From Cantharellus purpuraceus (taxonomy: Eukaryota > Basidiomycota > Agaricomycetes > Cantharellales > Hydnaceae): a DNA stretch of 64,000 nucleotides. The stretch lies in NCBI GenBank assembly GCA_025174535.1, contig JALBUN010000001.1:1984001-2048000 (forward strand), in the 5' to 3' direction. The notes beneath the pieces were generated by a model, which worked only from the letters and a program-made list of their open reading frames with translations, did no database searches and had not been told where the DNA came from. The translations under genes and the position numbers were made by a program. Shown here piece after piece: positions 1 to 64,000 of the stretch (position 1 is its first letter; the number at the start of each line of letters is the position of its first letter).

Positions 1-480
1 ACGCTAATGAAACAACCGTGGATGAGTACTTAGAGGAAGCGTTACCTTCCGCCATGAGAGTGGGATTAGGCCAACGAGACATCAGATCATGGAAGACGGG
101 AATAGCAGCTTTGCCTGAGGTTTTGTTGAGCAACATGACGGCAATAAGAACTTTCCACCAATCGTGGCCTACTTCCTCTGCTATCCAAGTTAAACATGAC
201 AATAACTGACCAAACCCACCCATGGGTCACCTTGAATTAGTTTTGGCTTGGAACGAGCAGCACGAGCGAGTGCGCCCCAATAGCTATTATAAGGAGGAAT
301 TCCATATTTGACCAGTTCATCTGAACATGTATTGGAGTCCCCGACAAGAGAAGCCTCGCTAGACTTGTCGCTAAAACACGGCGAAACTGTATGATTGGGC
401 CCGAAATAAGGAGAAGAGACTGTGTCCGTCTGCTTTATCTTCTGTTTACGCGAGCTAGGGGTTCGTGGAGTCTTCGGCAT
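1..480 (-). CDS. MBD4-like HhH-GPD DNA glycosylase, 3' end outside window
   Basis: Probable base-excision-repair glycosylase of the MBD4 type, which removes T or U from mismatches in the nucleus. The start codon is at 480-478. Exon 1 is 231-480; an intron at 178-230 (gtgacc..gcag) joins it to exon 2 at 46-177; a further intron at 4-45 leads out of the window. The spliced protein has a short basic, Ser/Thr-rich N-terminus and then a stretch reading KPKLIQEEVGHDWWKVLIAV followed by MLLNKTSGKAAIPVF. This matches the start of the MBD4 catalytic domain (DPWKLL..LNRTSG). The catalytic Asp lies beyond the edge. It is divergent from the GYF-domain gene, with only 77 bp between start codons. No methyl-CpG-binding domain is visible in the N-terminal part, as is usual for fungal members. 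Confidence 0.82.
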
Positions 481-557
481 GGTTGTAAAGATGCATATAC
501 TGCGCAGTGCCTCTTTTTGCAACTCCGACCTGGGCTCGCTCGCTGGGCAAGTATTCC
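481..557. promoter_or_regulatory. short bidirectional promoter
   Basis: Seventy-seven bases separate the start codons of the divergent MBD4-like and GYF-domain genes, so both 5' UTRs and the core promoters must be packed here or overlap the first exons. I see no clear TATA box. The boundary depends on choosing the ATG at 558; an upstream in-frame ATG at 507 would shrink it to 26 bp. Confidence 0.45.
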
Positions 558-3500
558 ATGACAGCCACGCTAGATGCAGCCACGCAAAATAATGGTCAAT
601 TTCAAGCGGAAGAGATAGACTCGTTAGATGCAACTCTTCCTCTGGATCAAGAAGACCAGACAGTTCGGCCTAATGGCTTCCATCTTGAGCGGCTGGTACA
701 TGCTCAAACCGCGCGAACAAGCCAGGACGACCTGCCCACACTGCATGTGTCTCCACCTGTCTCTCCGAGCACTGCCCCCGGCCATGAACATCGTCCTTCT
801 TCGCGCCATTCGTCCATTACACATACAGAAGTCACCGGCGGGATAACAGATCGCAGCAGTCGTCGAAGGTCCATCATGGATGTACGTCTATTTCTGCTAG
901 TATCTTGTGCTCTCATAACATCCACATCCAGCGCAATAACCGCTTTTCAGGATTTATTACTAATCTCATTGGTCGCAGAGATCGTGACCGTGAACAGGAA
1001 CATCTACCTAAGCCCTTGCCGGGCCCCGCTCCTTCTCCATCCCTTCATCCTCGAGATAACCTTCTTCGGACCCTTGCGTCTACACAGCGTCCGGCTACTC
1101 CACCGCCTCCGCTTCCTCCACCTAGTCTCCAAGAGCTTGGGCTCTCGTTGTCAGTTCTTACATCGAATCTATCCCCTTCCCATTTTGCAACTCCCCCCAC
1201 CAACGGCACATTCCTCTCTCCCCACTACCTTCTTCTATGCCATTCACAAGGTCTTGACGTGCTTCCATTGACACGTCCTCCCGCCTCGCAGCCTTACGCG
1301 CTAGTGCGCAGAGTGCCGTTCAAAAGCGTGGTGGTAATGGAGGAACGAGGTGTCTTGGTTGCTATTGCCGGTAGGCGGGATGGCGTTAGGGTGTATGCCC
1401 TCGAAGAAGTGAGGAAGGCTGTTGAGTGGCGAATGGATGTCGAAGTGCGTAGGGAAATGGATCGTATGCGCCGGGAAGACGCCAAGCGCGGTGGGAGTGG
1501 TTCTGTAGACAAAATTTTTGGATCAACCTCAGCCAGTCATAAGTCCCAGAATGGTCTTCCGTTACCATCCTCATCTACTCGCAAGGCCACGTTACCCATC
1601 TCCACTCCTACGGTTCCTCAACTGATACCCAAACCTACGCGCAGAAGCACACCACCAAGGCAGTCCTCCCCTCCTCCAGAATATGAAGATCCCTCGTCGA
1701 CTTCACGACCTCGACCACGATCAACTGCATCGGGTATATCCGTGAACCACAGCATCTCTCATCGTGCCTCTATATCTACTATCGTCGGCATGCCTAGCAA
1801 TCCGCGAAGGAGAGGCAGCGGCGCTCCCGATCCTCGACACAGACGCGGGGAGGAGAAGAGTGACGCTCTAACAGATACATGGGCAGGCTCCAGCGATGAC
1901 GAAGCTATTAGTCTTGTTGCTGCCGGTTCTAGCGGCAGCGCTGCACTTGACGAACGGACAAGTAATACTGCTTCTACCTCTCGTCATCGAGCTGAAGTTA
2001 CTCAACCTAATAATGGAACGTACCCAACGAGTTCTGCTACGTCCTCACACCCACCAGCTCTGACGCGGGCCCGTCGACCGTCCAATCTCGACTTGTCAAA
2101 TTCTTCGGTGCCACAAATCTCGACTCCCCTCCCTTCACCTGCTCCAACCCTGACAACGCTGCGTCAAACCTTGTCCCGGTCTCCGCAGTTATTAGCTAGA
2201 GCCCCCACTGTAATGGACGCCGACCAACCTTCAGAAGGTGAGGGTGACGCTGATGGCGAGGAAGCCACTACCCCTACCGGAGAACGTATATCCTTTGCCC
2301 AGGCTCTACTTGAGAGCCGTCTACCCGATCTACCCCCTCCTGGGACTCGACAGCCGCAACGACCAGTCTTTATCAGGGCTTCACATCCAGTCGTTACCGG
2401 TGACGAAGATTCTGTCCTCCCCACAAGCAATGATGGGCGGCCACAGACAGGCTCTAGTGTTGATCATCGTGCAAGTATAACTCCTAAGTCCGTGATCCGC
2501 AAAGGCGATCGTTCAAAGAGGCGACGATGGACTGTACTGGACGGCATGTTTAACACGAGCGCTGGGTCTCCCTCAGACTCTCCATCAGAGCCCATGCCTG
2601 ATTTGGCTCAGAGATACCCCTCATTGACGGCTCCAGCCCTGTCTCAGGCGCCAGTAGCTGTACCACCTAGGAATTCTCCCCAACCAACTGCGCGCTCACC
2701 TTCGCCATCGTCATTGTCACGCTCACATTCCGTACGATCTGGCCAGAGCTCCTCTGCATCAATTCCTGGCCGGCCCTCCCATGAAAACCCACTGCCTGGG
2801 TTGCCACCAGACACAGAGCGCGCACAAGTTACACCATCGCCGAGAACCAGTACATCATCAAATCGGTTCATACCTCGCATCATATCTAACGCACTAAGCA
2901 CACGTCGGTCAGAGGAAAGCGGTCTTTCGAATTACGGTCGTGGGACGGAGGCAGAGGGAAGTCGTCGGACAGTAGGCAGCTCCCTGTACCCCCAGACCGC
3001 CGCGCCAAAGCTTGAATATGTCAAACTGCCTGGAACAAAAGGCTCTATCATGATCAAAGCTGTCGAAACCTCCAAAAAGAGGTGCGTTGGATATTTAGCA
3101 CCAGCACACTACTTTTGTTTGCTTGCATTCCTGACTTCCATGATAGCTTCCTTGCCATTTTATGCGGCGAAGGTGGGGAGAAGGTCGAATTATTTGCGGG
3201 TACGTGGCGTACAGCCTTGGCACTCTCGCGAACCTTTATTCTCCCCGATTCTCCTCGAAATCTTGAGCTACAATTGCAGGGAGATGACTTGGTAGAGGTA
3301 TTTCTAGTCTTCTCTCAGAATGTTTTTGGATTGGAGCCTGCTACCGTTCGTGTCCGCGAGGTCAGGATTGGCAGAGCAGAACGACGGGCCGCTAGACGGC
3401 GCGCACGAGAAGCCCGTACAAGTGAAGGAGAACAGGTTGATGGCGATTCTCCGGCCCCAGAAGAAGAATCCGGTGCGGCTGCAAACATTGATGTTGCTCT

Positions 3501-4821
3501 TCCCCCGAATCCGGACGCACCGCTTCCAAATGGAGTTGAAACCATTGCTTCGGTTCGTCCAGAGCCTGTTAGACGTGTCACGGATTCAGGGGACATACCT
3601 TCGTCCCCTGCGGAACCAGCTGTGCCGACAACTTCAGTGACGACTCCAGACGATCTAATTGCACTGGCCGCGTCGCAGATTGGTGCTTATTCAACATACC
3701 AGCAACTATCATTCGCACCGAATTTTCCGCTCGCTACCTTGGCTGATGAGTGCATTATCCCACCCACATATCCCTCCGTCATAAACCATCCTGACATTCG
3801 GTCGAACGGTGCCCATGAAAACGCACCGAGACCAGAGGTTCCACCACCTCCTGGTCTTCCCTTGCCGCCGTTGTTACTACCATCTAAATGGTTTTACAAG
3901 GATCCCAAAGGCGTAGTACAGGGTGAGATCTTTGTTTCATAGATGGGACAGATAGGCTAACAGTCTCTCGTAGGCCCATGGAAAGCTTCGTTGATGCAAT
4001 CATGGTATAAAGATGGGTTTCTTCCCCTAGACCTACCGGTACGACGGGACACCGAAATAGAATATATCTCGCTTCAGGATTTACGCCTCCGAAGTGTTGA
4101 TCCCAATCATCCTTTCCGCCCTGCCCCTTCGTCACTTGCTCATATCTCTCCCTCAAGCGGCGTTTCCCAACGGTCGGGACCAATCCCACAGATTGCTGAG
4201 CCTTTGCTTCACCCTATATCTTTGTTAGCACAGCCTAGGCATTACGGGCCACCCGCCTTATTCTTCTCGTCCCGAGGAGGGCATAGCACAGCTATTGTTG
4301 ATAGCCGAGGAAGATCAGTGCTCAAGGGCCGCTTTTTCTGGAGCATTGACGATGAACAAGATGCACACCCCATTGTTAATGGAAAATTAGGCGACATCAA
4401 GCGAGTGGAGGCTTTCGACGTACGAGATCGTGCAATCATAGTGGCCTTACGGCAAGGTGGATTGGAGGCGGTAGATGTGGGAGATGCGCTCCTTACTCCA
4501 GCAGATGAATCTCGCTCCTTTGTGCCGGATTTCCAAGTGCCTACTGGTGGAATCAGCCGTAGAGGGACCTATGTATGGAGGATTGGTGCGCCGGTTTCAA
4601 TGCCGCCAGTCTCGTCTTCTCGTGAAACGACCAATACTGCCCTACACCTGGCGCGCAAGAAGCAGAGCTTGACCAAGGCTGATTTTCATTCGGCTGGCAT
4701 TGATGATAGTGATGGCAACCTTAATGAGGAAGTCCTCTTCTTGGGAAGAGATAACGACAACGTTTACTTTTGCGAACGCCACGCTGCATCCTTTCGCATA
4801 CTGCGATTGGCTCCTTTTTAG
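558..4821 (+). CDS. GYF-domain protein with flanking CNH-like segments
   Basis: Large (about 1365 aa) regulatory or adaptor protein. Exons are 558-881, 932-3081, 3147-3922 and 3974-4821; together they are in frame. Residues about 250-310 (VVVMEERGVLVAIAGRRDGV) and about 840-910 (ILCGEGGEKVELFAGTWRTA, then LELQLQGDDLVEVFLVF) resemble pieces of the CNH beta-propeller domain of RhoGEFs and kinases. The middle is a long Ser/Pro-rich disordered region. A GYF domain follows, spanning the last intron: KWFYKDPKGVVQGPW then MQSWYKDGFLPLDLPVRR, with the W-x-Y...GPF/W...M..WY..G(Y/F)F signature that binds proline-rich peptides. The C-terminal 270 aa again look like beta-propeller repeats. The start is taken at 558 because its context and the downstream frame fit; 507 is in frame too. 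Its stop lies 51 bp from the stop of the convergent CoA ligase. The family function is unknown to me. Confidence 0.8.
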
Positions 4822-4872
4822 CAATCTTTATTGTCAAGATCCAACAGAAATACATAAATCACAAGTTCGGCA

Positions 4873-7728
4873 TTACAGTTTGGCTTTGGCTGCACCGGCC
4901 GCTACCATCTGACGCAGAAGGTTCTTCTGTATCTTACCAGTGCTCGTTTTCTATTGATCGTGTCAGCAAAAGGACATGGTTGTATATACAAGCTGTCCTC
5001 ACAGGAAGGTCTTCGCGTACGTTCACCCACTCCGGGATCGCAAACCCGGGTAATTTGCCTCTAACCCACTCCTTCAAGGCGGTCTCGAACTCTTTATGAG
5101 AGCTTTCCCACTTCTTTGTGCCTTGGTAATTAAGTACAACGAATGCTGATGGTCTCTCGCCCCATTTTTTATGGGGTCGTGCAACAACGGCTACTTCCAA
5201 GATATCGGGATGCGCTGCGAGCTCTGTTGCAAGATAAGTTGCATAAGTTTTTACAATCAATAGTGTTGTTGCGCTGTGATACACGCACCTTGCTCAATCG
5301 CTAAACTGGAGGCATTCTTGAAACAAAAGCAAAGTCAGTCAGTTCCATTATTTGACATCTAGTGTACCAAATACCTCGCCTGTAATATGTATGGGAAATA
5401 TCATCAGCTGCGCCCCCACGCGTTGACCACAAATACCAGATACATGCCTCCTGATATGATGATATCCTTGCTGCGGTCTTGAATGGATATTGTGTGATCG
5501 GCATGCCTGACGGCTAAATCACCAGTTGCGAAATAGCCTCCTGCGAAGACATTTGCGGTGGCTTGTGGATCACGGAAGTACTATCACAGGGTCTACACGT
5601 GTACACCGACCCAAGACATTAAGAGCACTTGCCTCTTTCATTACAATATTCCCCCGCACGGCGATTTCGCCCAATGTCTTACCATCCTCTGGCACGTCCT
5701 TTAGAGTCCCGTCGTTGTTGAATTGTACGACTCGGGCATCATCGGCGGTGGCAAAGGCATGGCCCTGTCGCGCCATGTACTTTGCACGCTCTTGGTGCGA
5801 CAAATTCTCCCAGCTCGGCTGGGCATAATTGCGCGTGAAAGGGCCATAGGTCTTGAAATGGTCAGCACATCTACAAAACGGTGGATGAATTGTACGGAAG
5901 ATCATACCTCTCTTCAGGTACTACTAGTCAGATTGGTGACGGGAAAGGCAATGCGATGACAACTCACGTTAAACCATATACGTGCACCGGGCGCACCGAT
6001 ATCTTCTCTAGTTCTCTAATCAGATGCGCCGTGGGGGCAGATCCAGCAATGATAGCGGTGATGGGAGAATCGAGACGCCTTGCCTGCGATGCATTCACAA
6101 TTCCAATCTGAAGGAGATGCGCGTTCCAGTAAGTGCGTGGACCGACAGCTCTTCAAATCCAGCAAAAAGAAAAAGACTCGAACCTGAACTGTAGGAGCGG
6201 CACAATAGTGTGTTACATTGGAGGTTGAAAAATGTTTCCAAATCAAGTCGTAAGAAACTGTTCGGATGAAGACCTGTTTAGGCGTATGTGAGATGACGAC
6301 AATCACTGGTGAAGACGGATGATTTGAGAACCTGGGTCGCGTATGCGAGTACGTTTGCCCATGGATATCTAAGTAAAAATGTTAGGCCTGTACATTTAAG
6401 CACAAAAAGTTAACCCACGTCCAGCCACAGGCATGGAACATTGGGAGAATCCTGTAGTCGTCACGTCATACTCCAGGAATCTTACAATAGAAAACACTTA
6501 CCAAAGGTAAACCGATTGCTTATCGAGGCTATCAGAAGATATGGGCAACGGGGTCCTATTCCTTTTGGAATCAAGAATCATACCGTGCCTCTATAACATT
6601 GGCAACAGCAGCAAGATACGACCCTGGCATGGATAGTTTAAGAAATAGAAATGTTGAAAGGCTGCCCCTCGTACCTCGACAAGTACTGACAACACCTTTA
6701 GGCTATTTTGTCAATTAGCTGCGAGGTTGCTGGAGCAGGTTGATAATTTATGTGGCGTCACCTTTCCTGTTGTTCCAGAACTAGAAATGAGTCTATTAGA
6801 AAGGGACAGACTAATTGATGAAGATCACCTACGTGTAGCATAATGAGGCGTTGGCATTCTCGTCAAGCTCCAGTTCTAGACCGCCCCATCCTTTCTCGTT
6901 ACTAAATTTGCGGCCCGAGGAAAGGAACAGCTCATAAGGATCCTCAACTAGACCTGTGTCGTGACTGATTATGACCGGAAGGTTGGACCCTCGAACCAAG
7001 TGCGTAAACTCGCGGTCCACCAAAATCATCTTGGCACCGCTGTGGTCGAGAATGTAGTCGACTTCTGGTTTAGTCAAACGAATGCTAGGGAGCAATTATT
7101 CAGGGATGGTGCATATGAACGCTTGTGTGTATGCAAGACCCACTTGATCGGAGTGATAACTGCTCGTGCCGCCAATATCCCAAAATGTGCGTCTAACTCG
7201 CCGCCAGTGTGTCAGAGACTATGCCACGAAAAACCCTATCGAAAGATCTCACCCGCGATCAATGGGCTAACATAGCAGATGAGGGTGAGCGGTCGTAGGT
7301 CAAGCAGCGAGCGATAAGACACACCAATTTGGCGCAATGACAGCGACTCGATCTCCTGGTCGTATGCCTGCCTCAAGCAAGGCGTAGGCCAAATTTTGAA
7401 TCCGTTGCGCCCTTTGTGTCTATCAAGCAGCCAAGGCTTCCGGACCCTGGCTCAGACTCACCACACCGCAAACGTATAGGAGACCGGATGTTTGACATCA
7501 GTATGAACGAGCGCAAGTTTATCTGGGAATATTGAAGCGGCACGAAAGATGAAAGAGAGAGGGTTCTAGAGACACGAAATTTCTTCAACAGCAGTTACAG
7601 CTGAAGCTGGGATAACACCTAACGAGTGGTGTATGATTGACAGACAGAGCTCCAACGGGAGCATGCAGCCTGAAGACAACATGAGGGGGAGGAATACTTG
7701 CTGGCGTTGGTTGAAAATTGAGGACCAT
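4873..7728 (-). CDS. peroxisomal AMP-binding acyl-CoA ligase (acyl-activating enzyme), 21 exons
   Basis: ATP-dependent acid-CoA ligase that adenylates a carboxylic acid and transfers it to CoA. The C-terminus ends AAKAKL, a peroxisomal PTS1, so it probably acts in peroxisomes. Exons (minus): 7728-7624, 7565-7462, 7411-7325, 7266-7253, 7192-7144, 7084-6833, 6780-6762, 6702-6675, 6623-6584, 6528-6502, 6451-6419, 6368-6332, 6273-6184, 6107-5968, 5911-5908, 5851-5633, 5580-5448, 5379-5375, 5316-5289, 5223-5003, 4950-4873. The sum is 1713 nt (570 aa). Core motifs are complete: P-loop TSGTTGKPKGVV, A5 GLTETYGPF, A7 YFATGDL, A8 DRSKDIIISGGENASS, A10 KTSTGKIQKN. The A5 Glu is supplied by a 4-nt exon and the A8 Glu by a 5-nt exon. 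The introns at 5632-5581 and 5447-5380 have GC donors. The substrate is unknown; relatives are annotated as fatty-acid, benzoate or coumarate ligases. Exon 1 is the least certain, because its donor (gttagg) is weak. Confidence 0.9.
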
Positions 7729-8099
7729 TTCTATCTATGGCGTTGCTGAAGAAACACCCTCAAGAATATGATCTTCGTATAGTGCACTTCTCACTATACC
7801 GAAGCGCCCTCAAACGCCTATATCTCTGCCGGACTGCGGAGTTGCAAGAGCGTACTAGGGCTGCTGCATCCATCAACCCAATATCTTTTCAAGCAGTCAT
7901 GTGCATCCGGGTCTTTTAAGAGAAATGCTCAAATATATATATACCTCACAGGAATAGTTTTGACAAAGCATGGCGCAGATTTGAGGCACAGTATCCCCCG
8001 CAGAAGTAAAGAAGGTTATGCAATGCGATCCATGACTGCCGCGGAGTCAAACCTAGCTTCGCTATTTCTGTCGAGTCGCCGAACTCTACCTGAAGAACA

Positions 8100-8769
8100 A
8101 TGTTATGCAGAGCACTCCTACGTCCTGCGCACGTCAAGCCCCACGCTCGCTTGTCGTCTTCCATTCCACCCCCGTCATACTCCCAACTGCAGACACCCTC
8201 TGCGGCCATCGCCCCGCAGGTTATACCTGAGCATCCCGCGCCGCAAGCTCCAAACCGTGCAACTCCCTGGTCAACCTCGCAACGCTTGCGCCCTCTCCCT
8301 GGTAGCGCTCCCCGTTTCGAGCAGACTGCCATGGACCTCCAGCCCGCGCCTCTCAGTGCCATGGAGCTCATCAATAACGAGCCTATCCGACTCGTAGATG
8401 GTCGTCGAGCGGTGTGCGAAGGAGGTATGTCTCTTCTGGTTGCATCTTGGAGTGGAATTTGGTTTTAATGGCGGATCTGCTGCTCGTTTAGGAGGAGGGC
8501 CATTGGGACATCCCAAGATCTTTATCAACTTGGTATGCACTTTTTGGTGACAGGGTGCGAAAGTAGCTTGATTACCGGTGTATTTTAGGACAAGCCCGGT
8601 CCCAGACCTTGCGGGTGAGTCTAGCCATTTGTAAATTTGATCGACTACTGAGCCAGCACTCGACCTGCGACAGTTATTGGCAAGTACACATGTCATTCTT
8701 AGCACTGATATGTCGCTTATTCGTTGTACCAGCGGCATTCGTTTCGAGCAGAATCCAAACCACCACTAA
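8100..8769 (+). CDS. NDUFS6: NADH:ubiquinone oxidoreductase 13-kDa Fe-S subunit (NDUFS6 type)
   Basis: Mitochondrial complex I accessory subunit with a CHCC zinc site. Exons are 8100-8424, 8492-8532, 8589-8614, 8674-8679 and 8733-8769, giving 435 nt (144 aa). The N-terminus MLCRALLRPAHVKPHARLSS is a typical mitochondrial presequence. The conserved part reads AMDLQPAPLSAMELINNEP, then C..GGPLGHPKIFINLDKPGP, then PCGYCGIRFEQNPNHH. The zinc ligands are the Cys before GGPLGH, that His, and the two Cys of CGYC. The second Cys of CxxC is split between a 6-nt exon (TTATTG) and the last exon, and the intron after the microexon begins gcaagt (GC donor). Length and C-terminus match the family. It is divergent from the CoA ligase, with about 370 bp between starts. 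Confidence 0.93.
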
Positions 8770-9341
8770 TGCTTCTCGAGCATACCTTGACCATCACGTA
8801 TCTCGCTCCTTCTAACGTATTATGTCAGACTTGACAGTTACAGTAGAAGCCAGCAATGTTTATACAAACAGTACACGGCTATTATAGCTTTTGCGCGAGA
8901 ACCGAACCACCTGCGGCAGCGCATCCGTTTATACTCTCGACGGCGCTCCACAGCGAATGTGCAATGCGGATGGATTTGAACAATGAGACGCTGTGAAATA
9001 TTAGTTATTGGCTGATGTAGTACTCCGGATCCTTGAGGGGTAAAATGGTTAATGCCGTGGGAGATGGGGAGAGCAAGGTGATTGACGATCCCAAACACGA
9101 AATGAGGACAAAAATACGTAAGAGTGGACAAGAAATTAGAAAAAGGAGAGGAAACCAAAAAAAAAAAAATGAAGGTGGTGATTCTAATGGGTTTCAGGTT
9201 GTTCAAGTGAAGATGGAGGTCTTTGCTGGTCTGCAACAGAGAGCAAATGCGAGCATGGTGGCAAAGACCCTTGCTGTGAACTTGGATGATGCGTAGGCAG
9301 TATGGGTGGTGACGGAAATGGGGGCTATACTGGGGGTCAGT
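8770..9341. other. intergenic region, 3' flanks of NDUFS6 and kinase
   Basis: This holds the 3' UTR of NDUFS6 and the 3' end region of the convergent kinase. A poly(A) run of ten lies at about 9159-9168. On the minus strand a reading frame can be extended from the kinase through a possible intron at about 9338-9374 (gtacgg..tatgtag), so the kinase C-terminus might reach into this segment. I see no independent gene. Confidence 0.4.
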
Positions 9342-12300
9342 CTACATAAACACAAAGAAGCACAAAACCCGTACCACTTGAAACATGGGATTCACTGCAG
9401 AATGGGGAACGGTATATGGACTTGAAGGGTGTGATGCTGAACCAAGCTCGTGAGGGCTAGGTTGGGATTGCTGCTGCATAGACGTGATGGGCGGCAACGG
9501 CCCTAAATGCGAATCCTCCATCCGACGTCCAGCCACGTTTCCCATCGCATTGGCGTGCCCGCCAGCTTGCTGATGATAAACCTGATCTGTATGCTTATTC
9601 GGAGACCATTGTGTATGCGACTGTGTAGGGGAAATCGACAAGTCATGCATAGGTGGTGGTGATCCAGTGTCAGACAGAGTAGGTTCAAAAGTTGCGCGCT
9701 CGTGAAACTCGCGAACAAACTGGTGATCAAATGAATTTGATGATCTTGCTGAAGGAGAAAAACCTCGCCCAGAGGATGTCCGTAGAGAGGAAATCGACGT
9801 TGCACGAGGTAAATTATACACACTCTGAGCAGGCCGTTGTCGAAATGCTCGCGCTGGCCCGGGATCACTATCACCTGACGCGAATGAAATCATTGACATT
9901 CGGCTAATGCTGTGAACCTCTGACGACGACATCGAGTGATCGTCATCCAGGTCTCGCCGCCGCGCCTTGCTCCGATGCGACAACCAGTCCTCATGATCCT
10001 CTTCGCCCTCCAGCGCAGGGGGTAGAGCAGGGTCTCCTCGCTGCTTGCCCTTAACTATAGTTCGCGTCCGCGCTTTGGCGGCAAGCATGCTCGAGTGAGT
10101 AGATTGCCAGTCTATCTCACTACCCTCCGTATTCTGTTTGATCATTTGATTACGCTTCTGCATCACAGCGCGGGCTTGCTCCAGCTGCATCTTCTTAGCT
10201 TGCGCACGCCGTGCTTTCTCCGCATCTCGGGCTTGTCGTTCCTGCTCCTTCTTGAGCTTCTTAGCATCCACCATAGATGCAATAGGTGGGACAACAGGAC
10301 CTGTAGGTGAAACTTCGGGTAGAGATCGGCTGTCAGTAGTGCTACCGGTTTGGGTACGCTTGAGGGACGGCGTTGAACGTGACGAAGAGACGTTCAATTC
10401 GTCCACCGGTGGCAGAGGATTGGGCTGGTGCTTTTCTCCTCCATGACCAAACACAGATGGTAACGCCCATTTACTGTGTTTCTTGCCGAATCCAAGTGAA
10501 CCAAGTTTGCCAAGTCTGTTGTGAGGAGAAACTGGCGTGGCAATGTCGTCCACAGGACCAAGTGAATAGTCTTGACCTGTCACTGGATCATCGTCTGGAG
10601 GAAGAGAGTGTACAATCGGCGAGTGTGGAACGTCCATAGGAGAATCATGGCTTTCGGAGAGTGTCTCGCCGCGACTCTCTGGTGCAGGAGATATTTCCAT
10701 ACCCCAATTATCCGGAGAGCCCGTCTGCACCCGTCTCGCGCGGACCCCGACGGCCGAGAACGAGTTCAGCGAACTCGGGGATGGGGGTGAACGATGGCCA
10801 TAACTAGCCAAGTCGTCAGTGGGGAGATCGTACTCCCGTAGCTGGTCTGCGAATTCAGATGTAATAGATTGCGAAATGCTATAGAGCTGGCCGTGGAGCA
10901 TGTCGCTTGGATAAAGTGGTACATGGTGGGAAAGTGCTTCTGGTACAGGCTGAGCAAGCGAAGGCTCAGCATGTGGAGTAAAGGCATTGAATGCGGGCCT
11001 CGGATGTGATGGAGATTGTGAATGAGATGGCGGGACCGCGCGAGGAGGGATTGAAGGAAGACCGTCGGAATAAGCAGGCGTGAGACGCGGGGTGCGGCTG
11101 GGTACGGGTGCTGTGGTAATATGGGGTGGATGGTGATGGGCATGCACGTGGCGAGCTGTCTCGGTCAGGTACGGATGGCTCAGACAATCTTTCGATGTCA
11201 ACCGTGCTTCTGGGTTATACCTGAGAAGGTCTTCAATACAATCAATCAGAGAAGGAGGAATAGAACAGTCAAAAAAGGATCGAAAGTGTTTTGGCTGAAG
11301 CTGCAAAAGAGCGCTGTAAGAAATGGCCATGGTCACAACAAGACAACCCACCTCAGGGAATTTGAATCCAACTTGCTTCGCCATCTGAACGCCTCGCATC
11401 CACAGCCCTCCTCCTATTCTCCGCCCTCGCCCGTCAACACCATAATCATGGTGTGGGTCGCCCAATATGTCACAAATCCGTGCCACCTGATCGATTTCGC
11501 CAGCACCAGGAAAAAGAGGTTTAAGGTTGATCAGCTCCGCAAGGATGGTACCCAAAGCCCACATGTCGACAGGATTCGAGTACTCCCGACTGCGTAGTAA
11601 TACTTCTGGCGCACGATACCATCGTGTGGACACATACTCGGTATATGGTGGACGAGACCGGGTTTCACGGGCTAAACCAAAATCAGCCAGTTTGATTATT
11701 ACAACGACATCCCTCTCGGCGGGAGCCCCTGGAAGTACGATGGGAGATGTAGGTTGGTAGTCGGTAAGACCGGTAGTCGTCACTAGGAGGTTCTCGGGTT
11801 TCATGTCGCGATGAAAGTATCCAGAAGCGTGTATGTGATGCAGACCGTTGACGACTTGGCTATATATAGAATATACAAGACCTCCAGCGAGTGGCCGACC
11901 TTTTCGCGACTTGATCAATTGGTACAGATTGCCCTCCATACTCTCGAAGACGAAGTATAACTCCTTGGTGGACGGAAGGAGAAAGGAGTCATAAAGAGGA
12001 ATGATATTGGGATGGGCTGGTATGGAACGTAACGACTGGAAAGACTGATGAGAAGGAAGAGGAATGGAAAGAAGAAAGACGTACCTCGAGCTCCTTCAGT
12101 CTACGACACTCATCCCAGCCACCCTCCCATCTTTTCTTCATCCGTTTGACCGCCACAAGTCTCTTGCCAGACCACTCTGCCCTAGCTCCTGCACCGCATT
12201 GCATAGGCGATAAAGGCGTGTTTGGGGGTAGAGTCCCGTGCCAATCACAGAGCCAAACGGTACCGAAGGAGCCATCTCCGACGACTTTGAGAGGGGTCCA

Positions 12301-12653
12301 AGACCTTGTAGAAGCTAAGTAGATGTGAGCAAACTGCACAGGATTACGAGACAGAAAGTAATTTGGCTCCAAAGATGAGGCACGATGATAGATGACTTAC
12401 TGCTTTGCGCATTGCCAATGACCAAGGCAGAACCGGAAACGGTGACGGAGGGAATGGCAACAACGACTTCACGATCTTTGTGGGAGTTGGTGGGTGGAGG
12501 AGCACGCTGTAGTGTAGTGGACGGGTTGTGCTGGCCGCCTGGAAGGTGGCCGTTAGTGTTATGCTGAGGGGCCCTGTGGGGTGGAAGAGAGTCGGTGACA
12601 ATGGGTAAATGGGAGTTGGTGTGATTGTGTTCATGGATGGCAACCGAGTACAT
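9342..12653 (-). CDS. RCK/IME2-family serine/threonine kinase (CRK1-like)
   Basis: Protein kinase of the RCK (MAK/ICK/IME2) branch, relatives of which control meiosis and morphogenesis in fungi. Exons (minus): 12653-12401, 12314-12085, 12044-11352, 11300-9342, giving 1044 aa. Kinase motifs: Gly loop GDGSFGTVWL, VAVKRMKKRW (Lys), catalytic loop YFHRDMKPENLL, DFGLAR, activation loop PPYTEYVSTRWYRAPEVLL with the TEY dual-phosphorylation site, and DMWALGTILAEL. An insert of about 20 aa between HRDMKPENLL and DFG is present. The C-terminal 650 aa are Ser/Pro-rich with a charged coiled-coil-like stretch (KKLKKEQERQARDAEKARRA). Intron 3 uses the acceptor at 11301 rather than the nearer cag, because only that keeps the frame. 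The true C-terminus may differ if a further intron near 9374 is used. Confidence 0.9.
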
Positions 12654-13056
12654 GATACTGCATGGACCAATGCTGAGAAAAAAGAGGGAGGTTCGACTGC
12701 GAAAGAAGCCTCTTTAGGAACCTCCCAAAGTGGAGAGATAGTGATTGGATAGGATAGGGATCACAAGAACATGGGAGAAATACAATAAGGTTAGCTGGAT
12801 GGGTGGAGGATCAGGGATGGTGGTGGTGGAGGAGGAGGAGGAGGAAGAAGATGAAGGTAGGAAAAGAAGGTAGCAGTAAGAACTTGGAGCGCACGGGTCG
12901 AACACTAGCGGCGTCGGATCAGCGCCTACTCAATACTCCAATAGCCATATGAAGCGAGTTCTCATCAGAGTTTGAAGCTTCAACATAAAATTCAATTTCT
13001 TAACAGCGACTGATGCGGGCTAAGACATGTACGCTAGTCTTTCTATAGCTAAAACT
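12654..13056. other. intergenic, kinase promoter and PRPP synthetase 3' flank
   Basis: The kinase 5' region holds a purine-rich tract at about 12,815-12,870 (GGT/GGA/GAA repeats) on the plus strand, which is a pyrimidine tract on the sense strand of the kinase, as is common in fungal promoters. I see no open gene. Confidence 0.4.
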
Positions 13057-14430
13057 CTAGTAGGGAATCTCCGTAAACAGCTTGCTCACGCTCTCCTGTA
13101 CTCCCAGTTAGCGCTGCGCCATTGTGTTCTTTGTTCAGCCAGCAAGACTCACTCCGTAATGGCTTCTTCGTATAACTTCTCCAAGCACATTGCCCACATC
13201 AATCACCTCAATCTTGTTGCACTTGGCCTGGTTCTCCCTCTGGGGTATCGTATTCGTCACTATCAGCTTCTTCAATGTGCTTTCGCGAATAGCTTGCAAC
13301 GCCGGGCCCGACAGAATACCATGGGTCACCATTGCGTACACATCGGCTGCCCCGGCTTCGGAGAGTTGTTTGGCAGCCAAACAAATAGTTCCGCACGTGT
13401 CCGCCATGTCGTCTACAAGGATTGCCACCTTCCCCTTCACATGTCCCACCAACACCATCCTCGACACTTCATTGGCTTTCTTACGCTCCTTATGAAACAG
13501 CGCAAAATCAACACCTAGCCGGTCTGCCATCGATGTCGCCCTGCCAATCGTATGAAAAGATCAACCCCCTGCATAACTTGTGCCCATACCGTTTGGCTCC
13601 CCCAGCATCTGGGGATACAATGATGAGGTTCTCAATCTCAAAGTGAGTGCGGATGTAGTGAAGTGCTGAGGGCTCCGCATAGAGCTGGGGAAGGCAGTTA
13701 AATTTATGACTTCTTACTGCATGCCTCCACTCACGCTACGTGGACCGTGAAGAACACCCAGTATTCCGAACTATGTCAAAGGGTCTCCACAGACAGGTGC
13801 AAAGTATCACTCACTTGTCCACCGGCACATCAAAAAAACCCTGAATCTGCGATGCATGTAGATCCATCGTCTGGTCCAAAGAAATGAATCCAAAATATGA
13901 CCCGCGACCAGCACTGAAGTGCTACACCCACGATGACATGATCACATCCAGACCGCTGCAGCATATTGGCCACCAATTTTGCCGTGATTGGTGCCCGACT
14001 GCGCTCTTTTTTATCCTGTCTTGCATACGGGAACAGCGGAATGACAGCCGTGATCCGCTTCGCACTCGCAATTTTGCAAGCATGGATCATTATGCACAGC
14101 TCCATTAACGCCGTATTGATCGCCCCGCATCCAGTGTTGATAATATATACGTCGTCCTCCCGAACAGACTCTGCAATACGCACGGAGGTCTCGCCGACAC
14201 CGTTGCGAGTGACCTCTGCTTTTGAAACCTGCAAGCCGATTCTACAGCGCAAAAAACACATCAGAATGCTTGCATGTGAGATGATAGACCACAAACGACA
14301 TACCTGCGAGCAATTATTTCAGCTAGTTCAGGATGACTAGTGCCTAAGCAGACAGTGGCTGTTTAGCGCATGAGACGGATAGGAGGCAAATCTAACCTGA
14401 AAAAATTTTGATACTCGAGCCCGACAGCAT
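13057..14430 (-). CDS. PRS: ribose-phosphate pyrophosphokinase (PRPP synthetase)
   Basis: Makes PRPP from ribose 5-phosphate and ATP for purine, pyrimidine, His and Trp synthesis. Exons (minus): 14430-14397, 14343-14304, 14241-13932, 13870-13815, 13735 (single nucleotide), 13684-13590, 13540-13153, 13095-13057. The sum is 963 nt, 320 aa, the usual family length. Landmarks: start [40 protein letters not shown] (ATP and Mg loop); [54 protein letters not shown]-binding loop [15 protein letters not shown]; end [13 protein letters not shown]. Joining 13815 directly to 13684 breaks the frame. Including the C at 13735, which sits between ..cgtag and gtgagt.., gives AAC (Asn) and restores the family DNLYAEP sequence. 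An alternative 13-nt exon (TTCGGAATACTGG) is also in frame but inserts four residues not known in the family. Confidence 0.95.
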
Positions 14431-16594
14431 TGTGATACAAGAATACGAACGTGTCTTGTCCACTAGTGATTCGTCAAGGTGAGCTGAAGGCGAGCATGAG
14501 CGCTAGCGGCGCTGAATGTTGAAGTAAAGAGACTATGGACTCGGGTCACACGTCATCCCGCGGGTAATGCACTTGCCGCTGGTACGTCTTGGGCTGGGTT
14601 TACTCTATAGAGAGCCCTTCGCGTTCACTACTTCGCAAGTATGCAATAATGGATCACCCCGGCAGAGGGTGTTGCAAACTGCATCTACAATATCTAACTT
14701 ATAAGAGCCTAGTAATAATCAGTATGACCTAATAGACGGATTTATAGTACTTGTCTACTCCCACCCCCAAAAAGCGATTCTCATGCATCTCTCTGTATAT
14801 CCAGCTGGGCGTTCACATAATTCTGCCTATCCGTGTCAAAAGCTGGGCAAATTTTCTGCGGACAGAGACGATCCGCACTCGCTAGTATGGGTCCGTATTG
14901 ACGCGACACACGACCTGCATTAGGCTGCATACTTGACACTCGACTTGCTACAGCGAGTATGTTATCTATATGTCGTAGGATTTGTCCTGACCTGTGAGGT
15001 GCTTTTAGAGATGCCTTGGCAGAAGACTTTCAGCTTGACTAAGAGGTCAAAAGGCTGTCATCTCATAACTGAGGAAGTGACGCATCATCTTTCCGAAGGC
15101 TTGCGGGACACCAAGGTGAGAGCATAAGTGAGGAATTCGCCGTGAGGGAAGCCTAAGCATACGACCAGATAGGCATTCTTCATCTCTTTATGTTCGTATA
15201 TCAGCCATTGAAGGCCCCGAATCTATCAATTGAGACTTTGTAGTCAACATACCTCAGCTGCGTTGACGGTGAATGAGAACTATGACCCTGGTTGGTGATC
15301 AATGGTTTCAGGGAGAGCAATGCTACTCATGAGGGTCATTATGTACAGATGTTCGCAAAGGTGTGCCATCAAGAATTTTGAGGATCCTTGTCATTGTTGA
15401 ATTCTTGTTTTGGTATAGACATGACAATGTGTCTGGATAAGATCGTGCCCGAAAGCATGCCGTGGCTGTGAGCCATTTGTCATTAAACCACAACTTCGTC
15501 TGATCTTCTCGGGAGGCATACCGATGAAGGTCCAGAGTGAGTATTTGGTCCATCTATCATTCCATTGGCACTTAACTGCTTCACAGTGACTCGTAAGTAG
15601 TCTTGTTGCGGGTGCCGTCACTGATTGATAGCTCTAGTCAGTGTTTCGCATACAAAGACGGCGCTGATAGGGACATCTCTTCAACTTCCTATCACCGACG
15701 GCAGGCTCAATCTCGGAACATGGCAAGGCATGTGAATTCTGTAGCGCTCTCATGAATTGTTTCTTCAACCGAGATGTATAGGTATCTATCTGACGGAATT
15801 TAGACACATGCCACACTCTAGAAGAATTGTCGCTACCATTCTGTACGTGCATGTCCATTCATTGGAATCACACTTACACCACGGTCATGATCGTAGACCT
15901 TGAAGATGGATAGGTATGCACGAATGATTGTGTAGCTCTTGGTACTAGCGAGCCTGTTGTTTTTAATGTAGAAATATTGCAACAATGCGTCAGGATTGCT
16001 CACAGCACCATGTTGTGAGTCACCAATAATCAGTAAACTCAGGCTGGGTAAGGCGTGGCGCTAGCAGGTTGTAGATATGTTGACGCTACCCTGGTTACGT
16101 AGTGTTTTACAGCTCACCCAAACTGGAGTGTTGAGGTACTAGGCGAGACCCCTTTCTTCGGAAGGATGCCATCTAGGTTACCTACATTTGCAGGTGGTTG
16201 GTGAGGGTGGCAACCCCAACTGGGGTAATTCCTCACTGTTGGGGCTGTATTAGTGGCCCTAGATTCGTTTTTCTGTACACTAGCACTATCCGGGAGTGCA
16301 CATTTCCAGTCTGGTGGGGTCGCGTCGCACTCGTGACCCTGTTATAACCTGGGGCCAGATTTACCGCTCACGTTAGCGTTGGGCGGTGGTTCTGTGGAGC
16401 TCAGGTACCGTATAAGTACTGTATCCCATGCATTTTCTTAAATCTAAAATAGTATCTTTTACACAGTTAGTACTATAAACGAATCTTTGGGAATAAGGGA
16501 TCCTGTGTGATGATGACTTGTGAACCAGTGATACATGCGTGAAAGGTTTTGCAGTCAAATACGAGAATTTGTAGAGGCTATGGTTAAAAAATGA
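14431..16594. other. gene-poor 2.2-kb interval
   Basis: No reading frame here resembles a known protein; all are shorter than 90 codons and none joins convincingly by splicing. It holds one copy of a dispersed repeat (14890-15020). The 3' flank of the two-TM gene starts near 16594. It may be decayed transposon sequence or a non-coding RNA locus; I cannot tell which. Confidence 0.5.
14890..15020 (+). repeat. dispersed repeat, copy 1
   Basis: About 130 bp that reappears inverted at 32525-32644. The opening (ggtccgtattgacgcgacac) and the closing gccttggc are identical in the two copies, with small gaps and substitutions between them. No coding potential, terminal inverted repeats or obvious target-site duplications are seen. 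It may be a SINE or MITE-like element, or a conserved non-coding unit. Confidence 0.7.
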
Positions 16595-17343
16595 TCAGGA
16601 AGACATCCTCCTCTCAGCCTCCAATATGGCGTCGAACCTGTCTTGCTCAGTTTGTCTATCATCTTGTCCTTCAAGACTCGCATCAGACTGTTCAGGTTGA
16701 CTTGTGTTGTTTCTTTCGTGCGCTTGACGAATGTCGTCCCACGTAGAGTTCGTCGCAGTAGCAGATGCTGTACGTATTTCATCCCATCGACCTTTCAAAA
16801 TATTCCCTGTAGAAACCCCACATGTCAACATAGTGAACAGTGTGACAATACAAAGCAATTACTCTGACTATCGTTCTGCAGGATATCGTCTGAATCTTTG
16901 AAACTGGGAGGGTTTGAAGCTCGAGGTGAATTAGCCTGATCGCCGTCTGTGGTCACTGGCAAAGCGGCAAGTCGGACCTGTCTTCCCAATGCATCTAGTA
17001 AGCCTTTGGGATCTTCAAGGTCTCTTCGAAATCTCCGGACAGCAAGCATCTGCCCACATGCCATTAGTCCCCAACTCTTCATAACTCAGCGTTAGACACC
17101 TGTGCTATAGCCCCTGGAAAAGTTCCAACTGCGTAGGCGACCGGTGCAATTAGCAACAAGGATGGCTTCGACCATGGTTGTCTTCGATACCAATGTCCAT
17201 AATAAACTATGAATGCTGTTGACAGAGTCCCTGTCACAGTCTTCGCGAGTAAGAAGATTGTCATGAGTTTCTGAGAACAACATACCGGCCAATATGTACG
17301 ATTGATAGAGGCAAATCGCTTTGTGCGTTCGTAATCGTTCCAT
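16595..17343 (-). CDS. unrecognised two-TM protein with acidic C-terminal tail
   Basis: I do not recognise a named family. Exons (minus): 17343-17286, 17230-17100, 17049-16863, 16806-16595; 588 nt, 195 aa, in frame throughout. The N-terminus MERLRTHKAICLYQSYILAG runs into a first hydrophobic segment (TLSTAFIVYYGHWY). A second follows (PSLLLIAPVAYAVGTFPGAI). Next come a basic stretch (LAVRRFRRDLEDPKGLLDAL) and a soluble tail containing two similar helices, RWDEIRTASATATNSTWDDI and EQDRFDAILEAERR. The topology suggests an organellar or ER membrane protein with the tail in one compartment. It shares a 270-bp divergent promoter with the NGL-type nuclease. Confidence 0.75.
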
Positions 17344-17613
17344 GTTATTCTTCCATCCTAGATCTCAACTTCAGGAGATATATCAATGTGGCAGCAAGGC
17401 TTGATATCTGACCTCCAGCTCGGGACGCAATAATCCTTCTATCCTTTCAGGGGTGAATGCGACTCTATGGCCTCCTGTTTCCATTATATACGTGTCAGAG
17501 ACAGATACTAACAGTAGAATTTTGAACGGATCCGTCGGAGCTTCAAAATTTCCTGGACTTTTATCAATAGTATTCTGGCTCTCTGACGTAGGTGTATATT
17601 CCGGAGCGCAAAT

Positions 17614-19363
17614 ATGTCTTCTGTTGGCAAGCCACAAGCAAAATTGACTGAAGACCAAATTGCCTCGTCTACAACAGGAAAACTCCACATCTCAAGTGCA
17701 ACACACGGTTCCCTTTGGAACGAAAGCTCAACCCTGAAAAGAGACTGGTTGTCCACAAGGGAGTCTTCCAGTGAAGGCAAGGGTCTACTTAGGGTGATGA
17801 CATGGAATGTAAGCTCGGGCAAAGTCCATTGCTTCTTATTATTCCTGAGAGATGCCACAGATGTTGGCGCAGTGTTTAGTTCGTACGTTGCCATGTCATA
17901 TTGTTTGTGATAGTCCTAACATTGAGGCTACATGTTTCAGGTCGCGACCTTTTTCCAACAAGGTCGCTGTTATGCTCTTGTCACATTTTCGAAATTGAAT
18001 TGAACCACCAGTGATTGCCTTAAAGCAAGTCAACGTGAAGGGATGCTTGTAAACGAAATCCTCAGGTATGATTCTGATATCATCTGTCTTCAGGTAATTG
18101 TGACCACTTTCACATATATCTCATTAATCTTTCTCAACCAGGAGGTGGACCGCTTGGACAAACTCCTGCCTCCTCTTCATCACGCTTCTTATGCCGAACT
18201 GTATGCCGCTGGAAAAGGCAAACTACATGGATGCATGATTGTATATCGAGATTCATTGTTTCAGGAGGTTAGTCATGTCGTGATCGAGTACGATGAATTA
18301 GATGTCCGAGAAGTGGGTGACGATCGCCAGCGGAAAGGATCATCTCGACGTACAAAAAACATTGGTCTTATTGTCGGGCTTCGTCAACGCGGTCAACCTA
18401 ACCATGGCTACGTTGTTGCTACAACACATCTTTTCTGGCACCCTTCGTAAGCCTGGATCATTCATCTGCTAGCTGTCGTTGACGGTAGATCAGATTCACT
18501 TACGAACGCATAAGGCTTGTGTAACTTTGTCTGGATGTGTGATACCTGGTGTCATATGTAGTTGCAGACAGGCAGCGTTGCTGATGCGGGAGACTAGGAA
18601 TTTTCAAGAAGCGCATGGTTTACAGGACTGGCCATGCCTTGTCGCAGGCGGTCAGTGCAAAATGCAGGTCATCTCGTGATGAACGCTCTGATCAGAGGAT
18701 GGTCGCTAGACTTCAATTTTACTCCCACTGATCCCGCCTACCGTCTCATGGTCGGTTATAGTCCAACTACACAGCAGCTCAATGATATCGAGGTATCCCG
18801 AGTTGTCCATTCATCAATCGATCCTTCCATCACACAGACGCCTAGGGTGCCGGGAGATGACGAAGGTGATGCGACCCAACAGGACCCAGATCGTGTCATT
18901 ACAAACGCTCGGGCAGCGATGTTCGAAGATGGATTGCTTTCGGACGACGAATTCTATTTGTTTTTCAATGCATATGGGCCCGTGCGGAGTGTCTATGAGG
19001 AATGTTTGCGGACTGCGAGCACCGGACATGACAATGTCATTGGAGCACGCCTGGACACCATGGCACCAGGACAAATCGGCTTCTACGAACCTATGTGGAC
19101 CAGTTATACACACTACTGGAAGACAACTTTGGGTAGCCTTTCACTTCATATGTCTATGTCCGCTTTGGATTTAGGCTAACAGATGCCTAGATTACATTTT
19201 CATACTCAATCGACCTGGGCCACAGTCTCGGGTACTGAGCATTCTCAAAACTCCTGGTACATCTAGCCTTGGCGATGGTCTGCCTCTCAGAAGGGTGTCT
19301 GCGAGCGATCACATCAGTTTGGCTGCAGAAATTGAAAGTATTGGGCAATGCGATACAAACTAG
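17614..19363 (+). CDS. CCR4/NGL-type endonuclease-exonuclease-phosphatase family RNase
   Basis: Probable Mg-dependent RNA 3' exonuclease or deadenylase-like enzyme (yeast Ngl2/Ngl3 relatives act in 5.8S rRNA maturation). Exons: 17614-17808, 17861-17882, 17941-17962, 18012-18093, 18142-18446, 18494-18514, 18568-18650, 18710-19132, 19191-19363; 1326 nt, 441 aa. Catalytic motifs: RVMTWNMLAQCLVRRDLFP (Asn), ICLQEVDRL (metal Glu), THLFWHP, LVAGDFNFTPTDPAY (Asp and Asn) and VSASDHISLAAEI (terminal Asp-His). Three exons are only 21-22 nt. The intron 18515-18567 appears to start gc (gcttgt), because only that donor gives the family R-Q-A reading; this GC donor is weaker than the others in the window. 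No signal peptide or CCR4 leucine-rich repeats. Confidence 0.88.
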
Positions 19364-19539
19364 GGCGACAGATGTACCTGTACCGTCATGGATAATTGCA
19401 GGGTATATGTGTCAATGAATGGAAACAAAAACTATAAGGGGAACCGAATGACACCACGCTCGAATCAGCATGAGAAGTGTGGAAATGTGTATACCAACGC
19501 TATTGTCAATGCTCGCTCGCTTGTGTTCTTCTATGATGC

Positions 19540-22500
19540 CTACCCTTTACCTGGCCGACTTGCTGCCCGATCCGAACCTGCTAATAAGCTATCGAATAAC
19601 CCACTAGCTGAGTTTTCATTCCGTAATTGGATCATGTATATGATTCCAGTGCGGGCACCTTTGTCGCTTAATTCGATGGCAACACCAGTTCTGCCAACTC
19701 TCTCAACGCCGTCTGTCAAGATGATCGTCGATATCAAGATTGCTTTATCCTTTGAGTCGGCCTCAACAACAAGTTGCTTGATGTTGGTAGGCTGCTGGAG
19801 GTACAATTTTAACCTGCCACCACCCAAGGACTTCCATTGCCCGTGATGCAATTGCAAAAACACTTTGCATTTGAACTGGGCGGTAATTGTTGAAGTAACT
19901 GGTCCTGAAGGAACTGGGTCATCGATTGGTGAACTCGGGGGACTTGGTTCTCGGGTTGATGGTCCCCATGATGATGTAGTGGCGAAGGAAGGAGTACGTT
20001 GATTGAAACTTGCAGATTGTGGGAATGGAAGTCGTGGATGTGGCTGATGAACATGAGAAGGAGGTGCGAAATTCACAGAACCATCACTAGGAAGGAAACT
20101 TCCCGGATGTACGGGGTAACCAGGCATCGGGGGTAGAACACCGTCTGATGGATGACGCGACGAACCCAGTGACAAGGCAGACGGGCTCTTACGCAGCACT
20201 GTCTCAGACACAGGCTCAGACGGTGGGCGCCCAGGCGCTGAAAGCTGTCCATTTGACGAAGGGCGAGGACGATAAGAATCAAAATTCTGCATCTGAGGAA
20301 GGAAATTTGGTGGAACAGATGGTGTCCTATATTGGGGATGACCCGGGGCCGTCGCTGGACGCATTGGAAAACCTGGTTGTCGATCAACCTGGTACTGGGG
20401 GTTGTTTGGACCTCGCGGAGGGTGAGGAAGCGGGTTTGACGTCGGTATTGTGGAGGATTCAGGAGGGGCTAGAGGTTGTAGCTGAGGCTGTGGCGCGTTG
20501 TGAGTAAGGTTCCACCGTCCCGGTTCTTGTCCTGCGCCTCCATCAGTGTTCGGATTGTTAGAGAAATCGTTCATGGATGGTGCCGGAGGGAGTGAACGAA
20601 GCGATGCATGACTTGAGGTGGAAATGTGGCGTGAAGCATCAGCAGAATCACCTGATGGCCGGCTTTGATCCCAGGGCTGAGAATTTGATATAGAAATCGA
20701 GGTAGACATTGTGAAAGGAGATGTCTCGGAGCTAATCGTTGATTGTGGCTCACGGCTTTCGGGCGACCGGTCCGAAGGAGACAGGGAAGGTGTCTTCAAC
20801 GGAGGCATTGGGGGTGGAGGCTGACCTGTGCGTGGAGACACTGTCGGTTGAACAGTGAGTGTGGTCCAAGAGGAAACTATGCGACATACAGAGACTGGCC
20901 TCCTCTATGCACTCCTTAAATTCCTTGATCAGCAGATCCCGGGCTATTTTGGACTCGGTATGGAGGAAGAGTAGTTCTTTCTTCAATACTTGAACTTGGA
21001 GCGCATTGTCTACAAAGAGCATGAGCAGAATGTCTCTATCAAACTAGAAACTGGGCTTACTTTGACCGGGACACTCAGACACCCGCAGATGTTTTCCTGC
21101 CAAAGGTGGATATAGTAACCACATATCGTAGTCTTGACCACTAGTCTCAGTATTGGCAGCGACCTTTTCTTCCACTGTCATATGTTCACACACGAGAAAT
21201 AAATCTGTCAAGAGGAATACGTGACCCCGCGTGTGGATGCGGGGCGAGTCCGGTGCTGCGCGAGGCGTGAAGTGAACTTCTACATTATACGATACACGCA
21301 GAGATCGTGTGAACGAGAGTGAAGGAGGATTCATTTGTAGACGGACGGTCTGGATTCAAGCTAAGCTTCATGAAAAACCCGACGAAGATACCAATTACCT
21401 TGGGTTTCAATGTAAATATATCCGATACCCTATCTGTACACAACCGTCTTTCCAAATTGGAGATAGGCATGGACATTGTCGCGGACGACGTAGCCCCTGC
21501 ACCACCATTAGACGAAACTATATCTCGTGAGGCTCTAGCCCTGAATAGACAAATAGATGATGAAATTAAGGATGGAAGACACGATTATTGATTAGACGTA
21601 CTCGGAGGATAGACTACTCGGAGGAACCGAACTACCGACACTCCCTCTGGCTTGATCATCCTTTGTTTCACTGCCGCTGATATTTGACGGCGTTCCTTCT
21701 GTCCGATCACGGCTGCCTACATTCAGGGACGAATGGCTGAGAGACGGAACGGCGGGGGTGTTGTTGTTTGCATTCCTAGTCTCCTCTTCTCCGATAATCA
21801 CACTTCCCCTTTCGGCAAGAATCCCCAACAAGGACTCCAACTTCTCGACAGCTCCAGTTAGTAGTTTGTGGTCGCTTCTCCCAGGTTGAGTGCTTTTGAG
21901 CAATCGAGTGTACAATTTCTTGTAGTACTTTAGTCGCGTTCGGGGTAAAGTAAAGAGGGCATCCAACGTCCATGTTGAAAAGCCATTAACATCCAGTTCT
22001 GTAGACAGCAATGCAGGAGGTGGAGGGTTAACAGAGGATAGTGTAGCCAAAATGGGCGGAAGGCGAGTATTTGCGACTACTGGATCCCAGGCATCGAACC
22101 CGATTGCATAATTGGTGCAGAATCTGGTGTATGGTGCGTCTAAATCATCAATCTGATTGTGACGTCTTCATTGAAGAGTGCTGCTATGTCACATTACATC
22201 TACTCACCCAACGCATAAGTAGGTCTCCCAAAGCCTTCGGAGAGGTTGGTGCTGGTCCAATTTCTTTCAGTCTCTGAGCAAAGGTTGGTCAGAAGGCGAA
22301 GAGAACAGTGGAGGGCGACCTTACAGTCAACAACCCCCTGTTCGCTTTGTATACGGCCTCTATTCCTCGGAACATCGTATCCAACTGCTTGGGGGGAAAG
22401 TTGGTGCGGGACCAAGCCCCGGCCACTTTCTAGTAGGCACATAAGCCCAAATGAGCAAGAGCAAAGCTACGCAAGACTCCACGAACGCGGATAATGCCTG

Positions 22501-22858
22501 CCAAAACATCGATGTACTCTCGTTCGCTGTCCACTAGATCAGTTAATGGATTGGACTTCTTGCTTTGTTTCGCCTTAAGTGATGGCGAGGGTGGGTTGAA
22601 TCCTTCAATAGCAGGATTTGGGCTTGGTGGCGTCAAGAGTCCACCTGCAGTCCCATTTATAGATGGAGAAGTTGATCTTGTGCTGTCAAGGTGGCGTGAA
22701 GGTGAAGAGAGGCCGCTAGCAGGGCTCCTGGAGTTAAAATAATCTGAAGGCGTGGGAGGTAGGTCTGGCGAGGACGCCGAAGAGTGGGGATCCATCTTCG
22801 GCGGTGGAGGTGGTGGAGGGATTTCAGCAAAAGAATGGGACTGCTGATCAAGCGCCAT
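19540..22858 (-). CDS. DH-PH Rho guanine nucleotide exchange factor
   Basis: Activates a Rho-family GTPase for polarity or cytoskeleton control. The N-terminus (22858 down) is Pro/Ser-rich with a PPPPPPP run. The DH domain starts at KSNPLTDLVDSEREYIDVLA and continues over several short introns: KVAGAWSRTNFPPKQLDTMF, RWIDDL-type helix region, LKYYKKLYTRLLKSTQPGRS. The PH-like part carries LERRLCTDRVSDIFTLKPK, then RAAPDSPRIHTRGHVFLLTD, then LFLVCE and MWLLYPPLAGKHLRVSE. A helix (KKELLFLHTESKIARDLLIK) precedes a 350-aa disordered Ser/Pro-rich region. The last 110 aa (FKCKVFLQLHHGQWKSLGGG, RLKLYLQQPTNIKQLVVEAD) look like a second PH-type or small beta domain. I did not resolve every intron in 20.8-22.4 kb. 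Its 3' end is convergent with the nuclease. Confidence 0.85.
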
Positions 22859-23048
22859 GGTACCAGTCGAGCAAGCAACGGTGCAGGCAAGGTGCAGGGA
22901 GGCAAGACAGCCTAAGCGCCGCTAAAACCTCAAGGTCTCAGGCGCCTGTCAGTGATACAACACGAGGATCCACATTCCGGGCCAGGTAATCAACCATCTG
23001 CTTATCCAAATACACTACAATTATATCAATCGTCCATAGTATCAAAAG

Positions 23049-25819
23049 TTAATATCCTCCTTGATATGGCGGACTTGTACTCGTATCCGAGGGGATCGCA
23101 CCGCTGTTCCACATCCCATTTACTCTCTGTCCAGCCTCATTCATTGACACGTCGTCATCTTCATAACTCGGGCTGGGAAGTGGTGCAACATGGCCACCAG
23201 CAGCCACACCATTAATGTCTGGAGATTTGCCGTCCTCCCTTTGATTACTAGGAAACACGCCTGCGTGTGAGAAAGGATATAATGGTACTCCCACCTTTAA
23301 TGGCTGCGCCTGAGATGTCATCTGAAGAATTTCAGTCATCAAACCCTGCAGCAGCCTCTCCTGACGGACTGGGCCTGACCGTCAGCAACTGTCTTGAATG
23401 GCTAACTCAATAAAAAAACCTACTTCCTATGGGTGACTGAGTACCATACTCAAGCATTGCGAACCTAGAGACTCATTAAAACCTCATGCGATCAGGTTTC
23501 AGACACACAAACCGAAGTAAATTGATCTCTCCCCAAACGTTGGCTTCGCTTGCACGATCTCCAATCTCGATCAACCTCTTGCAAAGTTGTACTTGCACCA
23601 CTGCGGCAAGGTACCAACATATACTGTTTTCATTGTCAACATCGGGTAGACACACGAGTTGAAAAGCGAAGGCATACACTGCGAACGGATGTAGCCTCGT
23701 AATAGAGAATGATGTAGATGTGATCAAATAATAGGCCGTCAGAATCGCACGGGCAGCGTCAAGACACCTCGCAGCAGAAGAGTCGGATGCGGTTGCGAAA
23801 TTGATGAAAGGGTTATGAAGCGTAATTGTCGCTCTAAGAGGATAAGTGGAGTATGATTAGAATGTGAAAAGAGAAGGAAGAGTGACAACAGTGTACTGAC
23901 GCATGAGGAATTAGATGCACCAAGTACAAATCTGTGTCAATGCTTGTGCCATCAGGCGCATCGCCAATGCCAAGGCAATTCCTGTAAGCATGAGGCAGAC
24001 TGCCCAAAAACTCCACAGCCACGAGTCGATCGAGGGCCCGGAAATTGGAGGTAAGCCGCACATCCTCACCCTTGGATACCGAGGGGCGAAGATTCAAACG
24101 AACGGTGTAGTCCGTGACCTTGCCAAAAAGCATACATGCCTTGATGAGAAGTAAAAAGGAATCAGTGTATTGAGGAGGGTGTACAATCAACGTCGATTCA
24201 GAGGAGAAGTCTTGAGGGTTATTTTCCATCGCAATCTGTGAGGTGTAATTGCTCAGTCAGACAAGCCAATTCGCAAGAACTATCCGCACACCTCTGATTC
24301 AAAATCTGTGCTGCGAAGGGGAAGCTCTGTGCCAATGTCCCTCTCGTCGATGCCATGTAACCATCCTCCGACACTGACAATACGGTCAAAGAGTAAGCTC
24401 ATCCACCATGTTCGCCTCCTAAGCTCTAATTCCTTAGTGGTGCTTGGAGGCGGTAGATAACCCGCCGGAGAAGCACCAGATGGTTTTGAGTGAGTACCAG
24501 GGTAGTTTAACCGGAGAGGCACAGCCACTCGTGTTTGGAAACCAGCAAAAATCCACACTTCAACCCATCGACCTTCTGCATAAAGGTACCACGACAGGAT
24601 AATACAAGCCTGTAGCACCGCAAAGATCTGTGCACCGGACGCCATCGTCTGGTCAATGTAGGAGCGGGTTTTCGATGCGTGAAATTCCGCAAAGCGGTCT
24701 CTGCGTGTCCCATCGGCACCTACGCTAACTTCGCGTGATGTCCAGCGGGAGGCGGTTGCACATATGGCATGGAGCAAGGCCGGATGTGGAAAATCAGGAT
24801 GAGAAGGAGGATATGCAAGAGATGCCATAAACGATGGACGGTGCAGGATTCGTGATCCGCATGGGTCACACCGAAAGAATATCTCAACCCTTCACCATCG
24901 ACACGTTAGGACTTGTCTGGCGTACATACGAAAACAGACGCACAGACGAGTAAGAACTACAGGCTCTGGGAGGTCGGGATTCCACCCCAAGAACAATAAA
25001 TCCATGTATGGATCATTCTTGACATTCTGTTGACCAGTGACTTGTGACATGTCATACCCAGCAAGTTCATCGTTGGTATTCAATGGGGTTTGGTCGCTAG
25101 AGTCAATAGATAAGTTTAGGGATGCCCGAGGCAAGGCTATGCTTGATTGGGATTGTGGTGGGGAAGGGCTGGGATAAACTGATGAAGAAGGCGGTCTCTC
25201 TGGGGGGGACATCGATGTGACGCATTTTGTGCTCGTTGACCCGGGCGGCACCAAGCGGCCATGCTGGTAAGATGGCAGTTGCTGATGCTGATTGTGCTGG
25301 AACTGTGCTTCCTGTAACTTATACTTGAGGTCGGCTGCAGATGGATCGTTCAGCGGGCATGTACATGAAAAGTGGAAGCACGTACATATTTGCGTTTCCA
25401 GAAGGCGGATTCTGTCAGCAGGGTCTTCCGCAGTATCTGGAGCAAGCCTAAGTCCTTCAACAGGATCATAGGTGCAAGTGGGCTCCGTTGGGTGCCTACA
25501 CGGGTGTTAGCAGGGCCTAGTCAGATGGCAGACGATACATACGCGAATCCTACAGGAGGTGGAACGGCGCACTGGCTGGTCCATGTACGTACGCAAGTGC
25601 TGCAGTGGGGCCGCTGAGCATCACATTTCTGGTTTTATTAGGATGGCCCCGAGGTCAGCAGCGCCACATGACCACAAAACCAAGCTCACTAATTTTCTTT
25701 TCCTACACTGCTTGCAGGCCTGATTGCGCTTCAGAACTGATGTTGAACCGCCGGCTATCCACGGAGTTACATGGGTTGAGTGTTGTATCGGCCTGGGACT
25801 CACCTTTGATTTTGGGCAT
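23049..25819 (-). CDS. Zn2Cys6 fungal transcription factor
   Basis: Nuclear DNA-binding regulator of the fungus-specific Zn(II)2Cys6 class. The start is at 25819 (MPKIK). After one intron comes SVLKRNQACKQCRKRKL, and after a second KCDAQRPHCSTCVRTWTSQC, giving the full C-x2-C-x6-C...C-x2-C...C cluster. A Ser/Pro-rich linker follows, then the fungal_trans middle-homology region around 24,830-24,280: HPALLHAICATASRWTSREV, GAQIFAVLQACIILSWYLYA, ELELRRRTWWMSLLFDRIVS. The C-terminal segment near 23,340-23,049 is acidic and Ser/Pro-rich. Targets are unknown, and no metabolic cluster lies beside it that would suggest a pathway role. Internal exon borders between 23.4 and 24.2 kb were not all resolved. 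Confidence 0.87.
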
Positions 25820-25973
25820 GGAGACACGGTTAAAGATGATGGCTCTGTATTTGCTAAGCCACTGATTGAAAGTTGGTTTATGTAATGCTATAGCTGAGAT
25901 AGTGTAAGGACTCCACCGAACTCCTACAAACTCCGACACATACTAGACAGTATGGTGTTCTCACAGTATGCAT

Positions 25974-26055
25974 AGGTAGAATGAAATTAGCTAATCTTGA
26001 TTAATCAGGCCAGTTGCATGCGCTCTTATTCACGAGTTCATTTGGCGCTGCAACA
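25974..26055 (+). repeat. promoter-proximal repeat, copy 1
   Basis: About 82 bp that matches 46651-46732 in the same orientation with roughly a dozen differences. The shared core includes ttagctaatctt and cagttgcatgcgctc, and the copies end alike in ggcgctgcaac. It lies 112 bp upstream of the INCENP start chosen here; the other copy lies a similar distance (119-197 bp, depending on the ATG) upstream of the TMEM135-like gene. Confidence 0.75.
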
Positions 26056-26166
26056 ACAACCGATCACACAGACAGTCACGACGTGACGGATCACTCACGT
26101 GACTTAAGCGCGTCCCAAACTTTCGTCTCGCACCTACAGCACTACCTAAAACAACGCGATCCCTTC

Positions 26167-29100
26167 ATGGCTCTACACACCGCAGGGGTCGATAGATGGG
26201 CGGCTGGAGTTAGAAATAGAATGGCTAATGATCCAGGCCGTCAAGATCTTGACGACCACATCCTCTGCAACGGTTTCTTGTTTCTAGACGAGTACCTTGA
26301 AGAGATCCTACTAGGAGTCAGATCAGAGTACGTCGCACTCATCCCTTACTAGGAGTCAGATCAGAGAATTATTCTGTCTTGTAGACCCATCATTGAATTG
26401 ACAAAGACGCCTGGAAGACGAAAGGATACGTCCAAGAAGGATAGAGTCGCTACAGCTGCGAGCGTGAAGAAACTCAAGGTAGTCCTTCACTTGCATTGTG
26501 AACCGGGTGCTCAGTATAAGCTGCAGTCCCCCGATAAGGAAAACATTCCTGTTTTGCAGTCTCATTTACATGGGAAGAAAGCCCCAACTTCGTTCCAGAA
26601 GGCATTATCGAAGGCAAGCAGGAATAATCAGCTGAAATCATTCTCGCGGGCACCGGAAGACTCGGATGCTGATCTCACAACTCACTTTGTCGTAGTCAGA
26701 GATGGAGATGATGCGCAGGACGTGCAGGACGAGCAGGACGTTGCGGTGCTAATCACTCCCCCATTGACCCGCGTGATGGGGACTACCGAATTCAAGGAGT
26801 CGGTCTCATTACCTTCCATGTCCGCCAATGGCGTGTCTAGGCCCCTGGACTCCGGCTTTGGACTCCCGTCAACGTCCAATGCAGCCATGGCCAATCCTGG
26901 CGTGGACTTGTCAGTAATTGCCGAAAGCGATGAAAGCCCTATGTCACAGGCCTCTTTACCGGCTGGCCCTATCATTCGTGATAAAGAAATTTCCTACCAC
27001 ATCCCTACCGATCCAAGTAATCCAAATGGCGCATTGTCGACTGTCACCGTCTCTTACGATCCTAATGCAGATGACGATGACGACGAAACTCAGGCCTCTC
27101 CAGCAGCATTTCACTATACTTTCAACGAGTCTGAGCCAACTAGCACTGCCAGCTCGTTTCCGATCGACCCATATGCGCGCGACTATGAAACTCATGAGCT
27201 TCCGCAAATGGTGGCTGAGCATCCGCCGACCGAGCAACCTCAGCCAGCACCATCATTGACCCGAAAGGCGAGTGTCCCCGTGTTACCAAGTCTTCCTGGC
27301 CCATCACCATTGCGCAAATCCACGCGTGACCCCGCGGTTGTTGGTCCAACTGCTGGCAATGCGCACCCCAGTGCAACAACTGGTACTGTTACTGGCACAC
27401 GGACCTCTTGGCTAATTAAAGCTCGAGATGTTACTGCCAAACGCGCTAGTGTTGTCTCTGGCGTCAAGCGGAAGAGTGGTGATTTGACTGTGGAAACAGA
27501 CTTCACAATGGCGACGGATGCTTATTCCAGGGCCACCAAAGTGGCGAAGACAAATGCTGGTGATGGCGTGTCAGATGCTCTTTCTGACAAAGAGAAGCCT
27601 CAAGGTAAGTTGGCTATCCAGCCATTTAGAGCCATTGTACCCGTCAAAGCCAAGGAGCAATTCCATGAGCTGTCTGTCGCATCTCCTGGCGACAGCTCAG
27701 AGGGGATGATGGACATACTCAAACGTACAGTGGAGGGCTTGGGGACTCGTGTTGGCAAGAGTATGGGCAAGTCACTCGGTGGTGCTGCTGCAACGGCGGC
27801 AGCGGCAGAGGCCAAAGCAGCAGCTGAAGCAAGGCTAGCTCAGCGAGAGGCCAAGGGCTCTGATGGAACTAGACAAGGTAGGTTGAGTGTCTCGGACCTT
27901 GTCGGAGCATACGAGACTGGCGGAGCAGGCAAAGAAAAGGATCGAGAATACTCAGACCCCAAGACGAGAGTGCCCCAGTCGCCTCTTCCACCCACTCCAT
28001 CGGTGGTTCCAGGATCTAGAGCGAGTGTCTCTACCACTCCGCCCGACTCACCTCCCACTACGCGATCACAGATGTCCCCTGGACAAACCACCTACGCCAT
28101 CCCGAAGTTCACAGTCCAGCGGCCCATAGCATATGATCCTTCGTTTGAACCAATTGAATCTCAACAATCTCAGCCATCCACGCAATCAACATATTTGTCC
28201 AGCATATTTGATGATAATTCCATCAAGCCGCAGTCTTCTCTCGGCACGGAATATACGTTTAGTCAAGCGGCGGAGCCAGTGTCTACCGGTTCCAGCCATG
28301 AAAGCTCCATACCTCACATCCAGTCTGGTCTGATCGCACAAGCATCCACGCTTTTGTCGAAGGTTGTGGGGTCCAGTGTGAGCGGCGCCCTGGGTACCAG
28401 TAAGCGAGGCAGACCTGAACCCGTCAAAAGCATCCAACTTGCGGCTGCGGCTGCAAAGAAAGTTAGTCTCCAATTACTCCGTTTCCGAGCACTAATGACA
28501 CCACAATAGCAACAAGACGAGGCGGATAGAAAGGCAGCGAGGCTTAGGGAGATGGACAAACGACGAGCAGCCATTGCATCTAAGAAAGCCGATCAAGATG
28601 CTGCTGAGAAGGTCAAGCAGCAGGGTGACCGACACAAGAGAGAGCGTGAGGAGGGTCCTGAGAGGAACATAAAAATAACAGCAAAGAAGGTCCGAACATT
28701 TCAGCTTCCATTCCTGGGGCTCTTTTTGAAAATACACTTGGAAATCAGGTCGAAGAAGAAGTTACTAAGAAACGCAAAGTCGTCGTAGAAATCGAGAAGC
28801 CTCAGGGCAAGAAGCCTCTGTCAAAGCAGAAGAAGGAAATGGGAGGTTCTCGTATCGGCAAGTTTGCACTCAGCACATCTCTTTCTCACTCGCAACCTCC
28901 ATCCAATGGCACATCCAAGTCATTTAAACCACCTGGTATCGCTGCTTCAACCTCCCAACCCAGTGTCAAGCTGATAGGAGCCAGCCAAGGAGAGCCGAAG
29001 CCTTCTGCCCCGTTAAAAGCCACAACAAGTCAGGCCCCAGACAAAGGGCCCATCAATGGCATAGAAGACATCTGCCAGCCTTCAAAGGCGCTTCACGCTC

Positions 29101-29531
29101 AGATGCAGGCGCGTGTTGAAGCTCAGATGATGCAAGCTAGACAAGAGGAGCCTCTTATCCCTAGCGAGAGTATTGAGCTACCTGACATTAAGAGCGAGTA
29201 TGTTTTTTTTTTTTTTGTTTTTTTTTTTTGCCAGCCAGATGTTGAGCCTTCACATAGATACTCGAATTCCGACGATGAGGATCGTCCACGTACTTTCGAC
29301 CCCCCCGACTGGGCCCAGTCGCCAATACTAGGCCTCGCTTTGCAATCTCAGAGCCGACTGAACCCCGACGATATCTTTGGGCCTGTGAGGCCGTTGCGGA
29401 TGGAGGAGATTTTCACAACAAGGCACAGCCGCTTCCGAGCTCGGACGAGCAGTGCTAATTGGGCGGGCGCGGACGAGCTGACAACTGACGAACAGCGAGA
29501 GTATGCCAAGAGGATGGGTTATCTAGGTTGA
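26167..29531 (+). CDS. INCENP: INCENP (Sli15/Pic1), chromosomal passenger complex scaffold
   Basis: Scaffold that binds and activates Aurora kinase at centromeres and the spindle midzone. Exons: 26167-26327, 26385-28461, 28510-28689, 28749-29197, 29258-29531; 3141 nt, 1046 aa. The N-terminus (VDRWAAGVRNRMANDPGRQD, GFLFLDEYLEEIL) resembles the survivin/borealin-binding helix. A long disordered region follows, then a charged single-helix-like stretch (QQDEADRKAARLREMDKRRA). The C-terminal IN-box is clear: DIKSEYSNSDDEDRPRTFDP, PDWAQSPILGLALQSQ, NPDDIFGPVRPLRMEEIF, and the TSS motif region RARTSSANW. The last intron (29198-29257) contains long T runs, is 60 nt, has no in-frame stop and falls inside the DIKSEY motif. 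An upstream in-frame ATG at 26014 lies inside the repeat, so 26167 is preferred. Confidence 0.92.
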
Positions 29532-29781
29532 TTTGACTGGATACTCGCACATGTAGACACCGTTCTTGCATTGTTTTGTTACTTTTAACAATTGTTTTGG
29601 AGTGTAGAGAGAACCATTCGTTTTTTCAAGTAATAATTTCGTCTCGCTAGTGAAATTGCTGATGTGGTTGGATGTTGACACCATGTGTCACCAACAAAAG
29701 TGTGACAAGTACGTAAGCTTGTTTACGGTAAACCCTCCCTCCACCTCCTAGCTGATCCACAACTACTTTCTCCTCTAAGCT

Positions 29782-32376
29782 ATGGCGGGCACGTCCCAAA
29801 CCACGCCAGGACCTAGTCCTGTCTTTGATACACAGCCCACAAACACGCCTGACCAATTTTCTTTCAAAAGTGCCACATTTGAAGAAGTGCTTGAGGAGCT
29901 ATCCAGGTGTGTTTTTAGGTAGACATTCTTGACGCCATCAGACAGAAAGACACTTGTAGTCGCTTTATCTTAAATCTTCCAGAGGATGAACTGGCAGAGG
30001 TAGAACGAGTGTGTTTCCAGGTCGAACAAGCGTGAGCGAGCATCCTTTACAACGTGCCGTCCATCTGACACCTATCATTTTGCAGTCATTGGTACTATGA
30101 GGATTTTATTCGCGAAGCGAAGCCCTCTTTACCTTCGTTACCACTCAAGAGATTCTCAGAAATTCTTTTCCATTCATGTCCTCTTTTACACCGTTGGAGC
30201 CACGATCATGAGACAGCATTTAATGGGTTCATGAATTATAAAACCCGTGTTCCAGTTTGCGGAGCTATCATGTTGAATGAAGCCTTGACTAAGGTGCGTA
30301 ATTCCCTAGTATTAAACACTGTTTGAAATTTAGGGCTTGTGCAGTGTGTTTTGGTTAAAGGGTGGAAGTCATCTGCAGGATGGGGTTTCCCGAAAGGCAA
30401 AGTTAACGAGAACGAGGATGAGGCTTTATGCGCAGTGCGTGAGGTCAGCGAGTGCGACTTCTAGCCATTTTTCAGATAGACTCACTTGGTTATCAGGTAG
30501 CTGAGGAGACTGGGTATAATCTCAGTGGACAGATACAAGAGAGAGATTGCATCAGATTGTGCATCAAGCAACAACCAATTACGCTATTTGTTGTTCCTGC
30601 CGTACCTGAAGATTTTCCTTTCAAGACACAGACTCGGAAGGAAATCAGCGTAAGTACTCAACAAAGGCCATACGTTGTCTCTAGCTGAGAGTTCATATAG
30701 AAAATTGACTGGTTCAAACTTGCTGACTTGCCAACCTGGAAGAAGAGTGCCCCAAGCACCAATAAATTTTATCTCATAACACCAGTTATCGGGTAGGTCC
30801 CCTCTCTCATCCCAGCTCTAGGCGGCGACTAACTGATTTTCAGCCCTCTCAAGGCTATTGTACGAAACCTACGGAAAGAACGGAAAGCGGCAAGACATTT
30901 GCAACAGTCTGAGGCCATCCAGACAGTTTCGTTACGTGGAGCGAATGGACATCTGGCTATTGAAGAACCAATAACAGGTGCTGCAGTTGAGTCTCCGACG
31001 ACAGTTGATTCTTCGTTCCGAAGGCAATTCGGGGAGGCAGAAGTGTCTAGCTCTCAATCCTCTTCTATCGATCCACACACCCCGTCTGTCAATGGGGATC
31101 TTCCCCCTCACACTTCAGATGACCCATTGGTAATCAAGCCTGATTTATCTACAGACACTCAGGACATCGCGTTGGACACAGACTTGGGTGGTGTATCAGC
31201 AGACTTGCCAAGTCTTAATATTGACCCTCGAAGTCACTGGTCGCGACTTATGACCCGCCTAAACAATTCAGAGAATAACTCACCTCAGGAAACTCCACAA
31301 GCTGCGACGCCTACACCTCCAGCCACTTCCAAACCGTCCAAACCGTCCAAACCGTCCAAACCTGAGCCATTACACGCATCACTGCCTCAACATATAGAGG
31401 CGATGAATGGAGGCTCGCCTGTAGGACCTGTTGATCTGGATTACTCAGGTGTTGGCATCCCACACAGAACAGTAACGAGAAATTGCAATATTGTAGCACG
31501 TTCATCTTCTGTATCTTCTGTTCCCCCCTTCCATCTGCAGACCTCCGCCGGCATTCCACAGGCGGAGGCATCTGTATTGTCGGTCGATGCTTCTCCTCCT
31601 GATGCGCTAGTAAAGCGCACAAAGCAACTACAGCTACTAGACTCGGTCTTGGCTGAGCAGTCGACCAAACCAACTTGTCCACGACCCCCACTGTCGGCAC
31701 ATATTCTTGGTGCATATCCGTACACCTCAAAGGGGTTGTTGCCAGGCCAGGTTCGTGTGCCGATACGCCCTGCGTCTGTGAATTTGGATGCACCACGTAC
31801 CCTATCTACGTCTTTGCATCATTCACAACCGAACGCCCTCATTCCTCCTCTTTCAGGTGTATTACCAGCTCTAGCACCGACTTCATCAGTTCATCACTCG
31901 TCTATCGTTTCTCACAGTCACCCTTCCGAGCACCCATTGCAGCGCAACGTAGTAAGTGCAACCGGGAGGCCCCCTACCTCATTGCCTTCGCAATTCCCCC
32001 TGACCTCGTTTCCACCTACGCATCTACCCCTAAACGGCGGGAACGCCATTGAAGCTACTCACCGAGGGCAGATGTTATCCATACTGTCAGGTGCACGTTC
32101 AGCTTTGCGTTATTCAAACATTGGAGCTGGTTTTCGCCCAGGGAGCGCCATCCATGACACAGGCAAGAATTTGAAGTGTCCCTCGATCTTGTATTGATCT
32201 CTTGCACAGGCGCTATTTCTCACCCGCCGTACCATCGCAGTCTTTCGTCGACAACTACCGTGGTATCTGCACCTCGGAGTGCAAACGCACACTTGCTGTC
32301 CATCTTAAATAATTCATCCACAGCAGGTCGGGTTCCTGGTAGTCCAGTGCCGATGTCGGTACAGACTAGACAGTGA
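29782..32376 (+). CDS. DCP2: mRNA-decapping enzyme DCP2
   Basis: Nudix hydrolase that removes the m7G cap in 5'-3' mRNA decay. Exons: 29782-29906, 29960-30031, 30086-30293, 30345-30443, 30497-30649, 30701-30792, 30844-32162, 32210-32376; 2235 nt, 744 aa. The regulatory domain: RFILNLPEDELAEVERVCFQ, HWYYEDFIREAKPSLPSLPL. The Nudix box: GWGFPKGKVNENEDEALCAV then REVAEETGY, with the catalytic Glu residues. Box B: IVRNLRKERKAARH. The disordered C-terminus has a 9-bp tandem repeat coding KPS units (31329-31361) and two leucine-rich helical motifs (GQMLSILSG and AHLLSILNN), known in yeasts to bind Edc3/Pat1-type partners. The second motif is coded by the last exon, reached only if a GC-AG intron (32163-32209, gcaaga) is removed; otherwise the protein stops at 32197. 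Confidence 0.94.
31329..31361 (+). repeat. coding 9-bp tandem repeat (KPS)
   Basis: Unit ccgtccaaa repeated three to four times inside the DCP2 disordered tail, coding Lys-Pro-Ser units. Its in-frame length changes would be tolerated. Confidence 0.7.
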
Positions 32377-32524
32377 TTTTTCCCATTTGTTCCTTTCCTC
32401 GTCATCCCTGATATCCACGCTTCATGCGTTCATTATTGTCAATTTTGTAGTTTTTGTACGGAATTCTGTAGTTGGTTATACAGTCATGTGAAATCGTGTG
32501 AGAGGCGCCGGAAACTGGTTTTTT

Positions 32525-32644
32525 GCCAAGGCATCTCTAAAAGCACTCCACAGGTCAGGACGAATCCTACGACAGATATAGATAACATTACTCGCTGAGC
32601 AATATGCAGCCTAATGCAGGTCGTGTGTCGCGTCAATACGGACC
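32525..32644 (-). repeat. dispersed repeat, copy 2 (inverted)
   Basis: Reverse-complement relative of 14890-15020. It sits between the DCP2 stop and the CPSF30 start, so it overlaps the promoter or 5' UTR of the latter. It keeps an exact block of about 39 bases at one end and a 17-base block (gccaaggcatctctaaa) at the other. Confidence 0.7.
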
Positions 32645-32777
32645 TCTACAAATAGAAGGCGCTTTAAACATGTGCGCATTCAAAGTTAATTATTGTGCGG
32701 TCGGAGTAGCGTAAATTTAGCCCAAAACGTACTAGCGGCAAGTACTGTGTCAGCGTCTCATGTGACAGCAGGACTCC

Positions 32778-33864
32778 ATGACTATTCCTGCCGCCAACCC
32801 ACTGACCATCCCAGGTCCGTTGCAGGATATCATCAAACCACGCTTCCATCAGGTTTTGCTTCCCGCAGAATCGTTTCTCAAGAATGAGCTTGGACTGAAG
32901 CTCGATAAGGGTATGTTTTCTTCGGCGCCCAATCAATTTAACTCACCATTTTGTAGATGAACAGATCTGTCGCCTTGCTTTGACACCAGCAGGCTGTCCG
33001 TTAGGTCCGTTGCATTGCCCTCTAAGGCATACCACCCCTTCTCCGCAGAATTTCCAACCACCCAAGCAACTACCCACCCATCCCCGTGAACGGGAACGGC
33101 TAGCTACTGTTTGTAAGCATTGGCTACGTGGTCTCTGCAAAAAATCCGATGCTTGCGAATTTTTACATGAGTACAACTTGAGGAGAATGCCAGAATGCTG
33201 GTGGTACGCGAAATATGGTTATTGCTCAGCGGGTGATGAGTGCTTGTACGCGCATCCAAAGGAGCGAAGAGTTGAATGTCCAGATTACAAAAGAGGGTTC
33301 TGTAAATTGGGTGCGTTGCAACTCAGGTGACTTTCAAGCCTATGTCTCATGCTTCTTTAATGTATAGGTCCTAGCTGTCCACGAAAGCATGTCAGGCGCG
33401 TAGCGTGTCAGCTGTATCTGTCTGGATTCTGTCCAATGGGTTCCGAATGCCCGCGTGGACAGTGAGTGATTTGTTTCATGATTTGGGACTTTACTAATGT
33501 AATGAGCTCACTAGCCCAAAGCCCGACCTTCCACCTTTTTCAGCTTATGCTCCTCCGTCCCCGCTGTCGCACCGCGAGCTTGGCCCACCCCCTCCAGGAT
33601 ACGGTCGTTATGCCGACTATGATCGACCCTTCTCCCAAAGCGGACCAACCAACCAGGCTGCCGGTGCCTCTGGACCAGGTCGGCGAAACCTTGATGAAGT
33701 TGTTTGTTTCAAGTGTGGTAAAAGTAAGTATGTATTTTACCCTTGTTACATTTTTTAATCCTTTCTTAGACGGCCATTACGCGAACCACTGCCCAAATCG
33801 AAACGTGCCCGGGAATCGTGGGGGTATGGATCGTGCTTCCCAACGCAGGTTTGAAGAAGATTGA
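32778..33864 (+). CDS. YTH1: cleavage/polyadenylation factor CPSF30 (Yth1) with zinc knuckle
   Basis: Subunit of the mRNA 3'-end processing complex that recognises the AAUAAA signal. Exons: 32778-32910, 32957-33310, 33368-33461, 33515-33723, 33770-33864; 885 nt, 294 aa. Five CCCH fingers occur in order, e.g. TVCKHWLRGLCKKSDACEFL, MPECWWYAKYGYCSAGDECL, VECPDYKRGFCKLGPSCPRK and VACQLYLSGFCPMGSECPRG; the first (CRLALTPAGCPLGPLHCPLR) is the degenerate finger. A linker rich in Pro, Gly and Tyr leads to a C-terminal CCHC zinc knuckle CFKCGKNGHYANHC, as in animal CPSF30 but absent from budding-yeast Yth1. A good poly(A) signal (aataaa) occurs at 33911. Confidence 0.95.
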
Positions 33865-34350
33865 TTGGACATGGTTGAAATAGCCTAGAAGTACCATATA
33901 TTGTGTGCTAAATAAATGATCACGATTTTTACAAATGGCCCAAACCTGATTTGTGATTGAGGCCTGCCATCCGTCTCAAGGAGACTCACATGCTGCTATC
34001 TGAAAGTTCACAATGTAGAAGAGATATGGTTCTGGAGTATCCTATATATTGGAAAGTTGCTGTTCTTGAGGGCAGCATAGTTGAACAGCATATCCTCTCC
34101 TAACTGCCTTTGATGGTTCAATGCCACGATATGAATAGACTTGATAATACCACACTCACAAACGAATCCTATCGACGTTCCCACAAGGCAGGGCTTAGGT
34201 ATAAGTAAATAGAATTCCTGCCCTTGTGTGATAACCCATCATGGTGGGCCATACTAGCACTGTTTAAAAACTCTACTTCAGCCGCGGTGAGGTAAGTATT
34301 CATGTTTCGCCACAGTGGTTTGTAATCACTACAAGTGAGAGGGAAAAGTT
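33865..34350. other. intergenic between convergent genes
   Basis: 3' flanks of CPSF30 (poly(A) signal aataaa at 33911) and of the SLC35F-like transporter. No open gene or structured repeat stands out. Confidence 0.4.
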
Positions 34351-36181
34351 CTATCGTGAAATAGCTGGCCGGTCTATCTGTCTTCCTAATTGCTCAGTAC
34401 TGGGAGGTCCCTGGGGTATCTCTTGCAAAGGATCGTCTTCTACTTGGTCATCATCTTGTGAACCAGTGTCCGCGTCCGCCCAACCTACGAGGCCGAAACC
34501 CACAAGCACCAGTAAGGCACCAAGACCACCTTGCGCCTTTGTGGGCTTGTTCAGGATTGCATCTCCAATCATAGCCAATGGTATGGTCAAGCTCAGGCCA
34601 AGCGTCGCAACGACCGGCGTGGTTCTCAACATGGCTATCACAAGAATATAATCGGATGAGAGTGTGATGAACATCTAGTAAAGCGTATTGCATTCATCAG
34701 CACGTCCGTCAACGTGATTTGTCAAGTAGGCTAGAAGTAAGGACATACATTAACAACAACTCCACCCCACTCCTTGTGCATCGAAGGAAGTTCAAAGGGC
34801 TCATGCCCTGTGAGGTGAAGGAAAAGACCGACTGGAACTAGCGCTACAATGTTTACAGCACCAACAAAACCGAACAGAAGCTGCATATCGATTCGAGATT
34901 CCGAGCGGATGCGTACCTATATTATATCAAAAAAAAAAACTCAAGAGGGAGATGGATGAAACTCGACCTTGAGCAATATCACATATGATGCATAAAACAT
35001 TGCCGCAGAGATAGCTAGGACATCACCCAACAATGGATTCGGGTATTCATGGGATGCCCCAGGTGATGGGTTGGGAACAGACACAGAACTACCATTGTTT
35101 GACGATGTACTATCCGAGAGAGAAACTAGAAGAACACCTATGAAGCTGAAATCGCCGATAAGAGAAAACCCAGGGCAAATCTGCCAATAGACAGTTTCTT
35201 CAACAAGACGAACCTAACGACAACTGCAGTAAGCTTGTTCCGTGTCAGAGATTCAACAGCAAACAATCTTCCAAGAGCAAGCGTAAAGAAACCTTAAAGT
35301 TATTAGTCTGTGATAGGGTACATGAGCCACTGGCATTATAATGAGAGGGCTCACTGCTTGTGCTAGACAGTACAGTGCCGCTCGCAACTGATGTGTAATT
35401 CAATGACGCATTCGAAAGCCAATTTGCAATGAACCATAGAAAGCAAAAGATTGATGCTAGTTGTAATGTTTCCGAGGTTGTCAAAGGCGTCATTTGAGTA
35501 GAAGCCGTCTGAATAGGAGCCATCTCTTCTACAGTAGAGCCAGACGGCGCGCTTGAGCCCTAGATCAAGATCCAACAAAGATATGCAAAATCAACAGATG
35601 AGGGGATGCAATATACTGCAGCAGTACACACGTGAAATGGACGACCATCCGCAGTAACCTGGTCCGAGGTAGGAATCACCTCGTATTGCTCCCTGGTGAA
35701 GGCGTAGTGGTCAAAGGCATTTGTACGACATATTATCAAATACCTTAGATTGTCCTGGACATTAATACCCCTGGGGCTCCATTTGTTCCACCCATATCGA
35801 AATGGGAACGGAACAAGATAGAGAATAAAGGAGCTAGTGTTGAGGTAAGTAACTCTACATTACTCCTTAGTATCATCAATGCGAGGCTAAATCCGTGTCA
35901 ACTGACAGAAAGGGTTTATGGAACCCATCTATAAAGAGCCCCTAGAATGCCGCTTATGAAGTGATGTACGAAGCGGTGAAAAGCTAGAAGCAATGACCCA
36001 CCTGAGTTATAAAACTAGATGATGTCCAAAGAACAACCACTAATAGTAACAGTGCGATGCCAATGAGATAGTCCTTAGTAACTCGTCGGAAAGCAAGCCT
36101 GAGTACGTTGCATAGAGGCACCGAAGCTCCAGCCTCAGTGGAGACCATTTGGATTCGCGGGATCAAACTTGAAGCGAGCAA
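34351..36181 (-). CDS. SLC35F/THI74-like multi-pass transporter (DMT superfamily)
   Basis: Ten-TM drug/metabolite-transporter-fold protein of the SLC35F5/YML018C type, probably in a vacuolar or Golgi membrane; substrate unknown. First TM: RVTKDYLIGIALLLLVVVLW then TSSSFITQ (exon from 36181, or from the ATG at 36148). Middle: LQLASIFCFLWFIANWLSNA, SLNYTSVASGTVLSST; GFFTLALGRLF; then PLLGDVLAISAAMFYASYVI and LLFGFVGAVNIVALVPVGLF. C-terminal: MLRTTPVVATLGLSLTIPLA, GALLVLVGFGLVGWAD, and a short acidic tail ending at 34351. At least seven introns interrupt it; I followed the frame but did not fix every border. Its start faces FAM192A across only 38-71 bp. Confidence 0.85.
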
Positions 36182-36219
36182 CCCCGAGGTTGGGTAATGT
36201 GCTCACACTAATTCTGCAG

Positions 36220-37170
36220 ATGGAAGACCTGCCCTCCCTGTCCTCTGGCAGTGTGGGATCAAGATTTGTTTCCCAGGCTGACCTTGATGAAGCAAAAAAG
36301 AAAAGAGAGGAACAATGGAAAGCTGCGTATGCTCGGTGAGATACAAAGTCAGTCTCATCACCTTCCACTTATTTGCCTCAAGCCTTGGTCAGGAGCCACC
36401 AGAACGCCCGCAGGAAGATGTATACGATGGCAGAAGTTTGGCTGAGGTGCTTACAGAAGGCGGGGATTTGTCTGTGAAAAACTAATATTTTTTAATAGAA
36501 ACTGGCTTCCAACAGAGTGTGTCTTGTGTCCAGAGGCTGCTTAGTACTAAATTAATCTTTAAACGTAGGCAGCACAGCAGGAAGAATGGGAGCAGAAGAT
36601 GAAACTTAGTTTGTCATTCCCAAACACTATGACAGCTATCGCCATTGACTACGTTTGCCATTGCTGATACAGGCAATCAGTTCCGGTCTTTAGAAGAAGA
36701 CGAGGTGGTCTTCCTTGATTCTGTCAGGGAAGAACAGTTAGAGGAAGAACGAAAGCGTAAAGAACGCGATGGCGAGGAGCTTCGGAACTTTCGAGAGTAA
36801 GAGTTGTGTTGGCATTGCAGTAGTAACCCAACCCTAACATCTTGCCTTTACAATATTCACCATACTTCCCCACTCTACCAGGGCAGTAGCAGCACGACAG
36901 AGTGAAGCTTCCAAGCCACCAGCGGTTCTCATGAAATCAAAACCAGTAGTGTCGTCTGCAGATCCGTCTGCTAGTGTTAAACTCAAAACTTCTTCGTCGA
37001 AGAAGGAGAAGGAGAAGCTCAAAGGAGTTATCGTTAAGAAGAAGAACAACGCTTCGAGGGATAAAGTAGACGCGCAGCAAGGAGGAATCGCCTCTGACAA
37101 CTTCCGGGGAGCAGACACATTGGGGGCTCGTGAAGCGAAACGACGCAAGATTGATAGAGGAAAACAGTAG
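36220..37170 (+). CDS. FAM192A/PIP30 (NIP30) nuclear protein
   Basis: Homologue of PSME3IP1, which binds the PA28-gamma proteasome activator in animal nuclei. Exons: 36220-36335, 36383-36446, 36499-36516, 36569-36608, 36673-36796, 36882-37170; 651 nt, 216 aa. The diagnostic N-terminal domain is complete: GSRFVSQADLDEAKKKREEQ, then EDVYDGRSLAEKL, QQEEWEQKMKLSNQFRSLEE and DEVVFLDSVREEQLEEERKR. The C-terminal part is Lys-rich with a nuclear-localisation-like end (AREAKRRKIDRGKQ). Exon 3 is just 18 nt. PA28-gamma is not universal in fungi, so the partner may differ. Confidence 0.92.
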
Positions 37171-37275
37171 ATATCATAACCAGCCGTTGAGTTGCTCTTA
37201 TTACACATGTGTTCTATTATAAATTGCGTCTGGAACACTCACTTATGCCGGATCGACCGCCTGAGCCTGCAGTCA

Positions 37276-38992
37276 TCACATCCCCTTCGCTGCACGACTG
37301 GGGCTTGGAGTCCACCGGATATTTCCCAGTTCTCTCACTTTGGTAGCGCCTTTGGTAGCACCTTCCCAATTGGATTCATGCCGCATCACCTCTGCACGCC
37401 TTGCGGCAGACGTGCCGAGACCTGCTGTCCTGTCAAGTAGCCTTCTTGCAGCTGGAGTTAAAAGACCTGGGTGCGGTCGTGGTGTTGCTGGGGATGCCAT
37501 TCCATGGCTTTCGTGTTTCCCTTTGTAAAACGAGAGTTTTGATGGTCCGGGGGTCCCCGAGAGCAGGGATGCCTTGGCTCGCAAAGATCGTGAAGCAGTG
37601 GAGGAGAGCTTCTGAGCCACCCTCTCACGTGGTGTTGGGCCAGGGAGATGGAAAGGTGTGGCTGGTACAGGCACAATTCCAGAATCGGTCTCGGAAGAAA
37701 GTACTCTAGGCGTAGATGTAATCGTCCCCCACGTCATCAGCTTGTTCACTGCAGCGGCACCCAACTGGGATGGTGTGGGTGAAGGTAGGGAAGGGAGAAG
37801 TGGAAAGTCCTTGCGTTCGCCACGATGAACATCTACCGAAAAGATCATAAATACGTGCCAACTCAATTCGTATGGAGACTTTTAATCTTACAGGGTGTGC
37901 CTGCTATGGCGGCTCCGATCTTGCTACGTGTGGGACTAGAAGGCGCTGTACTGGCTGTCTCCCCTTCCTCGTTTGATTGCTCAGGTAAACGTGTATTAGC
38001 GTGCCTGATCTGTTTGGGTGGCCCCTTAGGCTGGGGTGCAGGTAGAGACGTAGGGCCATCGTACGGGGAGATGTCGGCATCTGGACTAAACATAAGGGAG
38101 TTGCGTGTCTTGAAACCAGATTCATGGGCTCAGTATTCGATCATCGACGCAACAGAAGACTCACCTTGAAAGTCCATCCATCCACTGCAGCTGAACGAGT
38201 ATCCTTCTTCTGCGCCATTACATCCACCTCGTCGAGGGGGATGGCAACTTTAACGATTGCGTTATTATGCTCCTTTCGTGATGTAGATGCGGTGGGTGGT
38301 TCCTTATCATCTGCACCTTTGACTATGGAATCTTCATTTGCTCCTTCTTCCAGGGGCCTAGATGCATCTGGGCAAGAGGTTATCATCTTGACAAGAGGTG
38401 TTTCTACCCTCAGTCGTTCTCGTACACCTGGTGGCTGAGAAGTTGTCTCTTCTATAAAAAGGCGTTCTCTCTTGCTAGTCTCGATGACCTTGATGTCCCG
38501 TGCTCGTTTCTGTGCCTCCCATGCCCAACCCCATTTTTCCTTCCTCTTCCGGTTCTCCTCATCTAAAATTTCCGTGAAACTAGCATTGTCTTCAGAAGTA
38601 TACTTGGCCTGAAAAGAGTCGAGAGAGTGCGACGTGTCATAACGAGGGCGTTTGTTGGGGCCAGACTGATTTCGCGCTGCGGGTGTGTCACTGGGACCTG
38701 CGCCGAACGGAGTGCGCCCAGGCGTTTGTGCAAAATATTGCGCGCTCCCTGTATTTGAAGCTTGAGGCGTAGCAAGGTCTTGTAAACGACGGACAGAGGC
38801 ATTGATGAGGTGCGTGTCTTCAGATTGCAGTGCATCGAGGTAAGAGTTTGTGGCGTCGAGATGAACAAGAGATGGAAAGAAGTCCCGGGCGATAATATCA
38901 GACAATGCAGCTGTATACTCCTCTTCTTCGAGGATTTGCTGGTGATTGAGAGAATGCGTCTCAGGACGCGAGCTCGATGTTCCGGAAGCCAT
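37276..38992 (-). CDS. ESS2: ESS2/DGCR14 (Es2) nuclear splicing-associated protein
   Basis: Es2 family protein, associated with the spliceosomal C complex. The start is taken at 38992 (MASGTSSSRPETHSL); an in-frame ATG at 39046 is possible. Diagnostic segment: QQILEEEEYTAALSDIIARD then FFPSLVHLDATNSYLDAL. Further family features: QTPGRTPFG, YTSEDNASFTEILDEENRKR with KEKWGWAWEAQ, and after an intron KTRNSLMFSPDADISPYDG. The last exon carries TPRPHPGLLTPAARRLLDRT, then LGNIRWTPSPSRAAKGM, with a Thr-Pro-rich tail typical of the family. It is convergent with FAM192A (105 bp between stops). Confidence 0.92.
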
Positions 38993-39165
38993 TAGGGTAG
39001 AAAAGGCAGGAATGGGTCCTTGTGTACGACTCTCAAGCACTTGCATGATCTGTAATTATCGGGCACTTAACTAAATGCTCTTCGAACAGACTTTGGAACC
39101 TCGAATACAGCCAACACAGGTATTACACAGGATAGTCTATTGGACACAAACTTTGGGCTCCCATC

Positions 39166-40303
39166 CTAGTGGTTCTCTGTAACCTGAGCCTCAATTAGTG
39201 GCCAACTCTCAGGGTGGGATGCCTTGATCAAACGCTTCAGTGCCTCGTATCGGTCCCACCACCACTCGTTAACTGTCTCATAATCGCCCCCAGAACCTCG
39301 CGGTCGCATCCACGGTTTGTCGTGCAAGATGTAATGAAGACATCTGACGTGTTCATCGCGCCACAGTGGCCCGTGGATTATCCGCAGCGTTTTCAACGAG
39401 TTGTATACGTATGGGAGCGGCCGCCATTTGCCTTTGAAGAAATGTGCCAACAAATCTTGATCTTTGTGAGAGCATTAGCTCCAAGACAGATACATAAACG
39501 CTCCTATGTTAGCGTACCAGGGAAAGAGAACGTGGAAACCAGGGGAGATGTCGCCAGAAAATCATAGAGCTCGCCTGACAAATCTTCAGAAGGTTGCAGA
39601 AGGACGGTGCCCGAGTTGAGGAGTGAATACGTCCGACGAGAAGTAGCGGTGACTTCCATAGCAGATGGGACCGTTCCATCAGTGACCTTCAAAGGGGTGT
39701 AGGCGCAGTTTGAGGGTATCCTGTAACAGTCGTCAAGATTGTCATTAAAACATAAAAGAACCAATTTACCAATCGCTTGGATAGTGAGCCAGCTTGCGTG
39801 GATTGCAAGTGCAAGCGTGACATGCTGCGATCCAGTCTGGGGCAGGAAGTTCATACTCCATAAGATCATCCATATTCTTTAAAACAAGCATGTCTGAGTC
39901 CAGGAGTGCAACACGCTGGGAACCTAAATTAGGGGATATCTCATGCACGCTAGGGCGGTACTTTACGTCATACTCAACGAGCTCAAACGCCCTATATGGT
40001 CATGGTTAAGTCGTCATCCGAGCGAGATGAATGCATCTCTCACCTAAGCTTCGTCCAGGTGTCTAAGAAACGCTTGTCATGAGCTTCCAGGGTATGTGAG
40101 CCCTCCCTAGGGTCCAGGCGTGCTATATCTCTCAACTTTATTTTCTCCTTAGAAAGGACGTCGCGTGCTATATCAGAGAGACTAGGCGTTGCCATCACCA
40201 CAAGCTCATACTTTGAGCCCACTGATCGAAGCGAGTGGTTTAAAACCAGAGTACCGGCCAAATATGACTCCTGAGTGAGCAATGTAACGAAGGCAGCATT
40301 CAT
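39166..40303 (-). CDS. glycosyltransferase family 8 (glycogenin/galactinol-synthase-like)
   Basis: Cytosolic-type GT8 enzyme using a nucleotide sugar. The start at 40303 gives MNAAFVTLLTQESYLAGTLV, the usual first beta strand of the family. The metal-binding DxD motif is in RVALLDSDMLVLKNMDDLME. Other parts: FNSG equivalent LLNSGTVLLQPSEDLSGELY, SFPDQDLLAHFFKGKWRPLP, and the terminal HGPLWRDEHVRCLHYILHDK PW block containing the family His. At least four introns; borders beyond the motifs are not all fixed. There is no signal peptide or TM segment. I cannot say which acceptor it uses. Confidence 0.88.
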
Positions 40304-40808
40304 CATGAGCAAGGTGAAAGCAGGCTCGAACAGACGCCTAGCCTTGGTGATCATGATCAAGTTCATTCACCTAGGTCTTAAATACGCTTGATGTGCTCAA
40401 ACTATTATTTATACTCAGGCTAGCATTATACAGTACCTGGATGGCGAGCATACTATTCCAAGGGACGTACAGTGGTCCACGGACCGACAGATACCATTCG
40501 ACCGATACTTCGGTCACGCGTCACGTGAAGCTTCGAGTGTTATCTACAGTCCACTGCATGTCCCGTTAATTGTGGGTCAGTGGTCTGCATGTTTTGAGAT
40601 GGTTCAAGTTGGTGTTGGAGTTGTTAGTTTTGCCAGTTATCACACTGCTGGTCCCGGCTGCGTGAAGAGTTGGAACAAACATTACGCATCATCAAGCCCT
40701 CTGAAACCCGAAAAGTTGGTCAGAGGTATCACGCACTAGCAGAGTGGGTCAAAGGCTACAGTACCAATAATGGTACAATGGTCAGGTAACCATGGTAAGC
40801 GTACACTA
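40304..40808. other. intergenic between GT8 and KAE1
   Basis: Contains the GT8 promoter and the KAE1 3' flank. No reading frame, tRNA or repeat could be supported. Confidence 0.4.
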
Positions 40809-42281
40809 TTAAGCTCTCCATGCGACATGCACTTCGTCTGTTCGAAAGCTGGGAAGCGGTTAAGTGCTGTTCAGGTTGCTCTTCAGATTACCCACTCACC
40901 GTTGGGTGCACGTACTATCCTTCAAATCTGTCTCAAACCCCATTCTGCGAGCCAACAACCCAGCCTGGGCAATCATGATACCATTGTCGATACAGAATCT
41001 ATATGGATAGATGAGAATATGTGACTCCAGCAGCTGAATCTTCCAACCGTTCGTCAGTAGCGAAAACGCTACCCCCGCGTTCTTTGGCCATTATTGCCAT
41101 CATGTCCTGTAACCGTTCATTGGCTTGCCCTAGATGTTAGAGGCACACGAGCATTGAAAAGACAACTCACAGCCGACTCCACCGACAATAAGGACTTCTT
41201 TGCTTCCTATGTGTGCCATGGCCCTTTCCGTGATTTCAACGAGCATTGCAAACACCGTCTCTTGAAGAGAAAAACATAGATCCGCAGGCGTGAATGTATC
41301 TGACGGCGTGGATTCATGAGATAAAGAAGAGTTGCTCGACTTTCTATATCTTTTGTCCATCGTATACGCCGCCGAAGCGGATAATAGTCCGGACAGCGAG
41401 ACATCCATTCCTTTCGTAGCATAGGGAAGCGGAAGGAGCCGCACGCCTCTGACAGAAGATTGTCTCCAAGACTGGTATACTAACGAGCACACTCACTTTT
41501 TGGCCTCTTGTTCGATATTATACCCTGGGCTTGGATCATTGCTGAGACCAATAACCCGAGCGAATCTGTCCAGGCAATTTCCAACGGCAATGTCAAGCGT
41601 TTCTCCAAAGATGCGATATCGTTGACGAGAATAGGCAACGACTTGCGTATTTCCTCCAGACACGTAGAGTACCACTGGATCCTGTGCACCAGTAACCAGA
41701 CGTCCCATCTCGATATCTGTAATATATGTATAAGGCCATGGCGAAGCGAGATAACGACGAAGGGCGCTACTAACGGCCTACACAATGGTTCACGCCGACT
41801 AGTGGTTTACCAAACAGGAGTGAGAGTGTACGTGCAACCAGTGCTACAGACTGTAAAGGGCCTCCCATGCCCGGACCTTTGAATATTTATTGAGTTAAAT
41901 TTAATAAATTGGAAACCATGGAAGGGATATACACCTTTTGTGTAACATATACAGTGCAGCTCGTCCATAGACACCCCAGCTTGATTTATAGCATCTTTGA
42001 CGACTTGAAGTGCCCACTGACGATGATGAATGGCAGTATCCCGAGGGAGGAAGCCTTCTCCTGGGGGTGTAATATAAGTGTGCCGAACGTTGGCTAGGAT
42101 TGACGTTGTTCCATCTGGATTATGTTGCATGATGCCCGCTCCCAGCTTGTTTGCCGAGCCCTCAAGCCCTAACGCAAACAGTGGCCTTTCTTTTTATGTG
42201 GCTCTTAGGATTTTCGCTGAAATTTAAAGAAGAGGACTTGCCGGGCCGCTTCAAAGGATTACGACGCACACGACCTGGCAT
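40809..42281 (-). CDS. KAE1: tRNA N6-threonylcarbamoyladenosine synthase catalytic subunit KAE1
   Basis: KEOPS-complex subunit making t6A at position 37 of ANN-decoding tRNAs. Exons (minus): 42281-42242, 42189-41935, 41876-41775, 41716-41497, 41448-41171, about 41123 downward, and last 40848-40809. Motifs: [54 protein letters not shown]; metal-binding [72 protein letters not shown]-terminus [15 protein letters not shown]. Intron 1 (42190-42241) has a gcaagt donor and is needed to join [13 protein letters not shown] to ERPLFALG in frame. The acceptor before NERLQDMM (near 41124) gives Ser where Cys is more usual, so that border is uncertain. Confidence 0.94.
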
Positions 42282-42680
42282 AGTCGACAGTCGGCTTCTA
42301 GGTAGTATTGTGTAGCAGGGACCACCAATCACGGTTGATTGGTCAGCAACTGTGTTCAAAAACCTTTACCTAATCATAAGTACGCCTGCCGTAATGCCAA
42401 CAGTTGAATAACAAAGGAGATTATCATGAACAATCTTGACGAGTTGTTACAGCATCCATAAGTGCTAGTAGAAAGCGCGCCATCCGGAGTCTTAGATGGC
42501 CACTTGACAACGCATCATACCACCAGTAGATTTGACGCCTGTACACAGGCCTTACTGTAAGGGAATTTGACCGTGATGAAGGTTCCTAGTCACGAATGCG
42601 CAAGAGGTCGGTGATCTGGAACCACATAGGATATTTTATAGATGGTGGTCACACGCTGGACAGGCTGGCCATACCGACTC

Positions 42681-43443
42681 TTAGATCCCGTCGGGCTTCG
42701 CACACTTTCGTTTTTCAATGCTGCCAGTTTTTGGACAACGCATCTCTTGCCAAGAAATGGGTACCATAGTCGCGCCTGTATCGATAGAAAGAGAGGAAGT
42801 AGTCTATGGGAAGACATGCACCGTCGGTAGTGCTTACCTGCCTCACTCTCCGCAAAGATTACTCCAAGATCATTTCTGGCGGTAGTGACATAGTAGCTCC
42901 GCGCATCCCCGAGAGATATCTGTCGGAACTCGTTGGCAAAGGGAATCTGATTGCAGCTGGCAGCCCACCACAAGACCACGAACAACATCTCCGCCTCGAA
43001 AACAGTCACCTATCTTGACCTTGTCCTTCTCCATTCCTCGGACATCTTGGACACGAATAACGCCAGTAAACTAAGCACGAACTTCACGGTCAGGATGGAC
43101 AATGAGCGGTCGTCACATACGTCTTCTCCCGGCGGCAACGCCAAACCATCCACGACGCTTATAGATATTGTAGCTTGCAGAGGGGAGAGACGAATGACAT
43201 GCCCGACTACGAGAGAAGATGGTGAGGGTGGATGAGCGCGAGACTGAGTAATCGCCTTAGTCTTTTGCTAGTGAGTCTCTCTAAAAATTGTTAACGACCA
43301 ACGCCTACCTGGTTGTCTACAGGGCCTACCAAGCTTGCCCGAATGAGACTGTCCCGCGTATACGTTCCAGTGCCAGGAGTGACTGATGGTGAGAAACTAA
43401 AGATGGGCTGACCAGGCAGATACACGTCTGCTCGTGTGGTCAT
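42681..43443 (-). CDS. CSL4: RNA exosome cap subunit CSL4
   Basis: Cap protein of the RNA exosome (EXOSC1). Exons (minus): 43443-43309, 43261-43121, 43070-42972, 42919-42838, 42775-42681; 552 nt, 183 aa. The N-terminal domain begins MTTRADVYLPGQPIFSF. The S1-like domain: VVGHVIRLSPLQATISI, FTGVIRVQDVRGMEKDKVKI, ARNDLGVIFAESEAGATMVP. The C-terminal zinc-ribbon-like end: WQEMRCPKTGSIEKRKCAKP. Length and order match the eukaryotic family. It is followed on the same strand by KAE1 after about 400 bp. Confidence 0.93.
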
Positions 43444-43746
43444 TCTCGAGTTTGGTGTGCTAACGTATTAACACTTTTGACAGTAGCTATTAGAGCGTAT
43501 TTGTTAGCCAATAGTTGGCCGTGAGAATATTACAGCCGTTTGCACCCCGACGCGCGGCGCGTTTTTGGTGTGTGGTTCACAGGCAGACCACATGAAAATT
43601 TTACCGTGAAGGGATATGATTAAAATCAAGTGGATATGCAGGATAAATATTGAATGAGGCAACATAATGACTCTGACAGGAATTCATTTCTGCCATGCAA
43701 ATGTATGCTACATCTCCAAAGTCTGCTCCAATCACATTGTTCCTGC

Positions 43747-44132
43747 TGTATGGGAACCACCTTTTCCCTATCAAATTCCATTTATGCAGCACCAATGTGC
43801 TATTCTTTGCTTTTCCATTCCTAAATATCAGCATATATTTGATTGTATGGGAACCACCTTTTCCCTATCAAATTCCATTTATGCAGCACCAATGTGCTAT
43901 TCTTTGCTTTTCCATTCCTAAATATCAGCATATATTTGATTGTATGGGAACCACCTTTTCCCTATCAAATTCCATTTATGCAGCACCAATGTGCTATTCT
44001 TTGCTTTTCCATTCCTAAATATCAGCATATATTTGATTGTATGGGAACCACCTTTTCCCTATCAAATTCCATTTATGCAGCACCAATGTGCTATTCTTTG
44101 CTTTTCCATTCCTAAATATCAGCATATTTGAT
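43747..44132 (+). repeat. 97-bp tandem repeat, four units
   Basis: Units start at 43747, 43844, 43941 and 44038 with tgtatgggaaccacc. The first three are 97 bp and essentially identical; the last lacks an 'at' dinucleotide (95 bp). Because 97 is not a multiple of three, the same peptide text rotates through all three frames, giving overlapping spurious reading frames. Confidence 0.97.
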
Positions 44133-44471
44133 GCTTGTACCTGGAATGGACTTATTCAAATATTCTCTATTTTTCCATATTTTTTCAGGAATATTCCATG
44201 CAGAACTCGGCTCAGAATCATTTATTTCTGCTGTGCTACAGTTGTGGACCCATAGGCACCCACAAACCTTCACACAGCCGCCTCTCCCCTTTTGGACCAG
44301 GCATTTGGCCTGAATTCAAGCTCAGATGTCTCTGATCAATAAATATTCTGTAACTTAACAACCACAGCCTCTCAGGGCACTATTTTCCATGCAGATCATC
44401 ACCTGACATGTGGCTATCCATGGCTGTCCAAACCAGTGCAGAAAACAGGGTGGACACCCTTCTTTTTGCCT

Positions 44472-44990
44472 GATCAGTGCCTAGCTCAGGGATCAGATCA
44501 GCTGATGGGTGATCAAATCAGGTGATTGCCTTGGAATATTCTACCCCTTTCCATAACATTCTAGCTGTTTCCCTCTATTATTAGATAGAACCCCCCAGAA
44601 CCATTATTCAGCTCCTGATCAGTGTTAGTGCTGTGATCAGATCCTGTGATTGGCTTGGAATATTCTACCCCTTTCTTCCACCTTCCACAACCTTCCAGTA
44701 GCTTCCATCTATTAATAGGTAGAATATTCCAGAACCATTACTCAGCCCCTGTAAATACAATATATAAGGAGGCCATTCTGCCTCTGAAAGAATAACATAT
44801 CATCATATTCTACCCATCTTCTGCACACCAGTGTGACTAGAGTGACATACAGTGTCATCCTCTATCTCAGTAACTGTTGATTACCAGTTCAAGGATCTTT
44901 TACAGTTGTGTAACTGTACTTGATTGCACTCGAAGTAGTGATATTCCTGCTTTGGGCGTGAGTGTAATATCTGCCTCACGTGACTACAAA
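44472..44990 (+). mobile_element. LTR-like fragment (possible solo LTR)
   Basis: Two related blocks of about 140 bp (from 44472 and from 44613) share a TGATCAG-rich start, ttggaatattctacccc and the later agaaccatta/t..cagc segment. The second is followed by a TATA box (atatataagg, about 44760-44769) and a transcript-like stretch. This order (upstream repeats, TATA, short leader) resembles a retrotransposon LTR U3-R region. No gag, pol, primer-binding site or paired LTR was found, so the assignment is tentative. Confidence 0.35.
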
Positions 44991-45935
44991 TCTACAGGGT
45001 GAGATTGTCTGTCGATAGTCCTGCCATTAGTGCTCTTGTTTAAGTTACTAGTGTGTACTGCCTTTGCAGAGCATTAGAAGCTTGAACTCATGTGAAGCAG
45101 TTGCTAGACTACTTCACACATTGCTGTTACCCGCTTCTGAGTGCCACTGGTTGGACGGTTGGATTCATCCACCTACTTCCTTTAGCCTCTAAGTGCATTC
45201 CCCTCTTTTTGGAATATCTGGACCCCTAAGCGTCCGTGAACTCTAGACTCTGGAAGTCTTATTCATTTCTTGCTGCTAAGAAACGTATTACCTTTCTGTG
45301 TATAGTCTGCATTGACCAATACAAGGGATTGTAACCAAAGTACAAACGTTAAATTGTTTCTGGAGTTGTGCTGCAGCAGGGTTTGATATTCTTCTCAGCT
45401 GTTCATTCACGGAATTGTGGTGATTTAGAGTTTGCCCTAACACCATAATTTTGTGGGTTCCAAAACATAGTTCCTAAGTCCGATCCTAACTATCTAAGTC
45501 ATACTCCATTGTTACATCCTGTAACACCGAGTTCCGATCTCCAGATTCCATCTCCACCTCCATCAACTCCACCTCCGTCAACTCCGGACCCTGCCATTGT
45601 TCTCCTCATTAGTAGTCTTCTTCTTATGGGTTACAACAACTGTTATACTTTCTAATTGTTTAGTATTAGTTCGGACATGAGTCCGAACTCTGAACTCCTT
45701 TCTATGTTGTATTCCATATTAGTCTTATTGTCTTATTGCTTTTAGTTTTACCATTCAATTCTCTACATACTTATACGGGCTACTTCTTGTATGTTACAGT
45801 AGTTCATATATCGACTAAGACTCCCCATCAGCTTCTTGGTTACTAGCTTCTTGACAAGTATCTTCTTGACAAGTTGAACTCCGGATCCTTGATCCAACTC
45901 CGTACTCCGAACTCCGAAATATTGGACCGATGATT

Positions 45936-46172
45936 CGAGGGGGCGCAACACATAAGTTGAAGCCAAGTCCACTTGATCCAACTCAATAGTTATTCATTCC
46001 ATCTGTCTCCGGTCGAACTGGAACAGTAAAGTCCCATCCCCTTCCTCACTAGTATCTGAACACCAGCTACTCCTTTAAACTCTGAGTTTTCAGCACTTAA
46101 CATCCGTCTCTGAAATCTCAGACACAGGTATTAGTGAGGGCGCAGCACATAAGCTGAAGCCAAGTCCATTCC
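45936..46172 (+). repeat. imperfect duplicated block
   Basis: A sequence around 45936 (gcgcaacacataagttgaag then ccaagtccac) recurs near 46135 (gcgcagcacataagctgaag then ccaagtccat), about 200 bp apart in the same orientation. Probably remains of a duplicated transposon segment. Confidence 0.6.
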
Positions 46173-46411
46173 AACCCCATGACGTACCCCAACTCCCTCT
46201 CCGACTCCAACCCAACCTCCAACCGAATCTCCAACCCCTAATCAGACCTAGTGTGTAACATTAATAAGACCTGTGTAGCGACCAATGCGCAATGGACTAG
46301 CGTGATAACACCTCAGTGATATTCCTTCACTAAGTATACATCGAACTAATTACCTGGCGTGATAACTAGCGTACATTAATACTAATCTATCATAAGTGAA
46401 ATGACTACGTA

Positions 46412-46442
46412 CCACCTCAGTGATATTCCTTCACTGAGGTGG
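46412..46442. repeat. perfect 12-bp inverted repeat with 7-base loop
   Basis: ccacctcagtga, loop tattcct, tcactgaggtgg. The left arm plus loop and part of the right arm also occur at 46310-46331 in direct orientation without the completed hairpin. Confidence 0.9.
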
Positions 46443-46650
46443 AGTGAAAACTTCTATGCATTTATATATCCTGCCAGGCAGCAGGCGCTGAGTGCACGGA
46501 CCATCATACGGGCTTACATAATGGCCGTATTCCCAACAACCTGAAGGGTGACCAACCATCTCAAATTCCTTTGAAAATTTAAGAATATATCTTGTTAGGA
46601 GGTTGGAAGCAAGTTTTTGTTTTAATGGAATCACATTTTGAGCATTTTTA

Positions 46651-46732
46651 AGGTATAATGAGATTAGCTAATCTTAATTAGTCAGCCCAGTTGCATGCGC
46701 TCTAATTCTCGAGTTCATTCGGCGCTGCAACA
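46651..46732 (+). repeat. promoter-proximal repeat, copy 2
   Basis: Relative of 25974-26055 in the same orientation. It contains the perfect palindrome gattagctaatc and ends ggcgctgcaac. It lies 119 bp upstream of the first ATG (46852) of the TMEM135-like gene and 197 bp upstream of the alternative ATG at 46930. Confidence 0.75.
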
Positions 46733-46851
46733 CAGGTTGCTTGTTCTCCTCGGGTCGGAGTGTGTATTTAGGCTCCGTACTCCTTTGAGGGACGGGCTCC
46801 TTACAGCAAATAACCCAACAGATAATAGATCACGTAACTGGACGAATCACC

Positions 46852-48746
46852 ATGCAGCAAACCGCCCACAATCCTGTCACAACCCACAAGCCTGAGGTCC
46901 AATTGGACTGTTCAAACATTCAAATATTGATGGCCACAGACCCAACAGGGCGTCCAAGAACCGTAAATCCTCTTCGAGTGGCCCTTCGCACATATGCGAT
47001 GTCTCTATCACTCAGTCTCTTTCCTGCAATTCTCCCTGTTCTCGCATCCCATGATGCCCGCTCTCCCACAAGACTACGCCAAATTCTCAGACGTGAAGTC
47101 AGCCCAACTGGCTTTGCATTTGCAATGACCATTGCCATTGCTGGTGGTAGAGCCCTCGATCAGCTTTGGGATTCTCTCGTACCTCCGCAGACGGATAAAT
47201 CAGAGTCGACTACCAAGTGTAATTCGCGTCAAATGTCGGCTTCGCAGCGGACTTTCCTTGCTAATGCACTGAGCTCTTCCGTTGCAATTCTGCTTCTAAC
47301 ATTTCGACATCGTAAACAACATATTCCCACCGCTTCTATTCCCCTTACAATACCAGCACCGCCTCCTAGAGGCTCTCCTACTTTGGATCTGACTCTCTTA
47401 CTTCTTGTCCGAGCTTTGGACGCCCGAACTCAATCGTTTTTTCGCCAGTCCACTTCTCGTAAGCTTGACAATCACAGCTCCCAGTCACCACTAGTGGAAG
47501 ACAGACGAGCCTTACGGCAGGTAGTGTCTAAGATGGATGCTTTCGTGTTCTGGCTCGCTTGTTCAAGGTCTTGTATCTTCCTGGCAACTTCAACCTTCCT
47601 CCACTCATATTTCATCCAGGATAATGTGGTGTTTCTTTTATCAACCAGAACGTCTTCCTCATAGTTACGTCAAATGGTTGGTTGGGCAATCGTTATGAAA
47701 TTTCACTCAAACCCTCCCTCAGGATCACTTCCTTGGCAGATATGGATTCGCGCCTTCTTGTTGCTCTCCGGGCCATTCGCGAAGGTAGCTGGCAGTATGC
47801 TCGCCCTTCCCCAGCCCATGGCTCGCTCTTGACATCGATGGCATCTGACCTCAACCTTAACCCTCTGCTAGGAGATCCTAGTCGCCTTCCAGCACACGGT
47901 GGCGCCGAAGCCAATAAAGCATGGGCTGCATTGCTCTTCCACGGGAGACGTGGTGTCGGTGGTATCCCTTGCCAAATAGTACATAATAATGTTTCGGGCA
48001 ATAGTTGTACTGGAAATGCACTGCTGCGCGGTCTAAGAGCATTTGGCCAAGCACTTTTGATATACACACCAGTAGGGAACGCAGTGTAGTTCATATCAGT
48101 GTAGTTTCTGATGAAGAATTCTAGGTTCATGTCCTCCCTGTACTCCTTGTCAAACCCACACAGGTGTTCACCGATCCAATTCCTATGTTATCTTCTCTCA
48201 TCCGCAGTGCCTCGTTCCTGTCCACCTTCGTCTCATCGATCTGGTTTACCGTCTGTTTTGTGCGAACGGTTTTTGTTGCCCGCTTCTTTCCCCAGATTTC
48301 ACATAATTTCCTCGATGGTCCCCAAGGATGCATCCTGGCCGGTTGTCTGGCTTGTGGAGCCAGCATTGGGATAGAACGGGATAAACGTCGTGGGGAAATA
48401 GCACTATATGTACTACCTAGGGCCATCCGTGCATGCCTTCCTTACAAGTGGGTGAAGTCAGCCAGTTGGAGTATGAGAGCCGCAGAGAGGTGCCGTGCCT
48501 TTTACCTATACTCTATCCCTGTACGCCTTCTTATATACATCTTCCAGACTGGTGTTTGTGTTGTCACTTGCCTCGATCCTCACTACTGCAATCCATCAAC
48601 CTGACGCATTACGAGGACTATCACGATGGACTGTCGAGTATATCATGTCAGGAACGAGTACTAAATTCTGGAAACGAAGGTGGCAAAATCATTCCCCAAA
48701 CGTAGGCGATAGCCAGAATGCCAACAAGACGCCAGAGGGTCAATAA
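46852..48746 (+). CDS. TMEM135-like multi-pass membrane protein
   Basis: Fungal membrane protein that resembles TMEM135 (peroxisome/mitochondria-linked Tim17-type membrane family). The start is at 46852 or, more conservatively, 46930 (MATDPTGRP). Exon 1 ends at 47567; next exons 47620-47676 and from 47723. Key parts: GFAFAMTIAIAGGRALDQLW, LDLTLLLLVRALDA, IMWCFFYQPERLPHSYVKWI, then GRRGVGGIPCQIVHNNVSGN, VHVLPVLLVKPTQVFTDPIP, SFLSTFVSSIWFTVCFVRTV, DGPQGCILAGCLACGASIGI and LVFVLSLASILTTAIHQPDA. The Gly-rich repeated segments fit a Tim17-like helical fold. The stop is 16 bp from the DPH7 stop on the other strand. Confidence 0.78.
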
Positions 48747-48762
48747 AAGCTAACTTAATTAT

Positions 48763-50192
48763 TTATGCTCTCCAAAGATGCAACGAATGATCGTAGAAGG
48801 TGCAACTGGCTACTAGTGTACCTTCCTGACTTGGGGAGGCATATGACCAATCCACCCCGTATGCCAATGACTCGTGTTTGTCGAAATGGGTGGAGATACA
48901 CCAGTTTGATGAAGTACTGGGATTCGTGGTGGCTAGTGCATCAAAGTTAATCACTTTGAACCCATCATGCATACAGGCAGTGGCCAAATACTGCTTGCGA
49001 GCGGCATCAGGATGCCATTTAACTCGCCACACACCTCCTCCGACATGCGCTTGAGTAAGAGGTCGAGACAGTTGGCGTGTGTCGAACAAGCTCACTGTGC
49101 TGTCGTAGCTGTCAGATGATCGGTTAGTGTGTGCACATCCAGCATGTGAGTAATGCGTGCTCTCACCTGCCAACGGCGAGGGTATGTTGCAAATGGGGAT
49201 TGCTTTGAATTGTTGTAACTCCCGCATCGAAACTGAAACTGCGTTATATCATCTACGACCCATGCAGTCGCGAGACCCTACCATTTGTTAACAAACAATG
49301 GTCGACTAAATCCAGCGCGGAGGTCCCAGCCTTTGAGGGTACAATCATCTCCACCTGACACAATAACGCGTCAAGGGGTATATGCGTAGGACATACTGTG
49401 GATATCACCCGTATAGATAAAATCGAGATCCCATCGGTCCCACGCTGTGATCCATGGTTCGAATTCATGCCCTATCCAGGTATCGGTAACAATCATTCCA
49501 ACATCTGACTGTCGGGCAATCAAAATCGACCCATTGGAAAGAGATGCAGATATCTTGTCTGAGCTGAAGGCTTGGGCCATCAATCGCGACTCCTGAATTG
49601 ATAATGGGCTGTTGACCTTTGCTCAGAACGATGCTTCGCCCAGTCCAATGATAAACAAATCAAATCAGTAGCATTGTCGTCACATGATAGTGTCTGGACG
49701 TGTTCAAGCTTCCGCTGCTGGTACATTAGCACAAGGTAACAGGATGGCAAGCACCTCACCGTTTCATCTTGCCACAGATGCAGGATGATATGCCCCTCAG
49801 CATCAGCAACTGCGAGGATATTTGACGCCCTAGCCCAAATAACTGAATTAGCAATGTATGGGGATGATTTCTCTTCAACTGACCATTTCATGTCTAACAC
49901 GGCAGCCATAGGTATTTCCTGACGTTGAAAGCTGCTTCATTGTCAAAATAGATCAGTTCTACTATAAATGTAAGTACCATTGATCACTGCTTTCGTCTAC
50001 TTCATATACAAGACACCTTCCCCATCGACGCACCCGCCGAGTACCGACTGCCGTATCAAGAGCTTGACCTTCATTCAAGATGGGGGATTCATCTAGCTGA
50101 TAGGTTCCAACAACAAATATCTGTGTGGCATGAGGAGCAGGACAAAATTCTGCCGAGTCTGCTGGAAGTACAGTGTCAACGCGTGACATCAA
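48763..50192 (-). CDS. DPH7: diphthine methyltransferase DPH7 (WDR85), WD40 protein
   Basis: Demethylates the diphthine methyl ester during diphthamide synthesis on elongation factor 2. The start at 50192/50189: MMSRVDTVLPADSAEFCPAP then FVVGTYQLDE, the family N-terminus. WD40 blades follow: AAVLDMKWSV, SNILAVADAEGHIILHLWQD, DCTLKG-type blade, SYDSTVSLFDTRQLSRPLTQ, HVGGGVWRVKWHPD, YLATACMHDGFKVINFDA. The diagnostic end is ESLAYGVDWSYASPSQEGTL then VASCTFYDHSLHLWRA. Five or more introns. It shares a 65-bp divergent promoter with the small membrane protein at 50258. Confidence 0.9.
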
Positions 50193-50257
50193 GTGACAGC
50201 GTCACGTTTGAACGCGTCGCGAGCGCCTTGATCATCGTCTAAATCATCAAAACTCTC

Positions 50258-50926
50258 ATGACCGACTATGTGCAAAATCTCGACGCTGCTGCTCTCCTTG
50301 CGGTAGAGACTGTGAGTGTGTCTAGCCTTCATGAGAAGCTTTCGCCAACCTGCTAGCTAGGGTCTCTCTTTTGCAATCGCAGCCTTCGCATCACCTCCAT
50401 ACAACTTCCCTCTCTTTCTTTTTGGAATATACACTCAAGAAAGGTCTGATGCAGCCGACTCGTCAAAACTCTTTACAGGCCTTCTCGGCGGATCTGCCAT
50501 TCTGGATTTTATATGGCTGTTCCGAAACGATCAAAACGGATTCATCAAGGCAATTTCCATTCTAATCCTAATACTCAAGGTATTTAAGCCCTCCTCTTGT
50601 TCTCTGTATTTGTCTCATGAGTTTTGAGGTGCCTACGTTTTTTGCTGCACAACGTAGTTCAGGGCCTATCGGTTTTCCGGGAGGTGAAACAGGTCAGCGG
50701 CATGCGCAGGTCTTTCTCAAAGATTAACACGTTGCCAATATTTCGGGTAGTTTGGTCTATGCCAGGTGGATTCTCGAGTAGTGGAAATCAGGCAGCATAT
50801 CAAGCTCTTGGTGATGACCTTGAAACCGGTAGACCTGTTCCTCCACCGCACACCCCGCAGCCGGCGCCACCTCCACCGACCATGGCTCACCCTCCAGCTG
50901 CTTTAAATGCCTATCAGACGTTATAG
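50258..50926 (+). CDS. small four-TM membrane protein (AGTRAP-like)
   Basis: Short hydrophobic protein: MTDYVQNLDAAALLAVET, then after an intron GLSFAIAAFASPPYNFPLFL and FGIYTQERSDAADSSK, then LLGGSAILDFIWLFRNDQNG and FIKAISILILILK, followed after another intron by VPTFFAAQ. The C-terminal exon is soluble and Pro-rich: VWSMPGGFSSSGNQAAYQAL, then a PPPHTPQPAPPPPT run, ending LNAYQTL. The pattern resembles AGTRAP-type angiotensin-receptor-associated proteins, which are known from basidiomycetes, but the similarity I can judge by eye is modest. Exon borders between 50.64 and 50.76 kb are uncertain. Confidence 0.65.
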
Positions 50927-51048
50927 GACTTGGTGAAAATCCTACCGTTATTGTTGATATACAACCAATGCTACAGCTACACATCACTGCAGGATATTGT
51001 TTGAGGTGAAATTGTACGCGCGTACAATGGACAGAAATCATATGATTG

Positions 51049-54000
51049 TCAATCCTCGTTCACCCAAATCGAACCGCTCTCCTTTTCTGAACCCTCACAG
51101 TCTTCCCACTCCTCAGAGGATTCTGGCAACACCTTGTGAGATGTGATTTGTTGACACATTGTAGACATACCGAAACAGGTTCCAGCTATCCATCGCCTCC
51201 AAGCCTCCGCTAAGCCTTTCTCCAGATTTCTGGTCCATCTTAACGTGTCAAATAATGGCATATCTTCGCGACTCAGGTATAGATTACGTCGCAGCTCCAT
51301 CAATTCACCTTTGCCGCGTCGTCGAATCTCTCCCGAACTATCCTTTATTGTCTCGTACGAAAGACTTCTGGCGTACCGTATAGCACGCGCCTCATACTCC
51401 TCCAGGCTATCAACAACCATTTGCTTGCCAAAACCTGTGGCGTAGGCTATGCTCGCTCCGACCCTAGAGCACATCTTAGTTTTGTATTTTGGCCAAGTAA
51501 TGATCGGAGTCCCCGCCCATAACACGCTACACATCAAGAATGAAAGACTGCATGCACTCATTATTAAAGACTCACTCCGCAGCAATCGTGTGCGCGCTGC
51601 ACTGGATGGAACGCTCAGTGTCGTCACAGTGAGAACAGATCTACCTTTGGCTTACATCCACCGTATCAAGTACCAAATCGGCTACGCGGGTTCGCCGAAG
51701 GTGCTCATCTTTAGAGGCCACCTCTGTGAAAATCACGCGAGAGGCCACCTCAGGACCAGCCCACAGTTCGGCTGTTCGAGTGATATGCTCTTCTCCGGCA
51801 GCTGGGAATCGCAGAAGCCACAGAATGCTATTAGGGATGTGCGCTAGTATCCGAAGCCATGAAGCAAAAACCAGGGGATCGATCTGGCTGTGTATGAATA
51901 TGCTACCAAACGTAACATGGATGAATATACCTTATACAACTAATTAGATGGTAGCAGTCAGAGTATAGCTTACGAATAATTACCGTGTGCGCCTACCTGG
52001 TTGAAGTTCGCAAATATGAATGCATCGCTAACAAGAGGTGTCAGCGAGAGGTATGAGAAGGAGATTCAAAGACACATGCCCATCTAGGTCAGGAAAAACC
52101 TTTCGGCGCATCTGCGATCTTCTGTCTTCCTCGTCTTGCCATAGTGTATTCATCCTTGAACCAGAAACCGACACTAATCTCTCTACAGACTGTTTATGAT
52201 CAGTAACGAAGAAAGTGTGCTGACATCTCGTGATCAGTCATGAACAATATCCAGGACAGACCGACATACAGGCATATAAATCATATGCTCCGTATACATC
52301 CAATCCTCTGAAAGACTTTCAGGGTCGGCTTCAAAATCTGCATCTGTCTCCAGGTCTAGCTCAACAAAGTGGTCCTGATGACCTGGCAAAAAAAAAAAAC
52401 AGAACGCAGATAAGGAAACTAGGCGTATACTAGCTCAAAGGTCGGACACGCACGAGATGTCTCTTTCTCTTTCTCTCTACGTTGCCGCCAACGGTCCCAG
52501 ACGCAAGTATCGGGCGGACAGGAAATCACATCACTAACTAGGTAATCGCACCAACCTGTTATCACCAGTGTTAATCGGGGTATAGGCCTGAAATTGTATA
52601 CCTACCAGCGGCTAAAGTTCCCGCAAAGCCCATGAATTGCAATTGAACAGGGGAAGGACGTGCCGCAAATATATCATTTCGGGCACCTTTGGTGTAACCA
52701 CCGAGGTTAACAACTGCTTCAACTTTATCAACTTTATCTAGTACAGAACGATATCAACCCACGGAGGTGAACGCCGTCCATCACGATCCTCTCAACAATA
52801 TCGCGTGTCGACCAGGTGGACACGTCCAAAAAGTGCTCACTCTCCTCTTCAATTTTGCGGCGGTACCGAGAACCATCAGATGAAGATGTTGCATAGACGT
52901 GTATTTCAAATTTCGTCCTATCATGTAAACCAAAGACTGATTGCATCAAATGTGCCAAAGGATGATTACTGAAGCGGTAATGAAACGTAAGTCAGGTCAA
53001 CTATTCAGCTGTCACATTAGTACTAGGAAAGACACGCTCACTTGAGATCGTTGGACACATAGCCAATCTTGAGTCTATCCGGCAGGGGAGGTGGTGGTGG
53101 ATAAACGTGTGCTGGTAACCACGACTGGGTCTGTGTCATGTAAGATATTCGAAGCGCATTGCGATAAGACATGAGGCGAGTGGTCCGAGAGGATAACGGA
53201 TATGTGAACTGCCAACCCTCTAGTCAGAAGTTGCTGTCATTTGACCGCATCATAGCATACCGTGTGGAATGGTAGAACAGAAGGGACCGGCGGTGTTCCC
53301 AATGCAGGTATTCGTGGCCGCCGATACTTCTGGAGCTCATAATCGCTCAGATGCTCACAGATAGGCATGGGAGGATTGTCAGGAGAGGCGTACGGATGCT
53401 GGCCGTATGCATCAATGTACCACCGTCGTTGAGTGATACGAATAACAAATTCCATCAATTTTATGATCGTACCACCCTCATTCACCTTCTTCCCCTGCCG
53501 ATCAAACTGGGTGAAAAAGCGTTGGAACATCTTGGCCCACCGCTTCCGCTGGCCACGACGAAACGGACGTCCAAATGCAGTCTCAAGCGTCCCTAGCCAC
53601 TGTTTCAGGCTGCTGTGGGATTGTATAACACCCACACCATATGAGCATCCAGCCAGGAGCTGCTCGTTACATATCTCAATGACTTTGTTGATCCACCCAT
53701 TCGGAAATGACGCAATCATGCGCCCATCCTCATCAAGTTGCGGCTCTCCTGGAATACCGCCACGACCTCGCCAGTCGCAAACCGCACTCAGGGCGTTTGC
53801 CAACCCACATACAGCTTCCTGAAAATTGGGATTCGCAGCGACGGCACGTCGATAGAAGACAATGGACTCTTGCGGCCGGCCCTATAAAGAGATAAGATCG
53901 ATAAAAGATGGAAAACTGAAGTGAAGATGTATGAACCATGTCTTTGATCGCATTACCCATGTTTGCCAATGCTACGTCAAAGTCAGGCTTAGCTTCTATC

Positions 54001-56597
54001 GCCTTGGCATAAATTCTTGGGCTAGTGATAAATCACAAGTCAACCACAGACGTGTGGTAACGCACCGAATCGCCTCGTCTATCTTGCCCTGATCCTTGAG
54101 CAAAGAGCCAAGATTGGTGAGTAGGTGTGGATGTGAACTATCCTGTGATAGGCCTGTTCTATAGTATGCATTGGCTAAGATTTGACCATTGACAACTTCT
54201 TGTTGGCCGTGACTATCAGTAGTCAATACCGACACGGACACAGTGGACAAGATAATACCCAAATTGTTGCATGTGGCGGGCGAGGGATAAATTGCCAATG
54301 CAAGATAGTAAAATAAAATTACCAGTGAGGTACTTGCACGCACTGGAGTCCCTTTGATTAGGAGTATCAGTTGGGACGTCGTTGATACATGTTGAAATAT
54401 TCTGGCCAGCGTCAACAATACTGTCGAAGTCATTCGGCGCGCATGTGTGGCATCTAGTGGGGGCTTCGTATCCGTAGGGTACCTCATTGACCTATCGCAC
54501 AAACCAGGCAAGACGCCAGCATATGACGCAAAAAGAAGCAAAGGCAAGCGTGACACCTGATCAGGGAGTAATAGCGTCATGGGGAGAATGCCGCCACCCA
54601 TTCTGAGAAGGGTGTCTATTAAATGAGGGCCTGCCTTGTGGACAGCATCCAAAACATTAAAGGTTTGTTCCAGCACGCGTGACGAAAACCTAGATGAATC
54701 AGAGAATCCAAGTGCGCGTGCAATGTCCGACGCAATCGGTGTGTTTGGCCCTGCACTAGCAAGAAGACCGGCCACGCAAACAGCAACAACGACGTCTACT
54801 GTGCTGTAGCTGTCGCTATCACCTGGCGGATTTGACGGTCGCATGAGGATATCGAGTGCCCTCAAGTGAAGTGAAATTGCGCTAGATCGAGAGTCTGAAT
54901 GATCCATAACATAGCGCAAGCTACCATTGGTGTACAAAAGACTCTGCACGCGATGGCGCTGGGCTGGGGGAACTTCCGTAAGAAACTCTCCATTTTCACT
55001 TAACACCTGGGACAGCACAAATTCACAGACCAAAAGTGCATCTTCATACCGAGGGCCTATTGGTTGACCAGAATTTCCATCATCAGACGGGACGCACAAT
55101 GCGCCCAGTAAGTTGTCCTACGTCACGAGATATAGCCCAAGCTATCAAGAGGAAACCAAATAGCTTACCGTGGCATCCCAGTAGACAGGCCGAAGACGAA
55201 TAGCTTTCCACCACCACGTCTCTGCTTCTTGGGATCTGCCCATGGCTTTTAGTGTCGTCCCAATGTTGGACATGGCCTCAACCTGGAAATTGTATGAGAA
55301 CCTCGGACTGTCCACGCGCTTATACTATGTAAACGTACGTAGTGGGGATCGATATGTAAAATTTCGGAATTTATTGTAAGACTGCCGTTGAAATCACCCA
55401 CAGCATAGAGGACACAACTGAATAGCAATAGCGTCGGCAAGTGGTGAGGATGCAATGTCCTGAGGGCTATTAGCAGAGGAAGGAGCTGCGTCGTGTAGGC
55501 ATGACTAGACGAGCTGGGGTTCATGATGGGTGGATCGACAGGAGAGGGTGACAATCCAACTGGTAATGGAGAAGTAGGCGAGTCATAAATGCGGTATGCA
55601 TGCGTTAACAAAGCGTCGCGTGCCAAAGTGCTTGCGAATGGGTTGCTAGCATATATGGGTTTCATAACTTGTGAGGGAGCATCCACAGAGTCGAAGTGCA
55701 CATGAGAACGCAATAGCAACGGGTCTGGAAGCGATGGGAGGTTGGGTTCTAAGACACTTCTCTGTGAGAATGAATTATTGCCCAAAGATGCAGATATGTT
55801 AGGGTTAAACACAGTTGGAAGTTCGCCAGCTGACGCCGATAGTGTATCGAGGCGGAGAGCCCCACCATGGGACCATAGGGGAGACGGAGAAGCAGACAGG
55901 TTTGCATCTCCAACCGATCGTGGGTGATCGACCCAAGAATCCCCACTGTTAATAGATTTACTCGAAGGCTCCACCAGGTGTGGTGCTGAAGGTTCGCGGC
56001 GTGTCACCTTTGATTGTGTGGCCTCAGATCTGCTTTCTGAATGAGCAAACCTTGAATGAAATCCAAGTCCTGCGGCACCTCCGGGCCGCTGGGCAATCTG
56101 GGATGTGAACACATTGTCAGTATGGTCAGCAGAAGTGGTAGAGGCATGATGGGTGGCGGCCAATGTGTCAGCAGAAAAGAAGGCGACGGGAGAGACAGAA
56201 GTGAGGGGGAATGGTGGGGCGCTCGATCTTGACGAAAAGGAAGCACCTGGTGCGGGAGGCTTTGGAGCGGACACGGCAACAGGAACCGAGATGGTCCTTG
56301 TGGCAGCAAAATAGTCTCCACCTTGGAAATGGTGACCGCTCGATCCAGGCGAATTCGGATCTGGAGCGAGAGCACTGGACGATGCCGACCATTGTTTTCG
56401 TATGATATCAGTTGTCGCGTGAATATGTGAATCGGCTAGAGAGAGAATCTCCTCGTGTTCAAATCCCCTCTGCTCCTCGTTCATTATCTGAGTATCCAGG
56501 GAGGTAGAATGGCGCGATGGTGTCACGTCCACACGCGGACGTTTTGCAGCTCTCTGGGAGAGCGGAGGACTGGAACTTCGAAAAGATTTGTCAGGCA
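51049..56597 (-). CDS. GT41 O-linked N-acetylglucosaminyltransferase (OGT-like), TPR protein
   Basis: Protein O-GlcNAc transferase-type enzyme, nucleo-cytosolic. The N-terminus from 56597 (MPDKSFRSSSPPLSQRAAKR) is a 350-aa disordered region with a basic NLS-like motif. TPR-rich helices follow: TLLLFSCVLYAVGDFNGSLT, HPHLLTNLGSLLKDQGKIDE, NPNFQEAVCGLANALSAVCD. The catalytic domain: RLKIGYVSNDL, NNHPLAHLMQSVFGLHD (catalytic His), GGYTKGARNDIFAARPSPVQ, GFAGTLAAGWCDYLVSD, FANFNQLYKIDPLVFASWLR. The last exon runs to 51049 (KTKMCSRVGASIAYATGFGK, acidic end). Residues Leu-Tyr-Lys of FNQLYKIDP come from a 9-nt exon, 51939-51931, between introns of 57 and 47 bp. OGT is missing from the model ascomycete yeasts. 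Confidence 0.9.
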
Positions 56598-56872
56598 TGA
56601 TAGTGAGCAGAGTCAACAAAAGACTTGCAACCTTTGCTTCCTGTATTTTTATAACCTTAAACTCTCCCCGCAGAACAGCACGCTATGTTTTTTGCGTCAC
56701 AGATTCATCAAACCCACGACGTCACACTCCGCGTCTCAGGCCTTCGTCCGGAAACACGGCGTATTCCGTGGCCGTTATATAACAGTAGACTATGTAGTCG
56801 ATAATACGTATATGCATCTGAGGCTAAGTAGAAGTCGCACGGCAGGATACTTAGAAGCGAAACACAGCAGTG

Positions 56873-57671
56873 TTACCGTGCGCCCACCCCAGTGATCCTC
56901 TCAGTGAGCCACCCGAGGGGTGTTTGTAAATTCGGACCTCGAGAGCCAGGCCCGACGCCACCAAGGGATAGAGGGTTGGCAGCAGCATAGGACGCCTTCC
57001 GCGCACGAGTCTTATCCTGAACTACATACCCACGTCGTCCCTTTCAAGTCACAAACAAAAATGGTCTGAGAGTACTCACTGGCAGATGCGATCTCTTCGA
57101 CATTTGTCTCAAGCACCAAACCACCTTGCACCACCTCGGCAAGTATGTGGTGTACCTCCAGAATTGTTGACACACGTATCTATCTTGCTTTGGGTCTGGC
57201 ACTTACCTCATCAAAATGGAACACAAGGTCAAGTTCACAAACATTCTCGAACGCCCTATCCAACGATTCCACAAACACCTATGCGCAAAGAGTTAAATTG
57301 CTTCAAGGACATCGTCCTTGCAGGCGCACCTGGATTAAATCCAAGATGCCTAACTCGCTCTCTGCACCATCCACCACGAACACGAAGTACAATGTCGCGT
57401 AATTACGATAGACAACGCGAGCTTCCTCCCCATCCTCTTTACTCCCGAGCAGTTCTGTGAGGTCTGGAGCATCCAGGAAATTGCAAAGCCCTGCAGGCCG
57501 TGAGCATACAAGAGAGAATATCTTCCGAAGTAACTGCTGGGTCGAGACTTGAAGTGGAGAATAAAATTTTGTCAAACGTGGAAGTCCCGAATTGTTGACT
57601 ACAACTCGGAAGTCAATAATATATCATTGCAACGATGAAGAGAGCGAACATATAAGGACTGAATGGATCAT
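56873..57671 (-). CDS. APS3: AP-3 adaptor complex sigma subunit
   Basis: Small chain of the AP-3 coat, for Golgi-to-vacuole traffic. The start is at 57671 (MIHSVLI), joined through an intron to FNNSGLPRLTKFYSPLQVST. Then IFSLVCSRPAGLCNFLDAPD, EEARVVYRNYATLYFVFVVD, GAESELGILDLIQ, and after an intron VFVESLDRAFENVCELDLVF, HFDE, ILAEVVQGGLVLETNVEEI. The extended tail TRARKASYAAANPLSLGGVG and GWLTERITGVGAR ends at 56873. The C-terminal extension is typical of AP-3 rather than AP-1/AP-2 sigma chains. Confidence 0.93.
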
Positions 57672-57911
57672 GGCAAGCTTGGAACGTGGGATCACGATTT
57701 ACACTCCGACAGCTGCCATTTGAACATTACAGTTTCCACCATTCAAAACTGCCATCGCTTTTAGCACCTGAGACCATGGAGACTTCGATTCGACAGGACC
57801 GTCCTTCTCCTTCGTAGAGAGTCGGAGATAGTTACAAGTACTATATGTTGGGCTATAAATATTGCATCCAACTGGTGTCCAGCTCGAATTCCTAATTGGA
57901 AGTCCATCGCA

Positions 57912-59237
57912 CTACTGCTTCGTTTTCGTGCACCCCGTCCGTCCGCTCGACAAACAGTCGAATAGGATTTCGACTATTCGAGTCTGCTCATTATAAGTCA
58001 ACAATACGGCAGGCACATGCACTGGCGGGGACCTACCAGGGACATCGATCAACAAATACCGGTATACAAACGTGCCGTTCGCATCCTGGTACATGGATAG
58101 CATGACTGAGTGTAAGGAGAAATTAGCCATTGGTACGCACTTTAACGAAGTCCGCATGCGCCTCCCCTGTACTCCAGAGAACTCCGTTAATGGCCTCATT
58201 ACGACCGCGGTAATTAGATCGTCGCTTTCCAGTCAAGCGGGTGAAGATGCCAGATAAACTCCATGGTGACTCTTGCTGAGTCGGTTGATTTGCTTCGGCA
58301 TCTTGTCTAAGGAGAGGTGCAGGGGGTAGCGGTGGTAGCGGCTCCCCAATTAGATAGGCAAACGCTCGCTTTGAGGTCTGTAAGACGTCAGACAGGGTGG
58401 CGTGGGTCCATTGGAGTGCTCGATCAAAAGTCAGATCCGATAAAGATGATACTGTTGATTTTGTCCAGTCGAGAGCGTGGTCAGCGAATGTCTCGGTGTC
58501 AGAATGCGCAAGCGAAAGAGATGGATCGCTTCCTTGAACGTAGAAGTTCAGGAGGAGATGTTCCTTTCCCGAAGAATCCCTCGCCTGGAAAAAGTTAACA
58601 TGTCGATTTCGATGTCGCGGACGATGCACTAATGGTGGATTATTGTGAAAACTTAGTGGCGCACGAAAGTGTGCATTGACCTGAATTGGAGGAAAGTCAG
58701 AGCTACTTGTACTTTCCAGGATAACGCCCATGGAAGTCCAGAAACGCACCAGTGATGATGCCTTAATTCGCTCACAGGCATCCCCATACAAGACTGTAGG
58801 TGAATTTTTGGCGAATAGCTCTGACGCTAACGCATAAACTAGAACAGCGGAGAGACCAGCACCAAGAAGGATAACGGAAAAATTGGTTGTCCTAGCAGTG
58901 GTACGTAGCACTGATGCAAAGAATCAGGATACTAGAAAAAGGACTTCATGAGATCTGAGGTTTGAACTGCACCTTTACCACCCGTACTGAGCTCTGACCA
59001 CTTTTTCACCTTCCGTGTCGATGGTTGTACAATTCCGAGTTGAAAAGGCCCGACGCTGTCGGCAGTGCGACTAGCCTTGCGCTGCTCAAACTGTTGAGAA
59101 AGTAAGGAGGAAGGCGAATGATCTTTGTGAGTCGCATATGTGCGACGGCCATGAAGGGCTCTGGGTTTGAGTCGTGCTGCACTACATCTACACGGCACCG
59201 GAAGTAACACGAGGTGACGAGTTACCAGACGCGACAT
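57912..59237 (-). CDS. TIM21: mitochondrial inner-membrane translocase subunit TIM21
   Basis: TIM23-complex subunit that contacts TOM22 and couples to the respiratory chain. The start at 59237 gives a basic presequence (MSRLVTRHLVLLPVPCRCSA). After one intron: TTARTTNFSVILLGAGLSAV, the single TM segment, then SPTVLYGDACERIKASSLVR. The family core continues with PIQVNAHFRAPLSF and RHVNFFQARDSSGKEHLLLN. The last exon starts after the intron following HADFVK and reads DANGTFVYRYLLIDVPGR, ending at 57912. An insert of about 90 aa (DWTKSTVSSL..RLTGKRRSN) lies between core strands. Confidence 0.92.
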
Positions 59238-59534
59238 GTCTTTTGTTCAACTTTACAACAAGGAGTAGTAGACGCGTTACGTCATCAATACGAGTGAAGA
59301 CTCTTTATGAGAGGAAATAATGTTACAGTATTATTCGTATACAGAGCTATAACAATCGCCTGCGGCCCGAGCACCGATATTGAATATTGAATATTGAAAT
59401 ACTTGAAGGACCACCCATACCTACAGGCTCTCTCGTTTTCTCACACACATTCTCTTTCCTTCGGTTGTCATCAAGAAAATGAGATGGACAGAATTATCTA
59501 CAATCGCGAGAAAGACAGGAGCGAAGTAAGGAAT

Positions 59535-60083
59535 TCAGTCCCCAGCAAGTTTCTGCACTCGCTTCAACACCGAGTCTTTCGACGGATCTGTCGTTCTTGT
59601 CAGTAGCAGACCAATATAGTCCAACGTTTGCTAACCGTATGGGTGATCCTTAGAGGGGATCTCAAGGAGAGTTGGGAAGGCTTGCTGGTACCTGTCTACC
59701 GTTGGCCGTATCTTCTCCGCGATCTATGTAAATTTCAGAGTGTGATATAAACCTCGAATGGAGACCATCACACATGCTGATTTATGAGCAAGATGGCAAT
59801 GTCTTTCCGTTCAGCGAACTCCTGAAGCGCAGACTCGATGGTCGATACTTGTGTCTCTGAAGAAAAAACGCTTGTTTCTGAACCTTTCTAAAGTGAGAGT
59901 TAAACTTACTCGAGTCGACAACAAGAAAGTTCTTTCTCTGTTGCTCGTTGATGTGACCAATTCCAGCTAAAAGTAGACCTGTGATTGAATCCTGCGAGCC
60001 AGGTTAACAGCTGGACCAAGTGCTCGAGGAAAGGATGTTACCTCATCCCCGATAACAGCTAAGAGTGACCTATTGCCAGCCAT
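59535..60083 (-). CDS. VMA7: V-type ATPase subunit F (Vma7)
   Basis: Central-stalk subunit of the vacuolar proton pump. The start at 60083: [14 protein letters not shown], then after introns [20 protein letters not shown] and [75 protein letters not shown] and QKLAGD. The whole sequence is about 120 aa, the family length. Each exon is short, so no single long reading frame marks the gene; it was recovered by joining exons by eye. Confidence 0.93.
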
Positions 60084-60189
60084 GGAACAACACAGCAAGG
60101 CAAGGTCGACCTGAAATGGCACGCGTCAGGTCAATTACGTCAAGCGCTTAGTAGCTGTGGCAGACTAGTAGCTCTCTGGACTGTTACAC

Positions 60190-63163
60190 ATGGATATCTT
60201 CAATCGCCCTCCCAGCATCGCTGAAGATACCTTTCAGTACATCCTCCAACCAGGCCCTGCATTTCATGGCAAAATAGCGATAACCACCCTCGCAACACTC
60301 ATTGACTCCTTCGTCGCCTCTCTTCTGCCGAACCATATTTGGCACAGGGATGCATTCGAGCTTAAAATCGTCAGCTCTCCATTCATTCAAGGAGGCTGGA
60401 ATATCGAAGGTCGCATCCGTGTCGGGGACAGTGTCGACGACGAGTGGTGCATCGTATGGTTGCTAAGAGAAATTACTCAGCGATGGGACGTCGCTGTGAA
60501 GTGAGTGCTCACGCGACATTTATCTCTGATATAATCAACGACTCATCCAGCGTGTTCGACTCTGACGGTGATTTTCTACTCATTGAAGCTGCTGAACAAC
60601 TCCCGGCTTGGGTTACACCTACAAACTCAGAAAATAGGGTGGGTTGTTCTTATCGTACATCAAATGATCCCATTCATTTCTATCCCAGGTATGGATATAT
60701 ACCGGCCATCTGCATCTTGTTCCACTGCAATATACGTCTTCGTCAGCCTTAAAGCAAGAATGGCGCACGCTCGGTGGGACAGGCAGTGACGATGAAGGGA
60801 ACAATCAACAAAATGGTGCTGAGTATATATCAATTGCGGATGCAACCAATGCTGTAAGAAATGATGGAGAGAATACTCTAGCCTCTCCTGATGTGGAACA
60901 GGCTGCTTTCCGGAGGATCCAAGGGTAGGTCTCTCTCTCGACCCCCTCGCTGTGGTGACTAGCTCATGTGCTCTAGCTATCCTGATGCAGCACGGCAACA
61001 TGTCCACCACACAAAAGCTTTTGTGCCTAGTGACATAGCCCTTGCCTTGTCAAATAACTCATCGCTCATCCAAAAAGCCACAGAAGCATTTTACACACGA
61101 GATTCGCTTCAATTGCGCGTGAGTCACTTTGCATCCTCTTGATGATTTTTTACTTATCTTCAAGCCTTTTTAATCAGGCTGCCAGTCGTATGGCTCGGTT
61201 TCCACCAGATTCATCCATTTTAACTACAGTAAAAATGACTAGAACAGCATATGCCCAATTAATGGGTCAGAAATTTCACCCTCCCAAAATTTTTGGACAA
61301 TGGAAGGAAAAGGAGGGTTCATCTGAGTGGAGATGGAGAGATATCGGGATGAAAATTGTGGGAGTTACTGTATCATCGTTGCTATGGTCACTAATTATCT
61401 GTCAGGCTTGCGGTTTTGAAATGGTTTACCAGGAGACCAAAAGCCGACAAGGTATCGATGCCTGTGGATTGAATGGTAATGAGATCTCTGTGCGCACGTT
61501 TTATCATGTATAATTCAATATTGTGACTCTTGCATAGGACGAGGCTCGTAAGGAAGCATTAAGGCGAGACCCCGAATATGCTTTGTATGTCCAAGGTTTG
61601 CAGGCGGTCGGTTACTTTATGGATGAGATGGAAGGTTCGTCTTTATGGCAGGATCGAGAGACTCTAGCCGCTGCGCAGTTCATTCGTACGAGACAAACAG
61701 AGTAAGTACACATTATCTTCATGGTATAGCCTCTAATAACCTCCTATTTCAAGTAATGCTAACCGTCAGTCTTTCGCGTCAATGGTCAATTCCGCAATAT
61801 TGCAGGCACAGAGGGCCGATGGGGACATGTCACATCTTCTTGCTGGAGAGGAGGACTCGGACGAGTGGTTAGTGGTAAATGAACGTATATTGGACAATAT
61901 GTTGGCTCGCCCTCAGCCGACATCGAGTACACAAGGCGGGACTAATATGGACGTGGATGAAGACCCCGTGGGGAGATTAGAAAAAAATCAAGCAATTGAG
62001 CAAGCCAACCAGCTTCGAACATTAGCAAGTAAGGTAGAAAGTTTCGTGGAGGGACAGGGAGATGTGGAAGGTGCAACCTTTGAAGAGTGAGTGCGGCGCA
62101 GTATTTTTGTTAAGCTAATGCTCACAACAGGGAAAAGTGAGTTGTTATCCGACGAAGGAGAAATGTCAGAGTTATCAGACTCCGACGATGAACGTTCATC
62201 GACCTCTGATGAGAACGACACTGCAATAAGACAGGCGGCGATGGACAGATTGGTGCCAGCACTAGAGTCATCAGAGTACGGCAAAATGCCGCCTTCGTTT
62301 CATAGTAATTCCCAGAGGATGAAGAATCCCTTGTGGACAGAAAACTCGCCAACTGAGGACCACCATCAGGATGTGCCTTCGCAGCCGAAAGCGATTCGCC
62401 CTCTTATTTTCCCCAGAGATCAGTTTGATGGCGTAGAGGATTCGGACGACGAAACTGAAGAGGAAGAAAACGCATTAGTTGAGGGCGAGGACGACGACGA
62501 GGACGGTCCGCAAGTCGTCGGAGAGCTTGAGATCGACATGCAAGAGGAAGCGGAAGAGTTTCTGAAATTCTCCCGTGAAGCTTTAGGGATTTCACCAGAG
62601 ATGTGGACTGATATTATCCGAGATCGAAGAGGTAGAGACGGTACGTCAAGGCATGGCTCACCACCGATTGTGACACCGACCTGGTTGCAGCATTTATTCC
62701 TCAAGCACTTCGCGAGGAATCTTTTCGGAACAGTCCCAAATCATCAACGACGACTGCAGGCAAAGCAGCAGACTCGGCCAAACATCTGTCGACAGATCCA
62801 GGCCTGAACTCTTTCGAAGCCGTCATGAAAGCGATGGATGCCGAACTGTCTCTTGCCAAGCGAAATAAGCAGCTCTCTAAAGTCAGAACATCCCCCATTG
62901 TGTCGCCAGCCGAAAATTATTCCCAAAGGAAAGGAAAACAGAAAGCAGACGAAGGAAACAATATGAGTATAGCCGTGGATGCTGAACTACGAACAACTCC
63001 TCAAGACTCAAGTGAGGATGAAGATGGGGACAACGAAGCTTCGATTGACTACACATTAATGAAGAATTTTCTCGAAAGTTTTAAGAGTCAGCAAGGTCTA
63101 CCAGGTCCAGTGGGTAATCTGATAGGCAGATTAGGATGGGAGCTACCAAGAGACGAAAGCTGA
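60190..63163 (+). CDS. Ecdysoneless/SGT1 homologue (ECD)
   Basis: ECD family protein; the animal homologue acts in pre-mRNA splicing (PRPF8 partner) and cell-cycle control. Start MDIFNRPPSIAEDTFQYILQ. Core: GGWNIEGRIRVGDSVDDEWC, IVWLLREITQRWDVAVN, DGDFLLIEAAEQLPAWVTPT, VWIYTGHLHLVPLQYT, AFRRIQGYPDAARQHVHHTK, KMTRTAYAQLMGQKFHPPKI and GFEMVYQETKSRQ. The C-terminal half is acidic: EDSDEWLVVNERILDNMLAR, then SDDETEEEENALVEGEDDDE, then MKNFLESFKSQQGLPGPVGN, ending at 63163. At least eight introns. It is divergent from VMA7 (106 bp) and convergent with the right-edge gene. Confidence 0.93.
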
Positions 63164-63371
63164 ACTTTGGCAATAACGTAGACGTAATACAGTGAAAGTC
63201 GTAGTTCATGTGATTCTGTGAAACATTCACATAAGTTGGTGGGCGGACCGTTCGCTTGAGTCCGGAATCACAGTATGCCTGAGACATGAAAGACATGCTC
63301 GTTCCCACGCAAACATGAGAAAAGGGTGTGGGGTCACCAGCACAAGCATTGAAACATTATCCGAACTAAAA

Positions 63372-64000
63372 CCGCACTCCTTCAGGTTGGCGCTATGTAT
63401 GTACCTGAATGTCAACAAGCGAGGTTATCAGCTGAATCTCAAGAGATATGTAAGACACACGTTTTCTTTTCTTTTTGCTGCCTTGCGGCTGAGACTTTGC
63501 AGTCCCGTCCTCGGTCTGAGGTGGCTCACTGCCAGAGGGTCCTGCAGACAAAGGGCCTGGAGCGGTGGACGAATGCGTAGGTTGGTTGTCATTGGAAGCG
63601 GCAGGAATATCAGAAAAAAGCGCTTGGGAAGGGGACTGGGCCGCGGTGGTGCGCATGGCATTGAATAGAAGTGTAGCGTTCTCTTGCTTTTTGGTTGTCA
63701 CTTTCCTCCGTTTGTTTAGAGTGCCTGCCTCGGTCGCCGCTGTGTCCTCGGTATCTATGCCTTGTGACTTCCTGGAAGACACCTCCGAGTCCTCAGCTGT
63801 AGCTTTAGTATGGGCAATTGGCCACAAATATCCCATTCGAGGTGTAAAATCGGGCTTGTGAGAAAGTAAGGTTCCAAGCGACGCTTGCAATGAGCTCAGG
63901 GCTGCGAGCTGTTAAAGCATCACTGGAGAACAGATACTGAAATGAGTTCACATTTACTTACCAATCTATTCGACACGACATTATACACATCCGGCGCCTG
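63372..64000 (-). CDS. MED6: probable Mediator subunit MED6, C-terminal part; 5' end outside window
   Basis: Partial gene. The spliced C-terminus reads APDVYNVVSNRL, then after an intron (about 63,909-63,961) LAALSSLQASLGTLLSHKPD and FTPRMGYLWPI, followed by a Ser/Thr-rich tail with NKRRKVTTKKQEN and GSKKKRKR. The pattern 'SNRLL..LSSLQ.SL..L....P.(F/Y)TPR.GYLWPI' fits the C-terminal part of basidiomycete MED6, a head-module subunit of Mediator. The N-terminal MED6 domain lies beyond the edge, so the call is provisional. The stop is near 63393 without, or near 63372 with, a last intron. Confidence 0.55.

What the first reader, a model, noticed from the sequence alone, without database searches (positions are those of the whole stretch)
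13685..13870. Single-nucleotide exon in PRPP synthetase
Seen: exon 4 ends GTG GAC AA|gtgagt at 13815 and the next clear exon starts CTC TAT GCG at 13684. Direct joining is out of frame. Between them lies ..cacgtag|C|gtgagtgg.., i.e. a lone C at 13735 with a good acceptor before and a good donor after. Including it gives AAC CTC TAT (Asn-Leu-Tyr), the invariant VDNLYAEP of the family, leaves introns of 79 and 50 bp, and makes the total CDS 963 nt = 320 aa, the family length. Exons of one base are almost unheard of; I know of one plant case. Alternative: a 13-nt exon (13757-13769) is in frame but inserts four foreign residues.
Basis: partly seen in the sequence, partly recalled or inferred. Interest (0 to 1): 0.92.

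Follow-up and report, generated by a model that had tools for sequence, protein, structure and literature searches.

The report
One-base exon in a mushroom gene
A gene for an essential metabolic enzyme in a mushroom-forming fungus appears to contain an exon only one base long, and the same oddity seems to be present in relatives, where most of the annotated gene models examined go wrong at exactly that point.

Summary
On the minus strand a PRPP synthetase gene (14430-13057) has an exon ending GTGGACAA|gtgagt at 13815, the next clear exon starting CTCTAT at 13684, and between them ccacgtag|C|gtgagtgg with the lone C at 13735. Including it gives 963 nt, 320 residues plus stop, reading VDNLYAEP. 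Relatives agree. Of the 120 homologues listed, 70 of 71 short-contig (transcript-like) proteins read VDN, but only 6 of 49 genome-annotation proteins do; the other 43 are broken at this junction, and no other internal indel occurs in the 120. Transcript-like proteins identical to Pleurotus, Postia and Leucocoprinus models outside the junction read VDN where those models fail. Of eight unspliced database ORFs that reach far enough upstream, seven read Q-R-K or Q-R-E 16-20 codons before LYAEP, as CAG|C|GTRAG would. A one-base exon shared by many Agaricomycetes is the best explanation. One-base exons are known in plant APC11 and VPS55 and Fusarium CYP621A, so this is a new member of a very small kind. 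I had no RNA from this species and read no genomic DNA of other fungi.

The parts
14397..14430 (-). exon 1 (34 nt), start codon at 14430
   Evidence: N-terminus [12 protein letters not shown] matches homologues
14304..14343 (-). exon 2 (40 nt)
13932..14241 (-). exon 3 (310 nt)
13815..13870 (-). exon 4 (56 nt), ends GTG GAC AA
13736..13814 (-). intron 4 (79 nt), GTGAGTGA...CCACGTAG
13735..13735 (-). exon 5: the one-nucleotide exon (C), third base of the Asn-147 codon
   Evidence: relatives
13685..13734 (-). intron 5 (50 nt), GTGAGTGG...TTTAACTGCCTTCCCCAG
13590..13684 (-). exon 6 (95 nt), starts CTC TAT GCG (LYAEP)
13153..13540 (-). exon 7 (388 nt)
   Evidence: Pfam Pribosyl_synth in the ORF here
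13057..13095 (-). exon 8 (39 nt), stop codon ending at 13057

Best explanation
Base 13735 (C) is a constitutive one-nucleotide exon of a PRPP synthetase gene. The pre-mRNA is spliced as two short introns, 79 nt and 50 nt, leaving the C between GACAA and CTCTAT so that the mRNA reads GAC AAC CTC TAT (Asp-Asn-Leu-Tyr). Shown: the letters, the frame, and agreement with proteins and unspliced ORFs of relatives. Inferred: one base cannot seat the acceptor-side and donor-side complexes at once, so the two introns are removed one after the other, each recognised as a short intron unit (order unknown); the arrangement is shared by many Agaricomycetes; and it arose when a second intron came to lie one base from an older one.
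For: Frame, length and conserved motif. 70 of 71 short-contig proteins VDN against 6 of 49 genome models, Fisher p 7e-25, sequences not independent. No other internal indel in 120 aligned proteins. Short-contig proteins 100% identical outside the junction to Pleurotus (three models), Postia and Leucocoprinus leucothites models read VDN where the models do not. VDK and VDK plus W, Y or C fit read-through of AA|GT. In 25 unspliced fragments Q (24) or K (1) precedes L[YF][AG]EP, as for an intron ending in AG at phase 0; 7 of the 8 that reach 21 residues or more upstream show QRK or QRE 16-20 codons before L; at most 2 of 8 in 50000 shuffles. The intronless paralogue on contig C23 reads GATAATTTATAC at this place.
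Against: No RNA from this species and no genomic DNA of other fungi at the site; nucleotides of relatives are inferred from amino acids. That short contigs are transcripts is inferred from uninterrupted frames. Six genome models read VDN, and I cannot tell whether by the one-base exon or by loss of an intron; one short-contig protein reads VDS. P0209 reaches 22 residues upstream without QRK/E, as does P0225 (21 residues; not counted among the 26 unspliced fragments). Six of the seven QRK/E fragments are nearest to Heterobasidion, so the DNA-like evidence covers few lineages. The bare AG-Y-GT motif is common by chance.
Confidence: 0.93

Rival explanations
1. The middle exon is the 13-nt TTCGGAATACTGG (13770-13758), giving VDN-SEYW-LYAEP.
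For: In frame with GT and AG borders.
Against: Needs a 44-nt intron and a GTGTTC donor; adds four residues found in none of the 88 short-contig proteins examined (71, 17).
Confidence: 0.02
2. One intron of 138 nt using the GT of the Val codon as donor (CCG|GTGGAC...CCCCAG|CTC), deleting Val-Asp-Asn.
For: In frame; 6 of 49 genome models, Hysterangium among them, are annotated without VDN.
Against: Weak donor GTGGAC; 88 of 88 short-contig proteins keep all three positions (87 VDN, 1 VDS); a short-contig protein identical to the Pleurotus eryngii model outside the junction has VDN.
Confidence: 0.02
3. An ordinary single intron of 130 nt, with one exon base lost from the assembly or from the gene.
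For: A C before GTGAGT would give GACAAC|GTGAGT and an ordinary phase-0 intron.
Against: Many independent genome annotations fail at the same junction with K read from AA plus G, and unspliced ORFs of relatives show a lone C between CAG and GTRAG.
Confidence: 0.02
4. The missing base is supplied by RNA editing, or the frame is restored by ribosomal frameshifting.
For: Either could restore the protein.
Against: Short-contig ORFs run through VDNLYAEP in one frame, so the base is in the RNA; editing gives no reason for a C flanked by splice signals in relatives.
Confidence: 0.01

Closest known systems
One-nucleotide exon of CYP621A in Fusarium (PMC12940212, 2026; parts 1 and 2 of 3 read)
   Same: Fungal nuclear coding gene; one base restores frame and a conserved motif; small introns; gene models wrong at the junction; conserved among orthologues
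   Different: Ascomycete genus, G in a Gly codon, P450 of unknown function; RNA reads available. Here Agaricomycetes, C in an Asn codon, essential enzyme, no RNA reads seen
One-nucleotide exon of APC11 in Arabidopsis (PMC4674806; part 1 of 3 read), conserved in land plants (PMC8831610; passages)
   Same: One-base constitutive exon needed for the frame; deep conservation; missed by annotation
   Different: Plants; shown by cDNA and by mutating the base in protoplasts, which has not been done here
One-nucleotide exon of VPS55 in plants (PMC8831610; passages)
   Same: One base, strong GTRAGT donor after it, missed by annotation, conserved
   Different: Part of alternative splicing in some lineages; no alternative use known here
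Single-base exons in Candida snoRNA host transcripts (PMC5033589; passages)
   Same: Fungal introns separated by a single base, with ordered or nested splicing described
   Different: Non-coding host transcripts, so no reading frame depends on the base
Placozoan mitochondrial cox1 single-base exon (PMC5436844; search listing only)
   Same: One-base coding exon
   Different: Mitochondrial, not spliceosomal (recalled)

Membership tests
Nuclear one-nucleotide coding exon | A single base flanked by AG and GT between two introns of usable length | tested here: met
   CCACGTAG|C|GTGAGT; introns 79 and 50 nt
Nuclear one-nucleotide coding exon | Leaving the base out breaks the frame | tested here: met
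   Stop after 186 residues
Nuclear one-nucleotide coding exon | Inclusion in transcripts of this species | not testable with these tools
   No RNA data held
Nuclear one-nucleotide coding exon | Inclusion in transcripts of relatives | tested here: met
   Only at protein level and assuming short contigs are transcripts: 70 of 71 VDN
Nuclear one-nucleotide coding exon | Same site in genomic sequence of relatives | tested here: inconclusive
   Amino-acid read-through only: 7 of 8 long enough fragments show QRK/E, few lineages
Nuclear one-nucleotide coding exon | Mutating the base changes the mRNA base | not testable with these tools
   Experiment
Recursive splice site (zero-length exon) | AG directly followed by GT, no base left in the mRNA | tested here: not met
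   One base lies between AG and GT and is needed for the frame
PRPP synthetase (ribose-phosphate pyrophosphokinase) | Family domains along the protein | tested here: met
   PF13793, PF14572 and PF00156 above cut-offs; 4lzn, residues 6-319, E 1.3e-132

The most novel reading that the evidence does not exclude
The one-base exon was already present in the common ancestor of Agaricomycetes or earlier (the ascomycete Ascobolus also reads VDK), and it is kept because its difficult splicing acts as a brake: failed splicing truncates an enzyme at the head of nucleotide synthesis after 147, 153 or 186 residues, so PRPP supply follows splicing capacity.
Probability: 0.1. Interest if true: 0.85.

Novelty: new member of a known kind. 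Interest (0 to 1): 0.7.

Why it matters
If true, this is a broadly conserved coding exon at the lowest possible size, in an essential gene, in a fungal class with transformable laboratory species, so the question of how a spliceosome handles an acceptor and a donor one base apart becomes testable. It means that PRPP synthetase models of many sequenced mushrooms are wrong at this point. It also suggests a way to find such exons without RNA reads: annotation errors piling up at one junction while transcript-derived proteins are intact. My ten paper searches (open-licence PMC papers only, mostly judged from titles and abstract openings) listed no one-base exon in Basidiomycota or in PRPP synthetase.

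Tried and rejected
DNA of relatives: patterns in genome contigs and viral contigs gave 0 matches. Two protein-guided scans of viral contigs gave only distant relatives (36-50% identity in the best segment) in viral contigs, not pursued. Other genomes related to G000 are not held. RNA structure around the site is no stronger than shuffles (z -0.06). No Rfam family in 13000-14500. Reading the S at the end of the inserts LYYS, FGYS and RGYYS as AG plus a pyrimidine fits but is ambiguous and is not used as evidence. Occurrence outside Agaricomycetes is unresolved: P0206 (ANVS-LYAEP) may show one ordinary phase-2 intron; P0215 and ORFs resembling Pezizomycotina, some on contigs over 10 kb, run straight through the junction. 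An intron-length and splice-site survey of the whole genome was considered and not done.

Full report
The gene. The window lies in a 40-Mb assembly of 50 contigs with no relatives in the collection. The minus-strand gene at 14430-13057 encodes PRPP synthetase. Its nearest named proteins are from Sphaerobolus stellatus (89%) and Hysterangium stoloniferum (90%), so the organism is probably from that branch of Agaricomycetes (inference). The eight-exon model gives 963 nt and a 320-residue protein plus stop with three expected Pfam domains.

The site. Exon 4 ends GTGGACAA (13815) and exon 6 starts CTCTAT (13684). Direct joining is out of frame and stops after 186 residues; retaining intron 4 or both introns stops after 147, retaining intron 5 after 153. 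In the 130-nt gap the lone C at 13735 is the only in-frame middle exon if both introns are at least 45 nt; from 40 nt on, exons of 13, 25 and 31 nt, all starting at 13770 after a 44-nt intron, are possible too. Sixteen in-frame one-intron combinations with shifted sites also exist, each dropping or adding residues. The other introns of the gene are 53, 62, 61, 49 and 57 nt. Both donors begin GTGAGTG. By chance AG-Y-GT at a suitable place occurs in 1302 of 20000 random window segments and 3440 of 20000 resampled spacers; with a GTRAGT donor in 9 and 80. The sequence of this one species is suggestive, not conclusive.

Proteins of relatives. One search scored 7992 homologues and listed 120; all 120 were examined. 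I split them by longest contig: under 3 kb (71; sources jgi and lgn; taken as transcript-derived because an uninterrupted frame of about 320 residues lies on 1-3 kb) and over 10 kb (49 genome annotations, two of them also found in lgn). At VDN|L the short class reads VDN in 70 and VDS in 1. The genome class reads VDN in 6, VDK in 23 (one of them, P0112, followed by C instead of L), VDKW in 4, VDKY in 2, VDKC in 1, lacks all three residues in 6 and has other insertions or replacements in 7 (Fisher p 7e-25, sequences not independent). In the alignment of all 120 (A2) no other internal column differs in gap state; the N-terminal end does. The six genome models with VDN are Laccaria bicolor, two Taiwanofungus, Marasmius oreades, Moniliophthora roreri and Somion occarium; I cannot tell whether they annotate the one-base exon or have lost an intron.

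Same-species contrasts. With the junction left out, short-contig P0020 is 100% identical to three Pleurotus models that disagree with one another (VDK; deletion; VDKLTIGYLVS), P0073 to Postia placenta (VDK) and P0016 to Leucocoprinus leucothites (RGYYS). All three short-contig proteins read VDN. The transcript-like protein is ordinary; the gene models fail at one place.

A second probe. A 43-residue region with K instead of N pulled out K-type proteins; 120 of 7896 hits were listed, 64 of them new. By my grouping, 24 of 24 named Agaricomycete genome models were VDK (17), VDKC (6) or VDKY (1), among them an Auriculariales species, Peniophora, Amanita, Gloeophyllum and Plicaturopsis; 17 of 17 short-contig proteins were VDN; of 23 others, 21 were VDN, one VDH and one (Ascobolus immersus) VDK. 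The probe favours K by design, so it shows where K occurs, not how often. K is what AA plus the G of a GT donor encodes. In the forms with a single extra residue after VDK, that residue is W, Y or C in 14 of 14 (7, 7), all with codons beginning with T; in P0103 it is L, which may or may not. Exon 4 therefore seems to end at AA|GT in these genomes too.

Unspliced sequence of relatives. The third search used a 125-residue piece from exon 6 onward, so full-length proteins could not match; 120 of 122 hits were listed. Before running it I expected, in my reasoning and not in the notebook, that a read-through of intron 5 with a length of 2 modulo 3 would show the site as Q-R-E or Q-R-K (CAG CGT RAG). 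Of the 120, 26 run past GGAKR into the next intron and so come from unspliced sequence. A residue precedes L[YF][AG]EP in 25 of them: Q in 24, K in 1, as for an intron ending CAG or AAG at phase 0. Eight of the 26 reach 21 residues or more upstream, and seven of these contain QRK (six) or QRE (one) 16-20 codons before L, implying introns of 47-59 nt. The next residue is C, S, F or L, each of which can be coded by a codon beginning with T, as GTRAGT requires. P0209 reaches 22 residues without it, and P0225, outside the 26 and only about 74% like Agaricomycetes, reaches 21 without it; the site may lie in another frame or be absent (untested). In 50000 shuffles of the eight stretches at most two matched. 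The seven fall into about five intron types, and six of the seven are nearest to Heterobasidion, so this evidence covers few lineages. Arg rather than Cys at this place means that the lone base is C in these seven.

The rest. Sixty-seven of 120 read VDN directly before L, 17 lack the motif, and 10 have something else, including aberrant annotated Agaricomycetes such as Tephrocybe (VDNVCN-L) and Mycena; these are selected for being short and are not counted.

Controls. The paralogue on contig C23 of the same genome reads GATAATTTATAC with no intron there. ORFs beginning [23 protein letters not shown], resembling Pezizomycotina, run through the junction. PRPP synthetase 1 in the PDB (4lzn; human by recall) has VDNLYAEP, with Asn-144 opposite Asn-147 here.

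How it works. Shown: letters, frame, and the agreement above. Inferred: both introns are short and recognised as units; one base cannot seat acceptor and donor complexes together, so removal should be sequential, and after the first step the remaining site is either GACAAC|GTGAGT or CCACGTAG|CCTCTAT. The origin is uncertain: P0206 (ANVS-LYAEP) may show an outgroup with one intron ending AG|C CTC, which would make a phase-0 intron one base downstream the later gain; the Fusarium paper (PMC12940212) proposes loss of a base and capture of a cryptic exon.

What is known. One-base exons are reported for Arabidopsis APC11 (PMC4674806, part 1 of 3), conserved APC11 and VPS55 in land plants (PMC8831610, passages), Fusarium CYP621A (PMC12940212, parts 1 and 2 of 3), Candida snoRNA hosts (PMC5033589, passages) and placozoan mitochondrial cox1 (PMC5436844, listing only). 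A Trichoderma paper (PMC11121469, passages) says that fungal microexons are little studied; the P450 study of the basidiomycete Phanerochaete gives a shortest exon of 6 bp (PMC1184071, passages). My ten searches listed no one-base exon in Basidiomycota or in PRPP synthetase, within an open-licence library.

Verdict.

Noticed in passing
window 43747-44127: Tandem array of a 97-bp unit, 3.9 copies with 100% matches, in a stretch where no ORF of 200 aa or more was listed.
   Followed up: no
P0162 (Ascobolus immersus): An ascomycete genome model also reads VDK at the junction; either a true substitution or the same split codon far outside Agaricomycetes.
   Followed up: no
P0206, P0218, P0225: Fragments only about 70-76% like Agaricomycetes: P0206 reads ANVS-LYAEP (perhaps an ordinary phase-2 intron), P0218 and P0225 read Q-LYAEP (an intron at phase 0), so the intron history at this site reaches beyond the class.
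   Followed up: partly
G000 contig C23, about 3152434-3153240 (L003, L005): A diverged PRPP synthetase paralogue (64% in its best segment) with no intron at the VDN-LY junction.
   Followed up: partly
window 13817-13822 and 13740-13745, minus strand: GUGGAC near the end of exon 4 is complementary to GUCCAC just before the GUAG acceptor and pairs with it in the predicted fold; overall folding is no better than shuffles.
   Followed up: partly
window 9345-12095, 28662-29528, 37279-39055, 58126-58923, 24283-24891: Neighbouring ORFs with Pfam matches: protein kinase, INCENP ARK-binding, Es2 (two pieces), TIM21, fungal transcription factor domain.
   Followed up: no
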